Shown here: piece by piece, positions 1 to 64,000 of the stretch | How positions within the stretch are numbered: position 1 is the first letter of the stretch | Layout of the letters: every line of letters begins with the position of its first letter | NCBI GenBank assembly: GCA_029265815.1 | Contig: JAJUGU010000003.1 | Location: 248,001 to 312,000 of the forward strand | Direction of reading: 5' to 3' | Origin: Anaerolineaceae bacterium | Lineage (GTDB): Bacteria; Chloroflexota; Anaerolineae; Anaerolineales; Anaerolineaceae | Length of the DNA: 64,000 nucleotides | Notes under the pieces: generated by a model | The model's database searches: none | What the model was told of the DNA's origin: nothing | The model's input: the letters and a program-made list of their open reading frames with translations, nothing else | Position numbers and translations under genes: made by a program

Positions 1-1362
1 GGGGTAATCGTCTTGTTGACAATGGTTTTCGCTGCATGTGCACCAAAACCAACGGCAGCTCCGACACAAGCACCAACAGAAGTTGCGACCGAAGCCCCTG
101 TTGCTTCGACAACTGAAGCACCCGCTGAGGCTGCTGTTCCGAATTGTGGAACAGAACCTGTGGTGCTTAATGCCTACTTCGAAACAGGTTTTGATATTCC
201 CTTTAAATTGGCTGAGGAGTTTACCAGACAATATCCAAATGTAACTTGGGATATCAAACAGGACCAATTCGCGAACCTGATTACCACAACGCCGCTCTTG
301 CTATCTGGTGAAAATGCACCTGATTTGCTCCGTTTGCCCACCATGGTTACTTTTGCAAAAGATGGCTTGCTCATGAATCTCGATCATTATGCAGAAGTAT
401 TTGGCTGGAACGACTGGCCAGTGCCACAGCTCAATCAAAACCGTGTCGCAGCGGATGGAACGAGAGGTTCCGGTTCTCTCTATGCTATGGGTTTGAATTA
501 CAGCCTAACCGGTGTCTTCTACAACAAAGAATTGGCAGCTCAGATCGGCATGACCGAGCCACCCAAGACTCTGGCCGAATTCGATGCTCTGCTTGCTGCG
601 GCTAAGGAAGCTGGATTGCAGCCAATCATGATGTGGGGCAGCGCAAAAAGTGGTATGGGGCTTGCGTTCCCGCTTCAGCAGCTGATGGCTGCCTACGGTC
701 CGGTAGGTCCTATCAACGACTGGATTTTCAATAAACCTGGTGCGACGATTGATACTCCGTCGAACCTCCTTGCTGCTCAACATCTTGAACGATGGATCAA
801 AGCGGGTTACTTCCCAGCTGACATTAATGCAATCGAGTATACGGATGCAGCTGCTCGTTTTGGCGCTGGAGAAGGTGTTTTCACCTTCAATGGTGATTGG
901 CAGAACGCAGGTTACGATACAACCATGCCCGGAAACGTAGGGTTCTTCTTGATGCCTCCTCTTGAGGCTGGTGGCGCACCTGCCGCAATGTCTGCTCCAT
1001 TAACCTTTGGAATTGCAGCAAAAGCAAAGAACGCAGATTGTGCTGCTTTCTTCTTGAATTGGGTTGCCACGAATGATGAAGCTCGTAAAATCAATGTAAA
1101 CATTGGTGGGTCAAACCCTGGAGGTCCTTTAGGGGCTGTGATGCCTGCTGCTGCTGAAGGTTCAGTTACCAATGAAACCCTTGCTGCAGGTCCAGTGGTT
1201 GGTGCGGCAGGAAATTCAATGGACTTCATTGCCAATGCAACAAGTGCGATTTTTGCTCAAGGGTGGACCCCCGAGCTTCAGAAGATGGTTGCTGGTCAGC
1301 AGGATGCTGCTGGTTTGCTGAAAGCTGTCCAGGCTGAATACCTGCGAGAACTTGGTCAATAA
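1..1362 (+). CDS. ABC transporter sugar-binding lipoprotein (5' end outside window)
   Basis: Extracellular solute-binding protein of an ABC sugar importer (SBP family 1/8 type). The reading frame is open to base 1, so the true start lies upstream. What remains of the signal peptide is a hydrophobic stretch ending in the lipobox VFAAC, which predicts lipid anchoring of the Cys at the outer face of the membrane. A short Ala/Thr/Pro/Glu linker follows, then a mature domain of about 400 residues with typical sugar-SBP features (FNGDWQ near residue 295; GIAAKAKN near 335). It is followed within about 15 bases by the first permease gene, so it belongs to an importer operon. The substrate is not readable from sequence; the downstream sucrose-phosphorylase-family gene makes a disaccharide or glucoside likely (inference). 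Confidence 0.9.
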   Translation, partial: GVIVLLTMVFAACAPKPTAAPTQAPTEVATEAPVASTTEAPAEAAVPNCGTEPVVLNAYFETGFDIPFKLAEEFTRQYPNVTWDIKQDQFANLITTTPLLLSGENAPDLLRLPTMVTFAKDGLLMNLDHYAEVFGWNDWPVPQLNQNRVAADGTRGSGSLYAMGLNYSLTGVFYNKELAAQIGMTEPPKTLAEFDALLAAAKEAGLQPIMMWGSAKSGMGLAFPLQQLMAAYGPVGPINDWIFNKPGATIDTPSNLLAAQHLERWIKAGYFPADINAIEYTDAAARFGAGEGVFTFNGDWQNAGYDTTMPGNVGFFLMPPLEAGGAPAAMSAPLTFGIAAKAKNADCAAFFLNWVATNDEARKINVNIGGSNPGGPLGAVMPAAAEGSVTNETLAAGPVVGAAGNSMDFIANATSAIFAQGWTPELQKMVAGQQDAAGLLKAVQAEYLRELGQ

Positions 1363-1375
1363 GGAAATGGGCCGT

Positions 1376-2350
1376 GTGGATAAATTTGAATCGATTTCAT
1401 CAACTGAAAAAACTATGTCTGAAATAAGTAACGACACACCGGCCCTTACTCAAAATCGACGGATCTTCCCGCATGGGAAGATCCGTCGGGAGCACTTAAT
1501 CAGCTGGTCTTTTGTGTTGCCTGCTTTATTTATGTATGCTCTATTCGTCTTGGTTCCTTTAGTTCTAAGTGTCTTTTATTCTTTTTTCCGTTGGAACGGT
1601 GTGGGGCCAATGACCTGGGTAGGGCTCAAGAATTACTTTACCATCGTTCAATTCCCGAATTTATTTGGTTCAATCTTCAATGCATTTAAGTTAATTATAT
1701 TTTTTAGTTTTATCCCTGTGGGGCTAGGCCTAGTGGTGGCCAGTGTGATCAACCGAATGGCAACCGGTCGATTAGGGTCAATCGCTAGAACAGTGATATT
1801 TCTTCCTCAGGTTATTCCGCTTGTTGCCGCTGGAATTATTTGGGGATGGCTTTTAGCTTTACCCGGATTGGTCAACGAACTACTTCGATTAGTTGGACTG
1901 GGTAGTATCACTCGTGCCTGGCTCGGAGATTTTAATTGGGCATTACCCTCAGTCGGTGTGATTGGTGTTTGGGTCTTACTTGGATTTTGCACCGTTCTCC
2001 TGGTTACAGGAATGACGAAGGTTGACCCAGCCCTCTATGAATCTGCAAGGATTGATGGAGCGAACTGGTTTACCGAATTTTTCAATATTACCATTCCCCT
2101 TTTAAAACATGAGATCGGTGTCTGTCTCACCGTGACTGTCATCAATGCGCTTTCTGCTTTTGACATCGTTTGGGTCTCAACGGCTGGCGGACCAGGAAAC
2201 GCTACTTCGGTGCCTGGAATTCAGATTTATATTCTTGGTTTTTCCCAACGATCCGTGGGTTTGGCTTCTGCCTTGGCAGTCATGCTAATGATTTTAGTGT
2301 TGATTGTTATTCTGCCAATTCAGCGGTTAACCCGGGAGACAGCGAAATGA
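1376..2350 (+). CDS. ABC sugar transporter permease, MalF/UgpA type
   Basis: Inner-membrane permease of a carbohydrate ABC importer (binding-protein-dependent transport family). About six hydrophobic segments are visible, and near the C-terminus lies the EAA loop (ESARIDGAN), which docks on the ATPase subunit. The start is uncertain. GTG 1376 is chosen because AAGGAA at 1361-1366 lies about 9 bases upstream; TTG 1352, ATG 1367 and ATG 1415 are in frame. The gene starts just after the binding-protein stop and ends overlapping the next permease by 4 bases (ATGA), so all three are probably co-translated. No ATPase gene is present in the window; such importers often share an MsmX/UgpC-type ATPase encoded elsewhere. 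Confidence 0.9.
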   Translation: MDKFESISSTEKTMSEISNDTPALTQNRRIFPHGKIRREHLISWSFVLPALFMYALFVLVPLVLSVFYSFFRWNGVGPMTWVGLKNYFTIVQFPNLFGSIFNAFKLIIFFSFIPVGLGLVVASVINRMATGRLGSIARTVIFLPQVIPLVAAGIIWGWLLALPGLVNELLRLVGLGSITRAWLGDFNWALPSVGVIGVWVLLGFCTVLLVTGMTKVDPALYESARIDGANWFTEFFNITIPLLKHEIGVCLTVTVINALSAFDIVWVSTAGGPGNATSVPGIQIYILGFSQRSVGLASALAVMLMILVLIVILPIQRLTRETAK

Positions 2351-3171
2351 AACCATCAAAGAGCGAACTGTTGGTCGGAAGACTTTTCTTGTTTACGTTA
2401 ATGGCGTTTACGGTATTGCCATTTATCAGTATATTCATAACTGCGCTGTACCCTTCGAATACCATACCGAATGGTTTAGAATGGCCTTCCGATCCCCAGT
2501 GGGGTAATTTTATAGAAGCATTTAAAGTGGCAAATATGGCTGCACTTCTCGGGTCCAGCACTTTCATCGTGCTTGCAGTCGTGCCTGTGTCGCTTGTAAT
2601 CTCAACAATGGCCGCTTTTGCCATTGGCATTCTGCGTTTCAAAGGTTCAGGCGTTATTTTGACACTTTTTATTTTTGGATTGACCCTTCCTTTTGGCGGA
2701 ATCATCATCCCATTATATTTTCTCGAACGGGCAATAGGAATCTACAACACACGTTTAGCAATCGTTTTACCGTTAATTGGTCTATATATGCCTTTTGCTG
2801 TTTATTGGATGCGCTCTCATTTTGTTAATATGCCGCCAGAGATTTCAGAGGCTGCTCGAGTTGACGGTGCGACATCCTGGGATCTTTTTAGGCACATCCA
2901 TGTTCCGCTTGCTGCACCCCCTATTGTTTCACTGGGAATACTTTTGTCCGTCTGGACATGGAACCAGTTCCTTCTTGCCCTGGTGCTCGTGGAAGATCCA
3001 ACACAGCGAACGATGGCTGGTGCGCTTGGAGCCTTTCAAGGTCACTATGCCACCAATGTGCCCTTACTTTGTGCAGGGACAATCATGATTTTGGTTCCCA
3101 CCTTAGTTATTTTTGTGATATTCCAGCGCCAAATTATCAATGCCTTGATTCAAGGCGCTGTAAAGGGATAA
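2347..3171 (+). CDS. ABC sugar transporter permease, MalG/UgpE type
   Basis: Second permease of the importer, about 274 residues with six predicted membrane spans and a clear EAA motif (EAARVDGATSWDLFRHI) in the C-terminal half, as in MalG relatives. ATG 2347 overlaps the stop of the upstream permease in an ATGA arrangement, which decides the start against longer in-frame options. It pairs with the upstream permease to form the heterodimeric channel. A 165-base gap follows before the kinase gene; it holds an AT-rich stretch with a small inverted repeat (GATCTTT / AAAGATC near 3219-3236) but no convincing terminator, so read-through into the kinase gene is possible. Confidence 0.92.
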   Translation: MKPSKSELLVGRLFLFTLMAFTVLPFISIFITALYPSNTIPNGLEWPSDPQWGNFIEAFKVANMAALLGSSTFIVLAVVPVSLVISTMAAFAIGILRFKGSGVILTLFIFGLTLPFGGIIIPLYFLERAIGIYNTRLAIVLPLIGLYMPFAVYWMRSHFVNMPPEISEAARVDGATSWDLFRHIHVPLAAPPIVSLGILLSVWTWNQFLLALVLVEDPTQRTMAGALGAFQGHYATNVPLLCAGTIMILVPTLVIFVIFQRQIINALIQGAVKG

Positions 3172-3336
3172 GCTGTTGCGAGTCGAATTTATTCTTGCTT
3201 TCTGATAATCTGACTCGTCGATCTTTAAGTAAAAAGATCTATAAAAGTTCACTGTATCAAGCTGATCAGTAAGCTTCAAGCTGTAAGAAATTTTAAGAGA
3301 CATCATTTTGATTTTTTCAATTTTTTCGAGGACCTC

Positions 3337-3999
3337 ATGAAAGGTGATATTGTTTTAATAAACGAGCACCATATTAAGGCAGCAAAAAGTATCGTTTCAC
3401 AAATTGTTGATCGAATCAAATCAAAACCATCAATGTTTGTAATCTCAGTTGCAGGAGAATCTGGTAGTGGAAAATCTGAAACTGGATTCGCCATTTCTAA
3501 CGAGTTAGAAAAACTTGGGATTAAATCTGTGGTTTTAGGACAGGATGATTATTTTTATCTCCCTCCCAAATCAAATAGCGAGAAGCGGCGAGCTGACGCA
3601 GATTGGCTTGGACCTCACAAGGAAGTAAATTTTGAGGTGTTCGAGCAGAATCTCATCGATGCCATTCGTGGTTCTTCTATGATCGTTAAGCCATTAATCG
3701 ATTACAACGCAGATTCAGTATCTTCAGAAAAAATCAACCTGGAAGGGGTGAAAGTGATCATTGCTGAAGGGACTTATACCTCATTACTAAAACATGTAGA
3801 TATTCGAATCTTTATTTCACGAAACTGGCAACGCACATTAGAAGATCGACGGAAACGAAACAGGGGAAATGAAGTTAATGACGAATTTACTGAGAATATC
3901 TTGGCTATCGAACATAAGATCATTGCCGGTCATAAACAGTTAGCGGATTTTATTATTAACGATGACTTCGAAGTTATCAATGTGAATACGGGCTTATAA
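3337..3999 (+). CDS. Uridine-kinase-fold P-loop kinase, substrate unknown
   Basis: A 220-residue P-loop kinase of the uridine kinase/phosphoribulokinase superfamily. Walker A is GESGSGKS (residues 40-47); GQDDYFYLPP (about 68-77) matches the family's Asp-containing motif after strand 2; IIAEGTY (about 142-148) and an Arg-rich lid (RRKRNRG) complete the fold. It is about the length of bacterial Udk, but the lid and the region after the DDYFY motif do not look like a standard Udk. Its stop codon is followed directly by the ATG of the sucrose-phosphorylase-family gene, so the two are translationally coupled. This suggests a sugar or sugar-derived substrate, for example sucrose, a glucoside or the released acceptor, rather than uridine (inference). 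The start has GAGG about 8 bases upstream. Confidence 0.75.
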   Translation: MKGDIVLINEHHIKAAKSIVSQIVDRIKSKPSMFVISVAGESGSGKSETGFAISNELEKLGIKSVVLGQDDYFYLPPKSNSEKRRADADWLGPHKEVNFEVFEQNLIDAIRGSSMIVKPLIDYNADSVSSEKINLEGVKVIIAEGTYTSLLKHVDIRIFISRNWQRTLEDRRKRNRGNEVNDEFTENILAIEHKIIAGHKQLADFIINDDFEVINVNTGL

Positions 4000-5466
4000 A
4001 TGGTTGTAAAAAATCAGGTTCAACTTATTACTTACCCAGACTCATTGGGGGGGGATTTAAAAAAACTCAATCTTGTCCTCGAGCAATATTTCCCCGATCT
4101 ATTCACAGGTGGAATTCACATATTACCGCCTTATCCGTCATCGGGGGATCGTGGATTTGCTCCACTGACATACTTCGAAATTGAGCCACAATTCGGATCT
4201 TGGGATGATATCGTCCGCATCAGCCAGAAACATCCAGTTTTATTAGATCTGATGGTTAATCACATTTCTGCAAAATCCGTCTATTTTCAGGATTTTATCG
4301 AAAATGGACGTGATTCAAAGTACGCAGATCTATTTATCACTCTGGATAAAATTTGGCCTGACGGCAAACCAGTTAAAGAAGACATCGATAAGATTTTCTT
4401 GCGACGTCAAGAACCATTTTCTGAATTTCTCATAAAGAAAACCGGAAAAACTGAAAAAGTATGGACAACCTTCGGAAAAACGGATCCGTCTGAGCAGATT
4501 GATCTGGATATTCATTCCGCGGGCGCTAAAGAATTAATTTCCGATTTTATGAAGAACTTTAGCAAGAATGGCGTGAGTATGGTTCGTCTTGATGCTGTCG
4601 GATATGTCATTAAGAAGCTTGGCACCACTTGCTTTTTTGTTGAACCAGATATTTTTATGTTTTTAGAGTGGATTTCTGGCCTGGCTAAATCCTTCAATAT
4701 CGATTTATTGCCTGAAATTCATGGAGATTACAAGACTCAATTCAAACTGGCCGAAAAAGGATACTGGATCTACGATTTCATCCTGCCCTACCTCATTTTG
4801 GATGCGTTCATCAATAAAACCAGTGATAAATTCGTTAATTATTTGAAGATTCGACCTCATAATCAATTTACTATGCTGGATTGTCATGACGGCATACCGG
4901 TCAAACCCGACCTAAATGGAATTTATACAAAAGAAGATGCTCAAAAAATTGTTAATGTTTGCCAGGAAAGAGGAGCGAATTTTAGTAGGGTTTTATCTCC
5001 TGAACATATCGATCCGGGCGGGTTCGATATTCATCAGATCCGCGGGACGATCTATTCATTGTTGGGGGCGGATGATGATGTGTACCTTTCCGCAAGAGCT
5101 CTCCAGTTCTTTACGCCTGGTGTTCCTCAGGTGTATTATGTAGGATTACTTGCAGGAGAAAATGACGCTGATCTGGCCGCAAAAACCGGAGAGGGAAGAG
5201 ACATTAACCGGCACAATTTCACGATGGAAGAAATCGAAAAGAATCTAAAAAGACCTGTGGTAAAAAAGCTGATTAAAATGATTCAGCTTCGAAACCATCA
5301 TCCGGCATTTAATGGCGAGTTTTCTGTTAAACCAGTCAGTGACCAAGAATTATCCTTAACCTGGACCAATAAATATCATCATGCCTCTCTGTATGTTGAT
5401 TTGATGAGAGGGTGTTCTACGATTACTTATTCAGATATTTCTGGCAAAGAAGTTGTCTTTAACTGA
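4000..5466 (+). CDS. GH13_18 phosphorylase, probably sucrose 6'-phosphate phosphorylase type
   Basis: Member of the GH13 subfamily 18 retaining phosphorylases, which split sucrose or related alpha-glucosides with phosphate to give alpha-glucose 1-phosphate. It is 488 residues, the usual length, and aligns end to end with bifidobacterial sucrose phosphorylase as I recall it. Catalytic residues are Asp198 (VRLDAVGY), Glu239 (LPEIHGDYK) and Asp297 (LDCHDGI); the C-terminal motif GVPQVYYVG is also present. Two loop positions differ from true sucrose phosphorylase: Pro134 is replaced by Arg (R135, in FLRRQEPF) and Tyr344 by His (H345, in FDIHQIRG). Arg and His at these places are, from memory, the signature of sucrose 6'-phosphate phosphorylase. 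It is coupled to the upstream kinase gene with no gap. Family assignment is firm; acceptor specificity is inference. Confidence 0.85.
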   Translation: MVVKNQVQLITYPDSLGGDLKKLNLVLEQYFPDLFTGGIHILPPYPSSGDRGFAPLTYFEIEPQFGSWDDIVRISQKHPVLLDLMVNHISAKSVYFQDFIENGRDSKYADLFITLDKIWPDGKPVKEDIDKIFLRRQEPFSEFLIKKTGKTEKVWTTFGKTDPSEQIDLDIHSAGAKELISDFMKNFSKNGVSMVRLDAVGYVIKKLGTTCFFVEPDIFMFLEWISGLAKSFNIDLLPEIHGDYKTQFKLAEKGYWIYDFILPYLILDAFINKTSDKFVNYLKIRPHNQFTMLDCHDGIPVKPDLNGIYTKEDAQKIVNVCQERGANFSRVLSPEHIDPGGFDIHQIRGTIYSLLGADDDVYLSARALQFFTPGVPQVYYVGLLAGENDADLAAKTGEGRDINRHNFTMEEIEKNLKRPVVKKLIKMIQLRNHHPAFNGEFSVKPVSDQELSLTWTNKYHHASLYVDLMRGCSTITYSDISGKEVVFN

Positions 5467-5535
5467 TCCAATTTCATCATGGATGACCTGATCCGGAGAT
5501 CTGATTTCAACCAGATTTATCAGAAAGGAAAATAA

Positions 5536-6510
5536 ATGCCATTAACTTTTGATTTGCCATTTGAGGAACTGCAGAGTTACAACGGTATCAATCCTAAGCC
5601 AGAGGATTTTGATGTCTTTTGGGAAAAAAGTTTGCAAGAAATGAACTCTATCGATGCAAAGGTGGAGTTAATCCCATCTGATTTCCAGGCATCTGGGTGT
5701 GAGTGTTTTCACCTCTACTTTACCGGAGTTCAGGGCGCACGTGTGCATGCAAAATTGTTGTGCCCGAAAGATGGAAAATCACGGCATCCTGCGGTTTTAA
5801 TGTTTCATGGGTACACAGGGAATTCAGGAGACTGGCAGGATAAGCTCAGTTATGTTTCACAGGGTTATACTGTTGCAGCTCTTGATTGCCGTGGTCAGGG
5901 AGGTTTATCAGAGGATATCGGTGGGGTTCATGGGAATACCCTGCATGGTCATATCATCAGGGGACTTAATGAGGCAGTAAACGGCTCACCTCAAAAACTT
6001 TTGTATCGGCAGGTTTTCCTGGATACAGCCCAGCTCGCGAAAATTGTCATGGAATTGCCATCCGTAGATCCTGATCGGGTCGGGGCAATGGGTGCCAGTC
6101 AGGGAGGAGCTTTAACGATTGCCTGCGCTGCCTTAGAACCGAGAATAAAAAGGGCAGCTCCCGTTTACCCGTTTTTAAGTGATTACAAGCGGGTGTGGTC
6201 AATCGATCAGGCTAAGGATGCATACCTGGAGTTACAGGAGTATTTCCGTTTATTTGATCCTCTGCATAAGAGCGAAGATTTAATTTTCAAGACATTAGGT
6301 TACATTGATATCCAGTATTTGGCTTCTCGCGTCAAAGCGGAAATTCTCTGGGGAATCGGTCTGATGGATACCATCTGTCCTCCGTCATCGCAGTTCGCGG
6401 TCTATAATAAGATCCGATCCAATAAATCAATGGAGATCTATCCGGATTTTTCTCACGAATCGTTGCCTGGTTTTAATGACAAATGTTTTAGTTTTATGAT
6501 GGGTTTATGA
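5536..6510 (+). CDS. Acetyl xylan esterase / cephalosporin-C deacetylase family (CE7)
   Basis: Alpha/beta hydrolase of carbohydrate esterase family 7, 324 residues, the family's normal length. All CE7 hallmarks are visible: RGQGG (residues 119-123), the nucleophile elbow GASQGG with Ser188, Asp278 in GLMDTICPP, and the terminal HE pair (His307) in FSHES. These enzymes deacetylate short acetylated sugars and oligosaccharides inside the cell; no signal peptide is present, in agreement. The ATG has a good ribosome binding site (AGAAAGGAAA). It sits 69 bases after the phosphorylase gene and probably closes the sugar operon, suggesting the imported sugar may carry acetyl groups (inference). Confidence 0.92.
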   Translation: MPLTFDLPFEELQSYNGINPKPEDFDVFWEKSLQEMNSIDAKVELIPSDFQASGCECFHLYFTGVQGARVHAKLLCPKDGKSRHPAVLMFHGYTGNSGDWQDKLSYVSQGYTVAALDCRGQGGLSEDIGGVHGNTLHGHIIRGLNEAVNGSPQKLLYRQVFLDTAQLAKIVMELPSVDPDRVGAMGASQGGALTIACAALEPRIKRAAPVYPFLSDYKRVWSIDQAKDAYLELQEYFRLFDPLHKSEDLIFKTLGYIDIQYLASRVKAEILWGIGLMDTICPPSSQFAVYNKIRSNKSMEIYPDFSHESLPGFNDKCFSFMMGL

Positions 6511-6815
6511 TTTTATGGATGATTCCTTCTTGGTCAACTGAAGGGTGTAAATGAACTAATCTATGCAACAGAAATCACCTTCCTTAAGAGCCATTGGAGA
6601 GGATATATTGTTATTTACACAATCAAGTAGGATCGCGTAAAAACTGTCCCACGAATTTCGAGCATTAATCATCATTGAATGTGAGCTCAAATTTACCGGT
6701 GGCTTGTGAAGTCCCTTGATGGGGAATCATGGACCGTTAGATTCAGCCAGCTTACTTTTTAGGGAATTGCTTTGGCCGGAAAAACGTTTTGGAATACCAA
6801 ATTAAATAAAAAAAG
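6511..6815. other. Intergenic stretch without recognisable gene
   Basis: About 305 bases between the esterase gene and the tRNA. No reading frame longer than a few dozen codons with a credible start was seen on either strand, and no strong hairpin with a T-tract. The last 30 bases are T-rich on the minus strand and act as the probable end of the tRNA transcript. Confidence 0.5.
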
Positions 6816-6887
6816 TGATCCACCGGGGACTTGAACCCCGAACCCACTGATTAAGAGTCAGTTGCTCTGCCATTGAGCTAGTGGACC
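6816..6887 (-). tRNA. tRNA-Lys (anticodon CUU)
   Basis: A complete cloverleaf can be drawn on the minus strand: acceptor stem GGTCCAC with GTGGATC (one G-U), D-arm GCTC/GAGC, anticodon stem ACTGA/TCAGT with loop CTCTTAA giving anticodon CTT, and T-arm CGGGG/CCCCG with TTCAAGT in the loop. The discriminator base is A, and CCA is not encoded. A T-run follows immediately. Decodes AAG. A near-consensus promoter lies just upstream. Confidence 0.96.
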
Positions 6888-6901
6888 GGATTGCGTGGGT
6901 T

Positions 6902-6929
6902 ATTATAACCCAAAAAAACGCTCTGTCAA
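6902..6929 (-). promoter_or_regulatory. Promoter of tRNA-Lys
   Basis: On the minus strand TTGACA (6929-6924) is separated by 16 bases from TATAAT (6907-6902), a full consensus match at both boxes. The predicted transcript start is about 8 bases before the tRNA 5' end. The -10 box lies inside an inverted repeat, TGGGTTA / TAACCCA with a 3-base spacer (6896-6912). Confidence 0.85.
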
Positions 6930-6995
6930 TAAACCCTCAAGAGAATTAAAGGTAGAAAAAACTTGAGTCGAACGGGTCAGGTCAAACGCTCCGGG

Positions 6996-7931
6996 CTAGA
7001 AATTCTCTTTCAGGTCCATGCCTTCATACAGAAAGGCAACTTCATTTTCATAGCCGTTAAACATCAGGGTAGGGCGCTGGCCGGTTTCACCCACCCGGTA
7101 CTCATTCGCCTGTGACCAGCGCGGATGGGCAACGTTAGGGTTGACGTTGGCATAGAAACCGTATTCTGCCTGATTGTAGGACGACCAGAAAGTCGCCGGC
7201 TGCTCTGCCACCAGCTCGATCTTCACGATCGATTTAATGCTTTTGAAACCATACTTCCATGGGACCACCAGTCGCAGGGGGGCTCCCTCCTGCGGTGGCA
7301 GTGGTTTCTGGTACACTCCCCAGACCAGAAGGGTAAGGTCGTGTTGCGCTTCATCCAGGCGCAGCCCTTCAACATAAGGCCATTCAAAGGAAGATGATTT
7401 CTGCCCGGGCATCTGGTCGGGGTCGTAAAGCGTGGTGAAGCGCACGTAGCGGGCGTCTTTCTGAATATCAAGATCCTTCAGCATCCGGTTTAAAGGGAAG
7501 CCATACCAGGGAATGACCATTGACCAGCCTTCCACGCAGCGCAGACGGTAGATGCGTTCCTCCGCCGGATATCGTGTGATCAGCTCCTTGGCGTCGATCG
7601 TCATCGGGTTGCCGACCAGACCGCTGATCTCCACTTGCCATGGAGATGTCTTCAGGTTTTTGGCCAGGTCTGCGACGTCATTTTTGCTAAAAGAAAATTC
7701 ATAATAGTTGTTGAAATGGTTGATCGATTCTTCGGGGGTTAGCGTGTCTTGCAGGTTCGCGGGTGTTGCGGTGGGTGTGAGAGATAGCCCGGTTTTTGGC
7801 TCGATTTCGCAGGCGGCCAGGGCGTAAGCCGTGCCGAATATCGCAGCCAGACGAATGAACTTGCGCCGGGCGAAGAACAATTGCTCAGGCGTGATGTGAT
7901 CATTGAGTGGCGTGCCAGATTTCTGAGTCAT
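6996..7931 (-). CDS. msrP: Protein-methionine-sulfoxide reductase catalytic subunit MsrP (YedY)
   Basis: Periplasmic-type molybdopterin oxidoreductase that repairs methionine sulfoxide in envelope proteins. The N-terminus carries a Tat-like signal ([19 protein letters not shown]) ending near a Cys that could be lipidated (AAC), which fits a monoderm or unusual envelope. [10 protein letters not shown] holds the Cys that ligates molybdenum, and the sulfite-oxidase fold follows ([32 protein letters not shown]). At 311 residues it is of normal length. The start is supported by GGAGAG about 7 bases upstream. No msrQ (heme b membrane partner) is adjacent, so the electron donor is not evident here. 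Confidence 0.93.
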
Positions 7932-8042
7932 ATCGGTCTCTCCATATAAATTACCCTAAATAGATAAAATTTATCATAAAATATGATTCAAATCAAGCAA
8001 AAAAAATGGAACGAAAGGGAATTTATCTTTACAAATGAAAAA

Positions 8043-9272
8043 TTAATTATAGGATCTCATGGTGGGTCTGAGGAGTTGGCTCAGGCCGACCACGACCAGC
8101 ATTACAACCGCGCTGGAAAGTACCGCTGCTGGTTCACTGAATTTTTCAGCCAGCCAGCCAGTAAGCAGCGCTCCTATCGGAAGGCCGCCCTGGAAAATGA
8201 GCGTGTAGACGCTCATCACCCGGCCGCGTAATTCATCGGGCACATGAGTTTGAATCAGGGCATTGGTGATATTGACCGCCGACATCAGGCTCCAGCCCAT
8301 GATGGTCAGCATGATCAGAGAAACAGGCAAGTTGCGGAACAGGCCAAAAATGAGCAGTGAAACGGGCATCACCGCACTGCCTATCGTCCATATCTTGCCC
8401 CTAACCACACGCGATCCAAGATAAGCAATCATCAACGCGCCAGCCAGGGAACCCACACCGCGGGCGGAGAGGAGCAGCCCGTTGGTTTTTACATCTCCAC
8501 CCAGCACGTTGGTGGCCCAGGCGGGCATCAGGTTCATGAGACTGAATCCAAAAACCGAGATTGTACCAAGGACGATGAGCAGCACGCGTATGTTCAAATC
8601 GCCAATAGCAAATCTAACCCCCGCCAGTAGATCTGACATGGGTGACTTTCCCTGTAGGTTAGACTGATGAACCGGAACGCGCATCAAGAAAAGGGCAATT
8701 AATACGCCCAGGAATGAGATTCCGTTGATTGTAAAGCACCAGGCCGGGCCCAGCCATGCGTAGACCAGACCGGCTATCGCCGGGCCGATCACCGTGCCGA
8801 GATTAAAAACAGAACTGTTGAGCGCAATCGCGTTGGTGAGGTCTTCTCGCGATACCATATCGACCACAAACGACTGGCGGGCGGGACCATCGAAGGCGTT
8901 GGCTGTACCCAACAGAAAGGCCAGGATGACGATATGCCACGCCTGGATCAGGTCAGTAAAGGTAAGCAGAGCAAGGATGAATGCCAGCAGCATCATTGAA
9001 CTTTGCGTGATGATGATCATCTTGCGGCGTGAGATGCGATCAGCGATGACTCCGCCGTAGAGAGAAAACAGCCAAACCGGTATACCAGATGTAAAGCCGA
9101 CGATTCCCAGCAGAAAGGGCGAATCTGTCAGTTCATAGACCAGGTAACCCTGTGCGGTAGACTGCATCCAGGTGCCGACTAGAGAGATGATCTGACCTGT
9201 GAACCACAGGCGAAAGTTGCGATGGCGCAGCGCAGCAAAGGTTTGCGATCTGGTGAAGGTTGATGATGACAT
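8043..9272 (-). CDS. MFS transporter, EntS/MFS_3-type exporter
   Basis: A 409-residue major facilitator with twelve hydrophobic segments. The opening (FRLWFTGQIISLVGTWMQS) and the loop-2/3 signature (GGVIADRISRRK) are typical of the MFS_3 group that includes enterobactin and multidrug exporters. FDGPARQSFVVDMV after TM5 is another family hallmark. The natural substrate cannot be read. The gene ends about 110 bases from msrP on the same strand and may be its neighbour by chance. An extended -10 box (TGATATAGT) lies 11 bases before the ATG, giving a very short leader. Confidence 0.92.
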   Translation of the reverse strand: MSSSTFTRSQTFAALRHRNFRLWFTGQIISLVGTWMQSTAQGYLVYELTDSPFLLGIVGFTSGIPVWLFSLYGGVIADRISRRKMIIITQSSMMLLAFILALLTFTDLIQAWHIVILAFLLGTANAFDGPARQSFVVDMVSREDLTNAIALNSSVFNLGTVIGPAIAGLVYAWLGPAWCFTINGISFLGVLIALFLMRVPVHQSNLQGKSPMSDLLAGVRFAIGDLNIRVLLIVLGTISVFGFSLMNLMPAWATNVLGGDVKTNGLLLSARGVGSLAGALMIAYLGSRVVRGKIWTIGSAVMPVSLLIFGLFRNLPVSLIMLTIMGWSLMSAVNITNALIQTHVPDELRGRVMSVYTLIFQGGLPIGALLTGWLAEKFSEPAAVLSSAVVMLVVVGLSQLLRPTMRSYN

Positions 9273-9283
9273 AAACTGATTGA

Positions 9284-9292
9284 ACTATATCA
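9284..9292 (-). promoter_or_regulatory. Extended -10 promoter of the MFS exporter gene
   Basis: TGATATAGT on the minus strand ends 11 bases before the ATG at 9272, so the mRNA leader would be about 5 bases long. No good -35 box is visible, as is common for extended -10 promoters. Confidence 0.5.
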
Positions 9293-9350
9293 CATTCAAA
9301 GATGTAAGGTATTCCTTGACAAAATTGTATACTCCACGACCTTAATGAAT

Positions 9351-9359
9351 TGTTATAAT
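9351..9359 (+). promoter_or_regulatory. Extended -10 promoter for the secreted Glu-Pro-Thr protein
   Basis: TGTTATAAT is a perfect extended -10 element, about 120 bases before the ATG at 9482. TTGACA occurs at 9316-9321 but is spaced too far away (32 bases) to pair with it. Confidence 0.5.
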
Positions 9360-9481
9360 AATTTTACGGGAATTTAATGGCTTATCTCTAAAATTTCTGC
9401 CTACCCCTTCTTTTCTTCATTTTCATCACCTCGCAGAAGTTGAGATCAGCAAGGAATAAATAATTGGAAAGGATTATAAGC

Positions 9482-10477
9482 ATGAAAAAAACTTTTTCCA
9501 CGATCTTAATTCTTGTGGCACTGGTCACTGCGATGGTGGTCACCGAAGTAATCGCTTCACCTGTTCAATCTTCTGTGGATGCCAAAAAGAAAACCCCCGG
9601 CGCCCAGGCTACCGCGAACGCGATCAAAAAGCAAGACCGACAAAATTCCAGTCAGACCGACAAGGGTAACAACAAGAAGAACAAAGATGATTTTGCTGAT
9701 GTCATGACTGGCAAAAAAGTGAACCTGCGCGGAACGCTCGTCTCGTATGACGGCTCTCAACTGGTGATGAACCTCGGTGACGAATCTCTAGTGACCGTTT
9801 TCACCTCTGCTGATACCCGGATCCATATTCCGACTGGAAAATCCAGCGCCGCTGCCACTGATGAACCCACACTTGAACCGACCGTTGAACCGTCGGTAGA
9901 GCCATCCTTAGAGCCCTCTGTGGTGCCCTCTCTGGAACCAACCGAAGAACCCCCTGTTGAGGTAGTAGGAGGGCTCTATCCTGGTGTTCAGGTCAAAGTG
10001 AAGGCATACGTATTGACCGATGGCACTTACCTTGCGATCAGGATCCAGGTTGTCCCGGGTAAACCGGTGAAAGCCTATCACGTGGGTGTTGTCTACGCCT
10101 ACACTCCTGGGGTATCAATCACCATCGCGAACAAGAAATGCGAGTTCAGCACCTACCTGTTAACAGCATCGACAAAGTATCAGCCAGCCGAACGCGTTGC
10201 TGGGCTTGCCGTAGGCAGCCTGGTGACCATCATTGCACCGCGTGATGTGACTGGGGCCCCATTGACTGCGGCTGGTATCGTGATCCATCCATCAAAGGGT
10301 GCAGATGTTGAACCGACCGGCGAACCAACTGAAGAACCTACCGGCGAACCAACGGGTGAGCCCACTGGCGAACCAACAGGAGAGCCAACCACTGAACCGA
10401 CTCCAGTACTGGGTTGTGTCCTTCCCACGGCTGTTCCTACCCTGGAGCCAAGCGTGGTTCCCACTGAAGTTCCATAA
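9482..10477 (+). CDS. Secreted DUF5666-like protein with Glu-Pro-Thr linkers
   Basis: About 331 residues. ATG 9482 (MKKTFST) begins a classical signal peptide (hydrophobic core ILILVALVTAMVV, likely cleavage near IAS). AAAGGA lies 10 bases upstream; a TTG six codons earlier is less likely. Two small beta-type domains are separated by low-complexity linkers: the first (GTLVSYDGSQLVMNLGDES, mature residues about 60-110) resembles DUF5666 modules, and the second lies after VKVKAYVLTDGTYLAIRIQV. The linkers are runs of EPT/EPS, the longest a near-perfect tetrapeptide repeat close to the C-terminus. Function is unknown; it probably sits in the cell envelope or is released. It is transcribed alone from the promoter near 9355. 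Confidence 0.8.
   Translation: MKKTFSTILILVALVTAMVVTEVIASPVQSSVDAKKKTPGAQATANAIKKQDRQNSSQTDKGNNKKNKDDFADVMTGKKVNLRGTLVSYDGSQLVMNLGDESLVTVFTSADTRIHIPTGKSSAAATDEPTLEPTVEPSVEPSLEPSVVPSLEPTEEPPVEVVGGLYPGVQVKVKAYVLTDGTYLAIRIQVVPGKPVKAYHVGVVYAYTPGVSITIANKKCEFSTYLLTASTKYQPAERVAGLAVGSLVTIIAPRDVTGAPLTAAGIVIHPSKGADVEPTGEPTEEPTGEPTGEPTGEPTGEPTTEPTPVLGCVLPTAVPTLEPSVVPTEVP
10310..10405 (+). repeat. 12-bp tandem repeat coding for Gly-Glu-Pro-Thr units
   Basis: About eight imperfect 12-base units inside the preceding gene, each coding for GEPT, EEPT or TEPT. Third positions vary, so selection appears to act on the protein repeat and not on the DNA. Such repeats can change copy number by slippage. Confidence 0.8.
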
Positions 10478-10504
10478 AGTGGGTTACAAAACACGAATTT
10501 GCTC

Positions 10505-10532
10505 TTGACGTTTACTCATATATCAGTAAACT
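10505..10532 (+). promoter_or_regulatory. Promoter with palindromic operator for the small RNA
   Basis: TTGACG (10505-10510) and TAAACT (10527-10532) with 16-base spacing form a plausible sigma-70 promoter. The spacer is a dyad: GTTTACT (10510-10516) and AGTAAAC (10525-10531) are perfect inverted repeats around an ATATAT core, with one C/C mismatch pair. A repressor dimer bound there would block RNA polymerase. Predicted transcript start near 10539. Confidence 0.6.
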
Positions 10533-10568
10533 TAACACATACACTAACTGAAAGGAGGTACCAACAAT

Positions 10569-10634
10569 ATGGCAAGGGTCATCGTTTTAGCACAACGAAT
10601 ATATTGCGTGCCTCCTGACGGCTGTTATACATAG
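10569..10634 (+). CDS. 21-residue small ORF in hairpin RNA
   Basis: ATG 10569 follows AAAGGAGGT (10551-10559), the strongest ribosome binding site in the window, by 9 bases. The predicted peptide is 21 residues, with an N-terminal MARVIVLAQR and a C-terminal stretch with two Cys (YCVPPDGCYT), then TAG. The CCTCCT that codes for its two prolines is the complement of its own Shine-Dalgarno sequence, so the ORF could regulate its own translation or serve as a leader peptide. Whether the peptide is made is unknown; the SD-like sequence might be only the arm of an RNA hairpin. Confidence 0.4.
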   Translation: MARVIVLAQRIYCVPPDGCYT

Positions 10635-10653
10635 CATTCTCTTCATAAACACG

Positions 10654-10688
10654 AGCCACAGGTGCGCCGCATCTGTGGCTTTTTGTTT
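10654..10688 (+). terminator. Intrinsic terminator of the small RNA
   Basis: AGCCACAG (10654-10661) pairs with CTGTGGCT (10673-10680), extended inward by GTGC/GCAT to about 12 pairs with a 3-base loop, followed by TTTTGTTT. It lies about 50 bases before the RIO kinase gene and separates it from the small transcript, or acts as an attenuator. Confidence 0.85.
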
Positions 10689-10739
10689 AAGCCGGTCGAT
10701 CTAAAAAGTAATTTGCACTAAGGAAGAGATGAAAACACA

Positions 10740-11780
10740 ATGAGTTACCAGAGTAAGAATTCAGTTAACGAGTATGATGATAGCCTTTCAGCTTATTTAC
10801 CGCGAGTGCGCAACGGTGAACGAAAGCATAAAAAACAAGAAGCGATTCATCACAGTGTGAAGCATAGATCCTTCACGCCAGAGGAACAGAAGCTTTCACA
10901 GGAAGCGCTGGAACAGAGTGGATACAACTTTACATACCTGGCATCTCGCCATGAGAGTCAATGGCTGCTGGATTCACTGAACGAGATCTATGATCAGAAG
11001 TGGTTCGAAGATATTCTCAAGATGGTGAAAGGTGGCAAGGAAGCCTCGGTGTATTTGTGCACTGCTCCGGCCAACATGAAGCAGCGATTACTGGCAGCAA
11101 AGGTCTACCGTCCGCGCCGGTTTCGCAATCTCAAAAAGGATCACATCTACCGCGAAGGAAGGGATCAGTTGGATGCAACCGGTAAAATCATTCTTGATGA
11201 CCGCTCTCATCATGCCATGAAAAAACGAACCAAATATGGCCTGTCGCTGCTGCACTCTTCATGGGTGGGGCATGAATACCGCACCATGTGCATCCTGGCG
11301 GAGGCCGGGGTGGATATGCCTCGGCCTTATGTCAGCAGTGATAACGCAATCCTGATGGATTATGTTGGTGATGATGACTGCGCTGCACCGACCCTGAGTT
11401 CGGTATCCCTTTCAACAACCGAAGCACGGGTGATCTTTGAGCGCGTGATTCATAACGTCCGGCTTATGCTGCAATATAACCGTGTGCACGCTGATCTTTC
11501 TGCCTATAACATCCTCTATTGGGATGGTGAAATCCGCCTCATCGACTTTCCGCAGGCCATCAACCCTGAAGAAAATCATAACGCGTTTCGTATCTTTCAG
11601 AGAGATATATCACGGGTGTGTGAGTACTTCGATGCCATGGGTCTGAACGTCAATTCGGAAAAATTGGCCAGACAGTTATGGGTTGAAAGAGGAAGAAGAG
11701 TGACTCCTGAAATTGATCCTGCTTATCTGGATGCTGACAAAGAAGAAGACCGGCGATTGTGGGTGACACATCGGAAGTGA
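10740..11780 (+). CDS. RIO-family atypical serine/threonine protein kinase
   Basis: A 346-residue RIO1-like kinase. The RIO domain starts near residue 85: the glycine-poor loop plus VKGGKEASVYLC, the catalytic Lys in AAKVYRPRRFRN, the catalytic loop HADLSAYNILYW (Asp near 250), and the metal-binding LIDFPQAI in place of DFG. RIO kinases are ribosome-biogenesis factors in archaea and eukaryotes; bacterial members are less common and of unclear role. The N-terminal 60 residues are basic and probably disordered. AAGGAAGAG lies upstream of the ATG. Strong terminators flank it on both sides, so it is probably transcribed alone or by read-through from the small RNA promoter. Confidence 0.88.
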   Translation: MSYQSKNSVNEYDDSLSAYLPRVRNGERKHKKQEAIHHSVKHRSFTPEEQKLSQEALEQSGYNFTYLASRHESQWLLDSLNEIYDQKWFEDILKMVKGGKEASVYLCTAPANMKQRLLAAKVYRPRRFRNLKKDHIYREGRDQLDATGKIILDDRSHHAMKKRTKYGLSLLHSSWVGHEYRTMCILAEAGVDMPRPYVSSDNAILMDYVGDDDCAAPTLSSVSLSTTEARVIFERVIHNVRLMLQYNRVHADLSAYNILYWDGEIRLIDFPQAINPEENHNAFRIFQRDISRVCEYFDAMGLNVNSEKLARQLWVERGRRVTPEIDPAYLDADKEEDRRLWVTHRK

Positions 11781-11790
11781 TTGGACTCAA

Positions 11791-11820
11791 GAGCCCGGAT
11801 AACCCGGGCTCATAAATTTT
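11791..11820 (+). terminator. Intrinsic terminator after RIO kinase gene
   Basis: GAGCCCGG (11791-11798) and CCGGGCTC (11804-11811) form an 8-bp GC-rich stem with a 5-base loop. The following ATAAATTTTCT is a weak T-tract. Confidence 0.7.
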
Positions 11821-11991
11821 CTCGTGGTAGACACAAAGAAATCCAATAGATACTTTTACACCTGTGATGGTTCAATGGCTATCATTTATAATAAAAAAAG
11901 AGATTTAAGAAAAAGACCATACAAATTTCCAGTAGTAAAAGATACCCATTCATCAAGCTGGGCGAAAAAAAACGAGAAGACGAGGTTTGTC

Positions 11992-12615
11992 ATGAACGAA
12001 GTGTTGAGAATGATCGAAAGCCGCAGGAGCATCCGAAAATTCACCGACCAACCGGTGGATCAAGAAACCCTGACTTTGTTAATGAAAGCTGCGATGGCGG
12101 CACCTACTGCCATGAATGCCCAGCCTTGGGAATTTGTGGTGATCACTGAAAAGCCTGTGATCGAACGTTTACGAAAACACATGATGTTCGGTAAAATGAA
12201 TGCCACAGCGGTGATATGTGTATTGGGCAGCCGACGTAAACAGAAAAACAAAGCAGGAGATTTATTCTGGGTGCAGGATTGCAGCGCTGCCACCCAAAAT
12301 ATACTCCTCGCAGCCACTTCGCTTGGATTGGGCGCTGTTTGGGTTGGCGTTTACCCTATTTTTATCTTTCAACAGACAGTATCGGCCATTCTCAATCTTC
12401 CAGAAAGGGTAACGCCGCTCAACTTGATTTACCTGGGTTATCCGGATGAAGTAAAAGAACCGCGCACGAAGTACGATCCGGAACGGGTGCATTGGGGGCC
12501 TTTTCCGAAAGATACGCGTAGAAAATTATTTAAGAAGTTTCGCAAGCGCCAGGAATTGATTATCGAGGAGGACATTGAAAGCAATGGATCTGAAAATACA
12601 GGAAATGACCACTGA
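11992..12615 (+). CDS. Nitroreductase family flavoprotein
   Basis: FMN-dependent oxidoreductase of the nitroreductase superfamily, about 207 residues. The family opening IESRRSIRKFTDQPV and the FMN-binding AMNAQPWEFVVI are clear; QDCSAATQNILLAATSLGLGAVWVG is the usual mid-domain signature. The reading frame is open upstream to 11824, but that stretch does not resemble the family, so ATG 11992 with GAGG about 7 bases before it is chosen. A basic C-terminal tail of about 35 residues (FPKDTRRKLFKKFRKRQE) extends past the normal domain end. The next gene starts inside its last 32 bases, so the two are coupled. The natural substrate is unknown. Confidence 0.9.
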   Translation: MNEVLRMIESRRSIRKFTDQPVDQETLTLLMKAAMAAPTAMNAQPWEFVVITEKPVIERLRKHMMFGKMNATAVICVLGSRRKQKNKAGDLFWVQDCSAATQNILLAATSLGLGAVWVGVYPIFIFQQTVSAILNLPERVTPLNLIYLGYPDEVKEPRTKYDPERVHWGPFPKDTRRKLFKKFRKRQELIIEEDIESNGSENTGNDH

Positions 12616-13030
12616 CGATATCTGCGGGGCAATTGCCCTGTGGAAGCGCTGCGAAGGCATTGGCTTGAGTGATGCAGACGAACGCGAACCATTAACGCGC
12701 TTCCTTAGTAAAAATCCAGGGTTGTGCTTCACCGCCTATTTGAATGGAAAATTGGTCGGTACCTGCCTGTGCGGAAGCGATGGCAGACGTGGATATTTGT
12801 ATCACCTGGCGGTGGATCCCTCAGCGCGGCGCATGGGCATAGGTAAAACACTGGTTGATCGGGTATTCGTGGCGTTGAAAGAACAGGATATCCATAAGTG
12901 TCACATTATGGTGTTCAACAATAACGAGCTGGGATTGAAGTTTTGGAAATCCACCGGATGGACCTTGCGCACAGAAATTGCAGTCATGTCTTATAATGTC
13001 ACACCCCCTCAACTGAGTTCGCCATGTTAA
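12584..13030 (+). CDS. GNAT family N-acetyltransferase
   Basis: About 148 residues with a full GNAT fold: the acetyl-CoA pyrophosphate loop is ARRMGIGKTLV, preceded by YLYHLAVDPS and followed by VFNNNELGLKFWKSTGW, a RimI-like C-terminus. ATG 12584 is chosen; TTG 12575 lies too close to the strong GAGGAGG at 12565-12571. It overlaps the nitroreductase gene by 32 bases and is followed by another GNAT gene whose probable ATG overlaps its stop. The acceptor substrate is unknown. Confidence 0.88.
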   Translation: MDLKIQEMTTDDICGAIALWKRCEGIGLSDADEREPLTRFLSKNPGLCFTAYLNGKLVGTCLCGSDGRRGYLYHLAVDPSARRMGIGKTLVDRVFVALKEQDIHKCHIMVFNNNELGLKFWKSTGWTLRTEIAVMSYNVTPPQLSSPC

Positions 13031-13060
13031 CAGGCGATTTTAAAATCAGAAGACTGACCC

Positions 13061-13603
13061 ATGCAATCAAAGATGACTTTTATTTATAAGGTACACCGGT
13101 CTGGCGAATATGGTGATGGGTGTCTGTGCGGGTTCTGGTGGATGGAATCCATTGAGGGGTGGGATCAGCGCACCGATGAAGAGAGCCGTGCCCAGCGTGA
13201 AGAACTTTTTGACCGGGGTATCGAAGACGGTTATCTTTTCTATGAAAAGGATGAACCGATTGGTTGGTGCCAGGCCTATCAGCGTGACCCGCTCATTCAT
13301 CTTGTCAACAAGTTTCATTTTTCACCCGACCCAGATATCTGGTGTGTCAGTTGCTTGATGATGAATCCCTGCGCGCGCGGAAGAGGGCTTAGTCATATCT
13401 TTCTGGCAGCGGTGCTAAAAGATTTAAAAGAGCGGGGTGTTAAAAAGGTCCAGGCCTATCCCCGTTCGGAAGGTAATCTGGGGGCAAATGACGTTTGGAC
13501 TGGACCAGAAGCCCTGTATTATAAAGCCGGATTCAAGAAGGTAACCGAACTTTCGGGTCGTTCTATCTGGGAAAAGGATCTGATTTTTGGAATAAATGGA
13601 TAA
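13061..13603 (+). CDS. GNAT family N-acetyltransferase, apparently frameshifted near its start
   Basis: A 180-residue frame with GNAT motifs (WCVSCLMMNP, ARGRGLSHIFLAAVL as acetyl-CoA loop, YKAGF near the end). The first 10 codons do not look native. In the -1 relative frame, ATG 13024 overlaps the previous stop and codes for MLTGDFKIRRLTHAIKDDF, the usual GNAT beginning, before hitting TAA. Removing one T from the run at 13078-13081 joins DDF to IYKVHRSGEYGDG. The true gene is therefore probably 13024-13603 with a one-base indel, either a real mutation, an assembly error or frameshifting. It overlaps the following lipoprotein gene by 8 bases. Confidence 0.75.
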   Translation: MQSKMTFIYKVHRSGEYGDGCLCGFWWMESIEGWDQRTDEESRAQREELFDRGIEDGYLFYEKDEPIGWCQAYQRDPLIHLVNKFHFSPDPDIWCVSCLMMNPCARGRGLSHIFLAAVLKDLKERGVKKVQAYPRSEGNLGANDVWTGPEALYYKAGFKKVTELSGRSIWEKDLIFGING

Positions 13604-14207
13604 ACTCTTGAGTCGAAAAAAGATCATTTCACTGATCATCACCTGTCTTTTATTGTCGGCTTGTGAGCGGCCAGCCACTGTTTCCAATTGGTCGCCTCTT
13701 GCAAACATGCAGACCTCTCCGACAGAAGATTTGTCAACCATGATCTCCGAGACTGAGGTTGACACACCCACCTTTTCTACTCCAATGATGATCGGTGGAA
13801 CAGCATCGCCAATCCCAACCATCGACATCGATGATCTGCCAGATACCTTACCGCACCTTTTGAAAGGCTACGAACTGGTATCCTGGCAGAGTGGAAATGA
13901 ATGGAATTTTACGCTCGTTTCAGGCACGAACCGACAGAAAACCTTTGAAGAATTGGTTTCTCCTGAGAGTTTCGTAACAAAAGAGGGTTATGTGAAAATC
14001 ACGGTTAAGGGTGTAGAAAGCATAAAGCAAGTTCTCGAACGGGTTCCTGCCGGTGAATCTGTTGCCTGGGGTGGCATGAATCTGTCTGGACAGGTTCCCA
14101 GCGGAACAATTTACTTCGCTTACCCGCAGCAAGAGATCATGGATGAGTTAATGGCAGTCGCGAAAGAAAATGGATTTGATCTTTACACCTTGCAGGAGTC
14201 GGAATAA
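13596..14207 (+). CDS. Hypothetical lipoprotein
   Basis: A 203-residue predicted lipoprotein. The N-terminus MDKLLSRKKIISLIITC leads to the lipobox LLSAC at about residue 23. A Thr/Ser/Pro-rich spacer follows, then a domain of about 140 residues (LKGYELVSWQSGNEWNFTLVSGTNRQ) that I do not recognise; its WNFTL and VKGVESIKQVLERVPAGESV stretches suggest a compact alpha/beta fold. The gene begins inside the end of the GNAT gene and ends 3 bases before the adenosine deaminase start, so it belongs to the same transcription unit. Confidence 0.75.
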   Translation: MDKLLSRKKIISLIITCLLLSACERPATVSNWSPLANMQTSPTEDLSTMISETEVDTPTFSTPMMIGGTASPIPTIDIDDLPDTLPHLLKGYELVSWQSGNEWNFTLVSGTNRQKTFEELVSPESFVTKEGYVKITVKGVESIKQVLERVPAGESVAWGGMNLSGQVPSGTIYFAYPQQEIMDELMAVAKENGFDLYTLQESE

Positions 14208-14210
14208 AAA

Positions 14211-15221
14211 GTGGAAACAATCGACCCAAATCTTCCCTTAATTGATTTGCACCATCATCTGGATGGCAGTATCCGCCTGGAAACGATCCTTGAACTTGGC
14301 CTGAAATTTAATCTTCCCCTGCCGGCAAAAACGCTGGAAGGATTACGTCCTTACGTTCAAGTTTCTACCCCACAGCCAGGGGTGATGAAATTTATCGAAA
14401 AATTCAAATGGATGACTGGGGTACTGGTCGACTATGATGCCTGCCGTCGCGTTGCCTATGAAAACGTCGAAGACGCGCAACGGGAAGGAATTGATTACAT
14501 CGAATTACGTTATAGCCCGTGGTTCATGGCAGAATCCCATCATCTTCATCCAGAGGGTGTGGTAGAAGCGGTCACAGATGGCGTGAAGGCAGCAGAACGT
14601 GATACAGGGGTGCGCGCCAACCAGATTGCCATTTTATCACGCCACTACGGCCCCGAGATTGCTATGAAGGAGCTTGATGCTCAACTGCGCTATGCCTCTG
14701 AATTCTGTGCCCTAGACCTGGCGGGAGATGAAGCCAATTTTCCTGGAGAATGGTTTGTCAGTCATTTCAAGAAAGCAAGAGACGCCGGATGGCATATCAC
14801 TGTGCATGCGGGTGAAATTGTTGGACCTGAATCCGTTTGGCAGGCAATCCGCGGTTTAGGAGCAGAACGCATCGGGCATGCCGTACATGCAGTTGAAGAT
14901 CCTACCCTTATTGATTATATGAGGGATAATGGTATTGGTATTGAATGTAATCTGACCAGCAATGTACAAACGAGCACAGTGGCAGATTATGGATCGCACC
15001 CTATACATCAGTTCTTAGAAAAAGGGCTTTTAGCCACCCTCAACACTGATGATCCGGGGATCAGCGCCATTGATCTGCATTACGAATACGAAGTGGCTGC
15101 TCCACGGGCAGGGCTGACACAGGAATTGATTCATAAGGCGCAGAAAAATGCACTTACCGTTGCTTTCCTTTCTGATAAAGAAAAACAGGCATTGCTTGAG
15201 AAAAAAATAAACCAGAAATAA
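14211..15221 (+). CDS. add: Adenosine deaminase
   Basis: Zinc-dependent purine deaminase of the amidohydrolase superfamily, 336 residues; converts adenosine (and deoxyadenosine) to inosine in purine salvage. Metal and catalytic motifs are in order: LHHHLDG (residues about 12-18), HAGE (about 196-199, catalytic Glu), GHAVHA (about 222) and LNTDDPGI (about 277). The start is GTG 14211, three bases after the lipoprotein stop, giving METIDPNLPLIDLHHHLDG. Related adenine deaminases and 6-aminodeoxyfutalosine deaminases share this fold, so adenosine is the likely but not certain substrate. Confidence 0.88.
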   Translation: METIDPNLPLIDLHHHLDGSIRLETILELGLKFNLPLPAKTLEGLRPYVQVSTPQPGVMKFIEKFKWMTGVLVDYDACRRVAYENVEDAQREGIDYIELRYSPWFMAESHHLHPEGVVEAVTDGVKAAERDTGVRANQIAILSRHYGPEIAMKELDAQLRYASEFCALDLAGDEANFPGEWFVSHFKKARDAGWHITVHAGEIVGPESVWQAIRGLGAERIGHAVHAVEDPTLIDYMRDNGIGIECNLTSNVQTSTVADYGSHPIHQFLEKGLLATLNTDDPGISAIDLHYEYEVAAPRAGLTQELIHKAQKNALTVAFLSDKEKQALLEKKINQK

Positions 15222-15240
15222 ACGAGCATTTTTATCGATG

Positions 15241-15249
15241 TGCTATAAT
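15241..15249 (+). promoter_or_regulatory. Extended -10 promoter of the epimerase gene
   Basis: TGCTATAAT is a perfect extended -10 element 20 bases downstream of the adenosine deaminase stop and about 30 bases before the next start codon. Confidence 0.6.
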
Positions 15250-15279
15250 GCAAGCACCTTGGCATAAGCAGAAAATGTG

Positions 15280-16218
15280 ATGAGATATCTGATAACTGGT
15301 GCAGCCGGATTTTTAGGGTCCGCGTTAGCCAACCGCCTTGCGGCGGAAGGTCATGTGGTGCTGGGGGTTGATGATCTTTCCACTGGTGATGAACGCACCC
15401 TGTCTAAGGAAATACAGTTCATCCGCGGTGATGTGAACGATCGTCCGAAGCTTTGGTCTCTCTTACACGATGTAGATTGTGTTTATCACCTGGCTGCCAA
15501 GGTGAGCGTGCCTGAGTCAGTGCTTTATCCCCGCGAATATAACCATGTAAATGTAGGTGGGACGGTTACGCTGATGGAAGCCATGCGTGATGTGGGTGTG
15601 AGACGTGTGGTGTTTGTGTCTTCAGGAACTGTATATGGCAATCAACCCGTTCAACCGGTATCTGAATCAGCCGTACCAAATCCGCGGGCTCCATACGCCG
15701 TTTCAAAACTCGCTGCTGAATATTATGTAAAATCAATTGGTGCTCTATGGGGAATTGAGACAGTATGTCTGCGGGTGTTCAATGCGTATGGCCCTGGTCA
15801 GCGTATTCCGCCAGTCCACACGCCGGTGATCCCGAGTTTCCTGCGACAGGCGTGGGAGAACGGTACCATTGTGATCCATGGCGATGGAAACCAGACGCGC
15901 GATTATGTATATGTGGATGATGTTGTTGCTGCAATGCATGCGGCATCCACTGCCCCAGAGATCAATACATTAACAATCAACGTGGGAAGCGGAACAGAGA
16001 CATCTGTGAAGGATCTGGCACGGCTGGCAGTGGAGGTAACCGGCGGTCACCCTGAGATCGTTTACAATCCGCGAAACGAGGGAGGATTGAGCCGGCTTTG
16101 TGCTGATCTGACACTGGCGCGTGAAACCCTTGGATATGAGCCTAAAACACAACTCATCGATGGCCTTAAGAAGACTCTTGAACACGAAATTCAACCCTTA
16201 ACACCATCTGTGGAGTGA
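15280..16218 (+). CDS. NAD-dependent nucleotide-sugar epimerase/dehydratase (extended SDR)
   Basis: About 312 residues of the UDP-glucose 4-epimerase-like extended short-chain dehydrogenase family. The Rossmann motif GAAGFLGS (residues about 7-14), the active-site YAVSKLAAE (Tyr/Lys), SSGTVYG, and the substrate-side RVFNAYGPGQ and GNQTRDYVYVDDV are all present. ATG 15280 directly follows an in-frame GTG at 15277; either may be used. It probably makes an NDP-sugar for surface glycans, in keeping with the DegT aminotransferase and the NeuD-type gene a few kilobases downstream. The precise reaction cannot be told. Confidence 0.88.
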   Translation: MRYLITGAAGFLGSALANRLAAEGHVVLGVDDLSTGDERTLSKEIQFIRGDVNDRPKLWSLLHDVDCVYHLAAKVSVPESVLYPREYNHVNVGGTVTLMEAMRDVGVRRVVFVSSGTVYGNQPVQPVSESAVPNPRAPYAVSKLAAEYYVKSIGALWGIETVCLRVFNAYGPGQRIPPVHTPVIPSFLRQAWENGTIVIHGDGNQTRDYVYVDDVVAAMHAASTAPEINTLTINVGSGTETSVKDLARLAVEVTGGHPEIVYNPRNEGGLSRLCADLTLARETLGYEPKTQLIDGLKKTLEHEIQPLTPSVE

Positions 16219-16286
16219 TTCTCATCTTTCATCAAAATTATTTAAGCGATAAACATCGGGCTGCAATTTTCTAATCCCCTTTTAGG

Positions 16287-16292
16287 TATAAT
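16287..16292 (+). promoter_or_regulatory. -10 box directing leaderless transcription of the glycosylase gene
   Basis: TATAAT ends 6 bases before ATG 16299, placing the transcript start at or next to the A of the start codon. No Shine-Dalgarno sequence can fit. A -35 box is weak. Confidence 0.55.
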
Positions 16293-16298
16293 ACCCTT

Positions 16299-16895
16299 AT
16301 GAAATGCCTTCCAGAATCGTTTTACGCTGGCGAAGTGATTGATATTGCCAGAAACTTGCTGGGTATGCGGTTGGTGCGATATCTGGAAGGCGAGCGGATT
16401 TCTGGAATCATCACAGAAACCGAAGCGTATCGTGGAGAAGAAGACCTGGCCTGTCACGCGCGCAACGGAAAAACGCAGCGCAACGCGGTTATGTATGGAA
16501 GGCCAGGGCGGGCTTACATCTACTTCACTTATGGCATGCACTGGTGTTTAAATGCAGTCTGTGGACCAGAAGGTTTTCCAGCAGCAGTACTAATTCGGGC
16601 AATCTATCCTGTGGAAGGGAAAAAAGTCATTGCTGCAAGACGGGAAGGGGTTAAACCCGCCGACTGGTGCAGCGGTCCGGCGAGGTTGTGCAAAGCATTG
16701 GCAATCGATAAGGCATTGAATGGAGCATCTCTCTGCGAAGATGAAAGCCCATTGTGGATAGAAGAAGGTACTCCCCTTGTAGAAACGAATATTAAAATCA
16801 CCCCGCGCATCGGCATTCACAACACACCTGAACCCTGGCGCTCAAAACCCTGGCGTTTTGTGGTCCATTCGATGGAGAATATTAGTGATTCCTGA
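16299..16895 (+). CDS. DNA-3-methyladenine glycosylase, AAG/MPG family
   Basis: Base-excision repair glycosylase of the alkyladenine DNA glycosylase family, 198 residues, the usual bacterial length. Diagnostic stretches are ITETEAYRGEEDLACHA (catalytic Glu), MYGRPGRAYIYFTYGMH (intercalating and base-pocket Tyr), and GPARLCKAL. It removes alkylated purines such as 3-methyladenine and hypoxanthine. The gene appears leaderless, with its -10 box ending 6 bases before the ATG. The following E1-alpha gene starts within its last codons on the same strand, although the functions are unrelated. Confidence 0.95.
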   Translation: MKCLPESFYAGEVIDIARNLLGMRLVRYLEGERISGIITETEAYRGEEDLACHARNGKTQRNAVMYGRPGRAYIYFTYGMHWCLNAVCGPEGFPAAVLIRAIYPVEGKKVIAARREGVKPADWCSGPARLCKALAIDKALNGASLCEDESPLWIEEGTPLVETNIKITPRIGIHNTPEPWRSKPWRFVVHSMENISDS

Positions 16896-17790
16896 TCCAA
16901 TTCAATACTACCGGTCAATGTTAAAAATCCGCATTTTCGAAGAGACACTGCTCGAGGAATTTAAACGCGGAATATTCTCCGGAACCACGCATACTTCACT
17001 GGGGCAAGAAGCCAATGCGGTAGGGGTCATCCAGTCTCTTAACCAAAATGATGTGATCGTAACCAATCACCGTTGTCATGGTCATTTTATTGCCTACGGT
17101 GGAGATATGCGGGCACTTTTTGCAGAACTGATGGGCAAAGCAACCGGCGTGTGCGGTGGAAGGGGTGGGTCGCAGCACATTCACTGGCGAAATCTGTATT
17201 CCAACGGTGTACAGGGTGGCATCGTTCCGATTGCAGCAGGCATGGCGCTGGCTGAGAAACGCCTTAAAAGTGGAGTGGTAGTGACGGTTTTCATTGGTGA
17301 CGGAACGATGGGGGAGGGCGCGATTTACGAGGCGTTTAATATGGCCCGCATCTGGCAACTTCCGCTGATGGTGGTGGTAGAAAATAACCATATCGCTCAA
17401 ACCACCCCGGCTGCGTTGACGATCGCGGGTAGTATTACTGACCGTTTTAAAGCCTTTAATATCCCATGCACAGAATTGGACACAAGTGATGTGCTCGAGA
17501 TCGCCGCTGCTGCCAGGGAGTCAATCGTGCAGGTGCGGAATTTGTGCTCACCTTGCGCGTTGATTTTGAATACCGCCCGCTTCGGCCCCCACTCCAAAGG
17601 CGATGACACCCGTCCTGAGTCTGAAATACAGTTGCTAAGAGAGAAACGTGATCCAATCATGATACTGCGTAAGAAACTTGATCCCGTAGAGGCTGAATCT
17701 GTAGAAGTTGAAGTAAAAGCGGAAATTAATGCTGCGTTTCAGAAGGCTCTGAGTGATCCCGTCGCCACATTTGATGAGGTGCGTCGATGA
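16885..17790 (+). CDS. Thiamine diphosphate-dependent dehydrogenase E1 component, alpha subunit
   Basis: About 301 residues of the pyruvate/branched-chain/acetoin dehydrogenase E1-alpha family. The thiamine-diphosphate motif is intact (GDGTMGEGAIYEAFNMA through VENN, residues about 133-165). THTSLGQEANAVG near the N-terminus and HRCHGHFIAYGGD are family landmarks. GTG 16885 is preferred because GGAG lies about 8 bases upstream; TTG 16858 would overlap the glycosylase gene further. Its stop overlaps the start of the beta-subunit gene by 4 bases. The oxo-acid substrate is unknown; the downstream lipoyl-acyltransferase fusion suggests the acyl group goes to a sugar (inference). Confidence 0.9.
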   Translation: MIPDPIQYYRSMLKIRIFEETLLEEFKRGIFSGTTHTSLGQEANAVGVIQSLNQNDVIVTNHRCHGHFIAYGGDMRALFAELMGKATGVCGGRGGSQHIHWRNLYSNGVQGGIVPIAAGMALAEKRLKSGVVVTVFIGDGTMGEGAIYEAFNMARIWQLPLMVVVENNHIAQTTPAALTIAGSITDRFKAFNIPCTELDTSDVLEIAAAARESIVQVRNLCSPCALILNTARFGPHSKGDDTRPESEIQLLREKRDPIMILRKKLDPVEAESVEVEVKAEINAAFQKALSDPVATFDEVRR

Positions 17791-18821
17791 AAAACACTGT
17801 GCTGGATTCGCTCAACCAGGGTTTGCTTTCAGCATTGGAGCATGATGAGAGGGTGCTTCTGCTTGGAGAAGATATCCTTGATCCGTACGGTGGAGCTTTC
17901 AAAGTGACACGGGGTTGTTCAACGCATTATCCAGAACGGGTGATCACCACACCGATATCAGAAGCAGGTTTGGGTGGCGTGGTTGCGGGCCTTGCCTTGC
18001 GTGGAATGCGGCCGGTACTGGAGATTATGTTCGGCGATTTCACCACATTGTTAGCCGATCAACTGGTGAATCACATTTCAAAGTTCAGGTGGATGTACAA
18101 CGATACGGTCAGTCTGCCGCTGGTTATTCGCACTCCGATGGGCGGTCGTCGTGGATATGGCCCCACTCACTCGCAAACGCTCGAAAAACACTTTTTGGGC
18201 ATTCCGGGGTTAACCGTCGCAGCACCGGTTAACCTGCTTGACATTTCATCCGGTTACACCCCGGGCAGCATGCTGGAAAACATAATCTTGAGTACAGATT
18301 CACCTGTATTTTTTGTTGAAAACAAACTGCAATATTTGATGCCTGTTCTGGGATCTTCAGATTTATCCGATTTTGATATGCATGTTAATGGGGTTTCTCC
18401 CTTTCCAACCTTCATACTCAATTTGAAAGGCGCCCCTGCTCCCGTGGTCACGCTGACTGCCTACGGGTACATGGCTGAAATTGCCCGCCAGGCGCAGGAG
18501 AGGTTGGCTTTCGAAGAAGAAATCTTTACTGAATTGGTCATACCTACCATGCTAACCCCATTTAAATTCGATACACTGAAAGCCTCGGTTTCTCGTACCG
18601 GCAGGCTTGTTACCATTGAAGAAGGAGCGAAAACACTGGGCTGGGGGGCAGAAGTGATCGCCGGGCTTCTGGAAGGCGATATGCAGTTAAGAGTACCCGT
18701 CGTCCGTGTGGCAGCGCTTGATTTACCCGTGCCTGCTGCACCAACACTTGAAAAACAAGTTTTACCGCAGGTGGAAGATATCATGGCTGCGGTAAGAAAG
18801 GTAGCAACAATCCATGAATGA
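17787..18821 (+). CDS. Thiamine diphosphate-dependent dehydrogenase E1 component, beta subunit
   Basis: 344 residues matching transketolase-like E1-beta subunits: LLGEDILDPYGGAF, the catalytic-Glu region ISEAGLGGVVAGLALRGMRP, FRWMYNDTVSLPLVIRTPMG with GPTHSQ, and a C-terminal domain with VVTLTAYGYM and TIEEGAKTLGWGAEV. It forms the alpha2beta2 E1 with the upstream product. ATG overlaps the alpha stop by 4 bases, and its own end overlaps the lipoyl-fusion gene by 8 bases, so the three proteins are almost certainly made together. No E3 (dihydrolipoamide dehydrogenase) gene is in the window. Confidence 0.92.
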   Translation: MKNTVLDSLNQGLLSALEHDERVLLLGEDILDPYGGAFKVTRGCSTHYPERVITTPISEAGLGGVVAGLALRGMRPVLEIMFGDFTTLLADQLVNHISKFRWMYNDTVSLPLVIRTPMGGRRGYGPTHSQTLEKHFLGIPGLTVAAPVNLLDISSGYTPGSMLENIILSTDSPVFFVENKLQYLMPVLGSSDLSDFDMHVNGVSPFPTFILNLKGAPAPVVTLTAYGYMAEIARQAQERLAFEEEIFTELVIPTMLTPFKFDTLKASVSRTGRLVTIEEGAKTLGWGAEVIAGLLEGDMQLRVPVVRVAALDLPVPAAPTLEKQVLPQVEDIMAAVRKVATIHE

Positions 18822-19905
18822 TCTTTTTTCTGTACTTGTTCCCCTGGTCAATCCCAATGAAACTGAATCTCTGCTGGCAGAGCTGAAAGTTCGCGAGGGG
18901 CAGAAGGTTATTGCCGGTGATGTACTGGCTAGTTTTGAAACCACCAAATCCACATTCGATCTGACCGCAGAAAAAGATGGTTTTATTATTGGGTTGCGCT
19001 TTAGCGAGGGCGAAACAGTCAAGGCTGGTGAACGTTTATGTTACCTGGCAGAATCCGCTGACCAGCGGATTCCGGCGGAAGAATTCATAGAAAAAAGTGC
19101 TGAAGCACAGGAAAGATCGGAAATTCCGCGCGGATTGCGCATTACCCGGCCTGCGCTCGATCTGGCACGGTCGATGAACATTGACCTTTCAGCTTTACCA
19201 CGAGAAGTACTGATCACTGAAAAGTATATCCGCGAGCAGGCAGGTAGAACTTCTGTTGAAGTTGATCCAAAACTGATCGTGATCTATGGTGGAGGAGGGC
19301 ACGCCAAATCGCTGATCGATTTGATCAGGGCTGAGGGAAAATTCCAAATTTACGGGATAATCGATGACAGTATTTCCGCTGGGACAAAGATTCTGGATGT
19401 GCCAGTGCTGGGAGGCGGAGAACAGCTGTTAGATTTACGCAGGCGGGGGATCGGCAAGGCGGTGAATGCTGTGGGTGGCATAGGCAGCATCCAACCACGG
19501 CTGGCCGTTTATAACAAGATCAACCTGGCAGGCATTGTCTGTGTCACCGTCGTCCACCCGCGTGCATTCATCGAACCATCCGCTGAAGTTGCAGAAGGCT
19601 GCCAGGTATTCTTCAATGCATATATTGGAAGTGATGTGAAAGTGGGATTCGGCAGCGTCATCAATACAGGGGCGATCATCTCGCATGACTGTGTGCTGGG
19701 TGATTATGTAAATATTTCTCCTGGGGCGATCCTGGCTGGTGCGGTAACGATTGGTGAACGAACCCTGGTAGGGATGGGCGTTACGATTAACCTGGGTGTC
19801 AAGATCGGAGCCGGGTCACGTATCGGCAACAGTGCAGTAATCAAGGCAGATGTACCAGAGAACGGTATCGTCAGAGCAGGCGCAGTATGGCCGCAGGCTT
19901 CGTGA
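18814..19905 (+). CDS. Lipoyl domain fused to NeuD/PglD-type sugar acyltransferase
   Basis: 363 residues in three parts. Residues 1-80 are a lipoyl/biotinyl domain with the modifiable Lys45 in ETTKSTFDL. Residues about 105-143 match the peripheral E1/E3-subunit-binding domain of E2 proteins (RITRPALDLARSMNIDLS). Residues 154-363 are a NeuD/PglD-type acyltransferase: N-terminal nucleotide-sugar subdomain (IVIYGGGGHAKSLIDLI) and a C-terminal left-handed beta-helix of hexapeptide repeats with the catalytic-type His291 (ISHDCVLGDYVNISPGA). The normal E2 CAT acyltransferase domain is absent. Together with the E1 genes just upstream, this suggests an acyl group made on the lipoyl arm is passed to a sugar amine or hydroxyl. 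Domains are clear; the mechanism is inference. Confidence 0.88.
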   Translation: MNDLFSVLVPLVNPNETESLLAELKVREGQKVIAGDVLASFETTKSTFDLTAEKDGFIIGLRFSEGETVKAGERLCYLAESADQRIPAEEFIEKSAEAQERSEIPRGLRITRPALDLARSMNIDLSALPREVLITEKYIREQAGRTSVEVDPKLIVIYGGGGHAKSLIDLIRAEGKFQIYGIIDDSISAGTKILDVPVLGGGEQLLDLRRRGIGKAVNAVGGIGSIQPRLAVYNKINLAGIVCVTVVHPRAFIEPSAEVAEGCQVFFNAYIGSDVKVGFGSVINTGAIISHDCVLGDYVNISPGAILAGAVTIGERTLVGMGVTINLGVKIGAGSRIGNSAVIKADVPENGIVRAGAVWPQAS

Positions 19906-20060
19906 AGTCATTAACGAGTCACGAATAATTCCATTATCGCTGATGGTAAAATCAATAAAACTGTATAAAAACAGCTCACTCAATCATTTTAAAAGAATCA
20001 GATCTATATTTTGATTTATTTAAAAAGCCTTCAATCGGTTACGATTACTGGAGGAAATCT

Positions 20061-20534
20061 ATGTTCAAGAAATCAACCACACCTGTATCAACTCCCACCA
20101 CACCGGTGGAAAGGGTTACCTCTGTGTTGGGACCTGGTATCAACTGGTCGGGAAACCTTGGTGGAAAAGGTGGCATCCGCATTGAAGGAACCTTTGAGGG
20201 CGAGGTTGCGATTCGCGGTTTGGTTGTAATTGGCGAGACAGGGCGGTTGACCTGTAAGAATCTCAAAGCCAATAATGTGATTGTCGCCGGAGCTGTCAAG
20301 GGCAATATTATCGCGGAAAAACTCGAGATTCGATCCACGGGTCGGGTGTGGGGCGATGTGGTCACCACGGCATTTTCCACTGAAGAGGGTGCATTTCTGC
20401 GAGGGCAGGTGAGGATGGAAGAAAAAATCGAGCTCCAACTTGAAGAGGCACCCGCAGCTGAAAAAACTGAAAATGAGAACAGTGAATCAAAACCTGAGAA
20501 ACCGGTGAAAGGCCGCAAAGTTGTGGGTGAATAA
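20061..20534 (+). CDS. Bactofilin family polymer-forming protein
   Basis: 157 residues with a central bactofilin (DUF583) beta-helical domain of about 100 residues: INWSGNLGGKGGIRIEGTFE, then short repeats such as VVIGETGRLTCKNLKANNV and VKGNIIAEKLEI. Termini are polar and unordered, the C-terminus rich in Glu, Pro and Lys. Bactofilins self-assemble into filaments that place envelope enzymes. A clear TGGAGG lies upstream of the ATG. The next gene starts 2 bases after the stop, forming a small operon with the CPBP protein and probably ProRS. Confidence 0.93.
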   Translation: MFKKSTTPVSTPTTPVERVTSVLGPGINWSGNLGGKGGIRIEGTFEGEVAIRGLVVIGETGRLTCKNLKANNVIVAGAVKGNIIAEKLEIRSTGRVWGDVVTTAFSTEEGAFLRGQVRMEEKIELQLEEAPAAEKTENENSESKPEKPVKGRKVVGE

Positions 20535-20536
20535 GC

Positions 20537-21289
20537 ATGATGAATATGAATTTTTGGCTGGGATATGTCAGTGAGTGGCTGGGTGCAGTGGCTGTTGTGA
20601 TGATCGCAGCCATCAGCCCATTGCTTAAAAAAATTCGCCGAATTGACTTTAGATTTCCGAGGCGAGAGGCAACTTTTGCGCTCTCCCTGTTTGTTTTGGT
20701 GTACTTCCTGGCATTTCAATATTTTTCCAATGAGTTTTTTCATTTTCTAAAAAAATTCGCGGGGATTTTCACTGGGGGTGTTATCGCCGAACGCATGCTT
20801 CTGGCTGTGATTTCGCTTGTTCTGTTCTTACTTGCACTTGTGTTACGCGGGCAGCCGTTTAAAAGCATCGGCTGGGGCCGGGCGAATACACGCGCGGGGG
20901 TTATCGTAGGATTGCTGCTGGTGATTCTGACTATTTTTCTGCGCGGCAAGTTCATAACCGTATTGAATGGGATCACCGCTGATGAAGCCAGTCTTTTACT
21001 GGTTATACTGGCGCTTTGTGTGGCTGAAGAAACCATCTTTCGTGGCTACATTCAGCTGCGGCTCATGTCATTTTTAGGAAATACATGGGGCTGGCTGACG
21101 ACCGCCGGATTGTTTATCCTCTGGCAGCTTCCCGGGCGTCTGTGGTTGCACCCGTTTAGTGAGATCTGGGTGGATCTGGTGATCGTAGCCGTGCAGGGTC
21201 TGCTGTTTGGATGGATCATGCGCAAGACCGGTCATGTCACTTCCACCATCCTTTTCAGAGCAGCGGCAGCCTGGATTCAATTCCTTTAA
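20537..21289 (+). CDS. CPBP-family intramembrane metalloprotease-like protein
   Basis: 250 residues, about seven or eight membrane spans. The first CPBP motif is intact (EETIFRGY, residues about 157-164). The later motifs are atypical: the second-His region reads LPGRLWLHPFSEIW, and the usual HxxxN/D is replaced by GHVTSTILFRA, so activity is uncertain. CPBP proteins include CAAX-processing and bacteriocin-immunity enzymes. ATG 20537 is two bases after the bactofilin stop; ATG 20540 is an alternative. ProRS follows 19 bases later. Confidence 0.82.
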   Translation: MMNMNFWLGYVSEWLGAVAVVMIAAISPLLKKIRRIDFRFPRREATFALSLFVLVYFLAFQYFSNEFFHFLKKFAGIFTGGVIAERMLLAVISLVLFLLALVLRGQPFKSIGWGRANTRAGVIVGLLLVILTIFLRGKFITVLNGITADEASLLLVILALCVAEETIFRGYIQLRLMSFLGNTWGWLTTAGLFILWQLPGRLWLHPFSEIWVDLVIVAVQGLLFGWIMRKTGHVTSTILFRAAAAWIQFL

Positions 21290-21308
21290 TTTTTCAACGG
21301 AGAAATTA

Positions 21309-23045
21309 ATGCGTCTTTCTCATCTGTTCAGTCAGACTCTGCGTGAAATTCCATCAGATGCAGAGGTTACCAGCCACCAATTGCTGGTGCGGGCAGGATT
21401 TATCCGCCAGCTGGGATCTGGTATTTTTACTTACCTGCCGCTGGCATACCGTACACTGACGAAGATCATGAATATCATGCGTGAGGAAATGAACGCCATC
21501 GGCGGGCAAGAAATCCTCATGCCGGTTGTGCACCCTGCGGATATATGGAAAGAAACGGGTCGGTATTATCAGATTGGAAGTGAGATGGGCCGCTTCAAAG
21601 ACAAAACTGATCATGATATGGTGCTGGCGATGACCCATGAAGAAATTGTGGCCGATCTGGTGCGCGGTGTCATTCGCTCTTACCGGCAGCTTCCAGCTCT
21701 GGTGTATCACCTGCAGACCAAGTGGCGCGACGATCCTCGCCCGCGAGCGGGTTTAATCCGCGTGCGAGAGTTTATCATGCTGGATTCGTACAGCCTGGAT
21801 TCAGACTGGGAAGGATTAGATGCGCAATACCAGGCGCATTACGATGCTTACTTCAAGATCTTCAAGCGCTGTGGTCTATCCACGGTGGCGGTTCAATCGG
21901 ATACGGGGATGATGGGTGGAAAGATGGCACATGAATATATGTACCTCACCCCGATCGGAGAGGATAGTCTTTTATTTTGTGATTCTTGCGGATATTCGGC
22001 AAACCGGCAGGTAGCCGCAGTTCGCAAACCAGAACCTGATCCTGAAGAACAGCTTCTACTGGAAAAAGTTGCCACACCCAACGCCTCTTCAATTGAAGAA
22101 CTATCAGCATTCCTGCAGGTTCCTGCTTCAAGAACTGCCAAGGCTGTTTTCTTTATGGCAAGGGTTGAAGATCAAGATGGAAATCAGCACGATCAATTTG
22201 TCTTTGCTGTGGTCCGCGGAGACATGGATGTGAACGAAACGAAGATTTCCAATCTGCTCAAAGCCAGAGATCTGCGTCCGGCGGCTGCGGACGAGATCAA
22301 AGCCTCTGGAGCTACAGCAGGTTATGCTTCACCGGTAGGATTGAAAGATATCCTGGTGATCGTTGACGAGTTGATTCCCCGCTCGCCGAATTTGGTGGCG
22401 GGTGCCAATGAAGAAGGGTACCATTTTCGAAATGTGAATTACGGCAGGGACTATTCGGCTGCGATTATTGCTGACATCACCGCAGCGCGTGAAGGAGATG
22501 CTTGCCCGAAATGCGGCTCACCGATGCGGCTCGCGCGTGGTGTGGAAGTGGGCAATATCTTCAAACTCGGAACGCGGTACACGGATGCGCTAAACTGCAC
22601 CTTTCTTGATGAGAATGGTAACCATAAACCGGTGATCATGGGTTCATACGGGATCGGGGTGGGGCGGCTGCTGGCCTGTGTTGCAGAAGAACATCACGAC
22701 GAACATGGTTTGATCTGGCCGGTGAGCATCGCACCATACCCGGTTCATCTCATTGTTCTACCCGGTAAGGAATTAGATACTCTCTCAATTGCTGAAAGAA
22801 TTGATGCCGAATTGACTGCGGCTGGATACGAACCCCTGGTGGATGACCGTATGGAATCGGCAGGAGTAAAATTTAATGATGCTGATCTCATCGGGCTGCC
22901 GTTGCGCATCACCGTCAGCGAACGTGCACTGAAACAGGGTGGCGTAGAATTTAAGTCACGCTGCAGCGGAGAGAGCTGGATCGTACCTGAATCAGAAGTG
23001 ATCACTGAAGTGGAAAAATTTCTTAAGAACTGTGAAGCTAAATAA
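21309..23045 (+). CDS. proS: Prolyl-tRNA synthetase, bacterial type
   Basis: Class II aminoacyl-tRNA synthetase charging tRNA-Pro, 578 residues. Motif 1 lies around YRTLTKIMNIMREEMNAIGG, motif 2 around RDDPRPRAGLIRVREFIM, motif 3 in SYGIGVGRLLA. Between motifs 2 and 3 is the editing (INS, YbaK-like) domain with SRTAKAVFFMARV, which hydrolyses Ala-tRNA-Pro. The anticodon-binding domain fills the C-terminus. ATG 21309 with GGAG upstream fits the conserved start MRLSHLFSQTLRE. CPKCG near residue 400 is an extra pair of Cys. Confidence 0.97.
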   Translation: MRLSHLFSQTLREIPSDAEVTSHQLLVRAGFIRQLGSGIFTYLPLAYRTLTKIMNIMREEMNAIGGQEILMPVVHPADIWKETGRYYQIGSEMGRFKDKTDHDMVLAMTHEEIVADLVRGVIRSYRQLPALVYHLQTKWRDDPRPRAGLIRVREFIMLDSYSLDSDWEGLDAQYQAHYDAYFKIFKRCGLSTVAVQSDTGMMGGKMAHEYMYLTPIGEDSLLFCDSCGYSANRQVAAVRKPEPDPEEQLLLEKVATPNASSIEELSAFLQVPASRTAKAVFFMARVEDQDGNQHDQFVFAVVRGDMDVNETKISNLLKARDLRPAAADEIKASGATAGYASPVGLKDILVIVDELIPRSPNLVAGANEEGYHFRNVNYGRDYSAAIIADITAAREGDACPKCGSPMRLARGVEVGNIFKLGTRYTDALNCTFLDENGNHKPVIMGSYGIGVGRLLACVAEEHHDEHGLIWPVSIAPYPVHLIVLPGKELDTLSIAERIDAELTAAGYEPLVDDRMESAGVKFNDADLIGLPLRITVSERALKQGGVEFKSRCSGESWIVPESEVITEVEKFLKNCEAK

Positions 23046-23088
23046 ACGAGAGCCGTCTCTGGCGTTAGAAAAGAGTAAAATTTATCAC

Positions 23089-24276
23089 ATGAAAAATTCA
23101 AAACCGCTAGTTCCAATGTCTTTACCCGACCTGACCGATGCTGAGCGTCAGGCCGTGATAGATTTATTACACACCCCCAATCTCAGTATGGGAAATGAAA
23201 TTGACGGGTTCGAAAGAGCCATCGCGAAATTCGTTGGTATAAAACATGCCATTGGCGTTACCTCTGGTACTACCGGGCTGCATCTTTGCGTGCGGGCGGC
23301 GGGTATTGGTGTCAATGATGTGGTGATCACAACACCGTTCTCTTTTGTTGCTTCTACCAATGTACTTCTATTTGAGAAAGCCATTCCCGTGTTTGTGGAT
23401 GTTGACCCCCAAACGGGTAATATTGATGTCTGCCAGGTTGCAGAGGCGGTTGCTGATCTTGAGCGGGGCGGTGAAGCTGCCAGGCGCTGGCTTCCGCGCA
23501 AAGGAGCGGAACACGCCGGGAAATTAAAATCCATCCTGGCGGTAGATGTATTTGGTCAACCAGCTGATTACGACCGACTGCAGCCAGTTGCAGATCAATT
23601 CGGTTTGACCCTGATCGAAGACTCCTGCGAATCCCTTGGAGCACAGTACAAAGGCCGGATGACCGGCACGCTGGGGCGCTTCGCGGTTTTTGCCTTTTAC
23701 CCTAACAAGCAAATTACAACTGGCGAAGGCGGAATGATCGTGACCAATGATGACGAAGCTGCCGACTTCATGCGCGCCCTGCGCAACCAGGGAAGGGCAC
23801 CCGGCGATAACTGGCTGCAGCATACTTACCTGGGCTACAACTACCGCATGGACGAGATGAGTGCAGCTCTGGGAAGAGTGCAGATGACGCGTATTGAGGA
23901 ACTGCTTAACAATCGTCAGCAGGTGGCAGACTGGTACAACTCACGCTTAAAAGAGATTTTACAGGTTGAACCCCCAGTAATCGTTCCAGACACAACGCGG
24001 GTCTCGTGGTTCGTGTATGTGATCCGTTTTATCAAGGGCATTGATCGAGATGCGATTGCCAGAAAACTGATCGATCGCGGCATTCCGGTTCGTCCGTATT
24101 TCCTGCCGATCCATCTTCAGCCTTACATGATGGATGCTTTTGGATATCGAGAAGGTGACTTTCCGGTTACAGAGGATCTTGGAAAACGCGGTTTAGCTTT
24201 GCCTTTTTCAGGAAAGATGACTGAAGCGGAGGTTGATCTCGTATGCAGAACCCTCGTTGAATGCCTGGAAAACTGA
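23089..24276 (+). CDS. DegT/DnrJ/EryC1/StrS family sugar aminotransferase
   Basis: PLP-dependent aminotransferase of the nucleotide-sugar type, about 395 residues. GTTGLHLCVRAAGIG binds the phosphate, EDSCESLGAQYKGRMTG carries the Asp for PLP, and the PLP lysine lies in FAFYPNKQITTGEGGM; NYRMDEMSAALGRVQ is also typical. It adds an amino group to a keto-sugar bound to a nucleotide, often for surface glycan or protein-glycan synthesis. An amino sugar made here would be a natural acceptor for the NeuD-type enzyme encoded 3 kb upstream (inference). TAAAAT at 23076-23081 ends 7 bases before the ATG and may give a leaderless message. Confidence 0.93.
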   Translation: MKNSKPLVPMSLPDLTDAERQAVIDLLHTPNLSMGNEIDGFERAIAKFVGIKHAIGVTSGTTGLHLCVRAAGIGVNDVVITTPFSFVASTNVLLFEKAIPVFVDVDPQTGNIDVCQVAEAVADLERGGEAARRWLPRKGAEHAGKLKSILAVDVFGQPADYDRLQPVADQFGLTLIEDSCESLGAQYKGRMTGTLGRFAVFAFYPNKQITTGEGGMIVTNDDEAADFMRALRNQGRAPGDNWLQHTYLGYNYRMDEMSAALGRVQMTRIEELLNNRQQVADWYNSRLKEILQVEPPVIVPDTTRVSWFVYVIRFIKGIDRDAIARKLIDRGIPVRPYFLPIHLQPYMMDAFGYREGDFPVTEDLGKRGLALPFSGKMTEAEVDLVCRTLVECLEN

Positions 24277-24292
24277 TCTACCGGCACAGATT

Positions 24293-25213
24293 ATGAAAGA
24301 CGCACAGGTATATTACCCACCCAGGTCAGCCGGAATCATTCTGCATGGATTCTTGATCCTTGTGATTCTGGGCGGCAGCGGTGTGCTGGTGTATCTGGCG
24401 TTTTCCCTTTCGACTAGCTGGTCGTTAATTCTATTCCTTTTAGGTGCCATCCTTTTTGTGGCGATTTTACCAATTGTTGCTTATCGAGCTTATGCACTAT
24501 TGCATGCCACCTATTCCGTGGAGCGAGATGGACTGCGGGTGAGATGGGGCTTGCGCTCTGAAGACATTCCCCTGACGGAAGTGATCTGGGTCAGGCTTGC
24601 TTCGGAACTGGAACCACCGCTGCATCGGCCAGTATTTTCCATGCCAGGTGCGGTATTGGGGAATATTGAACACGAGGATTTGGGTCCTCTAGAATTCATT
24701 GCCAGCAGTATGCATCACCTGGTAATTGTCTCTTCAGTTAATAAGACGCTTGTCATCTCTCCGGAAGACCCCGAAGAATTTATTTATCGGTTTCAGCGGA
24801 TAATTGAAATGGGCAGCCTTTACCCAATCCCTCCACATACTGCTATCCCAGCAGTGTTTATTCAACAAATACTAAAGGACAGACTTTCACGCAGATTAAT
24901 TCTGGCCTTGCTGGGTATGACCATCCTGTTGATTATCGTTACCAGTATATTGATACCAGTAAATCAAACAGTTTCGCTTGGTTACGATATCAGCGGAATG
25001 TTATTGCCTCAAGTCGATTCCAACCGTTTATTACTCCTGCCGGTGATCGCTACAATATTTTCATTTTGTGACGTTATTTTTGGCGCTTTTTTGTACAAAC
25101 GTCTTAACACCCGGATAATTTCGTATTTTATCTGGAGTACTGGGATTCTCATGTCACTGATTTTAATCTTGGCAGTTACACTTCTAGTGTTGAACTCAGC
25201 ATTGAAGGGTTAA
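24293..25213 (+). CDS. Membrane protein with bacterial PH-like domain
   Basis: About 306 residues. Two N-terminal membrane spans (IILHGFLILVILGG; WSLILFLLGAILFVAI) are followed by a soluble domain, residues about 70-190, with a bacterial PH-type pattern (ATYSVERDGLRVRWGLRSED; IPLTEVIWVRL; LVIVSSVNKTLVISPEDPEE). Two further membrane spans lie at the C-terminus. Such proteins are common in Gram-positive and Chloroflexota genomes, and their roles are unclear. ATG 24293 is chosen; the frame is open upstream into the aminotransferase gene. It is followed after 4 bases by the DUF92 gene. Confidence 0.75.
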   Translation: MKDAQVYYPPRSAGIILHGFLILVILGGSGVLVYLAFSLSTSWSLILFLLGAILFVAILPIVAYRAYALLHATYSVERDGLRVRWGLRSEDIPLTEVIWVRLASELEPPLHRPVFSMPGAVLGNIEHEDLGPLEFIASSMHHLVIVSSVNKTLVISPEDPEEFIYRFQRIIEMGSLYPIPPHTAIPAVFIQQILKDRLSRRLILALLGMTILLIIVTSILIPVNQTVSLGYDISGMLLPQVDSNRLLLLPVIATIFSFCDVIFGAFLYKRLNTRIISYFIWSTGILMSLILILAVTLLVLNSALKG

Positions 25214-25217
25214 GGAA

Positions 25218-26051
25218 GTGGATATTTCGAAAATAATGATCGGGCTGGCTCTGGCGGCTTTCATTGCTTACACAGCTTTTCGATTGAATGCCCTGAACCA
25301 GGGTGGCGGTTGGGCTGCGTTCATATTAGGTACGGTCGTTTTTGGTCTGGGCGGGTTTGCATGGGCTCTGGTATTGATGGTCTTCTTCCTTACTTCCAGC
25401 GGGTTATCGATTCTATTTAAGAAACGCAAAATGGCAGCTGAAGAGAAGTATGCCAAAGGATCACGGCGTGATGAGCGTCAGGTACTTGCAAATGGCGGTC
25501 TCGCAGGAGCAGCAGTTATTGCTCATGTATTATTACCAGCATCCATCCTGCCCTGGGTGGCTTTCTCTGCTGCCTTTGCAGCCGCCAATGCTGATACCTG
25601 GGCTACAGAACTGGGAGTGTTAAATCGGACTTCACCGCGTTTGATTCATACGGGGCGGATAGTGTCTGCAGGGACATCCGGAGGGGTAAGTTTGGCAGGG
25701 ATGCTGGCAGCGGCTGCTGGGTCACTGATCGTGGCTGCGATAACATATTTTTCCTGGCCGCTGACTGGTCTGGCGGGTTCAGACCGGTTGATGTTGTCGT
25801 TATTGATCGTGGTTGTGGGTTTCTTGGGTAGTATTGTTGACTCCTTGATCGGTGCCACAATACAGGGTATTTATTGGTGTCCTGTATGCAATAAAGAAAC
25901 CGAAAAATTCCCGCTTCACGCATGCGGCAATGCAACGACATTGCTCAGGGGGAAAAGATGGATCACAAATGACTGGGTGAACCTCATGTGCACAGGAAGT
26001 GCCGCAGTGTTGGCGATCATCGGTACTTTGTTAATATCAAAAATAATGTAA
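25218..26051 (+). CDS. DUF92 (TMEM19-like) integral membrane protein
   Basis: 277 residues with six or seven membrane spans. DUF92 landmarks are visible: LANGGLAGAAVIAH, AFAAANADTWATELG, GTSGGVSLAGMLAAAAGS and GSIVDSLIGATIQG. A Cys-rich loop (WCPVCNKETEKFPLHACG) follows, which could bind metal. Some relatives in this family act as phytyl-phosphate or prenyl-phosphate kinases (VTE6), so a lipid-phosphate role is possible but unproven. Start is GTG 25218, four bases after the upstream stop. Confidence 0.88.
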   Translation: MDISKIMIGLALAAFIAYTAFRLNALNQGGGWAAFILGTVVFGLGGFAWALVLMVFFLTSSGLSILFKKRKMAAEEKYAKGSRRDERQVLANGGLAGAAVIAHVLLPASILPWVAFSAAFAAANADTWATELGVLNRTSPRLIHTGRIVSAGTSGGVSLAGMLAAAAGSLIVAAITYFSWPLTGLAGSDRLMLSLLIVVVGFLGSIVDSLIGATIQGIYWCPVCNKETEKFPLHACGNATTLLRGKRWITNDWVNLMCTGSAAVLAIIGTLLISKIM

Positions 26052-26094
26052 AAATACCAAGATTCGATCAACTTTACAAATATGCAATTACTGG

Positions 26095-26121
26095 TTGTAA
26101 CAATATTCAAAGGCGTATAAT
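26095..26121 (+). promoter_or_regulatory. Promoter of the TadE/TadG operon
   Basis: TATAAT at 26116-26121 with TTGTAA at 26095-26100 (15-base spacing, slightly short). It lies about 70 bases before the first TadE-like start. Confidence 0.5.
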
Positions 26122-26190
26122 AGTATTGGATTAAAACCCAGGAAATGTTTTAATTCCCCGTTTTCGAAATCTATTTGAAGGATCGAGGGG

Positions 26191-27414
26191 ATGTTTTTAC
26201 CACAGCAAAAATTCCACTGTAAGAAGACAAAAGCTCAGGCAATGGTTGAGCTTGCATTAACTTTGCCGATCTTTTTAATTTTGGTTTTTGGAATTTTTGA
26301 AATCTCAAGGCTCGTCTTTATTTACAGCGCGATCTTCACCGCCAGCCGTGACGCAGCCAGGTATGGAGCCGCGGCTGGGAAAAATGCCTCGGGAGAAGTG
26401 TTCTATCGAGATTGTGCCGGCATTATTCAACGGGCAGGTGACGTTAGTTCTTTCGTTGACATTGATGAAATATTAGTTGAATATGACCACGGACCTGACA
26501 GCAATGGTGCTTCGGAAGTGTTTGCGGTATGTCCGTTGGCTGCAGATGAAGAATTGGAAGTTGGTGACCGGGTGATTGTGACGGTTACGGCAACTTATCA
26601 TCCAACCGTCAGGTTGTTGAATTTGATCGGAGACATTCCAATTACATCGGTCTCAGCTCGAACAGTTGTCACCAAGCTTGAAATCATGGGTACTCCGCCA
26701 AATACCAACACACCGAAACCAACCTATACCCCAACAGCATCACCAACATCTACGATGACGCCGACAGCCAGCAATACCCCAACCGAGACGGCGACACCCA
26801 CGTTCACTTTTACGCCGAGCAATACACCAACGATTACCAATACACCAACGATTACCAACACACCGACAATTACCGATACACCAACGATCACGCTAACACC
26901 TTCGATTACGCTAACTCCATCCGAGACATTAACCCCTTCAATCACACCGACGCCGACCGAAACCTTAACGCCATCAGTCACACCGACTCCGACGGTTACC
27001 AATACACCGAGGCCCACAAAAACACCAACCAGTACAAGGACTCCTACCCCTACCCAGCCAAGCATTTGCGGGTACTTTGATATGCCTGAGGAGTCTGTCG
27101 TGCGTGGTATTCAAAGTTGGACAATCTCGATTACAAACACATCCGGGGGAAATGTGAGCGTTCAAAAACTGGAAGCCTGGTGGTGGAATTACTCCAAGCT
27201 CGAAAAGATTTTACTGCGCGAAAAGATCATCTGGGGAAGCATCGAGGGTGTTTACTCGCCTTTAACGACTACCTTTATTGATACTGCGCCCGCCGATTTG
27301 ATTGTCTATCCGGGAACCAGTAATCTTCAACTGGCATTTTTGGATGATTATTTCAGTATCTTCTTTATCAAGGTTTATCTGAGCAATGGCTGCTATGTGC
27401 AATACTGGCAATAG
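26191..27414 (+). CDS. TadE-like pseudopilin with Thr-Pro stalk
   Basis: 407 residues. A TadE module occupies residues 10-65: AQAMVELALTLPIFLILVFG with the conserved Glu after the processing region, then SASRDAARYG-like sequence (TASRDAARYG). A periplasmic-type domain runs to about residue 165, then a Thr/Pro-rich stalk of about 120 residues built from NTPTIT-like hexamers. The C-terminal domain of about 110 residues (WTISITNTSGGNVSVQKLEAWWW) looks like an immunoglobulin-type beta fold. It is probably a membrane-anchored or pilus-associated surface protein. Two further TadE/TadG-type genes follow directly; no tad ATPase or secretin genes are in the window. Confidence 0.85.
   Translation: MFLPQQKFHCKKTKAQAMVELALTLPIFLILVFGIFEISRLVFIYSAIFTASRDAARYGAAAGKNASGEVFYRDCAGIIQRAGDVSSFVDIDEILVEYDHGPDSNGASEVFAVCPLAADEELEVGDRVIVTVTATYHPTVRLLNLIGDIPITSVSARTVVTKLEIMGTPPNTNTPKPTYTPTASPTSTMTPTASNTPTETATPTFTFTPSNTPTITNTPTITNTPTITDTPTITLTPSITLTPSETLTPSITPTPTETLTPSVTPTPTVTNTPRPTKTPTSTRTPTPTQPSICGYFDMPEESVVRGIQSWTISITNTSGGNVSVQKLEAWWWNYSKLEKILLREKIIWGSIEGVYSPLTTTFIDTAPADLIVYPGTSNLQLAFLDDYFSIFFIKVYLSNGCYVQYWQ
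26821..26892 (+). repeat. 18-bp tandem repeat coding for Asn-Thr-Pro-Thr-Ile-Thr
   Basis: Four adjacent 18-base units at 26821, 26839, 26857 and 26875. The first two are identical (AATACACCAACGATTACC); the third and fourth carry a few substitutions. They are part of a longer Thr-Pro stalk (26700-27060). Confidence 0.85.
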
Positions 27415-27429
27415 TAACGGATTGTGGAT

Positions 27430-27894
27430 ATGAAAACAAAACAGGGCATGAAACAGGAGAAAGCACAAAGTCTGGTCGAATTTGCTGGAGCTCTGGTGGT
27501 TCTGGTGATCATCCTGGCGGGAGTGGTAGATCTTGGAAGAGCCATATTTACCCTTTTTGCCATGCAGGATGCCGCAGAGGAGGGCATCGTTTTTGGGACC
27601 AGTTTTCCAACTCACTGTGATCAAATTCGTGAACGAATCCAGTACAATCTTGCCAACGAGATTCTTCCCGATGACATAACTGTGTGGGTAACTATTGAAA
27701 ACAACGAAGGTGTGCAGCAATCCTGCGATTCAATCCCGGTGAATAACGTTTATGCGGGCAAGGAAATGCAAATTGAGGTAACGCAAACGTTCAATATCAC
27801 CATGCCGCTTATTGGCGCGTTTGTGGGGCAAACAATTCCTTTGAAAGCAACAGCGAACGGTATCATACTCAGACCGCAGCCGCCTGACTATTAA
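27430..27894 (+). CDS. TadE-like pseudopilin
   Basis: About 154 residues. KAQSLVEFAGALVVLVIILAGVVDLGRAIFTLF is the single N-terminal membrane segment with the TadE-type Glu (quoted here in parts: QSLVEFAG, then a hydrophobic helix, then DLGRAIF). A short soluble domain with two Cys (THCDQI; QQSCDS) follows. ATG 27430 is preferred over GTG 27424. It is 15 bases downstream of the first TadE-like gene and directly upstream of a TadG-like gene. Confidence 0.85.
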   Translation: MKTKQGMKQEKAQSLVEFAGALVVLVIILAGVVDLGRAIFTLFAMQDAAEEGIVFGTSFPTHCDQIRERIQYNLANEILPDDITVWVTIENNEGVQQSCDSIPVNNVYAGKEMQIEVTQTFNITMPLIGAFVGQTIPLKATANGIILRPQPPDY

Positions 27895-27907
27895 GATGAG
27901 GTGTAAG

Positions 27908-29230
27908 ATGATGGAAAGAAAAGAAAAAGGACAAATTCTGATCATCCTGGCGATCGCCATGGTGGCGTTGCTTTCGATTACTGCTCTGGCAATCGATGGC
28001 AGCATGGTTTATAACGACCGGCGTACTGATCAGAGCACCGCAGATTCTGCAGCGCTTGCTGGTGCAGGAGCGGCAGCCCAGATTCTCAAAGATCATCATC
28101 CGACCGATTTTGTATGCGGCGGAGGTGAAGCCAAACCACTTGCGTATCAGGCCACGTTGGCTGCGCTTCAGGCAGCTTATGATTCAGCACTCGCAGATGA
28201 TGTAACGCTCACGCTTCAGGATACCAGCGCGGAGAATTATGTTCATATCACATGTAATCCGGGCAATTCTGGGAAAAAATACCTGGATGTCGAGGTGGTG
28301 GTCACTTCTACGGTGGAAACCACCTTTGCCAGGATAATCTCACGAGAATCGCTCACGACCAAGGTCAAGTCGGTTGCCAGAGTGTATCCAAAGCAACCCT
28401 TCGCGAACGGTAACGCGCTGGTTTCGCTTTCTAACAGTTGCGGAACAAACGTGGGTGGTATTGAATTTGCAGGTGGTTCGGATGTAGATGTCACCGACGC
28501 TGGAATTTTCTCAAATTCATGCATTAAAGCCCAGAGCAGTGCAACCAGCGTGATCGTGATCAATGGCAACATCCAATACTTGACCACCTGTACAGGCTGT
28601 GCCACTGCTGATATGGAACCAGACGCCACTCAGGCATCGGAACCGCTGCCAAAAGAAATCTTGAATTCCGATGATATCCCGGTATGCTCGGCTTCACCAT
28701 TTAAGAACGCTGATTATTCTACCGGTGTTCTTGAACCAGGGAACTACTATGGCTTATCCATTCCAGCAAAAAAAACCGTAGTCCTTAAGCCCGGGCTATA
28801 TTGTCTTAAAGGTGACTTAAATAACGGTTCGCAGTCTATTTTGAAGGCTGAACGGGTTACCTTTTCTATTCTTGAGGGAGATGTATCCATTAATCAAAAT
28901 GACAAAGGACTGACCTGGTTAACGGCTCCCGATTGCGAAACAAAGGATGCCACCTGTGATGTGCCCCCTGCTGTGAGAGGTTTATTGATGTACCTTGACC
29001 CTGCAAAACCGCACAGCGTTACTTTAAACGGTGGTTCTACCAACCTGTTCGAAGGGACGATCTACGGACCGAACACAACTTTCAAAATCAATGGTAATTC
29101 AGCAACCGATTCCTTTAAAACCCAGATCATTGGCAGCTACATCTACATTTCGGGCAGTAGTATGTTGAAGATGAATCTTAATGGTGCCGAAATGTACTGG
29201 GACGATTCATCAATTGACTTGATCGAATAA
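27908..29230 (+). CDS. TadG-like Flp pilus-assembly protein with C-terminal beta-helix-like domain
   Basis: About 440 residues. The N-terminus has the TadE/G-like helix (GQILIILAIAMVALLSITAL) and the hallmark DQSTADSAALAGAGAA. The remainder, residues about 130-440, is rich in Gly, Ser and beta-prone segments and is not recognised: GGIEFAGGSDVDVTDAGIFS, PGNYYGLSIPAKKTVVLKPG and LNGGSTNLFEGTIYGPN suggest a polymer-forming or beta-helical fold like those in DUF7305-type proteins. GAGG at 27898-27901 places the start at ATG 27908. An efficient terminator follows. Confidence 0.85.
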   Translation: MMERKEKGQILIILAIAMVALLSITALAIDGSMVYNDRRTDQSTADSAALAGAGAAAQILKDHHPTDFVCGGGEAKPLAYQATLAALQAAYDSALADDVTLTLQDTSAENYVHITCNPGNSGKKYLDVEVVVTSTVETTFARIISRESLTTKVKSVARVYPKQPFANGNALVSLSNSCGTNVGGIEFAGGSDVDVTDAGIFSNSCIKAQSSATSVIVINGNIQYLTTCTGCATADMEPDATQASEPLPKEILNSDDIPVCSASPFKNADYSTGVLEPGNYYGLSIPAKKTVVLKPGLYCLKGDLNNGSQSILKAERVTFSILEGDVSINQNDKGLTWLTAPDCETKDATCDVPPAVRGLLMYLDPAKPHSVTLNGGSTNLFEGTIYGPNTTFKINGNSATDSFKTQIIGSYIYISGSSMLKMNLNGAEMYWDDSSIDLIE

Positions 29231-29244
29231 GTAAACAAATAGTG

Positions 29245-29282
29245 AAAAAATCCCTGAACGTTTGATCTTCAGGGATTTTTTT
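29245..29282. terminator. Bidirectional intrinsic terminator
   Basis: AAAAATCCCTGAA (29246-29258) and TTCAGGGATTTTT (29268-29280) are perfect inverted repeats with a 9-base loop. A-tract and T-tract on opposite sides let it serve both the TadG-like gene and the convergent response regulator gene. Confidence 0.9.
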
Positions 29283-29290
29283 ATTCGAAT

Positions 29291-29980
29291 TTATTTTCGT
29301 GGTTTGTTCTTTATGGCTGGTTCAACATCCAGGCGGTAGCCTACTCCGCGGATAGTTTTAATATACCTGGGATGACGCGGGTTGTCTTCAATGGCCTGAC
29401 GAAGCCAGCTCATGTGGACGTCGAGCGACCGCGTATCGGCAGTGTAATCGGTTTCCCAGGCTTCGCGGAACAGTGCTTCACGCTCTACCACCTCACCCGG
29501 ATGTTCCATTAAGATCCGCAATAAAGTGACCAGGCGCGGGGTCAACTGCACCTGTTTTGTGTCGCAAATCGCACGCTTTTGGGTTACATCAAGGGTAATC
29601 GGTCCCGCAGTAATACCACCGTCATTCTGGATCGGGAGTAGATGTTTGATTCTGTTAATCAACTTCTGCATCGTAAAGGGAAGGACAAGCACCGTATCAG
29701 CGCCATAGTTATCATTGGGATCGCTATTTGGATCAATAACGAGAATGACCGGCAGAGAGGATTTCTTTTCATGCAACGCCTGGCAGATGCGTTTGCCGCT
29801 GGTGCGCATTGAAGAGGCATCAACCACCACCAGGTCAGGGATTACAGACTCGAGATGATTTAATGCCGCACTGCCACTGGGCACACTTTCAACAAGATAG
29901 CCCTTCTTGGTCAGCCCTGCGGCAAAAGAGGGGTGATCTGTGCGTTTTCCTTCAATTAATAAAATTCTTGACTTCAACAA
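29291..29980 (-). CDS. OmpR-family response regulator with degenerate receiver domain
   Basis: 229 residues. The N-terminal receiver (ILLIEGKRTDHPSFAAGL) keeps the phosphoacceptor-type Asp (LVVVDASS) but has lost the second acidic residue of the DD pair and the conserved Lys (VLVLPFTMQKL instead of KPF). The C-terminal winged-helix domain is normal: VEREALFREAWETDYTADTR, SLDVHMSWLRQAIEDNP and IKTIRGVGYRLD. It is therefore probably an atypical regulator that does not need phosphorylation. No histidine kinase is adjacent. The start is uncertain; TTG 29980 or TTG 29977 fit, with no clear ribosome binding site. Confidence 0.9.
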   Translation of the reverse strand: MLKSRILLIEGKRTDHPSFAAGLTKKGYLVESVPSGSAALNHLESVIPDLVVVDASSMRTSGKRICQALHEKKSSLPVILVIDPNSDPNDNYGADTVLVLPFTMQKLINRIKHLLPIQNDGGITAGPITLDVTQKRAICDTKQVQLTPRLVTLLRILMEHPGEVVEREALFREAWETDYTADTRSLDVHMSWLRQAIEDNPRHPRYIKTIRGVGYRLDVEPAIKNKPRK

Positions 29981-30104
29981 AGTTTACGACCCGTTTTTAT
30001 AAGATGTCAGTTTGAATCGAATACTTCTTAGAATATTGAATTCAACAATAAATGAACCTGTATATTATTCAATTTTCTGATACTTTCTTAATTGCACACC
30101 TGGT

Positions 30105-30156
30105 GGTACGATGGGCAGGCGGCAATGTGAAACGTACCGTAATTTTATACCCGCCT
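30105..30156. other. Interleaved inverted repeats, pseudoknot-like
   Basis: Two inverted repeats alternate: GGTACG (30105-30110) with CGTACC (30133-30138), and AGGCGG (30117-30122) with CCGCCT (30151-30156). The order A-B-A'-B' is that of an H-type pseudoknot, on either strand. It lies in the leader of the response regulator gene (minus) and upstream of the DUF151 gene promoter (plus). I cannot assign a riboswitch class; overlapping protein-binding sites are an alternative. Confidence 0.35.
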
Positions 30157-30209
30157 TTTGTTAGAGCAATTATACACTAAACTTAAAAAAAGAAAGATAA
30201 AAAGTCAAC

Positions 30210-30230
30210 ATTTCTTAAGAAATCTTTTTT
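30210..30230 (+). terminator. Palindrome followed by T-tract
   Basis: ATTTCTTAAGAAAT (30210-30223) is a perfect 14-base palindrome followed by CTTTTTTT. The stem is AT-rich and lacks a loop unless the centre opens, so it is a weak terminator at best; it may instead be an operator just upstream of the next promoter. Confidence 0.35.
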
Positions 30231-30245
30231 TAGAATGACTTCTCG

Positions 30246-30274
30246 TTGCGCCTCATTATTCCGCGTGTTAGAAT
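30246..30274 (+). promoter_or_regulatory. Promoter of the replication operon
   Basis: TTGCGC (30246-30251), a 17-base spacer and TAGAAT (30269-30274). Transcription would start near 30281, about 30 bases before ATG 30313. Confidence 0.55.
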
Positions 30275-30312
30275 TACACAGGGGATTGTGATGAAAAATT
30301 ATGGAGGTCGAA

Positions 30313-30936
30313 ATGACTCAAATGGTTGAGGTCACAATCGATAGCGTGCGGGTGAGCCTGACCAATCAGCAGCGGATTGTTATGCTGCGGGAAGTGGGTC
30401 AAGAGCGCTTTTTACCTATATGGATTGGACCATACGAAGCTGAAGCGATCACGATTTCCCTGCAGGAAATTGAGGTTGCGCGACCACAGACTCATGATCT
30501 TATGATTCAATTGCTTAATAAATTGAACGGCAGGCTGTTGCGCGTTGAGGTTGTTGCTCTTAAAGGTGATGTTTTTTATGGTAATCTGGTTGTGGAGATG
30601 AATCATCAAATCTACAATGTAGATGCCCGTCCATCCGATTCTATAGCGCTTGCAGTCAGGGCTCATGTTCCAATTCTGGTTGCCTCAGAAATTCTTAACG
30701 AAGCCGGGATAACTCCAGAACTGGATATCCAGGCCGAGGTATTGAATGAATCTGAACCTGACCTGCAAAAGAGGGCTGAAGAAGAAGCGGAAGAAACCAA
30801 AAAGCGTCTTTCAGTATTTGAGGATTTTCTCCAGAATGTAAAATTAGATGACCTGACTAAAAGAGATGGCGAAAATGATCAACCTGACGAAGATAATGAT
30901 CATGGATTAGATGAATTTCAAAAACCCGAAGATTAA
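30313..30936 (+). CDS. DUF151 / bifunctional nuclease family protein
   Basis: About 207 residues. Residues 1-130 form the BFN/DUF151 domain: VEVTIDSVRVS, RFLPIWIGPYEAEAI and the diagnostic DARPSDSIALAVRA. Plant and bacterial members have been reported as nucleases, though the bacterial function is poorly known. The C-terminal 70 residues are acidic and coiled (EEEAEETKKRLSVFEDFLQN), then Asp/Glu/Asn-rich. ATG 30313 has GGAGG 5 bases upstream; ATG 30301 is too early. It is the first gene of the dnaB operon, 25 bases before dnaB. Confidence 0.9.
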   Translation: MTQMVEVTIDSVRVSLTNQQRIVMLREVGQERFLPIWIGPYEAEAITISLQEIEVARPQTHDLMIQLLNKLNGRLLRVEVVALKGDVFYGNLVVEMNHQIYNVDARPSDSIALAVRAHVPILVASEILNEAGITPELDIQAEVLNESEPDLQKRAEEEAEETKKRLSVFEDFLQNVKLDDLTKRDGENDQPDEDNDHGLDEFQKPED

Positions 30937-30961
30937 GTAATGAAGTTATAGAGGATTTCAA

Positions 30962-32347
30962 ATGGGTAATTTTGCACCATACGAAGAAGAATCATCTACT
31001 GTGATCCAATCGCAGCCCAACAGCCGTGAAGCTGAAGAAGCGGTGCTGGGATCGGTCTTGATCAACCCGGAATCGTATCATGAGATTTCGGAGATCCTGC
31101 GTCCAGATGATTTTTATATCATTCGAAACCAATGGATCTTTGAAGTTTACATCCGATTGTTTGAAAAGCGCATGCCCATCGATATCCTGACGGTTAGCGA
31201 GATGCTTCAAGAACAAAACCGGCTGGATGAAATTGGCGGACAGGCATATCTGTTATCTCTGGTGAATCAGACACCGACTTCGTTACATGCCGAAGCTTAT
31301 GCGCGTATCGTGGAACAAAATGCCATCCGCCGCCGCATGCTGGCTTCAGCAAACGAAATGGCTAAACTGGCTTACAACCAGGAAAAATCGATCGATACGA
31401 TCTTAAGTGATGCTGAAAAATCAGTTTTCAGCCTCAGTTCGCGCCGGGTACGCCATGATCTGGAACCGATTCAAGTGGTGGTCAGTGAATACTATGATCA
31501 TGTGGATGAACTATCCAAGCGCGATGATGAGATCTTTGGTGTTCCCACTGGGTTGACAGATCTTGATCATTTACTGGGAGGTTTACAGCCATCTGACCTG
31601 TTAATCATCGCCGGCCGACCCGGTTCTGGTAAAACAGGCTTCTTGCTATCAGTGGCAAAAAATGCTGCCCAGAAGCACAAAAAGAACGTGGCAATCTTTT
31701 CACTGGAAATGTCCAACGAACAATTGGTTCAACGTTTAATCGCCCAAGAGACGCGGATTGATACCCAGCGCCTACGCACGGGCAAACTGCGAGATGAAGA
31801 ATGGTCAGTGTTCACCCAGGCTACTGAGGTACTCAGTGATGCTCATATCTGGCTGGATGACACTCCGGCGATCACACCCCTGGCCCTCAGCACGAAGTGC
31901 CGCCGCCTGGCAATGGAACACCAGCTCGATCTGATCATCGTTGATTACTTGCAGCTCATGGGTAGTGATTCGCGCACAGAGAACCGTGTTCAAGAAGTAT
32001 CTGCAATTTCTAGAAGCCTCAAGGTACTCGCCCGTGATTTAAAAGTTCCCGTTCTGGCTGCGGCTCAGCTTTCTCGTGCGGTTGAGCAGCGTGAGGGAAA
32101 GAAACCAATTCTCTCTGATCTGCGAGAATCAGGCAGTCTTGAGCAGGATGCAGACATTGTCATGTTCATTCATCGGCCGAACGCTGATGACAAAGATAAC
32201 CCGCGTAGAAATATTGCTGAACTGATTGTGGCCAAGCACAGAAATGGTCCGACCCATTCAGGAATCGAACTCGTGTTCCTTGAAAATCTGGCTAAATTTG
32301 AAAATGCCTTAAAGTTAGAAGACGAACCTGCCCGAAAGAAAAAGTAA
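30962..32347 (+). CDS. dnaB: Replicative DNA helicase DnaB
   Basis: Hexameric replicative helicase, 461 residues, normal length with no intein. The N-terminal domain opens with PNSREAEEAVLGSVLINPE; the C-terminal RecA-like domain has Walker A GRPGSGKTG (about 219-227), FSLEMSNEQLVQR, Walker B IIVDYLQLM, and LSDLRESGSLEQDADIVMFI with the arginine-finger region. The downstream DnaD-like and DnaC/DnaI-like genes are its probable loading factors. Start ATG 30962 has GAGGA about 7 bases upstream. Confidence 0.97.
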   Translation: MGNFAPYEEESSTVIQSQPNSREAEEAVLGSVLINPESYHEISEILRPDDFYIIRNQWIFEVYIRLFEKRMPIDILTVSEMLQEQNRLDEIGGQAYLLSLVNQTPTSLHAEAYARIVEQNAIRRRMLASANEMAKLAYNQEKSIDTILSDAEKSVFSLSSRRVRHDLEPIQVVVSEYYDHVDELSKRDDEIFGVPTGLTDLDHLLGGLQPSDLLIIAGRPGSGKTGFLLSVAKNAAQKHKKNVAIFSLEMSNEQLVQRLIAQETRIDTQRLRTGKLRDEEWSVFTQATEVLSDAHIWLDDTPAITPLALSTKCRRLAMEHQLDLIIVDYLQLMGSDSRTENRVQEVSAISRSLKVLARDLKVPVLAAAQLSRAVEQREGKKPILSDLRESGSLEQDADIVMFIHRPNADDKDNPRRNIAELIVAKHRNGPTHSGIELVFLENLAKFENALKLEDEPARKKK

Positions 32348-32350
32348 TTA

Positions 32351-33049
32351 ATGATGATGTCAACGTTCAAAGGGTTTTCAGCCAAAGCAAAGGATTCGGT
32401 TCCAGTTCCGACTGCTTTCTTTACCGATTTACTGCCGCAGATCGAGGATCTTGGAGAATTACGCATATCTTTATACGCGTTCTGGAATTTAAACGCACAG
32501 GTAAAAGAACCAAAGTATTTAGTCCTTTCAGATATACTTCGAGATTCCAATCTGGTGCAGATGTTTGGTAGTACCCGCATTGAGCAGGAAAATCATTTAC
32601 GTGAAGCGCTCGATCGTGCATGCTTGCGTGGAACCCTTGTGAATGCCCAGGTAGACGGTGAAATAATTTACTTCTTGAATACACCACGCGGCAAGGCGGC
32701 TAGAGATGGCCTGACCACTGGCGTATGGAAACCTGACCAGAATGATCTTGTACCGGTGCGCCTGGTGGCACAGCGCCCCAATATTTTTCTGCTTTATGAA
32801 CAAAACATTGGGCCTTTAACCCCGATCCTTTCGCAAATGCTTCAAGAGGCTGAAGATAGTTATCCAGCTGATTGGATCGAAGAGGCACTCAAAATCGCGG
32901 TCACACGAAACGCGCGTAATTGGAATTACGTAGAAGCAATTCTAAAGTCATGGAAAGAGAAAGGTCGCAATGAAACCGATCGGAGAGCCGGTAAGGAAGA
33001 TCGCAAGCGGGATAGTGAAGGAAAATATGCCGACTTCATCAAACACTAG
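32351..33049 (+). CDS. DnaD-domain replication initiation protein
   Basis: 232 residues. The N-terminal 110 residues resemble a winged-helix module (FFTDLLPQIEDLGELRISLY). The C-terminal part is a DnaD/DnaB2 domain: YEQNIGPLTPILSQMLQEA, DWIEEALKIAV and NWNYVEAILKSWKEKG, which carry the YEQNIG and WxYVxxIL signatures. In Bacillus such proteins help to load the replicative helicase at origins and stalled forks. It begins 3 bases after dnaB, so the link to helicase loading is strong. The basic tail (NETDRRAGKEDRKRD) could bind DNA. ATG 32351, 32354 or 32357 may be the start. Confidence 0.88.
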   Translation: MMMSTFKGFSAKAKDSVPVPTAFFTDLLPQIEDLGELRISLYAFWNLNAQVKEPKYLVLSDILRDSNLVQMFGSTRIEQENHLREALDRACLRGTLVNAQVDGEIIYFLNTPRGKAARDGLTTGVWKPDQNDLVPVRLVAQRPNIFLLYEQNIGPLTPILSQMLQEAEDSYPADWIEEALKIAVTRNARNWNYVEAILKSWKEKGRNETDRRAGKEDRKRDSEGKYADFIKH

Positions 33050-34364
33050 ATCAGAAACGGATTCAAACGAGGTGTGTCCGATCTGTGGCGGTGTGGGATA
33101 TTTACGCCGTGATCTGCCGGTGGGTCACCCTGATTTTGGAAAACTCACACCTTGCATTTGTAAACAGAATGAAACAAACCGGGCAGCCAGAGAAAAGCTC
33201 TACCGCATGAGCAATCTGGAAGCGTTCAAAGAAATGACCTTCAATTCCTTTTCAGTGCAGGGAAGGCTGGGTCTGGCCGATGAGCAGATCCGTTCACTAC
33301 AATATGCACTGAGTCAGGCACAGCAATTTGCAGGGTCACCTCGAGGATGGCTGGTATTGATGGGCTCATACGGCTGTGGCAAGACGCATTTGGCAGCGGC
33401 TGTTGCGAACACCTGTGTTGAATTTGGAATGAATACGATCTTCCTTACTGTTCCAGACTTGCTTGACTGGCTGCGTTTTTCTTATGATGCGCCTGACACT
33501 ACCTTTGAGGAACGTTTTGATGAACTGCGCAATGCCGGTTTGTTGGTGTTAGACGATCTTGGTGCACAAAACTCCACTAAGTGGGCTGGTGAGAAACTTT
33601 TCCAGATCGTCGATTATCGATATGCCCGTAAATTGCCTACGGTAGTGACCACCAACCTCGATCTCGAAGATCTTGATGACCGCATCCGTTCCCGCCTGCA
33701 GGATCCTGACCTTGTAACGCGTGTTCGCATTACAGCCCCTGATTATCGTTCACCGGTCAAAGATAAGCGCGATCCGCTACTTTACCAGCTTCAGCTGCTC
33801 AGTGATCGTTCGTTTGGAAATTTCAGTCTGCGTGAACCAGAAGGGCTGTCTCCTGAGATCCAGCTTAACCTTGAGAAAGTATTCAGGTTAGCGCAGGAAT
33901 TCGCTGAACATCCACGCGGCTGGTTGGTAATGACTGGAACTTATGGTTGTGGGAAAACACACCTGGCAGCAGCCATTGGCAATTACCGCAAAGGGATGGG
34001 CGACGACCCCATCTTCGTAGTTGTGCCTGATTTGCTGGATCACTTACGGGCTACCTTCAGCCCTTCCAGTACTACATCTTATGACGACCTTTTCAACCGT
34101 GTGAGATCCGCTCCAATCCTTATTCTCGACGATCTTGGAACACAAAGTGCCACTCCATGGGCGCGTGAAAAACTTTACCAGATCTTCAATGAGCGATACA
34201 ATGCCAAGCTGCCCACAGTCATCACCATGTCGTCAAACATCGAAGATCTCGATGCGCGCATCCGCAGCCGCATGCTTGATTCTCGGCTGTGCACCATTTT
34301 TGAAATTCTGGCTCCGTCTTACCGTAGTGGGTCGGTTAAACCCTTCCGCAAAGGCAAGCGGTAG
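33027..34364 (+). CDS. Helicase-loader-like protein with two tandem DnaC/IstB AAA+ domains
   Basis: 445 residues. A small Zn-binding-type N-terminus has Cys17, Cys20, Cys43 and Cys45 (CPICGG; CICK), as in DnaI/DnaC-like loaders. Two homologous AAA+ modules follow. Module 1: Walker A GSYGCGKT (113-120), Walker B LLVLDDLG (172-179), arginine finger RIRSRL (219-224). Module 2: GTYGCGKT (304-311), ILILDDLG (364-371), RIRSRM (411-416). Both look catalytically complete. Normal DnaC, DnaI and IstB proteins have one module. ATG 33027 has GAAGGAA upstream; ATG 32970 is in frame with AAAGG upstream and cannot be excluded. The gene overlaps the DnaD-like gene, which supports a helicase-loading role. Confidence 0.9.
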   Translation: MPTSSNTRSETDSNEVCPICGGVGYLRRDLPVGHPDFGKLTPCICKQNETNRAAREKLYRMSNLEAFKEMTFNSFSVQGRLGLADEQIRSLQYALSQAQQFAGSPRGWLVLMGSYGCGKTHLAAAVANTCVEFGMNTIFLTVPDLLDWLRFSYDAPDTTFEERFDELRNAGLLVLDDLGAQNSTKWAGEKLFQIVDYRYARKLPTVVTTNLDLEDLDDRIRSRLQDPDLVTRVRITAPDYRSPVKDKRDPLLYQLQLLSDRSFGNFSLREPEGLSPEIQLNLEKVFRLAQEFAEHPRGWLVMTGTYGCGKTHLAAAIGNYRKGMGDDPIFVVVPDLLDHLRATFSPSSTTSYDDLFNRVRSAPILILDDLGTQSATPWAREKLYQIFNERYNAKLPTVITMSSNIEDLDARIRSRMLDSRLCTIFEILAPSYRSGSVKPFRKGKR

Positions 34365-34421
34365 ACAGGCATACGTAATTAAATAATTCACCAGAACCTA
34401 GTTTTCTGTGCAGCCTTAAGT

Positions 34422-34865
34422 TTATTCCACTGGAGATACCTCTGAAGTACAGAAGGGGCAGCGGGTAGCTTTTTTAGCTATTGAAGACAGGCAATGCGGA
34501 CATTCTCGCGTGGTAACTTCCTCTGCAGCTTTCTGCTTTTTTGTCAGGCGGTTGATTGCCCGGATCATGATGAAGATCACAAATGCCAGGATGATGAAAT
34601 CAAGAATGTTGTTAATGAACACCCCATAGTTTAATGTAGGGGCTCCTGCGTTTTGCGCGTCAATCAGACTGGTGTATTTTTCACCGGTCAGGCTTATAAA
34701 CAGGTTGCTGAAATTTACCCTGCCCAGTAACAATCCCAGCGGAGGCATGATGATATCATTGACAAGTGAGGATACGATTTTACCGAACGCACCGCCGATA
34801 ATAACACCTACAGCCAGGTCGATGACGCTTCCACGAAGTGCGAATTTCTTAAATTCCTCCAACAT
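34422..34865 (-). CDS. mscL: Large-conductance mechanosensitive channel MscL with zinc-ribbon tail
   Basis: Pentameric channel that relieves osmotic shock, about 147 residues. The N-terminal [19 protein letters not shown] and TM1 pore helix ([17 protein letters not shown]) are classical; TM2 is [19 protein letters not shown]-terminal zinc-ribbon-like motif ([18 protein letters not shown]) replaces or extends the usual cytoplasmic helix and is seen in some Gram-positive-type MscL proteins. ATG 34865 has AAAGGAG upstream; GTG 34880 is in frame but lies on the ribosome binding site. Transcribed opposite to the helicase-loader gene. Confidence 0.95.
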
Positions 34866-34944
34866 TTTTTCTCCTTTCACTTGTTTTCTTCTGCATATAA
34901 ATCAATGTACTGAATATCAGACACGAAGTCAATTCCTTATTCTA

Positions 34945-34972
34945 TTGCCACTGTAGTACTGCGTGATAGAAT
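34945..34972 (+). promoter_or_regulatory. Promoter giving a leaderless MFS transcript
   Basis: TTGCCA (34945-34950), a 16-base spacer, and TAGAAT (34967-34972) preceded by TGA, forming an extended -10. The -10 box ends 6 bases before ATG 34979, so transcription should begin at the start codon. Confidence 0.65.
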
Positions 34973-34978
34973 TACCCG

Positions 34979-36214
34979 ATGATTTTTCGGATTCGCAAAT
35001 TTTTCCAGTATTATCCTCAGCAATTCTGGTTCATCAACATCATCATGATGTTGGCCTGGCTCTTCCACAGTTTAATGTGGTCATATCTGATGTTATTCAT
35101 TAGCCAGCGATTGGAATTGCCGCTTTCTGATGTTTCAGGTTTAATGATGGTCAACGCCGCCACCGGAATGATTACCACTTTCCTTGGCGGAGCTATCGCT
35201 GATAGATTTGGGCGCAAGGGAGTGATGTTATTCTCACTCCTGTTTTGTGGGGTTGGGTGGTTCTTCTTCCAGATAGCCGGAACGCTGCCCGTATTTGCCC
35301 TGCTGATGGCCATCACCGGCGCAACGACCCCGCTTTATCGACTTGCAGCCGATTCGATGATCTCCGACCTGATCCCGCCTGAGAAGCGTCTGGATGCCTA
35401 TTCACAGTTGCGCATGGGGAACAATATCGGTGTGGCTGTGGGACCAGCGATTGGCGGGTACCTGGCTTCAGTCTCGTATGATACTGCGTTTACCGTGATT
35501 GGTGTGGGTCTGGCGGTGATTGGGCTGCTGGTTGCCTTTCTGGCTTCTGAAACCCGGCCCCAAGTTTTGCTCAGTAATCAGATGCAAGAGAAAAAAAGTG
35601 GAGGATACTCCAGGATATTCAAAGATAAAATCTTTATAGCCATCATCGTAGCATTTACTTTTAGCCGAATCTGCACCTCTACACTCTGGTTGATGTTGGC
35701 GGCTTACTCCAAACAAAATTTTGGTCTTTCTGAGAGCATGTACGGTTACATACCGGCGACCAATGCACTTATGGTAATTTTCTTGCAGATGCTGGTTACC
35801 CGGCAGGTAAACCGCAGCAAACCAGTGTCCGCAATGGCATTAGGCGCATTGATCTATGCAGTTTCCATTTTCAGCGTGGCTTTTGCCGAAGGTTTCTGGG
35901 GGTTCTGGATGTGTATGGTGGCAGCGACTGTGGGTGAGATGATCCTGGTACCCACTACCACAACGTATACATCCCGCCTCGCGCCAGCCGACATGCGTGC
36001 CCGGTATATGAGCATCTATACTCTCTCAACTGGGATCGGCACAGGCGTTGGACCCTGGTTGGGGGGATTTATGGAAAAGACCTTTAATTCGCAATCAATG
36101 TGGTATGCCGCCGGTGCAGTTGGCTTTGCCGGGTTCCTGGTATTCCTGCTTGCCATCAGGTTAAACCGCCAGGTGTCGGTGAATACAACTGCAGATTTAT
36201 CAGGTGTAAATTGA
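34979..36214 (+). CDS. MFS transporter
   Basis: 411-residue major facilitator with twelve predicted spans. The loop-2/3 motif is GGAIADRFGRKG; PLYRLAADSMISDLIPPEKR and LAPADMRARYMSIY are typical of drug-type or YqgE/YttB-like facilitators. Substrate unknown. It appears leaderless (see promoter). The next MFS gene, a clear paralogue at about 40 percent identity by eye, starts at a TTGA overlap with its stop. The two proteins might work as a heterodimer or have separate substrates. Confidence 0.92.
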   Translation: MIFRIRKFFQYYPQQFWFINIIMMLAWLFHSLMWSYLMLFISQRLELPLSDVSGLMMVNAATGMITTFLGGAIADRFGRKGVMLFSLLFCGVGWFFFQIAGTLPVFALLMAITGATTPLYRLAADSMISDLIPPEKRLDAYSQLRMGNNIGVAVGPAIGGYLASVSYDTAFTVIGVGLAVIGLLVAFLASETRPQVLLSNQMQEKKSGGYSRIFKDKIFIAIIVAFTFSRICTSTLWLMLAAYSKQNFGLSESMYGYIPATNALMVIFLQMLVTRQVNRSKPVSAMALGALIYAVSIFSVAFAEGFWGFWMCMVAATVGEMILVPTTTTYTSRLAPADMRARYMSIYTLSTGIGTGVGPWLGGFMEKTFNSQSMWYAAGAVGFAGFLVFLLAIRLNRQVSVNTTADLSGVN

Positions 36215-37457
36215 GACGACTGATCACTCACCTTACTCGTGTGATCAGAGAATATCCTCTACAGTTCTGGCTGCTCTTCATTGGCATGTTGATCAGCACG
36301 ATCGGTTCTTCGATGATCTGGCCGTTCCTGATGCTGTATGTTTCTAAGACACTCGATATTGCGTTGACTCGTGCAGCCACGTTGATGACGATCAATGCCA
36401 TCATGGGGTTGATTTTTTCATTCATCGCTGGACCAATCATTGACCGGGTGGGTCGAAAATGGGTCATGGTCATCAGTCTGGTTGGCAACGGGTTGATGTA
36501 TTTATTGTTGAGCCACGCACAGACATACGCTGAATTTGCGGTTGCTCAGGGGTTGATGGGAGCTCTGAATCCACTTTACCGGGTGGGGGCGGATGCTATG
36601 ATGGCTGATCTGATTCCGCAGGAAAAACGGGCGGGAGCTTATTCGATCATGCGCATGAGCAACAACGCTGGTGTTGCGATTGGGCCAACGATTGGAGGAT
36701 TTGTTGCTTCACAATCCTACACCCTGGCATTTTATTGTGCAGCTGCAGGGCTGGCGTTTTATGGCCTTTTGATCGGGATTAAGGCCAAAGAAACATTACC
36801 GAAATTTGAGACCACTACCATCAAGAAAAGCCTGTTTGATGGATATGGTCAGATATTCAAGCATCGAGAATTCATTGGTTTCACCCTTGGATTCACATTG
36901 ACCTCGATGCTCGCTTCTATGGTATGGACGCTGCTCTCGGTCTACACCAATAAAAATTTTGGAATTCCTGAAAACCAATATGGTTTCATTCCCACTACGA
37001 ACGCAATCATGGTCGTCGCGCTGCAGGTTCTCGTTACTATGATCACCAGAAGATATAAATCTCTGCCGGTAATGGTTGTGGGCACAGCCTTCTATGCGCT
37101 TTCAACAGCATTGGTGGCGTGCTTTTCAGGATTTTGGGGTTCTGGTTCTGTATGGTGGTGATGACTATCGGAGAATTGATCATCAGTCCTACTGCAACGA
37201 CATATACTGCCAATCTTGCGCCGGCGGATATGCGCGGGCGCTATATGAGTATTTACGGCCTTACCTGGAGTATTGCAAGCGGAATTGCACCTGTCTTTGG
37301 TGGAGCACTGAATGATTATCTAGGACCGCGTTGGATCTGGATTGGGGGCGGGATGATCGGCGTGATCAGTATTCTCGTGTTTATGTACCTTTCGCATCAG
37401 TATAGTCACAATGAGGCATTACCTGAAATTGAATCAAAGAAACCCCTCTCTCTGTAA
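36211..37457 (+). pseudogene. MFS transporter, disrupted by a one-base frameshift
   Basis: Second MFS paralogue in tandem. TTG 36211 (MRRLITHLTRVIREYPLQFW) overlaps the upstream stop. The frame runs through about ten membrane segments and then ends at 37161 after VACFSGFWG. The missing C-terminal part (FWFCMVVMTIGELIISPTAT onwards, with LAPADMRGRYMSIYGL) continues in the next frame to 37457. Comparison with the upstream paralogue (EGFWGFWMCM) places the shift in the GGGG run at 37136-37139, where one G is missing. It may be a real decay event, a sequencing indel or phase variation. Apart from this, the sequence is well preserved, which argues for a recent event or an error. Confidence 0.85.
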
Positions 37458-37469
37458 GATGGGTTTGGG

Positions 37470-37498
37470 TTGCGAATAGCCATCGGAATTTGTATAAT
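37470..37498 (+). promoter_or_regulatory. Promoter of secreted protein gene, near-leaderless
   Basis: TTGCGA (37470-37475), 17-base spacer, TATAAT (37493-37498). The ATG at 37509 lies 10 bases after the -10 box, so the leader is about 4 bases. Confidence 0.7.
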
Positions 37499-37508
37499 AT
37501 AAGATACG

Positions 37509-38459
37509 ATGAAAACGCTGCGATTAATCGTGATTATTCTCATGATTGCAGGTGCGCTGCTGGCGATCACACATGACACCAGAGCGCAATCTTCAGATTC
37601 GATTTATATTTCTGAAACTGGACATTGGATCTGGGGTGAATTTTTGCGCATGTACAACAGCGTTTCTGATCCGTTGCTTTATTTTGGTTATCCGATTACA
37701 GATGATTTTACCGATCCAATTACAGGGCAGCGTGTACAGTATTTTCAAAAAGCTCGCTTTGATCTGGTAGATACCGATCAAGGACCGCAAATTCAAGTTG
37801 CACCTCTGGGTCGATTACTGCACGAATCTGGAGCAGCTTTGGCTGACATTCCCACAGATGGACCAACCTGCCGGATGTTCGACAGCGGCTTTTCGGTTTG
37901 CTATGCATTCCTCCAGTTCTACGATACCCATGATGGCGAGAACCGCTTCGGAGATCCGATCTCAAATGTCGAGATTATTGACGGACGTTATATTCAATAC
38001 TTTGATTACGCGCGCATGGAATGGTGGCCTGAGCGACCTTCAGGCGAACGAGTGGTGTTAACCGATCTTGGGCGTATTTACTTTGACAAGGTTGTCGCCA
38101 ATCCCGAGCTGCTTAAATCAAGTCCCCCGGCAAATATCGCGGGGAACCTCTTGAATCCTCAAGTTCGAGTGTTTGTTCTGAAAGCTTTAATTGGCGCTGG
38201 TGAGCAGCAGACGGTCTACGTGGTCGTGCAGGATCAATATCTACGGCCTGTGGAAAACGCTGAAGTGGGTGTAACCCTCTACTTCCCTGATGGCTCAAAG
38301 GAGTTCTACCGGCTTCCCGAGACGAATGAATATGGTATCAGCCAGTTCTCATTCACCACACCGCAGCTTGTGGTGCAATCGGTCATTAATATCAAAGCTG
38401 AAATTGCCATTCGCGGGGAATTCGCTGTTGGAAAGTCCTGGTTTAGATTGTGGTGGTAA
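37509..38459 (+). CDS. Hypothetical secreted protein with LGFP-like repeats
   Basis: 316 residues with an N-terminal signal peptide (LRLIVIILMIAGALLAI, likely cleavage near TRAQS). The middle carries two repeats with the pattern FGYPITDDF ... VQYFQKARFDL and FGDPISNVE ... IQYFDYARMEW, resembling LGFP cell-wall-binding repeats. The C-terminal 100 residues (QTVYVVVQDQYLRPVENAEV through YGISQFSFTTPQ) look like an immunoglobulin-like or carboxypeptidase-regulatory-like beta domain. Probably an envelope-associated or exported protein. No family function can be assigned. Confidence 0.78.
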   Translation: MKTLRLIVIILMIAGALLAITHDTRAQSSDSIYISETGHWIWGEFLRMYNSVSDPLLYFGYPITDDFTDPITGQRVQYFQKARFDLVDTDQGPQIQVAPLGRLLHESGAALADIPTDGPTCRMFDSGFSVCYAFLQFYDTHDGENRFGDPISNVEIIDGRYIQYFDYARMEWWPERPSGERVVLTDLGRIYFDKVVANPELLKSSPPANIAGNLLNPQVRVFVLKALIGAGEQQTVYVVVQDQYLRPVENAEVGVTLYFPDGSKEFYRLPETNEYGISQFSFTTPQLVVQSVINIKAEIAIRGEFAVGKSWFRLWW

Positions 38460-38589
38460 AAGTCTGAATAAAGGTCAAGAATTATTTCCCCAAGAATGAA
38501 CCGGGATTTTTTTACGGTTTATTAAGATAAATCTTTTTAAGAAGATTAATATGTCATCCATTACAGGGCGGTTGAATTATGGAGCAGTT

Positions 38590-40935
38590 CTAATTTAAAC
38601 TGCGGCTTTTTAATTCCGTATATAATTTTTGGTAATCTGCCTTGTTAGGTGGGTTAAGCACTATGATTTGGTTGATTGTTGAGAGAGCACCTTCAAGGTT
38701 TTCTTCATTGAGCATTTTTTCCGCGAGAGAATCCAGTTTTTCAATCGCAATTGGCAGTTGATCACGCGCGATGAAATAACCAGTCATTCGTTTTTGTATA
38801 TCTATATTATCTGGCCGTTCTTTTAACAAATCATCGAGAAACTTTACAGCTGCCTGTGATTGATCTTCGGCATCTAAAAGTTTGAGATAGGCATCCAATT
38901 CGTTCATCGCTGCAGCATTTAAACCCAGCCGTATATAAAGATCAACCAGCATCATGCGCGGAGAAGGTTCCATTGGCTGTAAACTGCGCAATTGTTCAAA
39001 TACCTTTATGGCTTCTTTCCAATCCAGGCTCTGCAATTCGATGTCTGCCAGTTTATTGAGGATTTTCACCGACCAGTCGCGGGCTGTGTTTGACTGGTGA
39101 GAGAGAGATAACGCCGAGGTGTACGTTTGCCGGGCTTGATCGAGTTCACCCAGCAAGTAGTAAACGTTTGCCAAATCCATATACTGTTGGATGGCATCGT
39201 CGTTTCGTCCAATCGATTTTAGCAAATTGATTAAACTATGACGGACGGTAATATCCATTGACGCCAGTTTTGTCACCCGCGATAACAGTCGGATGGCCTG
39301 CGCAGTTTCTCCACGGATCGTGTACAACCGTGAAACCTGGAGGAATTTTTCAACAGCTTCGGTTATGCGACCTTCTGTAATCAAAATTTCACCGATTTGT
39401 ATATGAAGAGGCAGGTAAGTTGGGGCGTACACGAGTGCCCGATAGGCTTCTTCCATGGCGGTGCGGAGTTTTCCTTCCGCGGCCAACTTTTTAATTTCAG
39501 CCAGAGATTCAATAATTTGACTGCTGGATGATTCCATTAACATTTCTGCCAGGGGTATCGGCGGGTTCCCGGCAGGCTGTGGTGGAAGTTGGGAACGCGC
39601 CGCTTTAAGATAAGCGTGCCAGTCTGTTCGCGTGAGCTGGCTGTTGATCACATTGCATAAATTGAGCAGATCCTTTTCCTGAGTCACTTGCATACTGGAT
39701 TCGAAAATTGGATCGTAGAGCTGCATTAGCTCTTCAGATTCTTGAAATGGAACGGTCGTCGCGTCCGCCAGCTTAAGTGCCTGAAGGAAATTAATGGAGG
39801 CTTCTTTGAGTTGACCTGTTTGCTGGTAAATTCTACCAATTAGCAAGTAAGAAGCCAGCGCGTATGCAGGGTTTCTCACCGAACGCTGTAAGTATTTCAA
39901 GGCTTTTTGTGGATCATATTCACGAATCAGCAGGGCGATGAGATAATAGGCGGCTGATTGGTTAAGCCCCAGATCAACGGCTCGCTGCAATTCTTCTGCT
40001 GAACGATCGTCCTGACCGGATGTCTGAAAATCAATAGCCTGACTTAAATGAAGCTGAATGCGTTTACGGTCTGCTTGCTCGGCAGAAAGCTCCCCGGTGC
40101 CGCGGGTAAGAACATGCAGACCACGCCGCTGGTTCTTTACACTAGATCCAGATTCATCTGATTGTTCAAACAACAAACCAGCTAATTCTTTCAATGCGGT
40201 TAGTTTTGCTTCAACAAACGGGTCATAATTCACCACTGGCTCTGTACTGGCCGGTGTCATTTCCATTTCGCGTACCTGAGCCATGCGTACCGCTCCGGTA
40301 CTCCCCTTTTTTCGTTCAGGGAGAGGCAATCTCTCTCCTGCTTTTAATTTAGTAATCGCATCTCGTGCAGTGGAAGATTGTGGATTCAACTGTTGAGCGT
40401 AGGATGCTACCTGCATTGCTCTGACGGGATCTCCTGAATTTTGAATGATGGCGGCAAGGGCAATAAATTCTGCCACTGCATCATCTTTTTTACCAAGTTT
40501 GTCAAAGATCTTCGCCAGGCGAGTATGTGCCGTCTGGGATAACGGATCAAGGCGGATGGCTTCATAATAACTGTTAACTGCGCGGTCGATGTCATGTGAT
40601 TTCAATTGCAGTTCAGCGGATTGCATATAACAGGTAATTGCGTCTTGCAACATCCCTACTCGTTCATAAATCCGTCCAATGCGTTCGAAGGGCATGGGAT
40701 CGTTGGGGTCTAGTATCGTCAACCTTTGATAAATGCGTAAAGCCTCTTCGTATTTTTTTAACTGGAAAAACGCCAATCCGAGGCCGGCCAATCCCAGTGG
40801 ATCATCTGGGTTTGTGGTAAGCGCTTGTGTATATGCTTCCACCGCTGCAGACCAGTCCTGGTCCCAGATAGCGGAATGACCCTTTTCCATGAGTGATTGA
40901 AAATTAGCCGTGTCGTTGGTCATAAATCCAGACAT
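38590..40935 (-). CDS. Large TPR-repeat protein
   Basis: 781 residues made almost wholly of tetratricopeptide repeats in two blocks (residues about 15-190 and 270-770), for example LGLAGLGLAFFQLKKYEEAL and RLDPLSQTAHTRLAKIFDKL. A disordered basic linker with KKGSTGAVRMAQVREME lies between the blocks. No signal peptide is seen; MSGFMTND suggests a cytoplasmic protein, with ATG 40923 as alternative start. TPR proteins are scaffolds for protein complexes. It begins 4 bases after the polA stop on the same strand and is probably co-transcribed with it. Confidence 0.88.
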   Translation of the reverse strand: MSGFMTNDTANFQSLMEKGHSAIWDQDWSAAVEAYTQALTTNPDDPLGLAGLGLAFFQLKKYEEALRIYQRLTILDPNDPMPFERIGRIYERVGMLQDAITCYMQSAELQLKSHDIDRAVNSYYEAIRLDPLSQTAHTRLAKIFDKLGKKDDAVAEFIALAAIIQNSGDPVRAMQVASYAQQLNPQSSTARDAITKLKAGERLPLPERKKGSTGAVRMAQVREMEMTPASTEPVVNYDPFVEAKLTALKELAGLLFEQSDESGSSVKNQRRGLHVLTRGTGELSAEQADRKRIQLHLSQAIDFQTSGQDDRSAEELQRAVDLGLNQSAAYYLIALLIREYDPQKALKYLQRSVRNPAYALASYLLIGRIYQQTGQLKEASINFLQALKLADATTVPFQESEELMQLYDPIFESSMQVTQEKDLLNLCNVINSQLTRTDWHAYLKAARSQLPPQPAGNPPIPLAEMLMESSSSQIIESLAEIKKLAAEGKLRTAMEEAYRALVYAPTYLPLHIQIGEILITEGRITEAVEKFLQVSRLYTIRGETAQAIRLLSRVTKLASMDITVRHSLINLLKSIGRNDDAIQQYMDLANVYYLLGELDQARQTYTSALSLSHQSNTARDWSVKILNKLADIELQSLDWKEAIKVFEQLRSLQPMEPSPRMMLVDLYIRLGLNAAAMNELDAYLKLLDAEDQSQAAVKFLDDLLKERPDNIDIQKRMTGYFIARDQLPIAIEKLDSLAEKMLNEENLEGALSTINQIIVLNPPNKADYQKLYTELKSRSLN

Positions 40936-40939
40936 TTGA

Positions 40940-43720
40940 TTATTCTGTAATTACCTGCATACTCCCCCAGTTTACACCACTTCTGGCTTCAGTAAGGAGA
41001 GGAATATCAAGTTTGTAAGCATTTGCCATGACGCTGCTGACAAGCTGTACAGTTGGTTTCAATTCAGCAACAGGAACTTCAAGCACCAGCTCATCGTGAA
41101 CCTGTAACAGCATTTTAGCATTTAATTTGCTTTTTGCTAAAGCAGCATGAAGCTCAATCATAGCAATTTTCATGATATCAGCGGCAGTTCCCTGAATAGG
41201 GGCGTTAATCGCTTCACGTTCCTCGCGGTTACGAACCTGGATGTTTGCAGGATGGGCTAAATTTGGAAAATATCTGCGTCTACCCAACATTGTTTCTACG
41301 TAACCCTGCCTGGCTGCTAATACGCGGATGTTATCAAGATATTTCTTTACGCCAGGGAAGTGCTCGAAATAGTCTTTAACAAAATTCTCAGCTTCCGCCA
41401 GGGTCAGGTCGGTGGACCGGCTGAGGCCGAAAGCGCTCATGCCATAGATCAACCCAAAGTTGATTGCTTTGGCATGCCGGCGCTGTTCCTTGGTTACCTC
41501 CGCAAGGGGGACGTCATAGATGGCTGCTGCAGTGGCGGCGTGAATATCCTGTCCCTCGCGAAAAGCCTGGAGCATAGCAGCATCCTGGGCCATATGTGCA
41601 ACAATGCGTAATTCGATCTGAGAGTAATCAACCGATAACAGGGTGTGTCCTGGTGAAGCCACGAAGCCAAGACGTACCTGCCGGCCAGTTTCGGTACGGG
41701 TCGGAATGTTCTGCAAATTGGGGTCTGAAGAAGCCAATCTGCCGGTCACTGACCCGGTTTGGCTGAAGTTGGTATGCACGCGCTGTGTGCGGGGATTGAT
41801 CTGAAGCGGAAGGGCATCCAGGTAGGTAGATTTTAATTTAGAAAGTTCGCGGTATTCCAATAATTTATCAACCACCGGGTGTTTGCCAGAAAGCTCATCC
41901 AAAACCGCAGCGGAGGTGGAGAAGTGACCGCTGGAAGTTTTCTTGTTTCTATCTGGTGGCTCGAGCTTGAGCGTTTCAAACAATACGCGTGAAAGCTGTT
42001 GTGTAGAATTCAAGTTAAAAGAATAACCCACTGATTGGCAAACTTCTGCTTCAATTTGATTTAACCTGCTGCCGATCTCATTGCTGAATTTCTTAAAGAA
42101 CTCTTTATCGAGGGAAATTCCTTCTCTTTCCATGCTCATTAATACCGGCAGAAGCGGCATCTCGATCTCTTCAAAGATTCGAGTGCAGTTAAATTCGGCC
42201 ATCTTTTTTTCAAGTACAGGGACAAGCCTCAATGTCACTTCGGCATCTGCTGTAGCATATGGTGCAGCCGAAGAGATAGGTACCTGATTCATGCTGATCT
42301 GATTCTTTCCCCTGCCAATCAATTCCTCGATATGGGTCATGCTGATGTTGAGCAGTGAATCTGCCATGTCTTTAAGACCCAGGTTATGCGATGCCGGGTC
42401 AATCAGCCAGCCTGCGATCATTGTGTCGAAGGATATTGGGAAAATATTGAGTCCGTAATTACCTAGAACCAGTGCATCATATTTAATATTGTGGCCAATT
42501 TTTTTAATCTTTGGATTGGTCATTGCGGGGGTAAGCGCATCGATCACCATTCTGACGGGAAGCTGGTTGGGGTTGTTCTGATGTCCTACTGGTATGTAAT
42601 ACCCCTCGCCTTCCTTGATAGCAAGAGAAATCCCCACCAGCTCTGCGCGCAGCGGATCAACCGCTGTGGTTTCAGTATCCAGAGCGATACGCGGGCAGGA
42701 TTCGAGAGTTTTTTGCAGGTCGGCCAGTTTCTCATGGGTGTCAATGATTTTTACATCTAGCGAGTACGTCGAGGGTAAGCCTATATCCTTAATTTCCTCG
42801 CCAAAGAGAGAAAGCTGTGGTGTCGTTTGAGTGATAAGAGGTGCCGAGATCATTCTCAGGCGTGGTATCAGCGAGCGAAAATCCAGTTCTCTGAATAAGG
42901 CTTCTACAGCGGGAATATTGATATGGTCTGTACGCGCCTCACTTAAAGTAAGCCTGATACCGACATCTGTCCTGATCCGTGCCAGGTCACGGCTCATATA
43001 GGCTGAATTCTTACCGGCAACCAGCTTTTCACCTACTTTGCCCGGTATTTCACTTATGTGAGCATAGATTTCATCCAGTGTCGGGTATTTTTCCAGTAAG
43101 TTGATTGCTGTTTTGGGGCCGATGCCTGCAACACCAGGTATATTATCAGATGTATCGCCAACCAATGCCTTGTAATCAACGACCTGACCGGGTTCAACCC
43201 CAAGGTATGCTTTAACATCACTTGGGCTGTAATTCTTAGATTCAGATAGTTTTGAACCGGGCAGGCTGACCAGGATGCGGTCATTCACAAGCTGTAACAG
43301 GTCGCGGTCGCCGGTGATAATTTTAACTCCCAATCCCTGTTCGACAGCCTGACAGGCGATCGTACCCAACACATCGTCTGCTTCTACACCCTCTTTTTCA
43401 AGACGTGGCAGATGGAAGGCATCAATCATTTGTCTGATGCGTTCAATTTGTGGTCGCAGATCATCTGGCATTTTAGCGCGTGTGGCTTTGTATTCGGGGT
43501 AGAGTTCATTGCGGAAGGTCTTGCCAGTGTCGAAAGCCACTGCCAGATATTCCGGTTTTTCCTGTTCTAGAAGACGCATCAATACGTTGGCAAAACCAAA
43601 AATTCCAGCCGTTGGTTCCCCAGAACGACTCTGCATGCGATCGTTCATCCCGGCAGTGATGGCAAAATAGGTGCGGTATGCCAGTGCATGTCCGTCGATT
43701 AAATACAGTGTAGGAGGCAT
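40940..43720 (-). CDS. polA: DNA polymerase I
   Basis: 926 residues with all three domains of family A polymerase. The 5' nuclease is at residues 1-290 (YLIDGHALAYRTYFA; TGDRDLLQLV). The 3'-5' exonuclease is at about 310-500 and keeps its metal ligands (ALDTETTAVDP), so proofreading is probably active, unlike Taq polymerase. The polymerase domain has motif A DYSQIELR, motif B RRHAKAINFGLIYG and motif C QVHDELVLEV. It works in lagging-strand maturation and repair. It sits 24 bases downstream of the receiver/Y1-fold gene and 4 bases upstream of the TPR gene. Confidence 0.97.
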   Translation of the reverse strand: MPPTLYLIDGHALAYRTYFAITAGMNDRMQSRSGEPTAGIFGFANVLMRLLEQEKPEYLAVAFDTGKTFRNELYPEYKATRAKMPDDLRPQIERIRQMIDAFHLPRLEKEGVEADDVLGTIACQAVEQGLGVKIITGDRDLLQLVNDRILVSLPGSKLSESKNYSPSDVKAYLGVEPGQVVDYKALVGDTSDNIPGVAGIGPKTAINLLEKYPTLDEIYAHISEIPGKVGEKLVAGKNSAYMSRDLARIRTDVGIRLTLSEARTDHINIPAVEALFRELDFRSLIPRLRMISAPLITQTTPQLSLFGEEIKDIGLPSTYSLDVKIIDTHEKLADLQKTLESCPRIALDTETTAVDPLRAELVGISLAIKEGEGYYIPVGHQNNPNQLPVRMVIDALTPAMTNPKIKKIGHNIKYDALVLGNYGLNIFPISFDTMIAGWLIDPASHNLGLKDMADSLLNISMTHIEELIGRGKNQISMNQVPISSAAPYATADAEVTLRLVPVLEKKMAEFNCTRIFEEIEMPLLPVLMSMEREGISLDKEFFKKFSNEIGSRLNQIEAEVCQSVGYSFNLNSTQQLSRVLFETLKLEPPDRNKKTSSGHFSTSAAVLDELSGKHPVVDKLLEYRELSKLKSTYLDALPLQINPRTQRVHTNFSQTGSVTGRLASSDPNLQNIPTRTETGRQVRLGFVASPGHTLLSVDYSQIELRIVAHMAQDAAMLQAFREGQDIHAATAAAIYDVPLAEVTKEQRRHAKAINFGLIYGMSAFGLSRSTDLTLAEAENFVKDYFEHFPGVKKYLDNIRVLAARQGYVETMLGRRRYFPNLAHPANIQVRNREEREAINAPIQGTAADIMKIAMIELHAALAKSKLNAKMLLQVHDELVLEVPVAELKPTVQLVSSVMANAYKLDIPLLTEARSGVNWGSMQVITE

Positions 43721-43744
43721 TTGATTTTTCCTGTTGGTAGTTAC

Positions 43745-44965
43745 TTAAGCTGATGGACCTTGTTGAGCAGAGCGGGTGCGCTTAATGAAATCATTAATCA
43801 GTGAATTTGAGGGAGCTAATGAACCGCTCATGATCAAATAACCCGGAGCCCAGAAATCATTCTGGTCGTTATTGTTTAATAATTCTGTGAAATTTGTGTA
43901 GAGATGAGAAGTTGTCCTGCGTCGAATTTCGTTAACAGCCTCTACTGGGCTGGTATCGGCAGGCAAAGAAACCTGCCACATCATGAACAACGGGCGTATG
44001 GAAAGGCTGGTAACCCGCCATCCATTGGCAATGTGAAGTTGTGGGAGAATAAATCCCAGGCGGTCTGAGATGTCTCGCGCTAAGAATTGGTTCGGGTTAT
44101 TTGGGATCATCACACAAAAATAGTCAAACCTCACACTCCTCACTCCCAACGGAGCCGTTCCAGGGAGAGATTCGCCCAATTCAGGGGTAGATTCCTCTGT
44201 GAAAGGGGGCTCGCTGGTGATGATTTCTGATCCTTCTTCGTTTACTTCTTCAGAAGTGGGTAAGGGCGGCAATGGCGGAGGAAGGATATCAGCATTCGAT
44301 TCCGTGGGTTCTAAATCGCCAGGTATTGATACTTCGTCCAATTCATCACCCACAAGCGTAATCGGGATCCAATCTTCAGCACTGGAAGGTTGAAGCGGAG
44401 GTGGTACTACGCTGTTGACCTTGTCTTTAGTATCCAAGCTAATCGCTTCTTCGGGGTCAGGCGGCGGCATATTATCCAGTAAGTTGTTGAGATTGTTTAA
44501 TTCCGATTCGCTCAAAAAATCAGATAATTCTTCAGGCTCAAAATCATCCTGCGAGAAATCCTCATCGAAAGGTAAACCTTGATTTTCATCCAGAGATGCT
44601 TGCACATTGATGATTTCATCCAGAACAATGTCTAATTCATTTTGTGAAAATGGTTTTTGTAAAATCAGTTGTGAAGTGTGGTTAAAATCTCCTTCGGTTG
44701 TCTCAGCATTGCTTTGCGTGCAAAATCGAATGATGCGGGCATCCGGGAGAATATCAACCAGGTCGCCCAGAAAGGAGGGAAGTTGGATTTCGAGGCTTTC
44801 TTCGTCGAGGATCACGACATCTACTTTTCTCCCTGCGGCTGTACTGAGAGCATCATCTTCAGTTTCGGCAGCGTAAATTCGAAAATCACCTCTCATTTCG
44901 ATATGAGCTGTGAGCTGCCTGATAAGATCCTGGTCAGATGAAATGAGTAAGATCGTTTTTTGCAT
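43745..44965 (-). CDS. Receiver domain fused to an inactive IS200/Y1 transposase-like domain
   Basis: 406 residues. Residues 1-120 form a receiver-like domain (TILLISSDQDLIRQL) with Asp54 (VVILDEE) and Lys104 (LQKPF). Residues 125-275 are acidic, Pro-rich and disordered. Residues about 278-398 resemble the Y1 transposase (IS200/IS605 TnpA) fold: IANGWRVTSLSIRPLFMMWQ in place of the GWEI...MPDHVHLLV segment, then SPVEAVNEIRRRTTSHLYTN, FWAPGYLIMSGS and NSLINDFIKRTR. The HUH histidines and the nucleophilic Tyr (here Phe393) are lost, so it cannot be a transposase. Probably an exapted DNA- or RNA-binding domain under receiver control. Co-directional with polA, 24 bases upstream. Confidence 0.7.
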   Translation of the reverse strand: MQKTILLISSDQDLIRQLTAHIEMRGDFRIYAAETEDDALSTAAGRKVDVVILDEESLEIQLPSFLGDLVDILPDARIIRFCTQSNAETTEGDFNHTSQLILQKPFSQNELDIVLDEIINVQASLDENQGLPFDEDFSQDDFEPEELSDFLSESELNNLNNLLDNMPPPDPEEAISLDTKDKVNSVVPPPLQPSSAEDWIPITLVGDELDEVSIPGDLEPTESNADILPPPLPPLPTSEEVNEEGSEIITSEPPFTEESTPELGESLPGTAPLGVRSVRFDYFCVMIPNNPNQFLARDISDRLGFILPQLHIANGWRVTSLSIRPLFMMWQVSLPADTSPVEAVNEIRRRTTSHLYTNFTELLNNNDQNDFWAPGYLIMSGSLAPSNSLINDFIKRTRSAQQGPSA

Positions 44966-45048
44966 ATAAAAAGTGTATCACGTGCTTAAATCACACGCAA
45001 GCGAATCGATTTTAATCATCAAAAATACTCCACAAGCATGAGAAGGTG

Positions 45049-45057
45049 TGGCATAAT
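45049..45057 (+). promoter_or_regulatory. Extended -10-like promoter of wecC
   Basis: TGGCATAAT (TG-N-CATAAT) lies 26 bases before the wecC ATG, with GAGG as ribosome binding site in between. The -35 region is weak. Confidence 0.4.
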
Positions 45058-45083
45058 CATTTTCAACTTGAATCGAGGTAATC

Positions 45084-46370
45084 ATGGAATTCAATCAGAT
45101 TTGCATTATCGGACTTGGTTATATCGGATTGCCAACGGCAAGCACCTTCGCTAGCCACGGTTTGAAAGTCATTGGTGTTGACCGTAATCAAGAAGTCATC
45201 AAGAGCTTACGGAATGGAAAAGCACATATCTATGAACCGGGATTGGGAGAAATTGTTGAAAAGGTTCTCCGTGAAGGGAATCTTCAAGTTTCTGAAAAAC
45301 CAGTTGAGGCAGATGCCTTTATCATTGCCGTTCCCACTCCTTTTTATGATGATAAGAAAGCCGATTTGAGCTATGTGCGTTCCGCTGCAGAATCTGTGGT
45401 TCCCGTGCTGCGAAAAGGCAACCTGGTCGTGCTTGAATCTACCTCGCCACCACTGACCACCCGCGATGTCGTCAAACCAATCCTTGAAAGGTCAGGGCTA
45501 AAGGCAGGTGAAGATTTTAAACTGGTTTATTCTCCAGAACGCGTTTTGCCCGGTCAGATTCTAAAAGAACTTGTAGAAAATGCGCGCGTAATCGGAGGTA
45601 TTGATCAAGCGTCTGCCGAAGCCGGGCGCGATCTATATTCCATTTTTGTCAAAGGCGAGATCGTACTGACTGACGCCACCACGTCAGAAATGGTCAAACT
45701 GATGGAGAATACGTATCGTGATGTGAATATCGCCATCGCTAACGAGTTCTCACGACTGGCTGAACGTTTTGGTGTAGATGTATGGGAGGCAATTTCGATT
45801 GCGAACCGGCACCCAAGGGTAAAAATTCTGAATCCTGGCCCAGGTGTTGGCGGGCATTGCATCAGCGTCGACCCCTGGTTTTTTGTCGAGTCTGCTCCCG
45901 ATCTTACACCGCTTATTCATACAGCGCGCAAAGTAAATGATTCGCAACCGGATTTTGTAGTTACACTATTCACAGAAGTAGTGGGCAGTTTAAAAGGAAA
46001 ACGAGTATCGATTTTAGGGTTGGCTTACAAGCCAGACGTAGATGACCTGCGTGAAAGTCCGGCTGTAGAAATTGCCCGGCATCTAGTCGAAGAAGGTGCT
46101 CTGGTAACGGCGTTCGAACCATTTAAGACAGATTTTAAAATTGAGAATGTACGGATGGCCAAGACACTTGAAGAGGGTCTAGAAAATGCAGACGCTGTTC
46201 TCCTGCTGGTCGCGCACACTCAATTCAAGAATCTTGATCCAATTGTGATTTCGGGCTACACAACAGCAAGAATCGTAATCGATGCCGTGAATGTTTGGAA
46301 TATCGAATCCTGGAAAAAAGCAGGGTTTAATATTGTAAGACTGGGTGACAGAAAAAATCGAGCCCTATGA
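45084..46370 (+). CDS. wecC: UDP-N-acetyl-D-mannosaminuronic acid dehydrogenase type nucleotide-sugar dehydrogenase
   Basis: 428 residues of the UDP-glucose/GDP-mannose dehydrogenase family, WecC branch. NAD-binding GLGYIGLPTASTFASHG is at residues 10-26, the catalytic Cys is in NPGPGVGGHCISVDPWFFV (about residue 258), and the C-terminal UDP-binding domain has LGLAYKPDVDDLRESPA. It oxidises UDP-ManNAc to UDP-ManNAcA using NAD. The neighbouring wecB gene overlaps its stop by 4 bases, so the pair makes UDP-ManNAcA from UDP-GlcNAc, a precursor for surface polysaccharide. Confidence 0.93.
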   Translation: MEFNQICIIGLGYIGLPTASTFASHGLKVIGVDRNQEVIKSLRNGKAHIYEPGLGEIVEKVLREGNLQVSEKPVEADAFIIAVPTPFYDDKKADLSYVRSAAESVVPVLRKGNLVVLESTSPPLTTRDVVKPILERSGLKAGEDFKLVYSPERVLPGQILKELVENARVIGGIDQASAEAGRDLYSIFVKGEIVLTDATTSEMVKLMENTYRDVNIAIANEFSRLAERFGVDVWEAISIANRHPRVKILNPGPGVGGHCISVDPWFFVESAPDLTPLIHTARKVNDSQPDFVVTLFTEVVGSLKGKRVSILGLAYKPDVDDLRESPAVEIARHLVEEGALVTAFEPFKTDFKIENVRMAKTLEEGLENADAVLLLVAHTQFKNLDPIVISGYTTARIVIDAVNVWNIESWKKAGFNIVRLGDRKNRAL

Positions 46371-47512
46371 AAAAACCGATCCGAGTTCTTTCCATTTTTG
46401 GAACGCGTCCCGAGGCTGTAAAAATGGCCCCGGTGGTAAAGACATTACAGGAAACCACAGGCATTGAGTCGCGGGTATGCGTTACAGCACAACATCGAGA
46501 AATGCTCGATCAGGTTCTGACACAATTTAAAATCAAGCCTCATCACGATTTAAATCTGATGAGACCTGACCAATCTCTGTCAGGTCTGACCGCAGAAATT
46601 TTGACCCATCTTGAACCAGTGTTGGCTTCAGAGCACCCAGATTGGGTACTTGTGCAGGGTGATACCACCACGGTGATGACAGCATCTCTTGCAGCTTTTT
46701 ACCGTGGCATAAAAGTTGGGCATGTCGAGGCAGGATTGCGGACTGGGGATAAACGGCAGCCTTTTCCAGAAGAAATCAACCGCCGGATTACCGGGGTGAT
46801 CGCTGATCTACATTTTGCTCCAACTGAATTCAACCGTCAAAACCTGCTGCGTGAAGGAATTCGTGACGAGTGCATCAAAGTGACTGGCAATACCGTAATC
46901 GATGCCCTGCAGCAGATCTCTCAGTTTCCTCCTCCGTCGCAGGTTGCGGAGTGGTTGGATAGATGGGGTGTTCAATCAGGTGAGAGACGCCTGATTCTGG
47001 TCACTGCTCACCGGCGTGAAAATTTTGGCGAACCAATCCGAAATATCTGTCACGGGCTGCGATTGCTGGCCAAGCGATATGGTGATTCCATTCGTATCCT
47101 TTACCCGGTTCACCTTAATCCTAACATCCAGGAACCCGTGTATGATCTATTAAAAAATATTGATCAGGTGATATTGACCGCACCAGTGGATTATCTCTCT
47201 TTGGTTCACCTGATGAAAGCTTCAATGATCGTGTTAACAGATTCGGGTGGCATTCAGGAAGAGGCTACTGGTTTAGGCAAACCAACACTGGTGTTGCGGA
47301 AAAAGACTGAAAGGCCAGAAGGTGTAGAAGCTGGAGTCTTGAAATTGGTAGGATCCGATCCTGATCTCATTCTTTATGAGGCTTCACGCCTGTTGGATGA
47401 TGAAAAGGCTTATGCTGATATGGCTCATGTTGTAAATCCGTTTGGAGATGGTCATGCGGCAGTCAGGATCGTTCGTGCCATTCTCGATTACCAGCATGAA
47501 ATTGCAAGTTGA
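46367..47512 (+). CDS. wecB: UDP-N-acetylglucosamine 2-epimerase (non-hydrolysing)
   Basis: 381 residues of the GT-B-fold epimerase family converting UDP-GlcNAc to UDP-ManNAc. Clear motifs: LSIFGTRPEAVKMAPVV at the start, QHREMLDQVL, VQGDTTTVM, VGHVEAGLRTGDK, FPEEINRR, and TDSGGIQEEATGLGKPTLVLR near residue 290. ATG overlaps the wecC stop by 4 bases. It is followed after 21 bases by a glycosyltransferase gene, so the three form a small glycan operon. Confidence 0.96.
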   Translation: MKKPIRVLSIFGTRPEAVKMAPVVKTLQETTGIESRVCVTAQHREMLDQVLTQFKIKPHHDLNLMRPDQSLSGLTAEILTHLEPVLASEHPDWVLVQGDTTTVMTASLAAFYRGIKVGHVEAGLRTGDKRQPFPEEINRRITGVIADLHFAPTEFNRQNLLREGIRDECIKVTGNTVIDALQQISQFPPPSQVAEWLDRWGVQSGERRLILVTAHRRENFGEPIRNICHGLRLLAKRYGDSIRILYPVHLNPNIQEPVYDLLKNIDQVILTAPVDYLSLVHLMKASMIVLTDSGGIQEEATGLGKPTLVLRKKTERPEGVEAGVLKLVGSDPDLILYEASRLLDDEKAYADMAHVVNPFGDGHAAVRIVRAILDYQHEIAS

Positions 47513-47533
47513 TAGACCTGTTCTAGGACTGGA

Positions 47534-48556
47534 ATGACCGTAGAAAACAATCGTATCTGCATCTTACCTCATAAACTGGGTTTAGGCGGTCCAGCATCTT
47601 TCAAGTCATCCCTAATCCGCATCCTTATCACAAGGGGCATTACCATTACCCATGATCCGCTTGACCCTGCGGTATCGGCCATTCTGTTGATCGGCGGCGC
47701 GCAGCATCCGCAGTGTGTATTCCGCGCTCAACGTTTAGGCGTTAGGGTAGTACAACGCCTGAATGGTATGAATTGGGTCCATAGAAAAAAGTTCACCGGG
47801 ATCCGCCATTTCATCAAGGCTGAATATGGCAATTTTTTATTGTCGAGTATCAGAAAAAAAGCTGACCGAATCATTTACCAGAGTGAATTTTCACGCAGCT
47901 GGTGGGAACGGGTCTATGGTAAATTAGCCGTTCCTCAGACCGTGATTCATAACGGAGTTGATCTTGATCGATTTTCACCTGAAAATTCACATCCACCAAT
48001 CGATCATTACAGAGTTTTAATGGTAGAAGGACATCTTGGCGGCGGTTATGAACAGGGATTAATTACCGGCGTCCAACTTGTGCGCTTACTTAATCAACGT
48101 ATGGACAGGCGGGTGGAATTAATGGTCGTTGGAGATGTTCCACAGAGCCTGCGTAATCAGGTTGATTCTTTCGGAGAGAAGGTTAGCTGGTGCGGGGTGG
48201 TGAAGCGTGAGATGATCCCTGAAATTGACCGCTCGGCGCATTTATTTTTTTCATCTGACCTGAACGCTGCCTGTCCAAATTCGGTGATCGAAGCCATGGC
48301 CTGTGGCTTGCCAGTAATTGCCTTTGATACGGGAGCAATGAAAGAACTGGTCCCTCTGCAGGCAGGCCGGATTGCCAGTTATGGCGGGAACGTCTGGAAT
48401 CTTGATCAGCCTGATATTTACGCACTCGCTGATGCAGCAAGTGAAGTTCTGCTGGTTAGAGATAAACTAAGTGTTGGGGCTCGACAGCAGGCAGAAAAAG
48501 CTCATGATGAACAAAAGGTAGCAGATCGTTATCTTGATGTTCTGCTTGGAGAATAA
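47534..48556 (+). CDS. Glycosyltransferase, GT4-type
   Basis: 340 residues of the GT-B retaining glycosyltransferase family 4. The acceptor-side N-terminus has LGLGGPASFKSSL; HNGVDLDRFSP (about 139-149) marks the domain link; the donor side has SSDLNAACPNSVIEAMACGLPVIAF with the E-x7-E motif region. The N-terminal LLIGGAQHPQCVFRAQRLG and VVQRLNGMNW are seen in poorly characterised surface-glycan enzymes. It probably transfers a sugar, perhaps ManNAcA made by the two upstream enzymes (inference). Confidence 0.87.
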   Translation: MTVENNRICILPHKLGLGGPASFKSSLIRILITRGITITHDPLDPAVSAILLIGGAQHPQCVFRAQRLGVRVVQRLNGMNWVHRKKFTGIRHFIKAEYGNFLLSSIRKKADRIIYQSEFSRSWWERVYGKLAVPQTVIHNGVDLDRFSPENSHPPIDHYRVLMVEGHLGGGYEQGLITGVQLVRLLNQRMDRRVELMVVGDVPQSLRNQVDSFGEKVSWCGVVKREMIPEIDRSAHLFFSSDLNAACPNSVIEAMACGLPVIAFDTGAMKELVPLQAGRIASYGGNVWNLDQPDIYALADAASEVLLVRDKLSVGARQQAEKAHDEQKVADRYLDVLLGE

Positions 48557-48593
48557 TTTGAGTTACACGATGGGGTATAACAAAAGCAGAACT

Positions 48594-48920
48594 TTAGGTC
48601 TTGTTTTGTTTTCTGTCACGTAATAATTCAATTGCTGTACCCACTAAAATAATCACTACGACTGATGATACAGCAATAATCACGCCTGTTGCCTGTACAT
48701 ATTCAGGGGATGAAACCGCGATTGGTGATGCGAGGGGATTAACCTGTTCGCTAACCACTGGAGTGGGTGTTATAAGATATACAGATGCATCAGGTTTAGG
48801 TCCGCTAAGATAGATAGCAAGGATCAACACAGCAATAACCAGCAAGATGAGAAATATGCGTCCTCCCCAGTTAGGATCCTTGGTTAAGGCTGCCCAGATG
48901 TTCTTAAGAAATGCTTTCAT
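48594..48920 (-). CDS. Small hypothetical membrane protein
   Basis: 108 residues with two predicted membrane spans (IFLILLVIAVLILAIYL and VIIAVSSVVVIILVGTAIEL) joined by a Ser/Pro-rich loop of about 40 residues. No family is recognised. It is co-directional with, and 13 bases downstream of, the sugar-binding lipoprotein gene, and may be its membrane partner or simply the end of the operon. Confidence 0.65.
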   Translation of the reverse strand: MKAFLKNIWAALTKDPNWGGRIFLILLVIAVLILAIYLSGPKPDASVYLITPTPVVSEQVNPLASPIAVSSPEYVQATGVIIAVSSVVVIILVGTAIELLRDRKQNKT

Positions 48921-48933
48921 TGGTTTCCTCTGC

Positions 48934-50247
48934 TTATTCAGTAAGTTCCTTAATGATTGCGTTCGAGGCCTGAATATAACTGATCTGTTTACGGATTAAA
49001 CCCTTTGATGCATCGCTCAATAACGTCCCCAGAGCATTGATAATATTATTGGATGGAATCAGGTGAGCTGATTCTGCAATCGGGTTTAAGATATTTGTCA
49101 ATCGCTGATCGCTCCAGCTAGAAAGTACAGTCTTGCTCACTGGCAAGACACCAGCTGCTTCACTCCATTCTTTATTAAACTCAGGGTCGATAAGATACTC
49201 AGCTAGTTTTAGATGTGCGGTGTATCTTTCAGATGATGTTTGAGGGAATGCCAGTACCCAACCGTCAGCAAAGGTCATGGTCTGGTTTTCCACTACTGGT
49301 AGTGAGGCGATGGTCAGGTTATCCGGTTTTTCAAGCAGGTATTGAGAAGACCAAACGATGGCGTAGGCCGCGCTTGAATCAATAAGGGCTTGTTGCGATT
49401 GCTCAAATGTTGTAAATTCGGTCAGCCAATATGGGAAGACGTTAGCGGTTGTTCCATCTGCAATGATTTGAAAACTGCGCTGCAGGGAGATTTCATCGAG
49501 CATAACGTCTTCTTCCTCTCCTGAAATCACACCTCCAACCTGCTGATAGAGCAGGAGGGGGATTAATGCCTTTGGATCGGCTACTGGAAAGGCAAGAATC
49601 GCTTGCTGCTGAAAAATATCACGCCAGTTCATCGGCGGATACCCAATTTGTAAAGGTTTGAATTCTAAAACCAGTGCATTTCCTGCAAATGGCACCCCAT
49701 AATTGGCTTCTCTGGTCTTTCCCATGTCTCTGGCGTAAGGAAATAAATCTTCAAAATCAATTTCCAGATCTGCTGGTTCAAGCGGAAAGAGCAATCCATT
49801 CTGTGCCGCGCTCTCAAGATCTGACCGCGATAAAATAACAATACCGGGCAGAATGGAAGGAGCAGCTGCGCTTGCTGTGGTTAATGAGTCCAGCATTCCT
49901 CCAGAGCCGGTTTCCATTTTGACTCTTACGTTCACCGAAATACCCGGGTTATCAGAGCTAAATTTTTCAAGCTGTGCCTTGAGTAAATCACCTGCGGGGG
50001 TTCCATTGTTTGGGTCGAATTGTGGAGGAAGCCATATCGAAAGTACATCCTCTGAATTCGGAACTTGAGATGGTACTGGTGTGGTCGAAAGAACCATCGT
50101 TGGTGTCGTTGTCGCCTTAAGTGAGGATGTTGGTTCTATGTTGGGATTTAAGAATGAAAATTGTGTTAAAACTTTCTGGCAGCCAGATATTGACATAACG
50201 ATCAGGCTCATCGATAAAACTGCCAGAAGTGCATATTTCTTGATCAT
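48934..50247 (-). CDS. ABC transporter sugar-type binding lipoprotein (orphan)
   Basis: 437 residues. The signal peptide (ALLAVLSMSLIVMSI) ends in the lipobox SISGC. A Thr/Ser/Pro spacer precedes an SBP_bac_8-type domain: DVLSIWLPPQFDPN, LLFPLEPADLEIDFEDLFP, GVPFAGNALVLEF and WVLAFPQTSSERYTAHLKLA. Permease and ATPase genes are absent nearby, so it either works with distant subunits or has another role. It starts 2 bases downstream of the first M42 peptidase gene (50250-51245), with which it is probably co-transcribed. Confidence 0.85.
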   Translation of the reverse strand: MIKKYALLAVLSMSLIVMSISGCQKVLTQFSFLNPNIEPTSSLKATTTPTMVLSTTPVPSQVPNSEDVLSIWLPPQFDPNNGTPAGDLLKAQLEKFSSDNPGISVNVRVKMETGSGGMLDSLTTASAAAPSILPGIVILSRSDLESAAQNGLLFPLEPADLEIDFEDLFPYARDMGKTREANYGVPFAGNALVLEFKPLQIGYPPMNWRDIFQQQAILAFPVADPKALIPLLLYQQVGGVISGEEEDVMLDEISLQRSFQIIADGTTANVFPYWLTEFTTFEQSQQALIDSSAAYAIVWSSQYLLEKPDNLTIASLPVVENQTMTFADGWVLAFPQTSSERYTAHLKLAEYLIDPEFNKEWSEAAGVLPVSKTVLSSWSDQRLTNILNPIAESAHLIPSNNIINALGTLLSDASKGLIRKQISYIQASNAIIKELTE

Positions 50248-50249
50248 AT

Positions 50250-51245
50250 TCAGCCAAGCGAAACAGGGTTGGTTAACAATCTGACCATCAAAGCAATCAT
50301 ATTTTGATAATCGTTCATATTAATCATCTCTGAAGGAGAATGAACATAGCGACATGGGATAGATAGAGCTCCAGAAGCGATACCGCTCCTTGTCATTTGA
50401 ATGGAACGAGCGTCTGTTGAACCCACATCCAGGATTTCAAGTTGATATGGCACTCTTATCTTTTTGGCACCATCGATCATCCAATTCACAACACCCGGAT
50501 CAGATATAAAATTGACGTCGCGCACCTTGATCGCTGGACCTTTACCGAGATCGCATTGCATTTTTGTGCCAAGGATGTGGCTGGCTGGGGTAACATCTAA
50601 TGCGAATCCAAGATCTGCTTCAATCCCAAACGCGGCAGTCAGTGCGCCTCTAGATCCAACTTCTTCCTGTGTACTAAACACGAAAATCAATTCATGTGGA
50701 GTAGTCTTGATCTGCTTGATGGTTTCAATTAACAATGCACAGGCTGCACGATTATCAAGTGCTTTTGAAACGATGTTTAAGCCGTAATCAGCAAATTCTC
50801 CTTCAAAAACTGCAAGATCACCGATCTTTACAGGGCAGTCTTTATCGCTTGCCGCTCCAACATCAATAAAGAACTTCTCGAACTTTGGAATTTTCGTAAT
50901 GTCTTCAGGTTTTTCATTGTTAACCACACCGCGTGTACCGTTCAGAAACACTACCCGGCTGCCTGGCAGAAAACGGGGAAAAACAGTACCGATATTGCTA
51001 AAACGAACGAGGCCATTCTTCTCGACATGACTAACAATGACTCCAATTTCATCCATGTGGGCAGCTACCAGGATGCTCAATCCGTTCCTGTTTTTTTCAC
51101 CCACTCGAACGATGAGGTTGCCCAGTGTGTCAACCTGGATGTTAGAAGCATAAGATTTCAACTCTTCGCGGATCACATTTCGTACAGCAGATTCATATCC
51201 GGAAGGCCCAGCGGTTTGTGTGAATTTTCTGATTAATTCTTTCAT
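50250..51245 (-). CDS. M42 family metallo-aminopeptidase (1 of 3)
   Basis: About 331 residues of the M42 glutamyl-aminopeptidase/TET family, dinuclear zinc or cobalt enzymes that trim peptides. Metal and catalytic motifs: AAHMDEIGVIV (His and Asp), KALDNRAACALL (Asp), STQEEVGSRGALTA (catalytic Glu pair) and ALDVTPASH; HSPSEMINMNDYQN near the end holds the last His. ATG 51245 is chosen, with GAGGAA upstream; the frame is open for 20 more codons. First gene downstream of two paralogues in tandem. Confidence 0.93.
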   Translation of the reverse strand: MKELIRKFTQTAGPSGYESAVRNVIREELKSYASNIQVDTLGNLIVRVGEKNRNGLSILVAAHMDEIGVIVSHVEKNGLVRFSNIGTVFPRFLPGSRVVFLNGTRGVVNNEKPEDITKIPKFEKFFIDVGAASDKDCPVKIGDLAVFEGEFADYGLNIVSKALDNRAACALLIETIKQIKTTPHELIFVFSTQEEVGSRGALTAAFGIEADLGFALDVTPASHILGTKMQCDLGKGPAIKVRDVNFISDPGVVNWMIDGAKKIRVPYQLEILDVGSTDARSIQMTRSGIASGALSIPCRYVHSPSEMINMNDYQNMIALMVRLLTNPVSLG

Positions 51246-51270
51246 AATGATTCCTCTATAATGAAGGGTT

Positions 51271-52359
51271 TCATCTTTCTTCAGCCAGGATCGATCGATC
51301 GACATTGTTAAGAATTGCTTCTAGCAACGCAAGGGTATTTTCCCAGTCTTTGACTTTAGCATGTAGGATTGACGAATGAGCGTATCTTCCAGGAACAGAA
51401 ATCGATACTGCTGGAACCCCGGTGCGAGTTAAATGAATGGCTCCAGCATCCGTTCCACCACCACCAGGCTGTCTGAACTGGAATGGGATGTGATTTTCTT
51501 CGGCGATTTTTGTAAGAAACCGAATCAAACGCGGATCGGATAGTGTTCCAGCATCAGCAATATAAATGGCCGGGCCAAATCCCAGCCTGCAGTTGTAACG
51601 CGAATTTTCAACACCGGGTTCATATGCTGGAAAATCAAAGGCGGGGGTCGAATCAACCACAAAAGCCAGATCCGGATTGAAATTATAAGCGGCCACACGT
51701 GCGCCGCGCAGCCCGATCTCTTCCTGAACGGTAAAGGCAAAAAGGATTTCCAAATGATCAGCCTTTTTTTTCGTCAGTTCGATTAAAGATGCGACACCAA
51801 GCCGGTCATCAAGAGCCTTTCCGAAAAGACTGTCACCACTTAATTGAAACCTGGTGGCAAAGGTGGCGAAATCTCCAATTTTCAACCTGCCTGAATTGGC
51901 AGGGCTGACATCAATGCGCAGGCTATCCATTGGAACCGGATGGCATTTTTCTTCGGCACTTGCCAGATGAATTGGTTTTGCTCCAATCACACCAGCGATG
52001 TGATCTTTACCAGCGACGACAGGTTTGGCAACCAGTTGTCTTTCATCTATCCCACCGACAGGTTCAAAAGCAAAGATTCCCTTATCATCCTCTCCCACCA
52101 GCATGAAGCCAACTTCATCCATGTGGGCGGCAAACATCACGCGCAGGGCATTCTTGATAGATGCATGTTTTACAGCCAGCACATTGCCCATCGCGTCAAC
52201 ATTGTATTCATCCACGTAAGGTTTGATCTCTTCAATGACGATTTCACGCACTTCGTCCTCACAGCCAGATACACCAACTGCGTTGCTGAGCTTTTCGAGC
52301 AGAGCGAGTTTGGCTTTATTAATCTTTAGCCTGGATGTTAATATCTTTTCGGATGTCAT
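51271..52359 (-). CDS. M42 family metallo-aminopeptidase (2 of 3)
   Basis: 362 residues, M42 family. Motifs in order: AAHMDEVGFMLVG, GKALDDRLGVASLIEL, TVQEEIGLRGARVAA (Glu pair), FVVDSTPAFDFP and GGGTDAGAIHL, with AHSSILHAKVKDWENT near the C-terminus. The insertion after strand 1 (IAGVIGAKPIHLAS) is the usual apical dimer-contact region. It overlaps the third paralogue's stop by 4 bases. The clear divergence among the three suggests different substrate ranges or hetero-oligomers. Confidence 0.94.
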   Translation of the reverse strand: MTSEKILTSRLKINKAKLALLEKLSNAVGVSGCEDEVREIVIEEIKPYVDEYNVDAMGNVLAVKHASIKNALRVMFAAHMDEVGFMLVGEDDKGIFAFEPVGGIDERQLVAKPVVAGKDHIAGVIGAKPIHLASAEEKCHPVPMDSLRIDVSPANSGRLKIGDFATFATRFQLSGDSLFGKALDDRLGVASLIELTKKKADHLEILFAFTVQEEIGLRGARVAAYNFNPDLAFVVDSTPAFDFPAYEPGVENSRYNCRLGFGPAIYIADAGTLSDPRLIRFLTKIAEENHIPFQFRQPGGGGTDAGAIHLTRTGVPAVSISVPGRYAHSSILHAKVKDWENTLALLEAILNNVDRSILAEER

Positions 52360-53420
52360 GACGATTTTCCTGAAAATATTGTTTCGAGAGCATTGGTTTC
52401 AAGGCTGGTAATAAACCTGGCAAGCAAGCGTCCTGCTCTCATAATATCATTGATTGAAGCCATCTCAACCGGGGTGTGCATATAGCGGATGGGGATGCCA
52501 ATGACCATATTGGGAATTCCATCTGCTGTGATTTGCATGGCCATCGAATCCGTTCCTGAACTGCGGGGCATTGGCTCCATTGCATACGGCATATCGATCT
52601 CTTCGGCGATTTTTTTGAAAATACCGGTCAACGCAGGATGTACATTTGAACCAATACCGATGGTAATTCCTTTGCCCATTGGGAATGTCATGTGATTGTT
52701 TGAGCCAGGTCCTTTGGCGAAGGTTACATCCAGGGCGATGGCGATATCTGGGCGAATTTCATACGAAGATGTGGCTGCCCCACGCAGGGTTCCCTCTTCT
52801 TGCACAGTTGCGACTGCCCAAACATCCCATTGTAAGTTGTAATTCTTTAATTCCTCCAGGCAGACGGTTAATGCCGCAATCGATGCACGGTTATCAAGAC
52901 TGTGCCCGGCGATGTAATCGTCTTTAAACAAAATCGGAGGCTGCGCGAAGGAGATGACGTCGCCAATTTGCACGAACTTTTCAAGTTCCTTCTGATCGAA
53001 TCCGGTATCCACGAACAAACGTGAAAACCTGAGAGGTTCGTTCGTTAAATTAGATGGCATCAATCGATCCGGAATCATTTGTACGATCCCGGGAATTTCT
53101 CTTTTGCCATGAACGATCACAGCCTGACCCGGCAGAATACGGTCATCGACGCCGCCGACTGCTGTGATCAATAGAAAGCCATTCTCAATTTTTGTTACTA
53201 CAAGACCTACAGCATCCATGTGAGCGGCGATCATCAGGCTGGGCCTTTTTCCCTCCACTGCTGACCTTCTCAATGCGTGCAGGCTGCCAAGGCGACTGGA
53301 GGATATTTCATCTACTAGCGGGCGCCACTTTTCGGCGATGATCTTGCTGACCGGTCCTTCAGAACCTGAAAGCCCAGGAGCGGATAACAAGGAAAGCAGA
53401 AATGGTTCGATAACGGTCAT
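52356..53420 (-). CDS. M42 family metallo-aminopeptidase (3 of 3)
   Basis: 354 residues, M42 family: IAAHMDAVGLVVT, AGHSLDNRASIAALTV, ATVQEEGTLRGAATS (Glu pair), IALDVTFAKGPG, SSGTDSMAMQI and RYMHTPVEMASINDI. SSG in place of the more usual GGGTD segment is a small difference. It is the most upstream of the three genes on the minus strand; the upstream neighbour is a Thr-Pro-rich membrane protein 14 bases away. The operon order is membrane protein, three peptidases, sugar-binding lipoprotein, small membrane protein. Confidence 0.94.
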   Translation of the reverse strand: MTVIEPFLLSLLSAPGLSGSEGPVSKIIAEKWRPLVDEISSSRLGSLHALRRSAVEGKRPSLMIAAHMDAVGLVVTKIENGFLLITAVGGVDDRILPGQAVIVHGKREIPGIVQMIPDRLMPSNLTNEPLRFSRLFVDTGFDQKELEKFVQIGDVISFAQPPILFKDDYIAGHSLDNRASIAALTVCLEELKNYNLQWDVWAVATVQEEGTLRGAATSSYEIRPDIAIALDVTFAKGPGSNNHMTFPMGKGITIGIGSNVHPALTGIFKKIAEEIDMPYAMEPMPRSSGTDSMAMQITADGIPNMVIGIPIRYMHTPVEMASINDIMRAGRLLARFITSLETNALETIFSGKSS

Positions 53421-53434
53421 TTATGGCTCCAATT

Positions 53435-53836
53435 TTATGGCACTTGCGAATTTACCGGATTGACGGCTGGAGTATCGGTCACAACTACAGGAGGAGTATC
53501 GGTGATGATAGGTGTCTCTGTAGCAGTGAAGGTCATACTGGGTGTGGGCGAGGGTATGAAATATGTGGGTGTGATACTTGGGGTAACACTGATAGTGGGA
53601 GTGAGCGTTATGGTTGGCGTGTCAAATACTGCTGTGGGCTGGGGGAGGGTGGCGCTCATTACTGCGGTTGGTGACACATATTCTAAGGTAATCGTGGGTG
53701 TAGGGGTAACGTCGCCTCTTGCATTACTGCTGATCCAAAGAATAATTAATCCCAACAGATAACAGGGGATGGTAGAAAGGATCACAATGATCAAAGTAGA
53801 TCGTAAGCGTGTACGGCGGACTGGATCCTGTATCAT
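53435..53836 (-). CDS. Small membrane protein with Thr-Pro-rich tail
   Basis: 133 residues. A basic N-terminus and one membrane span (LIIVILSTIPCYLLGLIILW) are followed by about 90 residues rich in Thr, Pro, Ile and Val (TPTITLTPTISVTPSITPTY). No domain is visible in the tail. It is likely a surface-exposed stalk, perhaps glycosylated. It is close upstream of the M42 operon on the same strand. Confidence 0.6.
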   Translation of the reverse strand: MIQDPVRRTRLRSTLIIVILSTIPCYLLGLIILWISSNARGDVTPTPTITLEYVSPTAVMSATLPQPTAVFDTPTITLTPTISVTPSITPTYFIPSPTPSMTFTATETPIITDTPPVVVTDTPAVNPVNSQVP

Positions 53837-53910
53837 GAGGGTTTCCTAGGGTTCATGATATCACGTGCCTAAGAACTGGGCAAGCGGATGATTTTATCAC
53901 ATAGAAAAAA

Positions 53911-54789
53911 TTATTTTTTGAAATCCAGGTTTGAGATGGTTTTCACCAGTCGAATTTCCTGTTGTACGGTTACGAAAAGACTTTCAGCCTTCAAATCAGT
54001 GATTGTGTAACAGGGGGCATTCAGGTGATCAGCCAGGGCTTGCGCCAATCCCTGGTCAAACGCTGCATGTTCCATGTTGATTACCACACTATGAATTTTT
54101 TCCATACTGATTAATTCAGCAATATTGTACGCCTCTTCCTGAGGAGAACTATATCCCATAGATACATTTCCAGCACCATCAGTAAGAACAATCAGCAGTG
54201 GCATGACCTCCGGGTGGATGAGTTTTTCCTTGCGCAGCACCTCGTATGCCATCATTAATCCAGCACTCAACGGGGTTTTTCCACCAACCGGGATATCTGA
54301 TAAAGCAGCCTCGGCCAGCATAACAGAATTTGTGGGCGGTAAAACCAGGGTGGCCAGATTCTTCTGGAACACGATCAGACCCACACGATCACGCCTTTGA
54401 TAGGCATCGGTCAGCAGCGACATGATTGCACCTTTTGTTGCGGTCATCCGTTCAGCTACTGCCATCGACCAAGAGGCATCGACGAGAAAAAGGATTAGAT
54501 TTGCCGCCCGCCTGACCCGAACCTTTTTCATATAATCTGCCGGACGGATAGCAAAGGCGATTTTGTTGCGTTCCTTTATTTCTTCACGCTGAGATTGGAA
54601 AGGAGCTGCGGCACGCACCGTGGCGTCGAAAGCCAGATCGTTTGCCTTTCCATTTGCCGGACGCGATTGTATATACCGGCCGCGTTTACGTTCAGTGTGG
54701 GTAATGGAACGGCGGCCGGCATAAGATCGCATCATCTTGTCAAGCGGTGTGTCCAGTTTGCGGGGATTAAATTCCTCCCCATTGGGCAT
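53911..54789 (-). CDS. VWA-domain subunit of a chelatase-type complex (ChlD/CobT-like part)
   Basis: 292 residues from ATG 54789, carrying a von Willebrand A domain at about 100-280 with the MIDAS motif LFLVDASWSM, Thr in GGKTPLSAGL, and Asp in VLTDGAGN. A basic stretch before it (MRSYAGRRSITHTERKRGRY) is usual in Mg/Co-chelatase D subunits. The frame stays open upstream past ATG 54789 to about 54930 (LTPEETGENTPEQ...), and no ribosome binding site precedes 54789. The part is therefore probably translated as a -1 frameshift extension of the upstream AAA+ gene (see 54879-54909), giving a 696-residue fusion of typical ChlD length. Confidence 0.85.
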   Translation of the reverse strand: MPNGEEFNPRKLDTPLDKMMRSYAGRRSITHTERKRGRYIQSRPANGKANDLAFDATVRAAAPFQSQREEIKERNKIAFAIRPADYMKKVRVRRAANLILFLVDASWSMAVAERMTATKGAIMSLLTDAYQRRDRVGLIVFQKNLATLVLPPTNSVMLAEAALSDIPVGGKTPLSAGLMMAYEVLRKEKLIHPEVMPLLIVLTDGAGNVSMGYSSPQEEAYNIAELISMEKIHSVVINMEHAAFDQGLAQALADHLNAPCYTITDLKAESLFVTVQQEIRLVKTISNLDFKK

Positions 54790-54878
54790 CTTTTGTCCAC
54801 CTGCCCACCAGAAGGCGTCATTTTGATTGAATAAATCCTGCTGTGATGGCTTGGGTTGCCCCTGCTCCGGTGTGTTTT

Positions 54879-54909
54879 CGCCGGTTTCCTCCGGCGTTAA
54901 ACTTTTTTT
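54879..54909 (-). promoter_or_regulatory. Probable programmed -1 ribosomal frameshift site
   Basis: On the minus strand a slippery A AAA AAA G (A-run 54909-54903) is followed by a 6-base spacer containing the zero-frame TAA and then a perfect GC hairpin, CGCCGG (54896-54891) and CCGGCG (54884-54879) with a 6-base loop. Slipping back one base after CCA AAA AAA continues into AGT TTA ACG and the VWA frame. All three elements of a -1 frameshift cassette are present. Confidence 0.7.
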
Positions 54910-56000
54910 GGGGAAGAGCTCTCCTCATCACCCAGTTCAGAGAGTGACTCCTGTTTTGTACCGCTTGAAGTCCCTCCCTGGAGTTGTTCAATTCGTTCCT
55001 GGAGTTCTTCCATTCCCATTTCTTCTCGTTGGAACGGACCGCTCTTTAAGCGGTGTGGAAGAGCAAGCTCTGCAGCAAGAGCGATGTCACGATCATTGAT
55101 CTCAGTACGACCGTCAAAAGCAGCCTGGGCACGCGCGGTTTTTAGGATCACGAGATCAGAGCGATGACCATCAACATTTAATGAAGCAGTCAGCGCAGCA
55201 ATTGACAACAGGTTTTGTCTGTTGTAGCTCACACTATCTACCAGCATTCGTGCCTTTTCGATCTGCTGTGAAAGTTCTTTCTCTTTGGGCATCCATTCTT
55301 CGCGGAAACGGACGGAATCAGCCTCGAAGGCGATATTCCGTTCCATAATCTCCACTCTTTCACGCGCATCACGAATGCCGCGGATTTCTACAGAGAGCGC
55401 AAAGCGGTCCAGCAGCTGTGGGCGCAGGTCACCTTCCTCGGGGTTCATCGTTCCCACAAGAATGAAACGTGCGGGGTGTGTAAAGGAGATACCTTCGCGT
55501 TCAACGATATTCACACCCATTGCTGCTGCATCCAATAGCACGTCAACAACATGGTCATCCAACAGGTTGACTTCATCAATGTAAAGCAAACCTCGATTAG
55601 CGGCAGCTAATACTCCGGGTTCAAAACTACGCACGCCTTTTTGGATTGCCTTTTCGATATCGAGGGTTCCTACAACACGATCTTCAGTGGCAGAAACTGG
55701 CAGGTTAACGAAAGGTGTCGGCCTGTTAATTGATTCAAGCTTTTCGCTTCGTTCTGCGCGTTCACGGCATTCGGTACACCAGGTGGTAGGCCTGTCAGGA
55801 TCGCAGCCGAAGCGGCATTCGTTCACAACCTTTACATTTGGCAGAAGGGCAGCCAGGGCTCTCGCAGCTGTGGATTTAGCTGTTCCGCGTTCTCCACGAA
55901 TTAAAACACCTCCAATACGCGGATCAACTGCGTTTAATACAAGTGCACGGCGCATCCTTTCTTGACCAACAATAGCAGTGAATGGATAGATAGCTGGCAT
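54897..56000 (-). CDS. AAA+ ATPase subunit of a Mg/Co-chelatase-type complex (ChlI/BchI-like)
   Basis: About 367 residues of the ChlI/BchI family: Walker A GERGTAKSTAARALA (about residues 31-45), a Cys-rich loop (CRFGCDP; CTECRE), Walker B LLYIDEVNLLDDHVVDVLLD, and the sensor stretch VGTMNPEEGDLRPQLLDRFAL. ATG 56000 follows AAGGAA by about 10 bases; TTG 56021 is also in frame. In the zero frame the protein ends SSSPKKV; in the -1 frame it continues into the VWA domain. One gene thus may yield both an I-type and a D-type subunit. The metal target is not evident: no cobN, chlH or other cobalamin/chlorophyll genes lie nearby. Confidence 0.9.
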   Translation of the reverse strand: MPAIYPFTAIVGQERMRRALVLNAVDPRIGGVLIRGERGTAKSTAARALAALLPNVKVVNECRFGCDPDRPTTWCTECRERAERSEKLESINRPTPFVNLPVSATEDRVVGTLDIEKAIQKGVRSFEPGVLAAANRGLLYIDEVNLLDDHVVDVLLDAAAMGVNIVEREGISFTHPARFILVGTMNPEEGDLRPQLLDRFALSVEIRGIRDARERVEIMERNIAFEADSVRFREEWMPKEKELSQQIEKARMLVDSVSYNRQNLLSIAALTASLNVDGHRSDLVILKTARAQAAFDGRTEINDRDIALAAELALPHRLKSGPFQREEMGMEELQERIEQLQGGTSSGTKQESLSELGDEESSSPKKV

Positions 56001-56188
56001 AAGGGTATAGTTCCTTATCAAATTAATTTAATCAATTGTGGACTAAGTGTACCATAATACTATTTCTTACTCTTTCTTCTCTGGTTATTTATCATACTAC
56101 GGATATTTCCGTTAATAAACTATCTCCCCGCTTGATTTATCTCAAAGCAGGGAGAGTAAGGCTATCCTATACGATTGGTATTTCTGAG

Positions 56189-56542
56189 TTACATCGTACT
56201 AGGAAAAAGGCTGGTAAATTCCAAAAAATTGCTGGTGGCTGGCACCATGAGCACGATCACTGTAATGAAAATGATAATGGCCAGAACGGTTAATCCGATC
56301 ATTGTGTAGCCAAGAATCAATCCAGCCAAAGCCATTCCATCTCCGCCCAAGAGGCCGCCGCTTTCTCGGATTTCTTTTTTCGCCAGATGACCGGTAATTA
56401 CTGCGACGATGGAACCGATGAATGGAAAGATCGTCCACCCAACGATGCCGGTTACAAGACTGATAATCGCCAGTGTGCTGTCGCGCTTGGCAGGTGGAAT
56501 CTGAGGATATCCAGCCGGTTCAGAAGATACAGGTGTAGTCAT
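56189..56542 (-). CDS. DUF4190-type small membrane protein (1 of 3)
   Basis: 117 residues. A Pro/Ser-rich N-terminus of about 25 residues precedes two membrane spans (LAIISLVTGIVGWTIFPFIG and AGLILGYTMIGLTVLAIIIF). The family hallmark AVITGHLAKKEIRESGG lies between them. DUF4190 proteins are common in high-GC Gram-positives and Chloroflexota; the function is unknown. It is one of three paralogues in a row on the minus strand, each with its own ribosome binding site. Confidence 0.82.
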   Translation of the reverse strand: MTTPVSSEPAGYPQIPPAKRDSTLAIISLVTGIVGWTIFPFIGSIVAVITGHLAKKEIRESGGLLGGDGMALAGLILGYTMIGLTVLAIIIFITVIVLMVPATSNFLEFTSLFPSTM

Positions 56543-56663
56543 TTTTATTCTCCTATCAATTCCCTATGTCAATTACTTAATTGATATACGACAGGGTTGG
56601 TGAAAAGTAGCAAATCAATCACTGCCACACATTGTGATAGGAAATGACCTGGCGATATTTTGA

Positions 56664-57002
56664 TTAATTGATGTTCAAATTTTGTATGATTCCCGGAACG
56701 AAAGCAAGAGCAACGATGATTGCAATAAGGATCAGTACAATGAAACCCAGTTGGGTATAGCCAAGAATTAATCCAGCAGTGGCCATACCCTTTCCGGTGA
56801 GCATGCCGCGGCTTTCACGTATCTCATTGAAGGCCAGATGTCCGGTAATAATAGCTGCCAATGCACCAAAAATGGGAATCAAGAACCAGCTTAAGATGCC
56901 AGTGATCAGGCTGGCAACGGCCAGGCTGCTCTCTTTGGGCTGCGTTTCAGAAAGCGATGCGCGTAGATCTTGAGAGAAATTCGGTGGAGTTGGAATTGAC
57001 AT
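56664..57002 (-). CDS. DUF4190-type small membrane protein (2 of 3)
   Basis: 112 residues, clearly related to the neighbour at 56189-56542: LAVASLITGILSWFLIPIFG, AIITGHLAFNEIRESRGML and ATAGLILGYTQLGFIVLILI. GGAGG lies just upstream of the ATG. The intergenic gap to the next copy is about 120 bases without a visible gene. Confidence 0.82.
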   Translation of the reverse strand: MSIPTPPNFSQDLRASLSETQPKESSLAVASLITGILSWFLIPIFGALAAIITGHLAFNEIRESRGMLTGKGMATAGLILGYTQLGFIVLILIAIIVALAFVPGIIQNLNIN

Positions 57003-57059
57003 TTTTCCTCCTATAATCCATTGAAAATCGATCTATCTAGACTAAACAGAGCCTTATGG

Positions 57060-57434
57060 TTAAGCTCCAAAAAGGTTTCCAAGCGCTTTGATCAAACCTC
57101 CGAGGCCAAGAAATGCAAGGATCAACGCCAGGATTCCAAGGATGAGGAAGAGATAGCCAAGAAACAAGCCGATGTTTGCCAGTTTCTTTCCGCGCATAAT
57201 GCCAGTGGCGTTGCGGATTTGTTTCTTTGCTTTATGACCAGTGAAAACAGCCAGCATTGCGAATACCGGTGACAGGATCATTGCCACCACAAAGCCGATA
57301 TCGATGAGAGAATGGAAAAATAGCATCAAATAAGTGATGATGCCGCTGATGAAACTGATGATTGCTGAAATGGAAAGGGTAGCTTTTGGTTTGGGTTCTT
57401 CTTCCAAGAGACTCGAGCGAAGATCTTCTGTCAT
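57060..57434 (-). CDS. DUF4190-type small membrane protein (3 of 3)
   Basis: 124 residues, the most divergent of the three. LSISAIISFISGIITYLMLF and VVAMILSPVFAMLAVF are hydrophobic, with VFTGHKAKKQIRNATGIMRG as the DUF4190-type motif and LFLGYLFLILGILALI as a final span. A GGAGGA ribosome binding site precedes the ATG. Separate start signals suggest that the three genes share a transcript but are translated independently. Confidence 0.75.
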   Translation of the reverse strand: MTEDLRSSLLEEEPKPKATLSISAIISFISGIITYLMLFFHSLIDIGFVVAMILSPVFAMLAVFTGHKAKKQIRNATGIMRGKKLANIGLFLGYLFLILGILALILAFLGLGGLIKALGNLFGA

Positions 57435-57622
57435 ATTTTCCTCCTAAGCTTTTTTTCATTATAACCATTAAATATTAGATAAATATCATTTAACCTTGTC
57501 TGAATTACCTGATGAATAACAGGTAGAAGGAGGTTTAAAATCCACTATGCCAATAAGTAATCGATAGTAGAATTATGGATGGGACAAATTACTACAAGAG
57601 GATCAACAGAAAGGAGCAGTAT

Positions 57623-58024
57623 ATGGCAGAAAAGAAAGTCAGAGTCTTGATCGCGAAACCCGGGCTGGATGGTCATGACCGTGGTGCAAAAGTTGTGGCA
57701 CGAGCTTTACGGGATGCTGGTATGGAAGTGATCTACACTGGATTACGGCAGTCGCCCGAGATGATTGCTGAAGCTGCCCTGCAGGAAGATGTTGATGTCA
57801 TTGGGCTATCGATCCTCTCTGGCGCACACCTTGTTTTAGTTCCAAAAGTGATTGAACTGGTACGGGCAAATGGGCAAAATGATGTGCAAGTTTTTGTAGG
57901 CGGAATCATTCCTGATGAAGATGTTGAAGCTTTGCTTAAAGCAGGCGTTTCTGCTGTGTATGGTCCTGGAACATCAACCAGTACGATTGCTCAGGATATT
58001 CTCGCGAAAGTATCTGTGGATTGA
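57623..58024 (+). CDS. Methylmalonyl-CoA mutase B12-binding subunit
   Basis: 133 residues that form a stand-alone cobalamin-binding domain of the methylmalonyl-CoA mutase type. The B12 ligand motif is [18 protein letters not shown] (DxHxxG), followed by [19 protein letters not shown] and [22 protein letters not shown] 57623 has AAAGGAG 8 bases upstream; the frame is open earlier. The large catalytic subunit is not in the window; it must be encoded elsewhere. MeaB follows 14 bases downstream, supporting the assignment. Confidence 0.93.
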
Positions 58025-58038
58025 GTTTGAGGAAGTAA

Positions 58039-59034
58039 ATGATCGATTATGATTTAGTTGCCCAGGGAAACCAGCTGGCATTATCTCGACTTCTCACTGA
58101 AGTGGAAAATGGGACTCAATCAGGCCGGAAAGCACTGGACGACTTTTTCATTAAATCAGGCCGTGCGCATCTGGTTGGAATAACCGGTGCGCCGGGAACA
58201 GGAAAATCTTCACTGGTGAGCTGCCTCACACGGGTCTTTCGGCAGCAGTATTCCATGTCGGTGGCGATCGTAGCCATCGACCCATCCAGTCCCTTTACCG
58301 GGGGCGCAATCCTTGGTGATCGGGTGCGAATGCGCGATCTGGCTGGCGATCCGGGAATTTTCATCCGTTCGATGGCTTCGCGTGGAGCGCTTGGCGGCCT
58401 CGCCAATGCCACTGCAGGAGTGGTGCAGATACTGGATGCAGCAGGCTTTGATGTGATCATGATCGAAACGGTGGGCGCGGGACAAAACGAAGTTGATATT
58501 GCCAGGCTGGCGCACACCACCATCGTGGTTGATTCGCCGGGCATGGGAGATGATATTCAGGCCATTAAGGCTGGAATATTAGAAATTGCAGACATTCTGG
58601 TGATCAACAAAGCGGATCGACCCGGAGTAGAAAATACTGAACGAGCGCTGCGCGCTAATCTTGACCTGGGGCACACTGTGATGATGAATCACAATGCCGG
58701 ACATGCGACGGTAATATCGGAAATCGAATCGCAACGAAAGGATTGGATTCCACCCGTATTGCGCACGATTGCGACTCAAAACAGCGGGATTACTGAAGTT
58801 GTCTCTTCAATTCTTGACCATAGAAGATTTCTTGAAGAATCAGGGCTTTGGGCGGTGCGTGATCAGGAACGACTACGCACTGAAGTGGAACACCAACTTC
58901 GCGAAGAATTGGTCGAAAGGTGGCGCAAGACCGTTCCAGCCGAAAAGTACGAAGAGGTCCTGAAAAAAGTGTATGCAAGGAAGCTTTCACCGGGAACAGC
59001 GATTCTCACATTAATGGGCGATTACTCTTTATAA
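58039..59034 (+). CDS. meaB: Methylmalonyl-CoA mutase-associated GTPase MeaB
   Basis: 331 residues of the MeaB/ArgK G3E-type GTPase family, a chaperone that protects and reloads B12 in methylmalonyl-CoA mutase. Walker A is GAPGTGKSSL (about 50-59), VAIDPSSPFTGGAILGDRVRM is the switch region, ETVGAGQNEVDIA contains the G3 Glu/Gly, and NKAD is the G4 motif. The length and C-terminal dimerisation arm are normal. It is co-transcribed with the B12-binding subunit gene. Together they point to use of the propionate or succinyl-CoA/methylmalonyl-CoA route. Confidence 0.96.
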   Translation: MIDYDLVAQGNQLALSRLLTEVENGTQSGRKALDDFFIKSGRAHLVGITGAPGTGKSSLVSCLTRVFRQQYSMSVAIVAIDPSSPFTGGAILGDRVRMRDLAGDPGIFIRSMASRGALGGLANATAGVVQILDAAGFDVIMIETVGAGQNEVDIARLAHTTIVVDSPGMGDDIQAIKAGILEIADILVINKADRPGVENTERALRANLDLGHTVMMNHNAGHATVISEIESQRKDWIPPVLRTIATQNSGITEVVSSILDHRRFLEESGLWAVRDQERLRTEVEHQLREELVERWRKTVPAEKYEEVLKKVYARKLSPGTAILTLMGDYSL

Positions 59035-59075
59035 TTAGGGTGATCATCTAATATCAGTAAAAGAGGCATTATATT

Positions 59076-60395
59076 ATGGAAAGAACGTTGATTAAAGACC
59101 TGCGCAGCAAGATCGACCAGACTGTGAAAATATCAGGATGGCTGCAAACCCTGAGAGATCAAAAAAAGATCCAGTTCTTAATCCTTCGCGATACGACCGG
59201 CCTGGTGCAGGTTGCGCATTGGAAACCGAATGATGAATCGCTGGCTGAAAAAATCTCAACCCTGGGTGCAGAATCTGCGGTGTCCGTAATTGGCAAGGTG
59301 ATTGATAACCCGGTGGTGAAACTAAACCAGCTTGAAATTCAATTGGAATCTCTGGTTGTGGAAAACGCTGCTGAAAGCCCGCTGCCGTTCGATCCATTCG
59401 CAGAAACGCTTCCCACGCTCGATTATCGTCAAGATTGGCGCTATATGGATCTACGCCGGCCAGTGAATTATGCGCTGTTTCAGATCGAAACCACAGTTGA
59501 AATGGCCATGCGCGAATATTGGACGAAAAATAATTTTATTGAGATTCATTCTCCCAAACTTACCGGCAGCCCAAGCGAAAGCGGTGCGGAACTGTTTTCC
59601 TTGGATTATTTTGAACAAAAAGCTTACCTGGCTCAATCTCCTCAGTTCTATAAACAGATGGCTATGGCGGCCGGGTTCGAACGGATCTTTGAGATTGGGC
59701 CAGTTTTTAGGGCAGATCCCTCCTTTACTTCAAGGCATATGACAGAATTTACTGGCGTCGATATGGAGATCTCTTGGATTGATTCACACGATGACGTGAT
59801 GAAGGTGGAAGAAAACTGGCTCCAGTACATTTATTCACGGGTAAAAGAAGTTCATGGAGAACAGATCAAGGAACATTTTGGTTTTGAGCTGACGGTTCCC
59901 ACCGTTCCCTTCCCACGCATTCCCATGCGGGAAGCAGTAGAAATCTTAAAATCCCGCGGCTATACTTTGCCGGCTGACAAGAAGGGTGATATCGACCCGG
60001 GTGGTGAGCGCGAGATTGCGGCTTATGTTAAAGAAAAATTCAATCACGATTTCGTATTTTTGACCGATTGGCCGGTTTCCGTGCGTCCCTTCTATCACAT
60101 GCGCCTTGAGAATGACCCCACCTTGACCCGCAGCTTTGATTTAATCGCCAACGGGCTTGAAATCACAACCGGAGCTCAACGTGAACATCGGCCTGATATA
60201 TTAGCGAAGCAGGCGATAGAGAAAGGTCTTGGTTTGGGACCAATCCAGTATTATCTGGATTTCTTCCGCTACGGGTGTCCTCCGCATGGTGGGTTTGGTC
60301 TGGGCCTTTCTCGTTTGATGATGGTCATGTTGAACCTGAGCAATATCCGCGAGGCTGTTTACCTCTTTAGAGGCCCAACACGGTTAACCCCATAA
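59076..60395 (+). CDS. aspS: Aspartyl-tRNA synthetase, archaeal-type (probably nondiscriminating)
   Basis: 439 residues of the class IIb synthetases, close to the archaeal/eukaryotic AspRS form, as it lacks the large GAD insertion of bacterial AspRS (about 590 residues). The anticodon-binding OB fold lies at 1-105 (VKISGWLQTLRDQKKIQFLI). Motif 2 is FEIGPVFRADPS with RHMTEFTGVDMEI; motif 3 is GGFGLGLSRLMMVML. Specific AsnRS is an alternative in this family, but AQSPQFYKQMAMAAGFERIF and the GGEREIAAYV region favour AspRS. Such enzymes often also charge tRNA-Asn with Asp for amidation by GatCAB, which is not in the window. Confidence 0.85.
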   Translation: MERTLIKDLRSKIDQTVKISGWLQTLRDQKKIQFLILRDTTGLVQVAHWKPNDESLAEKISTLGAESAVSVIGKVIDNPVVKLNQLEIQLESLVVENAAESPLPFDPFAETLPTLDYRQDWRYMDLRRPVNYALFQIETTVEMAMREYWTKNNFIEIHSPKLTGSPSESGAELFSLDYFEQKAYLAQSPQFYKQMAMAAGFERIFEIGPVFRADPSFTSRHMTEFTGVDMEISWIDSHDDVMKVEENWLQYIYSRVKEVHGEQIKEHFGFELTVPTVPFPRIPMREAVEILKSRGYTLPADKKGDIDPGGEREIAAYVKEKFNHDFVFLTDWPVSVRPFYHMRLENDPTLTRSFDLIANGLEITTGAQREHRPDILAKQAIEKGLGLGPIQYYLDFFRYGCPPHGGFGLGLSRLMMVMLNLSNIREAVYLFRGPTRLTP

Positions 60396-60416
60396 GGGTA
60401 ATAAAGGAAATTTAAA

Positions 60417-60956
60417 ATGATTTTAGGCGAGAATATCAGGTTGAGAGCCATCGAGAGGGAGGACATCCCGCGGTTTTTACGCTGGATGAATGATCCTGAG
60501 GTGATCCAATTCCTCTTGATGAACTCGCCGCTTTCCAGTGCAATGGAGGAACAATGGTTTGAGCGCCAGCTTTCAACTCCGCCACACCTTGGACAAATTC
60601 TTGCCATCGAGGTTCTGGAAAACAACGAGTGGATCCATATTGGAAATGCCGGCCTGCATGATGTCGAACCGGTTGATTTGAATGCCGAGTTTGGAATTGT
60701 CATAGGCGAAAAGGCTTACTGGAACAAAGGATATGGGAAGAAAGCTACTCGGTTAATGCTGCAGCACGGCTTTGGCGACCTCAATTTACACCGAATCTAT
60801 CTATATGTGTTCGTGAATAATCAACGTGCAATGAAAGCTTACGAAGGCGTTGGTTTTACAAAAGAAGGCGTCTTGAGAGATGCCGTTTATAAGAACGGCC
60901 GTTATCTGGATGTGGTTTTAATGAGCATCCTTCGCTCTGAATGGAAGGAAAATTAA
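60417..60956 (+). CDS. GNAT family N-acetyltransferase, RimJ/RimL type
   Basis: 179 residues. Opening ILGENIRLRAIEREDIPRFL with RWMNDPEV is typical of the RimJ/RimL/SpeG-like group. The acetyl-CoA loop is WNKGYGKKATRLML, and FVNNQRAMKAYEGVGFTKEG forms the C-terminal hallmark. Acceptor unknown. It begins 21 bases after the AspRS gene and ends 14 bases before prs. Confidence 0.92.
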   Translation: MILGENIRLRAIEREDIPRFLRWMNDPEVIQFLLMNSPLSSAMEEQWFERQLSTPPHLGQILAIEVLENNEWIHIGNAGLHDVEPVDLNAEFGIVIGEKAYWNKGYGKKATRLMLQHGFGDLNLHRIYLYVFVNNQRAMKAYEGVGFTKEGVLRDAVYKNGRYLDVVLMSILRSEWKEN

Positions 60957-60970
60957 TAAAGAGAGGTACT

Positions 60971-61966
60971 ATGCCTGTGCTGCACTCTGCTCGTCATGAT
61001 CGTATGAAATATGGTGACATTAAACTTTATACTGGTACATCATGCCCTGAATTAGCCACCCGAATCGCCGCCCATATGGGTCTCCCATTGTGCGAGCGTC
61101 AAATTATCCAATTTCCGAACGAGAATTTGTTTATTCAGCTGCAATCCAGTGTTCGCGGTCAAGATTGCTATGCCATTCAGACCACCTCAGCACCCGTACA
61201 TCGCAATTTAATGGAATTACTCATTCTCATGCAGACCCTCAGGTTGGATTCCGCCGCTCGTGTGACTGCGGTGGTTCCTTACCTGTGCTATGCTCGTTCA
61301 GACAAGAAAGATCAACCGCGTATCCCTATCACCGCCCGCCTGGTCGCAGATATGATCGAAGTAGCCGGCGCTGACCGTTACCTCTTTCTTGATTTGCATG
61401 CGGGACAGATCCAGGGGTTCTTCTCCATTCCAGGTGATGTGCTGACTGCCTTTTACATTCTGATCGATTATCTGAAAGCGAAAAAGCCGACCATGAAAAA
61501 CCCTGTGGTCGTTACGGCTGACCTGGGTTTTGCTAAAAAAGCCCGCAACTTTGCGGTTTCAATGGACGTTCCACTGGCATTTATTGAAAAACGCCGTATC
61601 AGCAATGATTCGAAAGCACAGGCGTTAACCATGATCGGCGATGTGCGCGACCGTGATGCAGTGATCGTTGATGATGAGATTGATACCGGTGGTTCCATGA
61701 TCCAGGCGGTGAATTTAGCGAAAGATAACGGTGCACGAAATGTATACGTGGTATTTGTACATCCAGTGTTTTCTGGAAATGCTGCAGAACGACTTGCTGC
61801 TTTACCTGTGGCTGAGTTCATTACCACTGATACCGTTCCCATTCCACCGGAGAAGATGGCGTTTTTTGGTGGAAGGCTGACCCAGCTTTCAGTTGCACCA
61901 TTACTCGGAGAGGTCATTCAGCGCGCGAATGAAGGCCGCAGCGTGGGTGAGTTGTTTAACGAATAA
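60971..61966 (+). CDS. prs: Ribose-phosphate pyrophosphokinase
   Basis: 331 residues; makes PRPP from ribose 5-phosphate and ATP for nucleotide, His and Trp synthesis. Landmarks: KLYTGTSCPELATRIAAHMG, FPNENLFIQLQSSVRGQDCY, RLDSAARVTAVVPYLCYARSDKK (read in parts: VVPYLCYARSDKK), DLHAGQIQGFF and the PRPP loop VIVDDEIDTGGSM. ATG 60971 has AGAGGT 6 bases upstream. Slightly different spacing around the flexible loop suggests a divergent class I enzyme, but the assignment is firm. Confidence 0.94.
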   Translation: MPVLHSARHDRMKYGDIKLYTGTSCPELATRIAAHMGLPLCERQIIQFPNENLFIQLQSSVRGQDCYAIQTTSAPVHRNLMELLILMQTLRLDSAARVTAVVPYLCYARSDKKDQPRIPITARLVADMIEVAGADRYLFLDLHAGQIQGFFSIPGDVLTAFYILIDYLKAKKPTMKNPVVVTADLGFAKKARNFAVSMDVPLAFIEKRRISNDSKAQALTMIGDVRDRDAVIVDDEIDTGGSMIQAVNLAKDNGARNVYVVFVHPVFSGNAAERLAALPVAEFITTDTVPIPPEKMAFFGGRLTQLSVAPLLGEVIQRANEGRSVGELFNE

Positions 61967-61987
61967 TGAGTAAACATCTAACAACTG

Positions 61988-62842
61988 ATGCCCGAACTGC
62001 CTGAAGTTGAAACAATTACCCGGTTACTGAACCATCCAGCGGACAGGGTATTTAATTATTCTCATCCAACCTGCTCACGTCCAGGAGTAATTGGATGTAA
62101 TATTTGCAGTTGTGATGTGCTCTGGGAACGGACGATAGCCAAACCGGATGCGAAATCTTTTTGCGTGCGATTAATTAACCAGAGTATAAGAGAGATAACC
62201 AGGCGCGGGAAGTTTATTCAATTTAAACTCGATCATGGTTTTATGGTTTGCCACCTGCGCATGAGCGGGGATATTCGGGTGGAACCTGATCAGCCAGAAA
62301 CGATCCAGAAACATGATCGGATATTGCTGCATTTTGAGAATGGATCAAGGCTAGTGTTCAATGATCCACGAAAATTCGGTCGTGTCTGGCTGGTGGATGA
62401 CCCTCAGACTGTCTTTGGTGGCCTTGGACCAGATCCATTTTCAAGTGAGGTGACTCCTGTGCGTTTGCTGGAAATGCTTCACAACCGAAAACGCACGATA
62501 AAAACCATATTATTGGATCAATCGTTCCTTGCGGGGTTAGGAAATATTTATACAGATGAGGCGCTGCATCGTGCCCGTATACATCCATTACAGCGTTCTG
62601 ACACCTTAAGCATGGAAGAGGCTGAAAGGTTGTTGAAATCCATCCATGAAGTATTGATGGAGGGAATCACACGCAATGGAGCCAGTATTGACTGGGTGTA
62701 TCGTGGTGGGGATTTTCAAAACTATTTTAAGGTTTATCAACGTACAGGTCAACCCTGTTATACTTGTGGGAGTCCGATCGAGCGTATCGTCCACGGTCAG
62801 CGGGGCACTCATTTTTGCCCTAATTGCCAGAAGAAACGCTAG
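61988..62842 (+). CDS. mutM: Formamidopyrimidine-DNA glycosylase
   Basis: Bifunctional DNA glycosylase/AP lyase removing 8-oxoguanine, 284 residues. The mature N-terminus PELPEVETI supplies the catalytic Pro and Glu; FIQFKLDHGFMVCHLRMSG carries the Lys loop region; LDQSFLAGLGNIYTDEALH is the helix-two-turn-helix; the zinc finger is CYTCGSPIERIV with CPNC at the end. An extra 30-residue stretch near the N-terminus (SRPGVIGCNICSCDVLWERT) includes three Cys and is longer than usual. It is co-directional with prs, 21 bases downstream. Confidence 0.95.
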   Translation: MPELPEVETITRLLNHPADRVFNYSHPTCSRPGVIGCNICSCDVLWERTIAKPDAKSFCVRLINQSIREITRRGKFIQFKLDHGFMVCHLRMSGDIRVEPDQPETIQKHDRILLHFENGSRLVFNDPRKFGRVWLVDDPQTVFGGLGPDPFSSEVTPVRLLEMLHNRKRTIKTILLDQSFLAGLGNIYTDEALHRARIHPLQRSDTLSMEEAERLLKSIHEVLMEGITRNGASIDWVYRGGDFQNYFKVYQRTGQPCYTCGSPIERIVHGQRGTHFCPNCQKKR

Positions 62843-62945
62843 TTTTCAATATCTACAAGTGGTTGATTTTCAATTGATTTAATTGGATAATAATAAAATA
62901 ATGAAGTAGTAATAAATGAAATAATTATGTTGGAAGAGGCGCTAC

Positions 62946-63707
62946 ATGGGAACAATTGAAATTACTCCTTTGTACCTCGTACTGGCTGGAGTTATTGGAT
63001 TGTTGATCGGATTGCTAATTGCCAACATTTTTTCAGGCAAAGAGTCTCGTTCTCAGAAGGTTGATCAACTCCCAAAAGATTTACAAAAGGAAGGCTTTAT
63101 TGAGGCGGTGAATCTGTGGTACAGTCCGGCGGGCAAAAGGATTGTCACCCAGATGGATGGCGCTTTTTATCACACCACAGATGCTCTGACTACCGATCAA
63201 AAGACAAGGGTATTAAAAATTTTATCCCTCTGGCAGGAGTGGACGCAGCAAGGAAAACCATTTCAAACCGCTGCCCAGGAGTCAACCCAGCCAATGGTCG
63301 AAGCGGCACCCTTTACATACATCCCCTCGCAAGCAGTTCAGCCTGAAGCACAGGAAGCTGTACCCGTTCAACCGTTTAAAATCCAAACAGATAACCCCGA
63401 TCTGATTTCAGAATTACAGAATTCATTTAATATTGAGGAAGAACCTGCAATCGAACAACCGAAGAAAGCGCTTTCCATTACTGAACAGATTAGTCTGATA
63501 CTGGAGGAAATGCTGGAGGGGACACCGCTAAAGGAAAAGGGTGTCAGATTAATGGAAAACCCACAATCTGGGGTAGATGTATGGATCGGCCTCGACAAGT
63601 ACAGCGGTATCGATGCAGTTCCTGACCCGGCGGTGAAAGAGATGATACGCCGGGCAGTGATCCGTTGGGAAGAGCAAAACGACACTTTACGACGCCCTCA
63701 AGAGTGA
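62946..63707 (+). CDS. Hypothetical membrane-anchored protein
   Basis: 253 residues. A single N-terminal membrane helix (LYLVLAGVIGLLIGLLIANI) is followed by a soluble domain of about 50 residues (EGFIEAVNLWYSPAGKRIV), a Gln/Pro-rich linker, and a C-terminal domain with ITEQISLILEEMLEGTPLKE and GVDVWIGLDKYSGIDAVPDP. I do not recognise it. It ends at a strong terminator and is followed by the convergent sigma-factor gene. Confidence 0.75.
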   Translation: MGTIEITPLYLVLAGVIGLLIGLLIANIFSGKESRSQKVDQLPKDLQKEGFIEAVNLWYSPAGKRIVTQMDGAFYHTTDALTTDQKTRVLKILSLWQEWTQQGKPFQTAAQESTQPMVEAAPFTYIPSQAVQPEAQEAVPVQPFKIQTDNPDLISELQNSFNIEEEPAIEQPKKALSITEQISLILEEMLEGTPLKEKGVRLMENPQSGVDVWIGLDKYSGIDAVPDPAVKEMIRRAVIRWEEQNDTLRRPQE

Positions 63708-63730
63708 GGTCAGTACGAATAAAAATGAAG

Positions 63731-63754
63731 ACCGCCCTTTCAGGCGGTTTTTTG
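63731..63754 (+). terminator. Intrinsic terminator
   Basis: ACCGCC (63731-63736) and GGCGGT (63743-63748) with a 6-base loop, followed by six T residues. An upstream A-run lets it also act on the convergent sigma-factor transcript. Confidence 0.88.
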
Positions 63755-63756
63755 GT

Positions 63757-64000
63757 TTATAAATACTCTCTTAACTGTCTGGAGCGGCGCGGGTGGCGCA
63801 GGCGGCGCAGGGCTTTGCTTTCGATTTGTCGAATCCGTTCGCGGGTAAGGCCAAATTTCTCACCAACTTCCTCAAGGGTGTAATTGTGACCATTTTCAAG
63901 GCCAAAACGTAACCGTAGAATCCGCGCTTCGCGTGGTGGCAGCGTATCGAGGACTTCTTCGATTTTTTCGCGCAGTAGTTTGGTATATGCGCTCTGAATG
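63757..64000 (-). CDS. rpoD: Principal sigma-70 factor RpoD, C-terminal part (cut by window end)
   Basis: The last 80 codons of a sigma-70 family factor on the minus strand, open to base 64000. Region 4 is complete: [20 protein letters not shown], then [20 protein letters not shown] and the -35-binding helix [20 protein letters not shown]. The protein ends RQLREYL. The sequence RFGL...TLEEVG...TRERIRQIE is that of primary or near-primary sigma factors; without regions 1-3 a group 2 paralogue cannot be excluded. Confidence 0.92.

Follow-up and report, generated by a model that had tools for sequence, protein, structure and literature searches.

A conserved E1-alpha/E1-beta/lipoyl-NeuD gene unit from an Anaerolineaceae bacterium, a probable lipoyl-fed N-acyltransferase of amino sugars

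Results

A three-gene unit joining E1 subunits to a lipoyl/NeuD fusion

In a stretch of 64,000 nt of an Anaerolineaceae genome (GCA_029265815.1, contig JAJUGU010000003.1, positions 248,001 to 312,000, hereafter the window), two genes for the subunits of a ThDP-dependent E1 enzyme are followed by a gene in which a lipoyl domain is fused to a NeuD/PglD-type acyltransferase (Table 1). This E1-lipoyl-NeuD arrangement is a conserved unit, and we consider it rather probable that it N-acylates a nucleotide-activated 4-amino sugar with an acyl group supplied by its lipoyl arm.

Table 1. Features of the triad and of the neighbouring aminotransferase gene, in window coordinates
Feature	Position	Strand	Remarks
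E1-alpha-like ThDP subunit	16885..17790	+	301 aa, GTG start; open frame
E1-beta-like subunit	17787..18821	+	344 aa; motifs TPISEAG, GYGPTHSQ
Lipoyl/NeuD fusion	18814..19905	+	363 aa; open frame
Lipoyl domain of fusion	18841..19044	+	residues 10-77; Lys45 inside ETTK
PSBD-like two-helix segment, loop shortened	19138..19248	+	fusion residues 109-145
NeuD/PglD-type acyltransferase part	19273..19902	+	fusion residues 154-363
DegT/PglE-like aminotransferase	23032..24276	+	probable source of the 4-amino acceptor

The frames were compared with profile libraries. The first matches E1_dh (PF00676, 1.5e-54) and the second Transket_pyr and Transketolase_C. In the fusion, Biotin_lipoyl (PF00364) scores 42.6 bits (cut-off 22.1) and the NCBIfam NeuD model TIGR03570 scores 170.7 bits (cut-off 160.8), with PglD_N at residues 155-236 and Hexapep. 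The E1-alpha subunit contains GDG...NN, which we take to be the ThDP motif, together with NHRCHGH and HSKGDDTR, common to natural-product E1s, and it is the sole full-length E1-alpha match in the window genome. Successive genes overlap by 4 nt (E1-alpha/E1-beta) and 8 nt (E1-beta/fusion); the original prediction had the sizes right but placed the overlaps on both sides of the fusion.

Conservation of the unit

A GTDB-wide scan kept 80 further loci matching the triad, which with the window make 81 aligned rows (loci L098 and L099 are outside the analysed set). A lipoyl match was found in the fusion frame in 79 of these 80 loci, and the 80th, L179, ends at a contig edge inside the lipoyl domain. 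Because 79 further loci hold lipoyl and NeuD parts in one frame, a frameshift or an assembly join as the origin of the fusion is ruled out. In 77 loci the E1-beta gene precedes the fusion by one or two genes and shares its strand; the remaining three start at contig ends, with just 0-220 bp upstream of the fusion, and E1-beta is therefore present in every locus with upstream sequence (77/77). Conversely, no E1 was found near NeuD genes lacking a lipoyl match in 26 loci, examined over at most 1.5 kb and in three cases shortened by contig ends. Frames, domain profiles and further loci together confirm the predicted E1-alpha/E1-beta/fusion unit at 16885-19905.

Single residues are conserved as well. 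The position of Lys45 is a lysine in 80 of the 81 rows, the last being cut there; the surrounding motif is ETTK in 79 rows and ENTK in one. His163, Asp184, Asp185, His291 and Gly309 are invariant (81/81) in a family whose identity to the window fusion falls as low as 44%. One E1-beta scan of viral contigs found no relative, and no record of the plasmid collection covered at least 80% of the fusion.

The lipoyl domain and the search for other E2 parts

The triad shares E1-alpha, E1-beta, a lipoyl domain and a genomic E3 with pyruvate and branched-chain 2-oxoacid dehydrogenase complexes, but differs from them in lacking a CAT domain and a recognisable E3-binding domain, and in E1s that fall off the canonical side of the tree (see below). 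In the AlphaFold model, residues 109-145 of the fusion are folded into two helices, and on visual inspection they resemble a PSBD whose loop is shortened. The E3-binding profile PF02817 gave no match in the window fusion at E values up to 1, and matched 3 of 71 aligned fusions, weakly (best E 0.031). The subunit-binding domain announced by the original prediction finds partial support.

The CAT domain (PF00198) was not found in the fusion by profile search, and the sole CAT match of the window genome is an orphan ORF (C17:66734-67567). A search of 19 relatives, six of which carry the triad, gave no full-length match to this ORF; five of the 19 give matches of 30-40% identity over about 80 residues, in frames of 433-510 aa. 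A separate CAT-type E2 as the true partner of the E1 subunits, one of the objections foreseen, is not common to these relatives and is retained as a weak rival.

LipA, E3 and PseB are above cut-off in the window genome. Within the same family LipA is above cut-off in all four genomes with the triad and in one (G271) of six without the triad's E1-beta; G555, G575 and G617 are classed as 'without' in that they give no E1-beta match at 1e-50, and stand outside the fusion search. LipA is also present in 7/7 triad-free members of the order outside the family, and GcvH, another lipoyl protein, in 22/22 genomes searched, so that LipA is not diagnostic of the triad and is at most a partly useful marker of the cluster.

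The E1 pair and the likely donor

In the E1 tree, whose natural-product rows are RenH and four other cluster E1s (QncN/QncL, SclQ2-4 and NapB/NapD not being among the rows), the window E1s branch with the natural-product E1s and apart from an annotated pyruvate dehydrogenase (L189) and 21 other canonical rows, with a support of 100/100. The motifs GTTHT, GGSQH, GYGPTHSQ and HSKGDDTR are common to the window E1s and the natural-product-cluster E1s, so that in both tree side and motifs the pair resembles RenH/RenI-type modules. Among PDB entries, the best match of both subunits is human PDH E1.

Natural-product C2-unit modules are reported to obtain their C2 unit, a glycolyl group, from a ketose (PMC7570522; for QncN/QncL, PMC6335953). 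Accounts of these modules (RenH/RenI; QncN/QncL, SclQ2-4, NapB/NapD) describe lipoyl motifs ETSK/ESTK, near the ETTK of the window and unlike ETDK, E1-alpha and E1-beta that are sometimes a single chain, a CAT-type acyltransferase at the end, where the window fusion has NeuD, and the use of an acyl carrier protein, where the window unit ends in a sugar acyltransferase. No acyl carrier protein gene was found in the window cluster; there is no room for one, since the triad genes overlap one another and 155 bp separate the fusion from a bactofilin gene. Since the E1 pair groups with RenH and away from PDH, and modules of that side are reported to use a ketose C2 unit, the oxo-acid substrate of the original prediction needs revision. 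By analogy with these modules and their ketose-derived glycolyl unit, a glycolyl group would be as likely as an acetyl group: glycolyl from a ketose phosphate is our first guess, acetyl from pyruvate the second.

The NeuD/PglD acyltransferase part

Sugar N-acyltransferases of this left-handed beta-helix fold are known to use CoA or ACP esters. The fusion resembles the NeuD/PglD/PerB/VioB group (TIGR03570) in fold, catalytic histidine, Asp-Asp pair, a score above the family cut-off and a nearby DegT gene; it differs by its N-terminal lipoyl domain, the overlapping E1 genes in front and the lack of GxPA. In a PDB-based fold search, whose matched rows cover residues 151-363 and so barely sample the lipoyl domain and linker, the fusion matches PerB (4eaa) with Z 31.1 (2.0 A over 206 residues) and PglD (3bsy) with Z 27.4 (1.9 A over 191 residues). 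The counterpart of His291 in the PerB alignment is His141, which was mutated in 4eaa/4eab, and the Asp184-Asp185 pair is located in the PglD_N part. The acyl-ACP-dependent left-handed beta-helix enzymes LpxA and LpxD are also fold relatives (Z about 19-22 over about 117-120 residues). They take the acyl group off the swinging arm of a carrier protein, a phosphopantetheine on a separate ACP, whereas the fusion would use a lipoyl-lysine of its own.

The C-terminal GxPA motif occurs in none of the 80 fusion-family rows with that region. Of 23 distant NeuDs that are free of lipoyl, 21 have it and two do not, so that, judging from these sequences, it appears to be a usual rather than a universal feature of NeuD/PglD enzymes. 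Its proline is reported to isomerise upon CoA binding in Pcryo_0637 (PMC8040287). Loss of GxPA was rejected as a proof of CoA independence: the close NeuD relatives G271, G253 and G202, placed within or beside the fusion clade in the tree, also lack it, which makes the loss a trait of the clade. These three have no E1 genes at their loci and no working lipoyl domain, G271 retaining a lysine-free lipoyl remnant; since they persist in this state, a NeuD of the fusion type can work without lipoyl.

Sugar-pathway neighbours

A DegT gene lies within eight genes of the fusion in 29 of the 80 loci, and is the next gene in 15; homologues 61-73% identical to the window DegT lie at this distance in 28. 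In 26 loci a relative of PglC-type PF02397 is encoded on the strand of the fusion, two to five genes ahead of it. One or the other is near the fusion in 44 loci; in the remaining 36 neither lies within eight genes, 16 of these having more than 5 kb on both sides. These neighbours support the amino-sugar setting originally proposed around DegT: they suggest a UDP-4-amino sugar as the acceptor, and the DegT enzyme is its likely maker. The GalE-like SDR at window position 15277, formerly put forward as a second enzyme of acceptor synthesis, is conserved in 17 of the 80 loci (61-86% identity), where it precedes the fusion by three to four genes in the same orientation; nine of these loci also have DegT. 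It is also present at the G271 locus, which is without E1s, and its conservation may reflect synteny; a more likely partner is a PseB-type UDP-GlcNAc 4,6-dehydratase encoded at another place in the genome.

Recurrence outside the main family

The gene design recurs separately in two other genomes. G437 has consecutive genes for a lipoyl-NeuD protein (lipoyl motif ETDK), E1-alpha, E1-beta and DegT. In G537 the order is E1-alpha, E1-beta, a lipoyl-PSBD-hexapeptide protein, a 249-aa frame and DegT. The E1s of both lie on the canonical side of the tree.

Discussion

Much of the original interpretation stands, namely the conserved unit, the amino-sugar setting and the absence of a shared CAT-type E2; the oxo-acid donor calls for revision, and a proper E3-binding domain is not recognised. 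We propose that the E1-alpha/E1-beta pair would, by means of ThDP, remove a two-carbon or different acyl group from the donor and reductively acylate a lipoyl group carried by Lys45. The acylated arm would then swing across to a NeuD domain within its own chain or trimer. There His291 would activate the amine at C4 of the acceptor, a UDP-4-amino-4,6-dideoxy sugar that a PseB/CapD-type dehydratase would make together with the DegT enzyme, and this amine would receive the acyl group. The dihydrolipoyl group would be reoxidised by the genomic E3, and the PglC-type transferase encoded upstream in many relatives would pass the sugar phosphate to a lipid carrier. In its full form, held tentatively and as possible rather than probable, the proposal is a CoA- and ACP-free route from a ketose phosphate or 2-oxo acid to an N-glycolyl or other N-acyl group on a UDP-4-amino sugar, in which a ThDP enzyme, a lipoyl arm and a left-handed beta-helix acyltransferase act as one assembly, the terminal acyltransferase of an E1-lipoyl loading module having been swapped for a sugar enzyme, probably on more than one occasion in Chloroflexota.

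The triad could instead depend on CoA, the E1s and lipoyl domain making an acyl-CoA with the help of the CAT-like orphan or some other transacylase, and NeuD using this ester with a fusion that does no more than channel it. Solved NeuD/PglD structures bind CoA or acetyl-CoA, by their PDB titles, a CAT-like orphan does exist in the window genome, and the NeuD clade has lipoyl-free members. With an orphan lacking a full-length match in 19 relatives, six of them with the triad, no CAT domain in the fusion and the CoA-associated GxPA in 0/80 rows, we regard this route as improbable. A lipoyl domain reduced to a relic or a regulatory part, beside an ordinary acetyl-CoA-dependent NeuD, is very unlikely: such relics do occur, since G271 keeps a lysine-free remnant with no E1 at its locus, but 79 of 81 rows retain ETTK, at identities down to 44%, and E1-beta is present at all 77 loci that could show it.

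A further alternative is nested in the lipoyl-fed reading and differs by the donor alone, which would be pyruvate or some other 2-oxo acid, with an ordinary N-acetyl (or branched N-acyl) amino sugar as the product. The human PDH E1 as top PDB match of both subunits and the canonical-side E1s of the G437 and G537 systems speak for it; the 100/100 branch that sets the window E1s on the natural-product side, apart from L189, and the four motifs that link them with that side speak against it, and we hold it to be somewhat unlikely.

Among the matches listed in a search of the open-access literature, judged by titles and abstract openings, there was no lipoyl-NeuD/PglD or lipoyl-sugar-acyltransferase protein, and 'glycolyl' was absent among the matches listed in an open-access search for N-glycolyl 4-amino sugars. 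If the lipoyl-fed reading is true, the acyl-lipoyl group loaded by the E1 pair would join CoA and ACP esters as a third type of donor, ketose or 2-oxo-acid pools would be tied directly to the decoration of surface glycans, and the E1-lipoyl unit would be a portable loading module whose terminal acyltransferases are exchangeable.

Domain organization of the three genes

The run of E1-alpha, E1-beta (ThDP-dependent subunits) and lipoyl-NeuD genes read earlier from the bare sequence was borne out: frames and Pfam/NCBIfam domains agree, and successive genes overlap by 4 nt (E1-alpha/E1-beta) and 8 nt (E1-beta/fusion). In the NCBIfam search the fusion lay above the curated cut-off of TIGR03570 (NeuD). 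Its AlphaFold model, based on an alignment of 71 sequences (one from the window, the others from 70 of the 80 related loci considered below), had a mean pLDDT of 92.9 and a pTM of 0.73. Fold comparison aligned the NeuD part with PerB (4eaa; Z 31.1, 2.0 A over 206), the acetyltransferase domain of PglB (4m99; Z 30.0, 1.6 A over 204), VioB (7txp; Z 28.7, 1.9 A over 203) and PglD with acetyl-CoA (3bsy; Z 27.4, 1.9 A over 191). For Asp184/185, His163 and Gly309, roles are assigned from their place in the motifs. The subunit-binding domain of the original prediction held in part: a PSBD-like two-helix segment is present, but PF02817 matches in only 3 of the 71 fusions (best E 0.031).

Genes and frames of the window
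Feature	Position	Strand	Remarks
Secreted-looking protein	9464-10477		C-terminal EPTGEPT-type repeats (by eye)
E1-alpha	16885-17790	+	GTG start; E1_dh (Pfam/NCBIfam)
E1-beta	17787-18821	+	Transketolase pyrimidine and C-terminal domains (Pfam/NCBIfam)
Fusion, 363 aa	18814-19905	+	Biotin_lipoyl (10-77), PglD_N, hexapeptide repeats
Bactofilin	20061-20534
DegT	23032-24276		Four genes after fusion; same order in closest relatives
Three TadE/TadG-like pilus-type frames	26191-29230		One with long Thr-Pro-rich repeat (by eye)

Conservation of the triad

The GTDB genome collection was scanned with an alignment of eight fusions (the window, six of Anaerolineae type and that of genome G437), giving 199 pattern matches and 138 confirmed relatives; counts refer to the best 80 of these 138. 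The locus titles name Anaerolineae, Anaerolineales, Anaerolineaceae, Anaerolinea, Brevefilum, Chloroflexi/Chloroflexota and Ca. Aquidulcis, itself assigned to Chloroflexota. The E1-E1-lipoyl-NeuD order for which a genome survey had been proposed is conserved: E1-beta lies one or two genes before the fusion in 77 of the best 80 (same strand; one gene in 69, two in 8), and in the other three 2, 220 and 0 bp of sequence precede the fusion. E1-alpha is found within three genes of the fusion in 70 loci. In five of the other ten (L124, L141, L146, L171, L179) no more than 685 bp precede the fusion; the gene is four genes off in L132 and L164 and on an overlapping frame in L175, and none was seen within three genes in L158 and L170. 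Nine of the 80 loci have both E1 subunits in a single open frame. The lipoyl match lies inside the fusion frame in 79/80 loci, L179 being cut there. The lipoyl lysine, Lys45, is retained in 80 of 81 rows (the 80 loci plus the window), and its ETTK motif is complete in 79, with ENTK in L139 and L179 cut.

As a control we used the class search of 298 genomes, looking at the 30 of its 43 NeuD places for which loci were available. Besides the window these comprise three fusions, each with E1s, and 26 NeuDs without a lipoyl match (including a remnant in G271). E1 is absent from all 26 lipoyl-free loci within the flanks of up to 1.5 kb looked at, three being shortened by contig ends.

Bactofilin follows the fusion directly or shortly after in close relatives, and also adjoins NeuD in lipoyl-free G271, G253 and G202. 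Four close relatives (L104:9108-11333, similar-sized in L105, L108 and L111) have two genes between fusion and bactofilin, of 434-440 aa (NRAMP-like) and 300-318 aa (universal-stress-like; by eye, L104 alone read).

Affiliation of the E1 subunits

The seven best E1-beta matches in a phylum sample of 400 genomes (358-758 bits) all adjoin a fusion. From the plasmid collection, RenH of Ca. Endohaliclona renieramycinifaciens was best for both subunits (E1-beta 235 bits, E1-alpha 233 bits); RenH unites the two E1 subunits in a single chain, and after it comes RenI, which carries lipoyl and CAT (E2-type acyltransferase) domains. An E1 tree was built from 51 concatenated pairs; another nine fusion loci and the canonical loci L063-L065 are not part of it. 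A 100/100 branch separates 20 fusion-linked pairs (the window plus 19 selected loci), together with 9 natural-product/ETSK-type pairs, from 22 canonical pairs, among them an annotated PDH. Motifs common to the window and natural-product-type E1s include GTTHT, GGSQH, HSKGDDTR and GYGPTHSQ. On the natural-product side the lipoyl motif is ETTK in fusions, ETSK in RenI, L185, L186, L073 and L079, and ESTK in L074; L078 and L184 have no adjacent lipoyl match. On the canonical side it is ETDK in L062, L075, L076, L083, L084, L188, L189 and L191 and ETEK in L192; the remaining pairs other than L066 lack an adjacent match. L073, L074, L078 and L079 are Chloroflexota natural-product-type pairs, and an ETSK/ESTK lipoyl-CAT protein adjoins the pair in L073, L074 and L079.

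According to passages of PMC6335953, QncN, QncL and QncM have been demonstrated to govern both synthesis and attachment of a C2-glycolicacyl unit, while SclQ1-4 are proposed by homology to use a ketose phosphate; a passage of PMC7570522 credits NapB/NapD-like proteins with a hydroxyethyl unit from xylulose-5-phosphate. A ketose phosphate as E1 donor is thus a lead, the E1 tree being drawn without QncN/QncL and NapB/NapD.

Lipoyl supply and other E2 candidates

In the window genome, LipA and E3 (which reoxidises dihydrolipoyl) are above cut-off and GcvH is present. PF00364 matches in two places only: the fusion and, on C13, a frame of 147 aa, presumably a biotin carrier. E1_dh matches the triad E1-alpha and, weakly, frame C17:236251-236598, which by eye looks like a split transketolase half. 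PF00198 matches only an orphan frame of 282 aa (C17:66734-67567); this CAT-like protein lacks a lipoyl domain, fits no NCBIfam model (E up to 1e-10) and has no full-length match in 19 relatives searched. Among same-family genomes LipA is above cut-off in 4/4 with the triad and 1/6 without, namely G271 (none in G253, G202, G555, G575 and G617); the E1-beta match of G271 has 39% identity and lies on a separate contig.

Candidate genes for the sugar acceptor

DegT occurs within eight genes of the fusion in 29/80 loci: on the same strand, either as the next gene (15) or further downstream (12), or else upstream on the opposite strand (2); identity to the window DegT is 61-73% in 28 of these and 35% in L182. 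Relatives, found by BLAST, of the L119 phosphoglycosyl transferase (assigned PF02397) lie two to five genes upstream on the same strand in 26/80. Either DegT or such a PglC-type gene is present in 44 loci, both in 11, neither in 36; as many as 16 of these 36 have flanks longer than 5 kb to either side, so sugar genes often lie elsewhere. Many lipoyl-free NeuD genes also adjoin DegT homologues, nine at 52-62% identity. Other contigs of the window genome encode a PseB-type dehydratase above cut-off, a 633-aa frame with a CapD-like match, and a 222-aa frame that is 66.5% identical to the PglC-type enzyme over 200 residues. DegT, PseB/CapD-type and PglC-type genes make up the set for UDP-4-amino-4,6-dideoxy sugar biosynthesis (Pgl pathway). 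The GalE-like SDR at 15277 may have a part in the pathway, being kept three to four genes upstream of the fusion in 17/80 loci (61-86% identity).

Probable independent fusions

In G437, of another class, four genes that overlap or adjoin one another encode lipoyl-NeuD (ETDK), E1-alpha, E1-beta and DegT, its fusion being above the NeuD cut-off (162.4 vs 160.8). A related fusion occurs in G567, of the same family, on a contig other than that of its E1-beta and DegT; the 158 genomes searched in that class gave no further one (E up to 1e-25). The G537 run consists of E1-alpha, E1-beta, a 533-aa lipoyl, E3_binding (PF02817, 7.3e-15) and hexapeptide protein, a 249-aa frame and DegT; that protein (L075:6003-7601, C43) is a second, differently built lipoyl-acyltransferase fusion between E1s and DegT. 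Because the G437 and G537 E1s fall on the canonical side of the tree, the E1-lipoyl-acyltransferase arrangement probably arose more than once. A 459-aa frame in another genome of the class search that served as control (G220 C103:4010-5119; 29% identity to fusion residues 8-355) is perhaps a further lipoyl-NeuD lineage.

Alternatives and proposed reaction

The lipoyl-free relatives speak against a need of NeuD for the lipoyl domain. G271 (L085/L011, C5) keeps the window order Epi-Mpg-NeuD-bactofilin-ProS-DegT, with no E1 at that locus and a lipoyl remnant before NeuD that lacks the lysine; G253 and G202 also have NeuD without lipoyl. A quick tree was made of 49 fusions (a thinned set), the G437 NeuD and 26 NeuDs lacking lipoyl. 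In it G271, G253 and G202 group (99) inside a set of 48 rows, 45 of them fusions (support only 88), four fusions falling outside; this placement suggests secondary lipoyl loss. The NeuD domain of the clade can thus serve without lipoyl, presumably using CoA. A version of the scheme that runs through CoA seems unlikely to us, and a lipoyl domain kept as a mere relic very improbable, Lys45 being retained as described. The GxPA motif, whose proline isomerises on CoA binding in Pcryo_0637 according to passages of PMC8040287, is found in 0/80 rows, 21/23 distant NeuDs and 0/3 close lipoyl-free NeuDs, the comparison with Pcryo_0637 being by motif; its loss fits a changed donor and is not proof of one.

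We favour, as the probable reading, direct transfer: E1 would load an acyl group on lipoyl-Lys45, and the lipoyl arm would bring it to the active site of NeuD, to be accepted by a UDP-4-amino sugar. Within this reading a 2-oxo acid as donor is rather doubtful, and glycolyl as the acyl group is a tentative choice, less likely than not.
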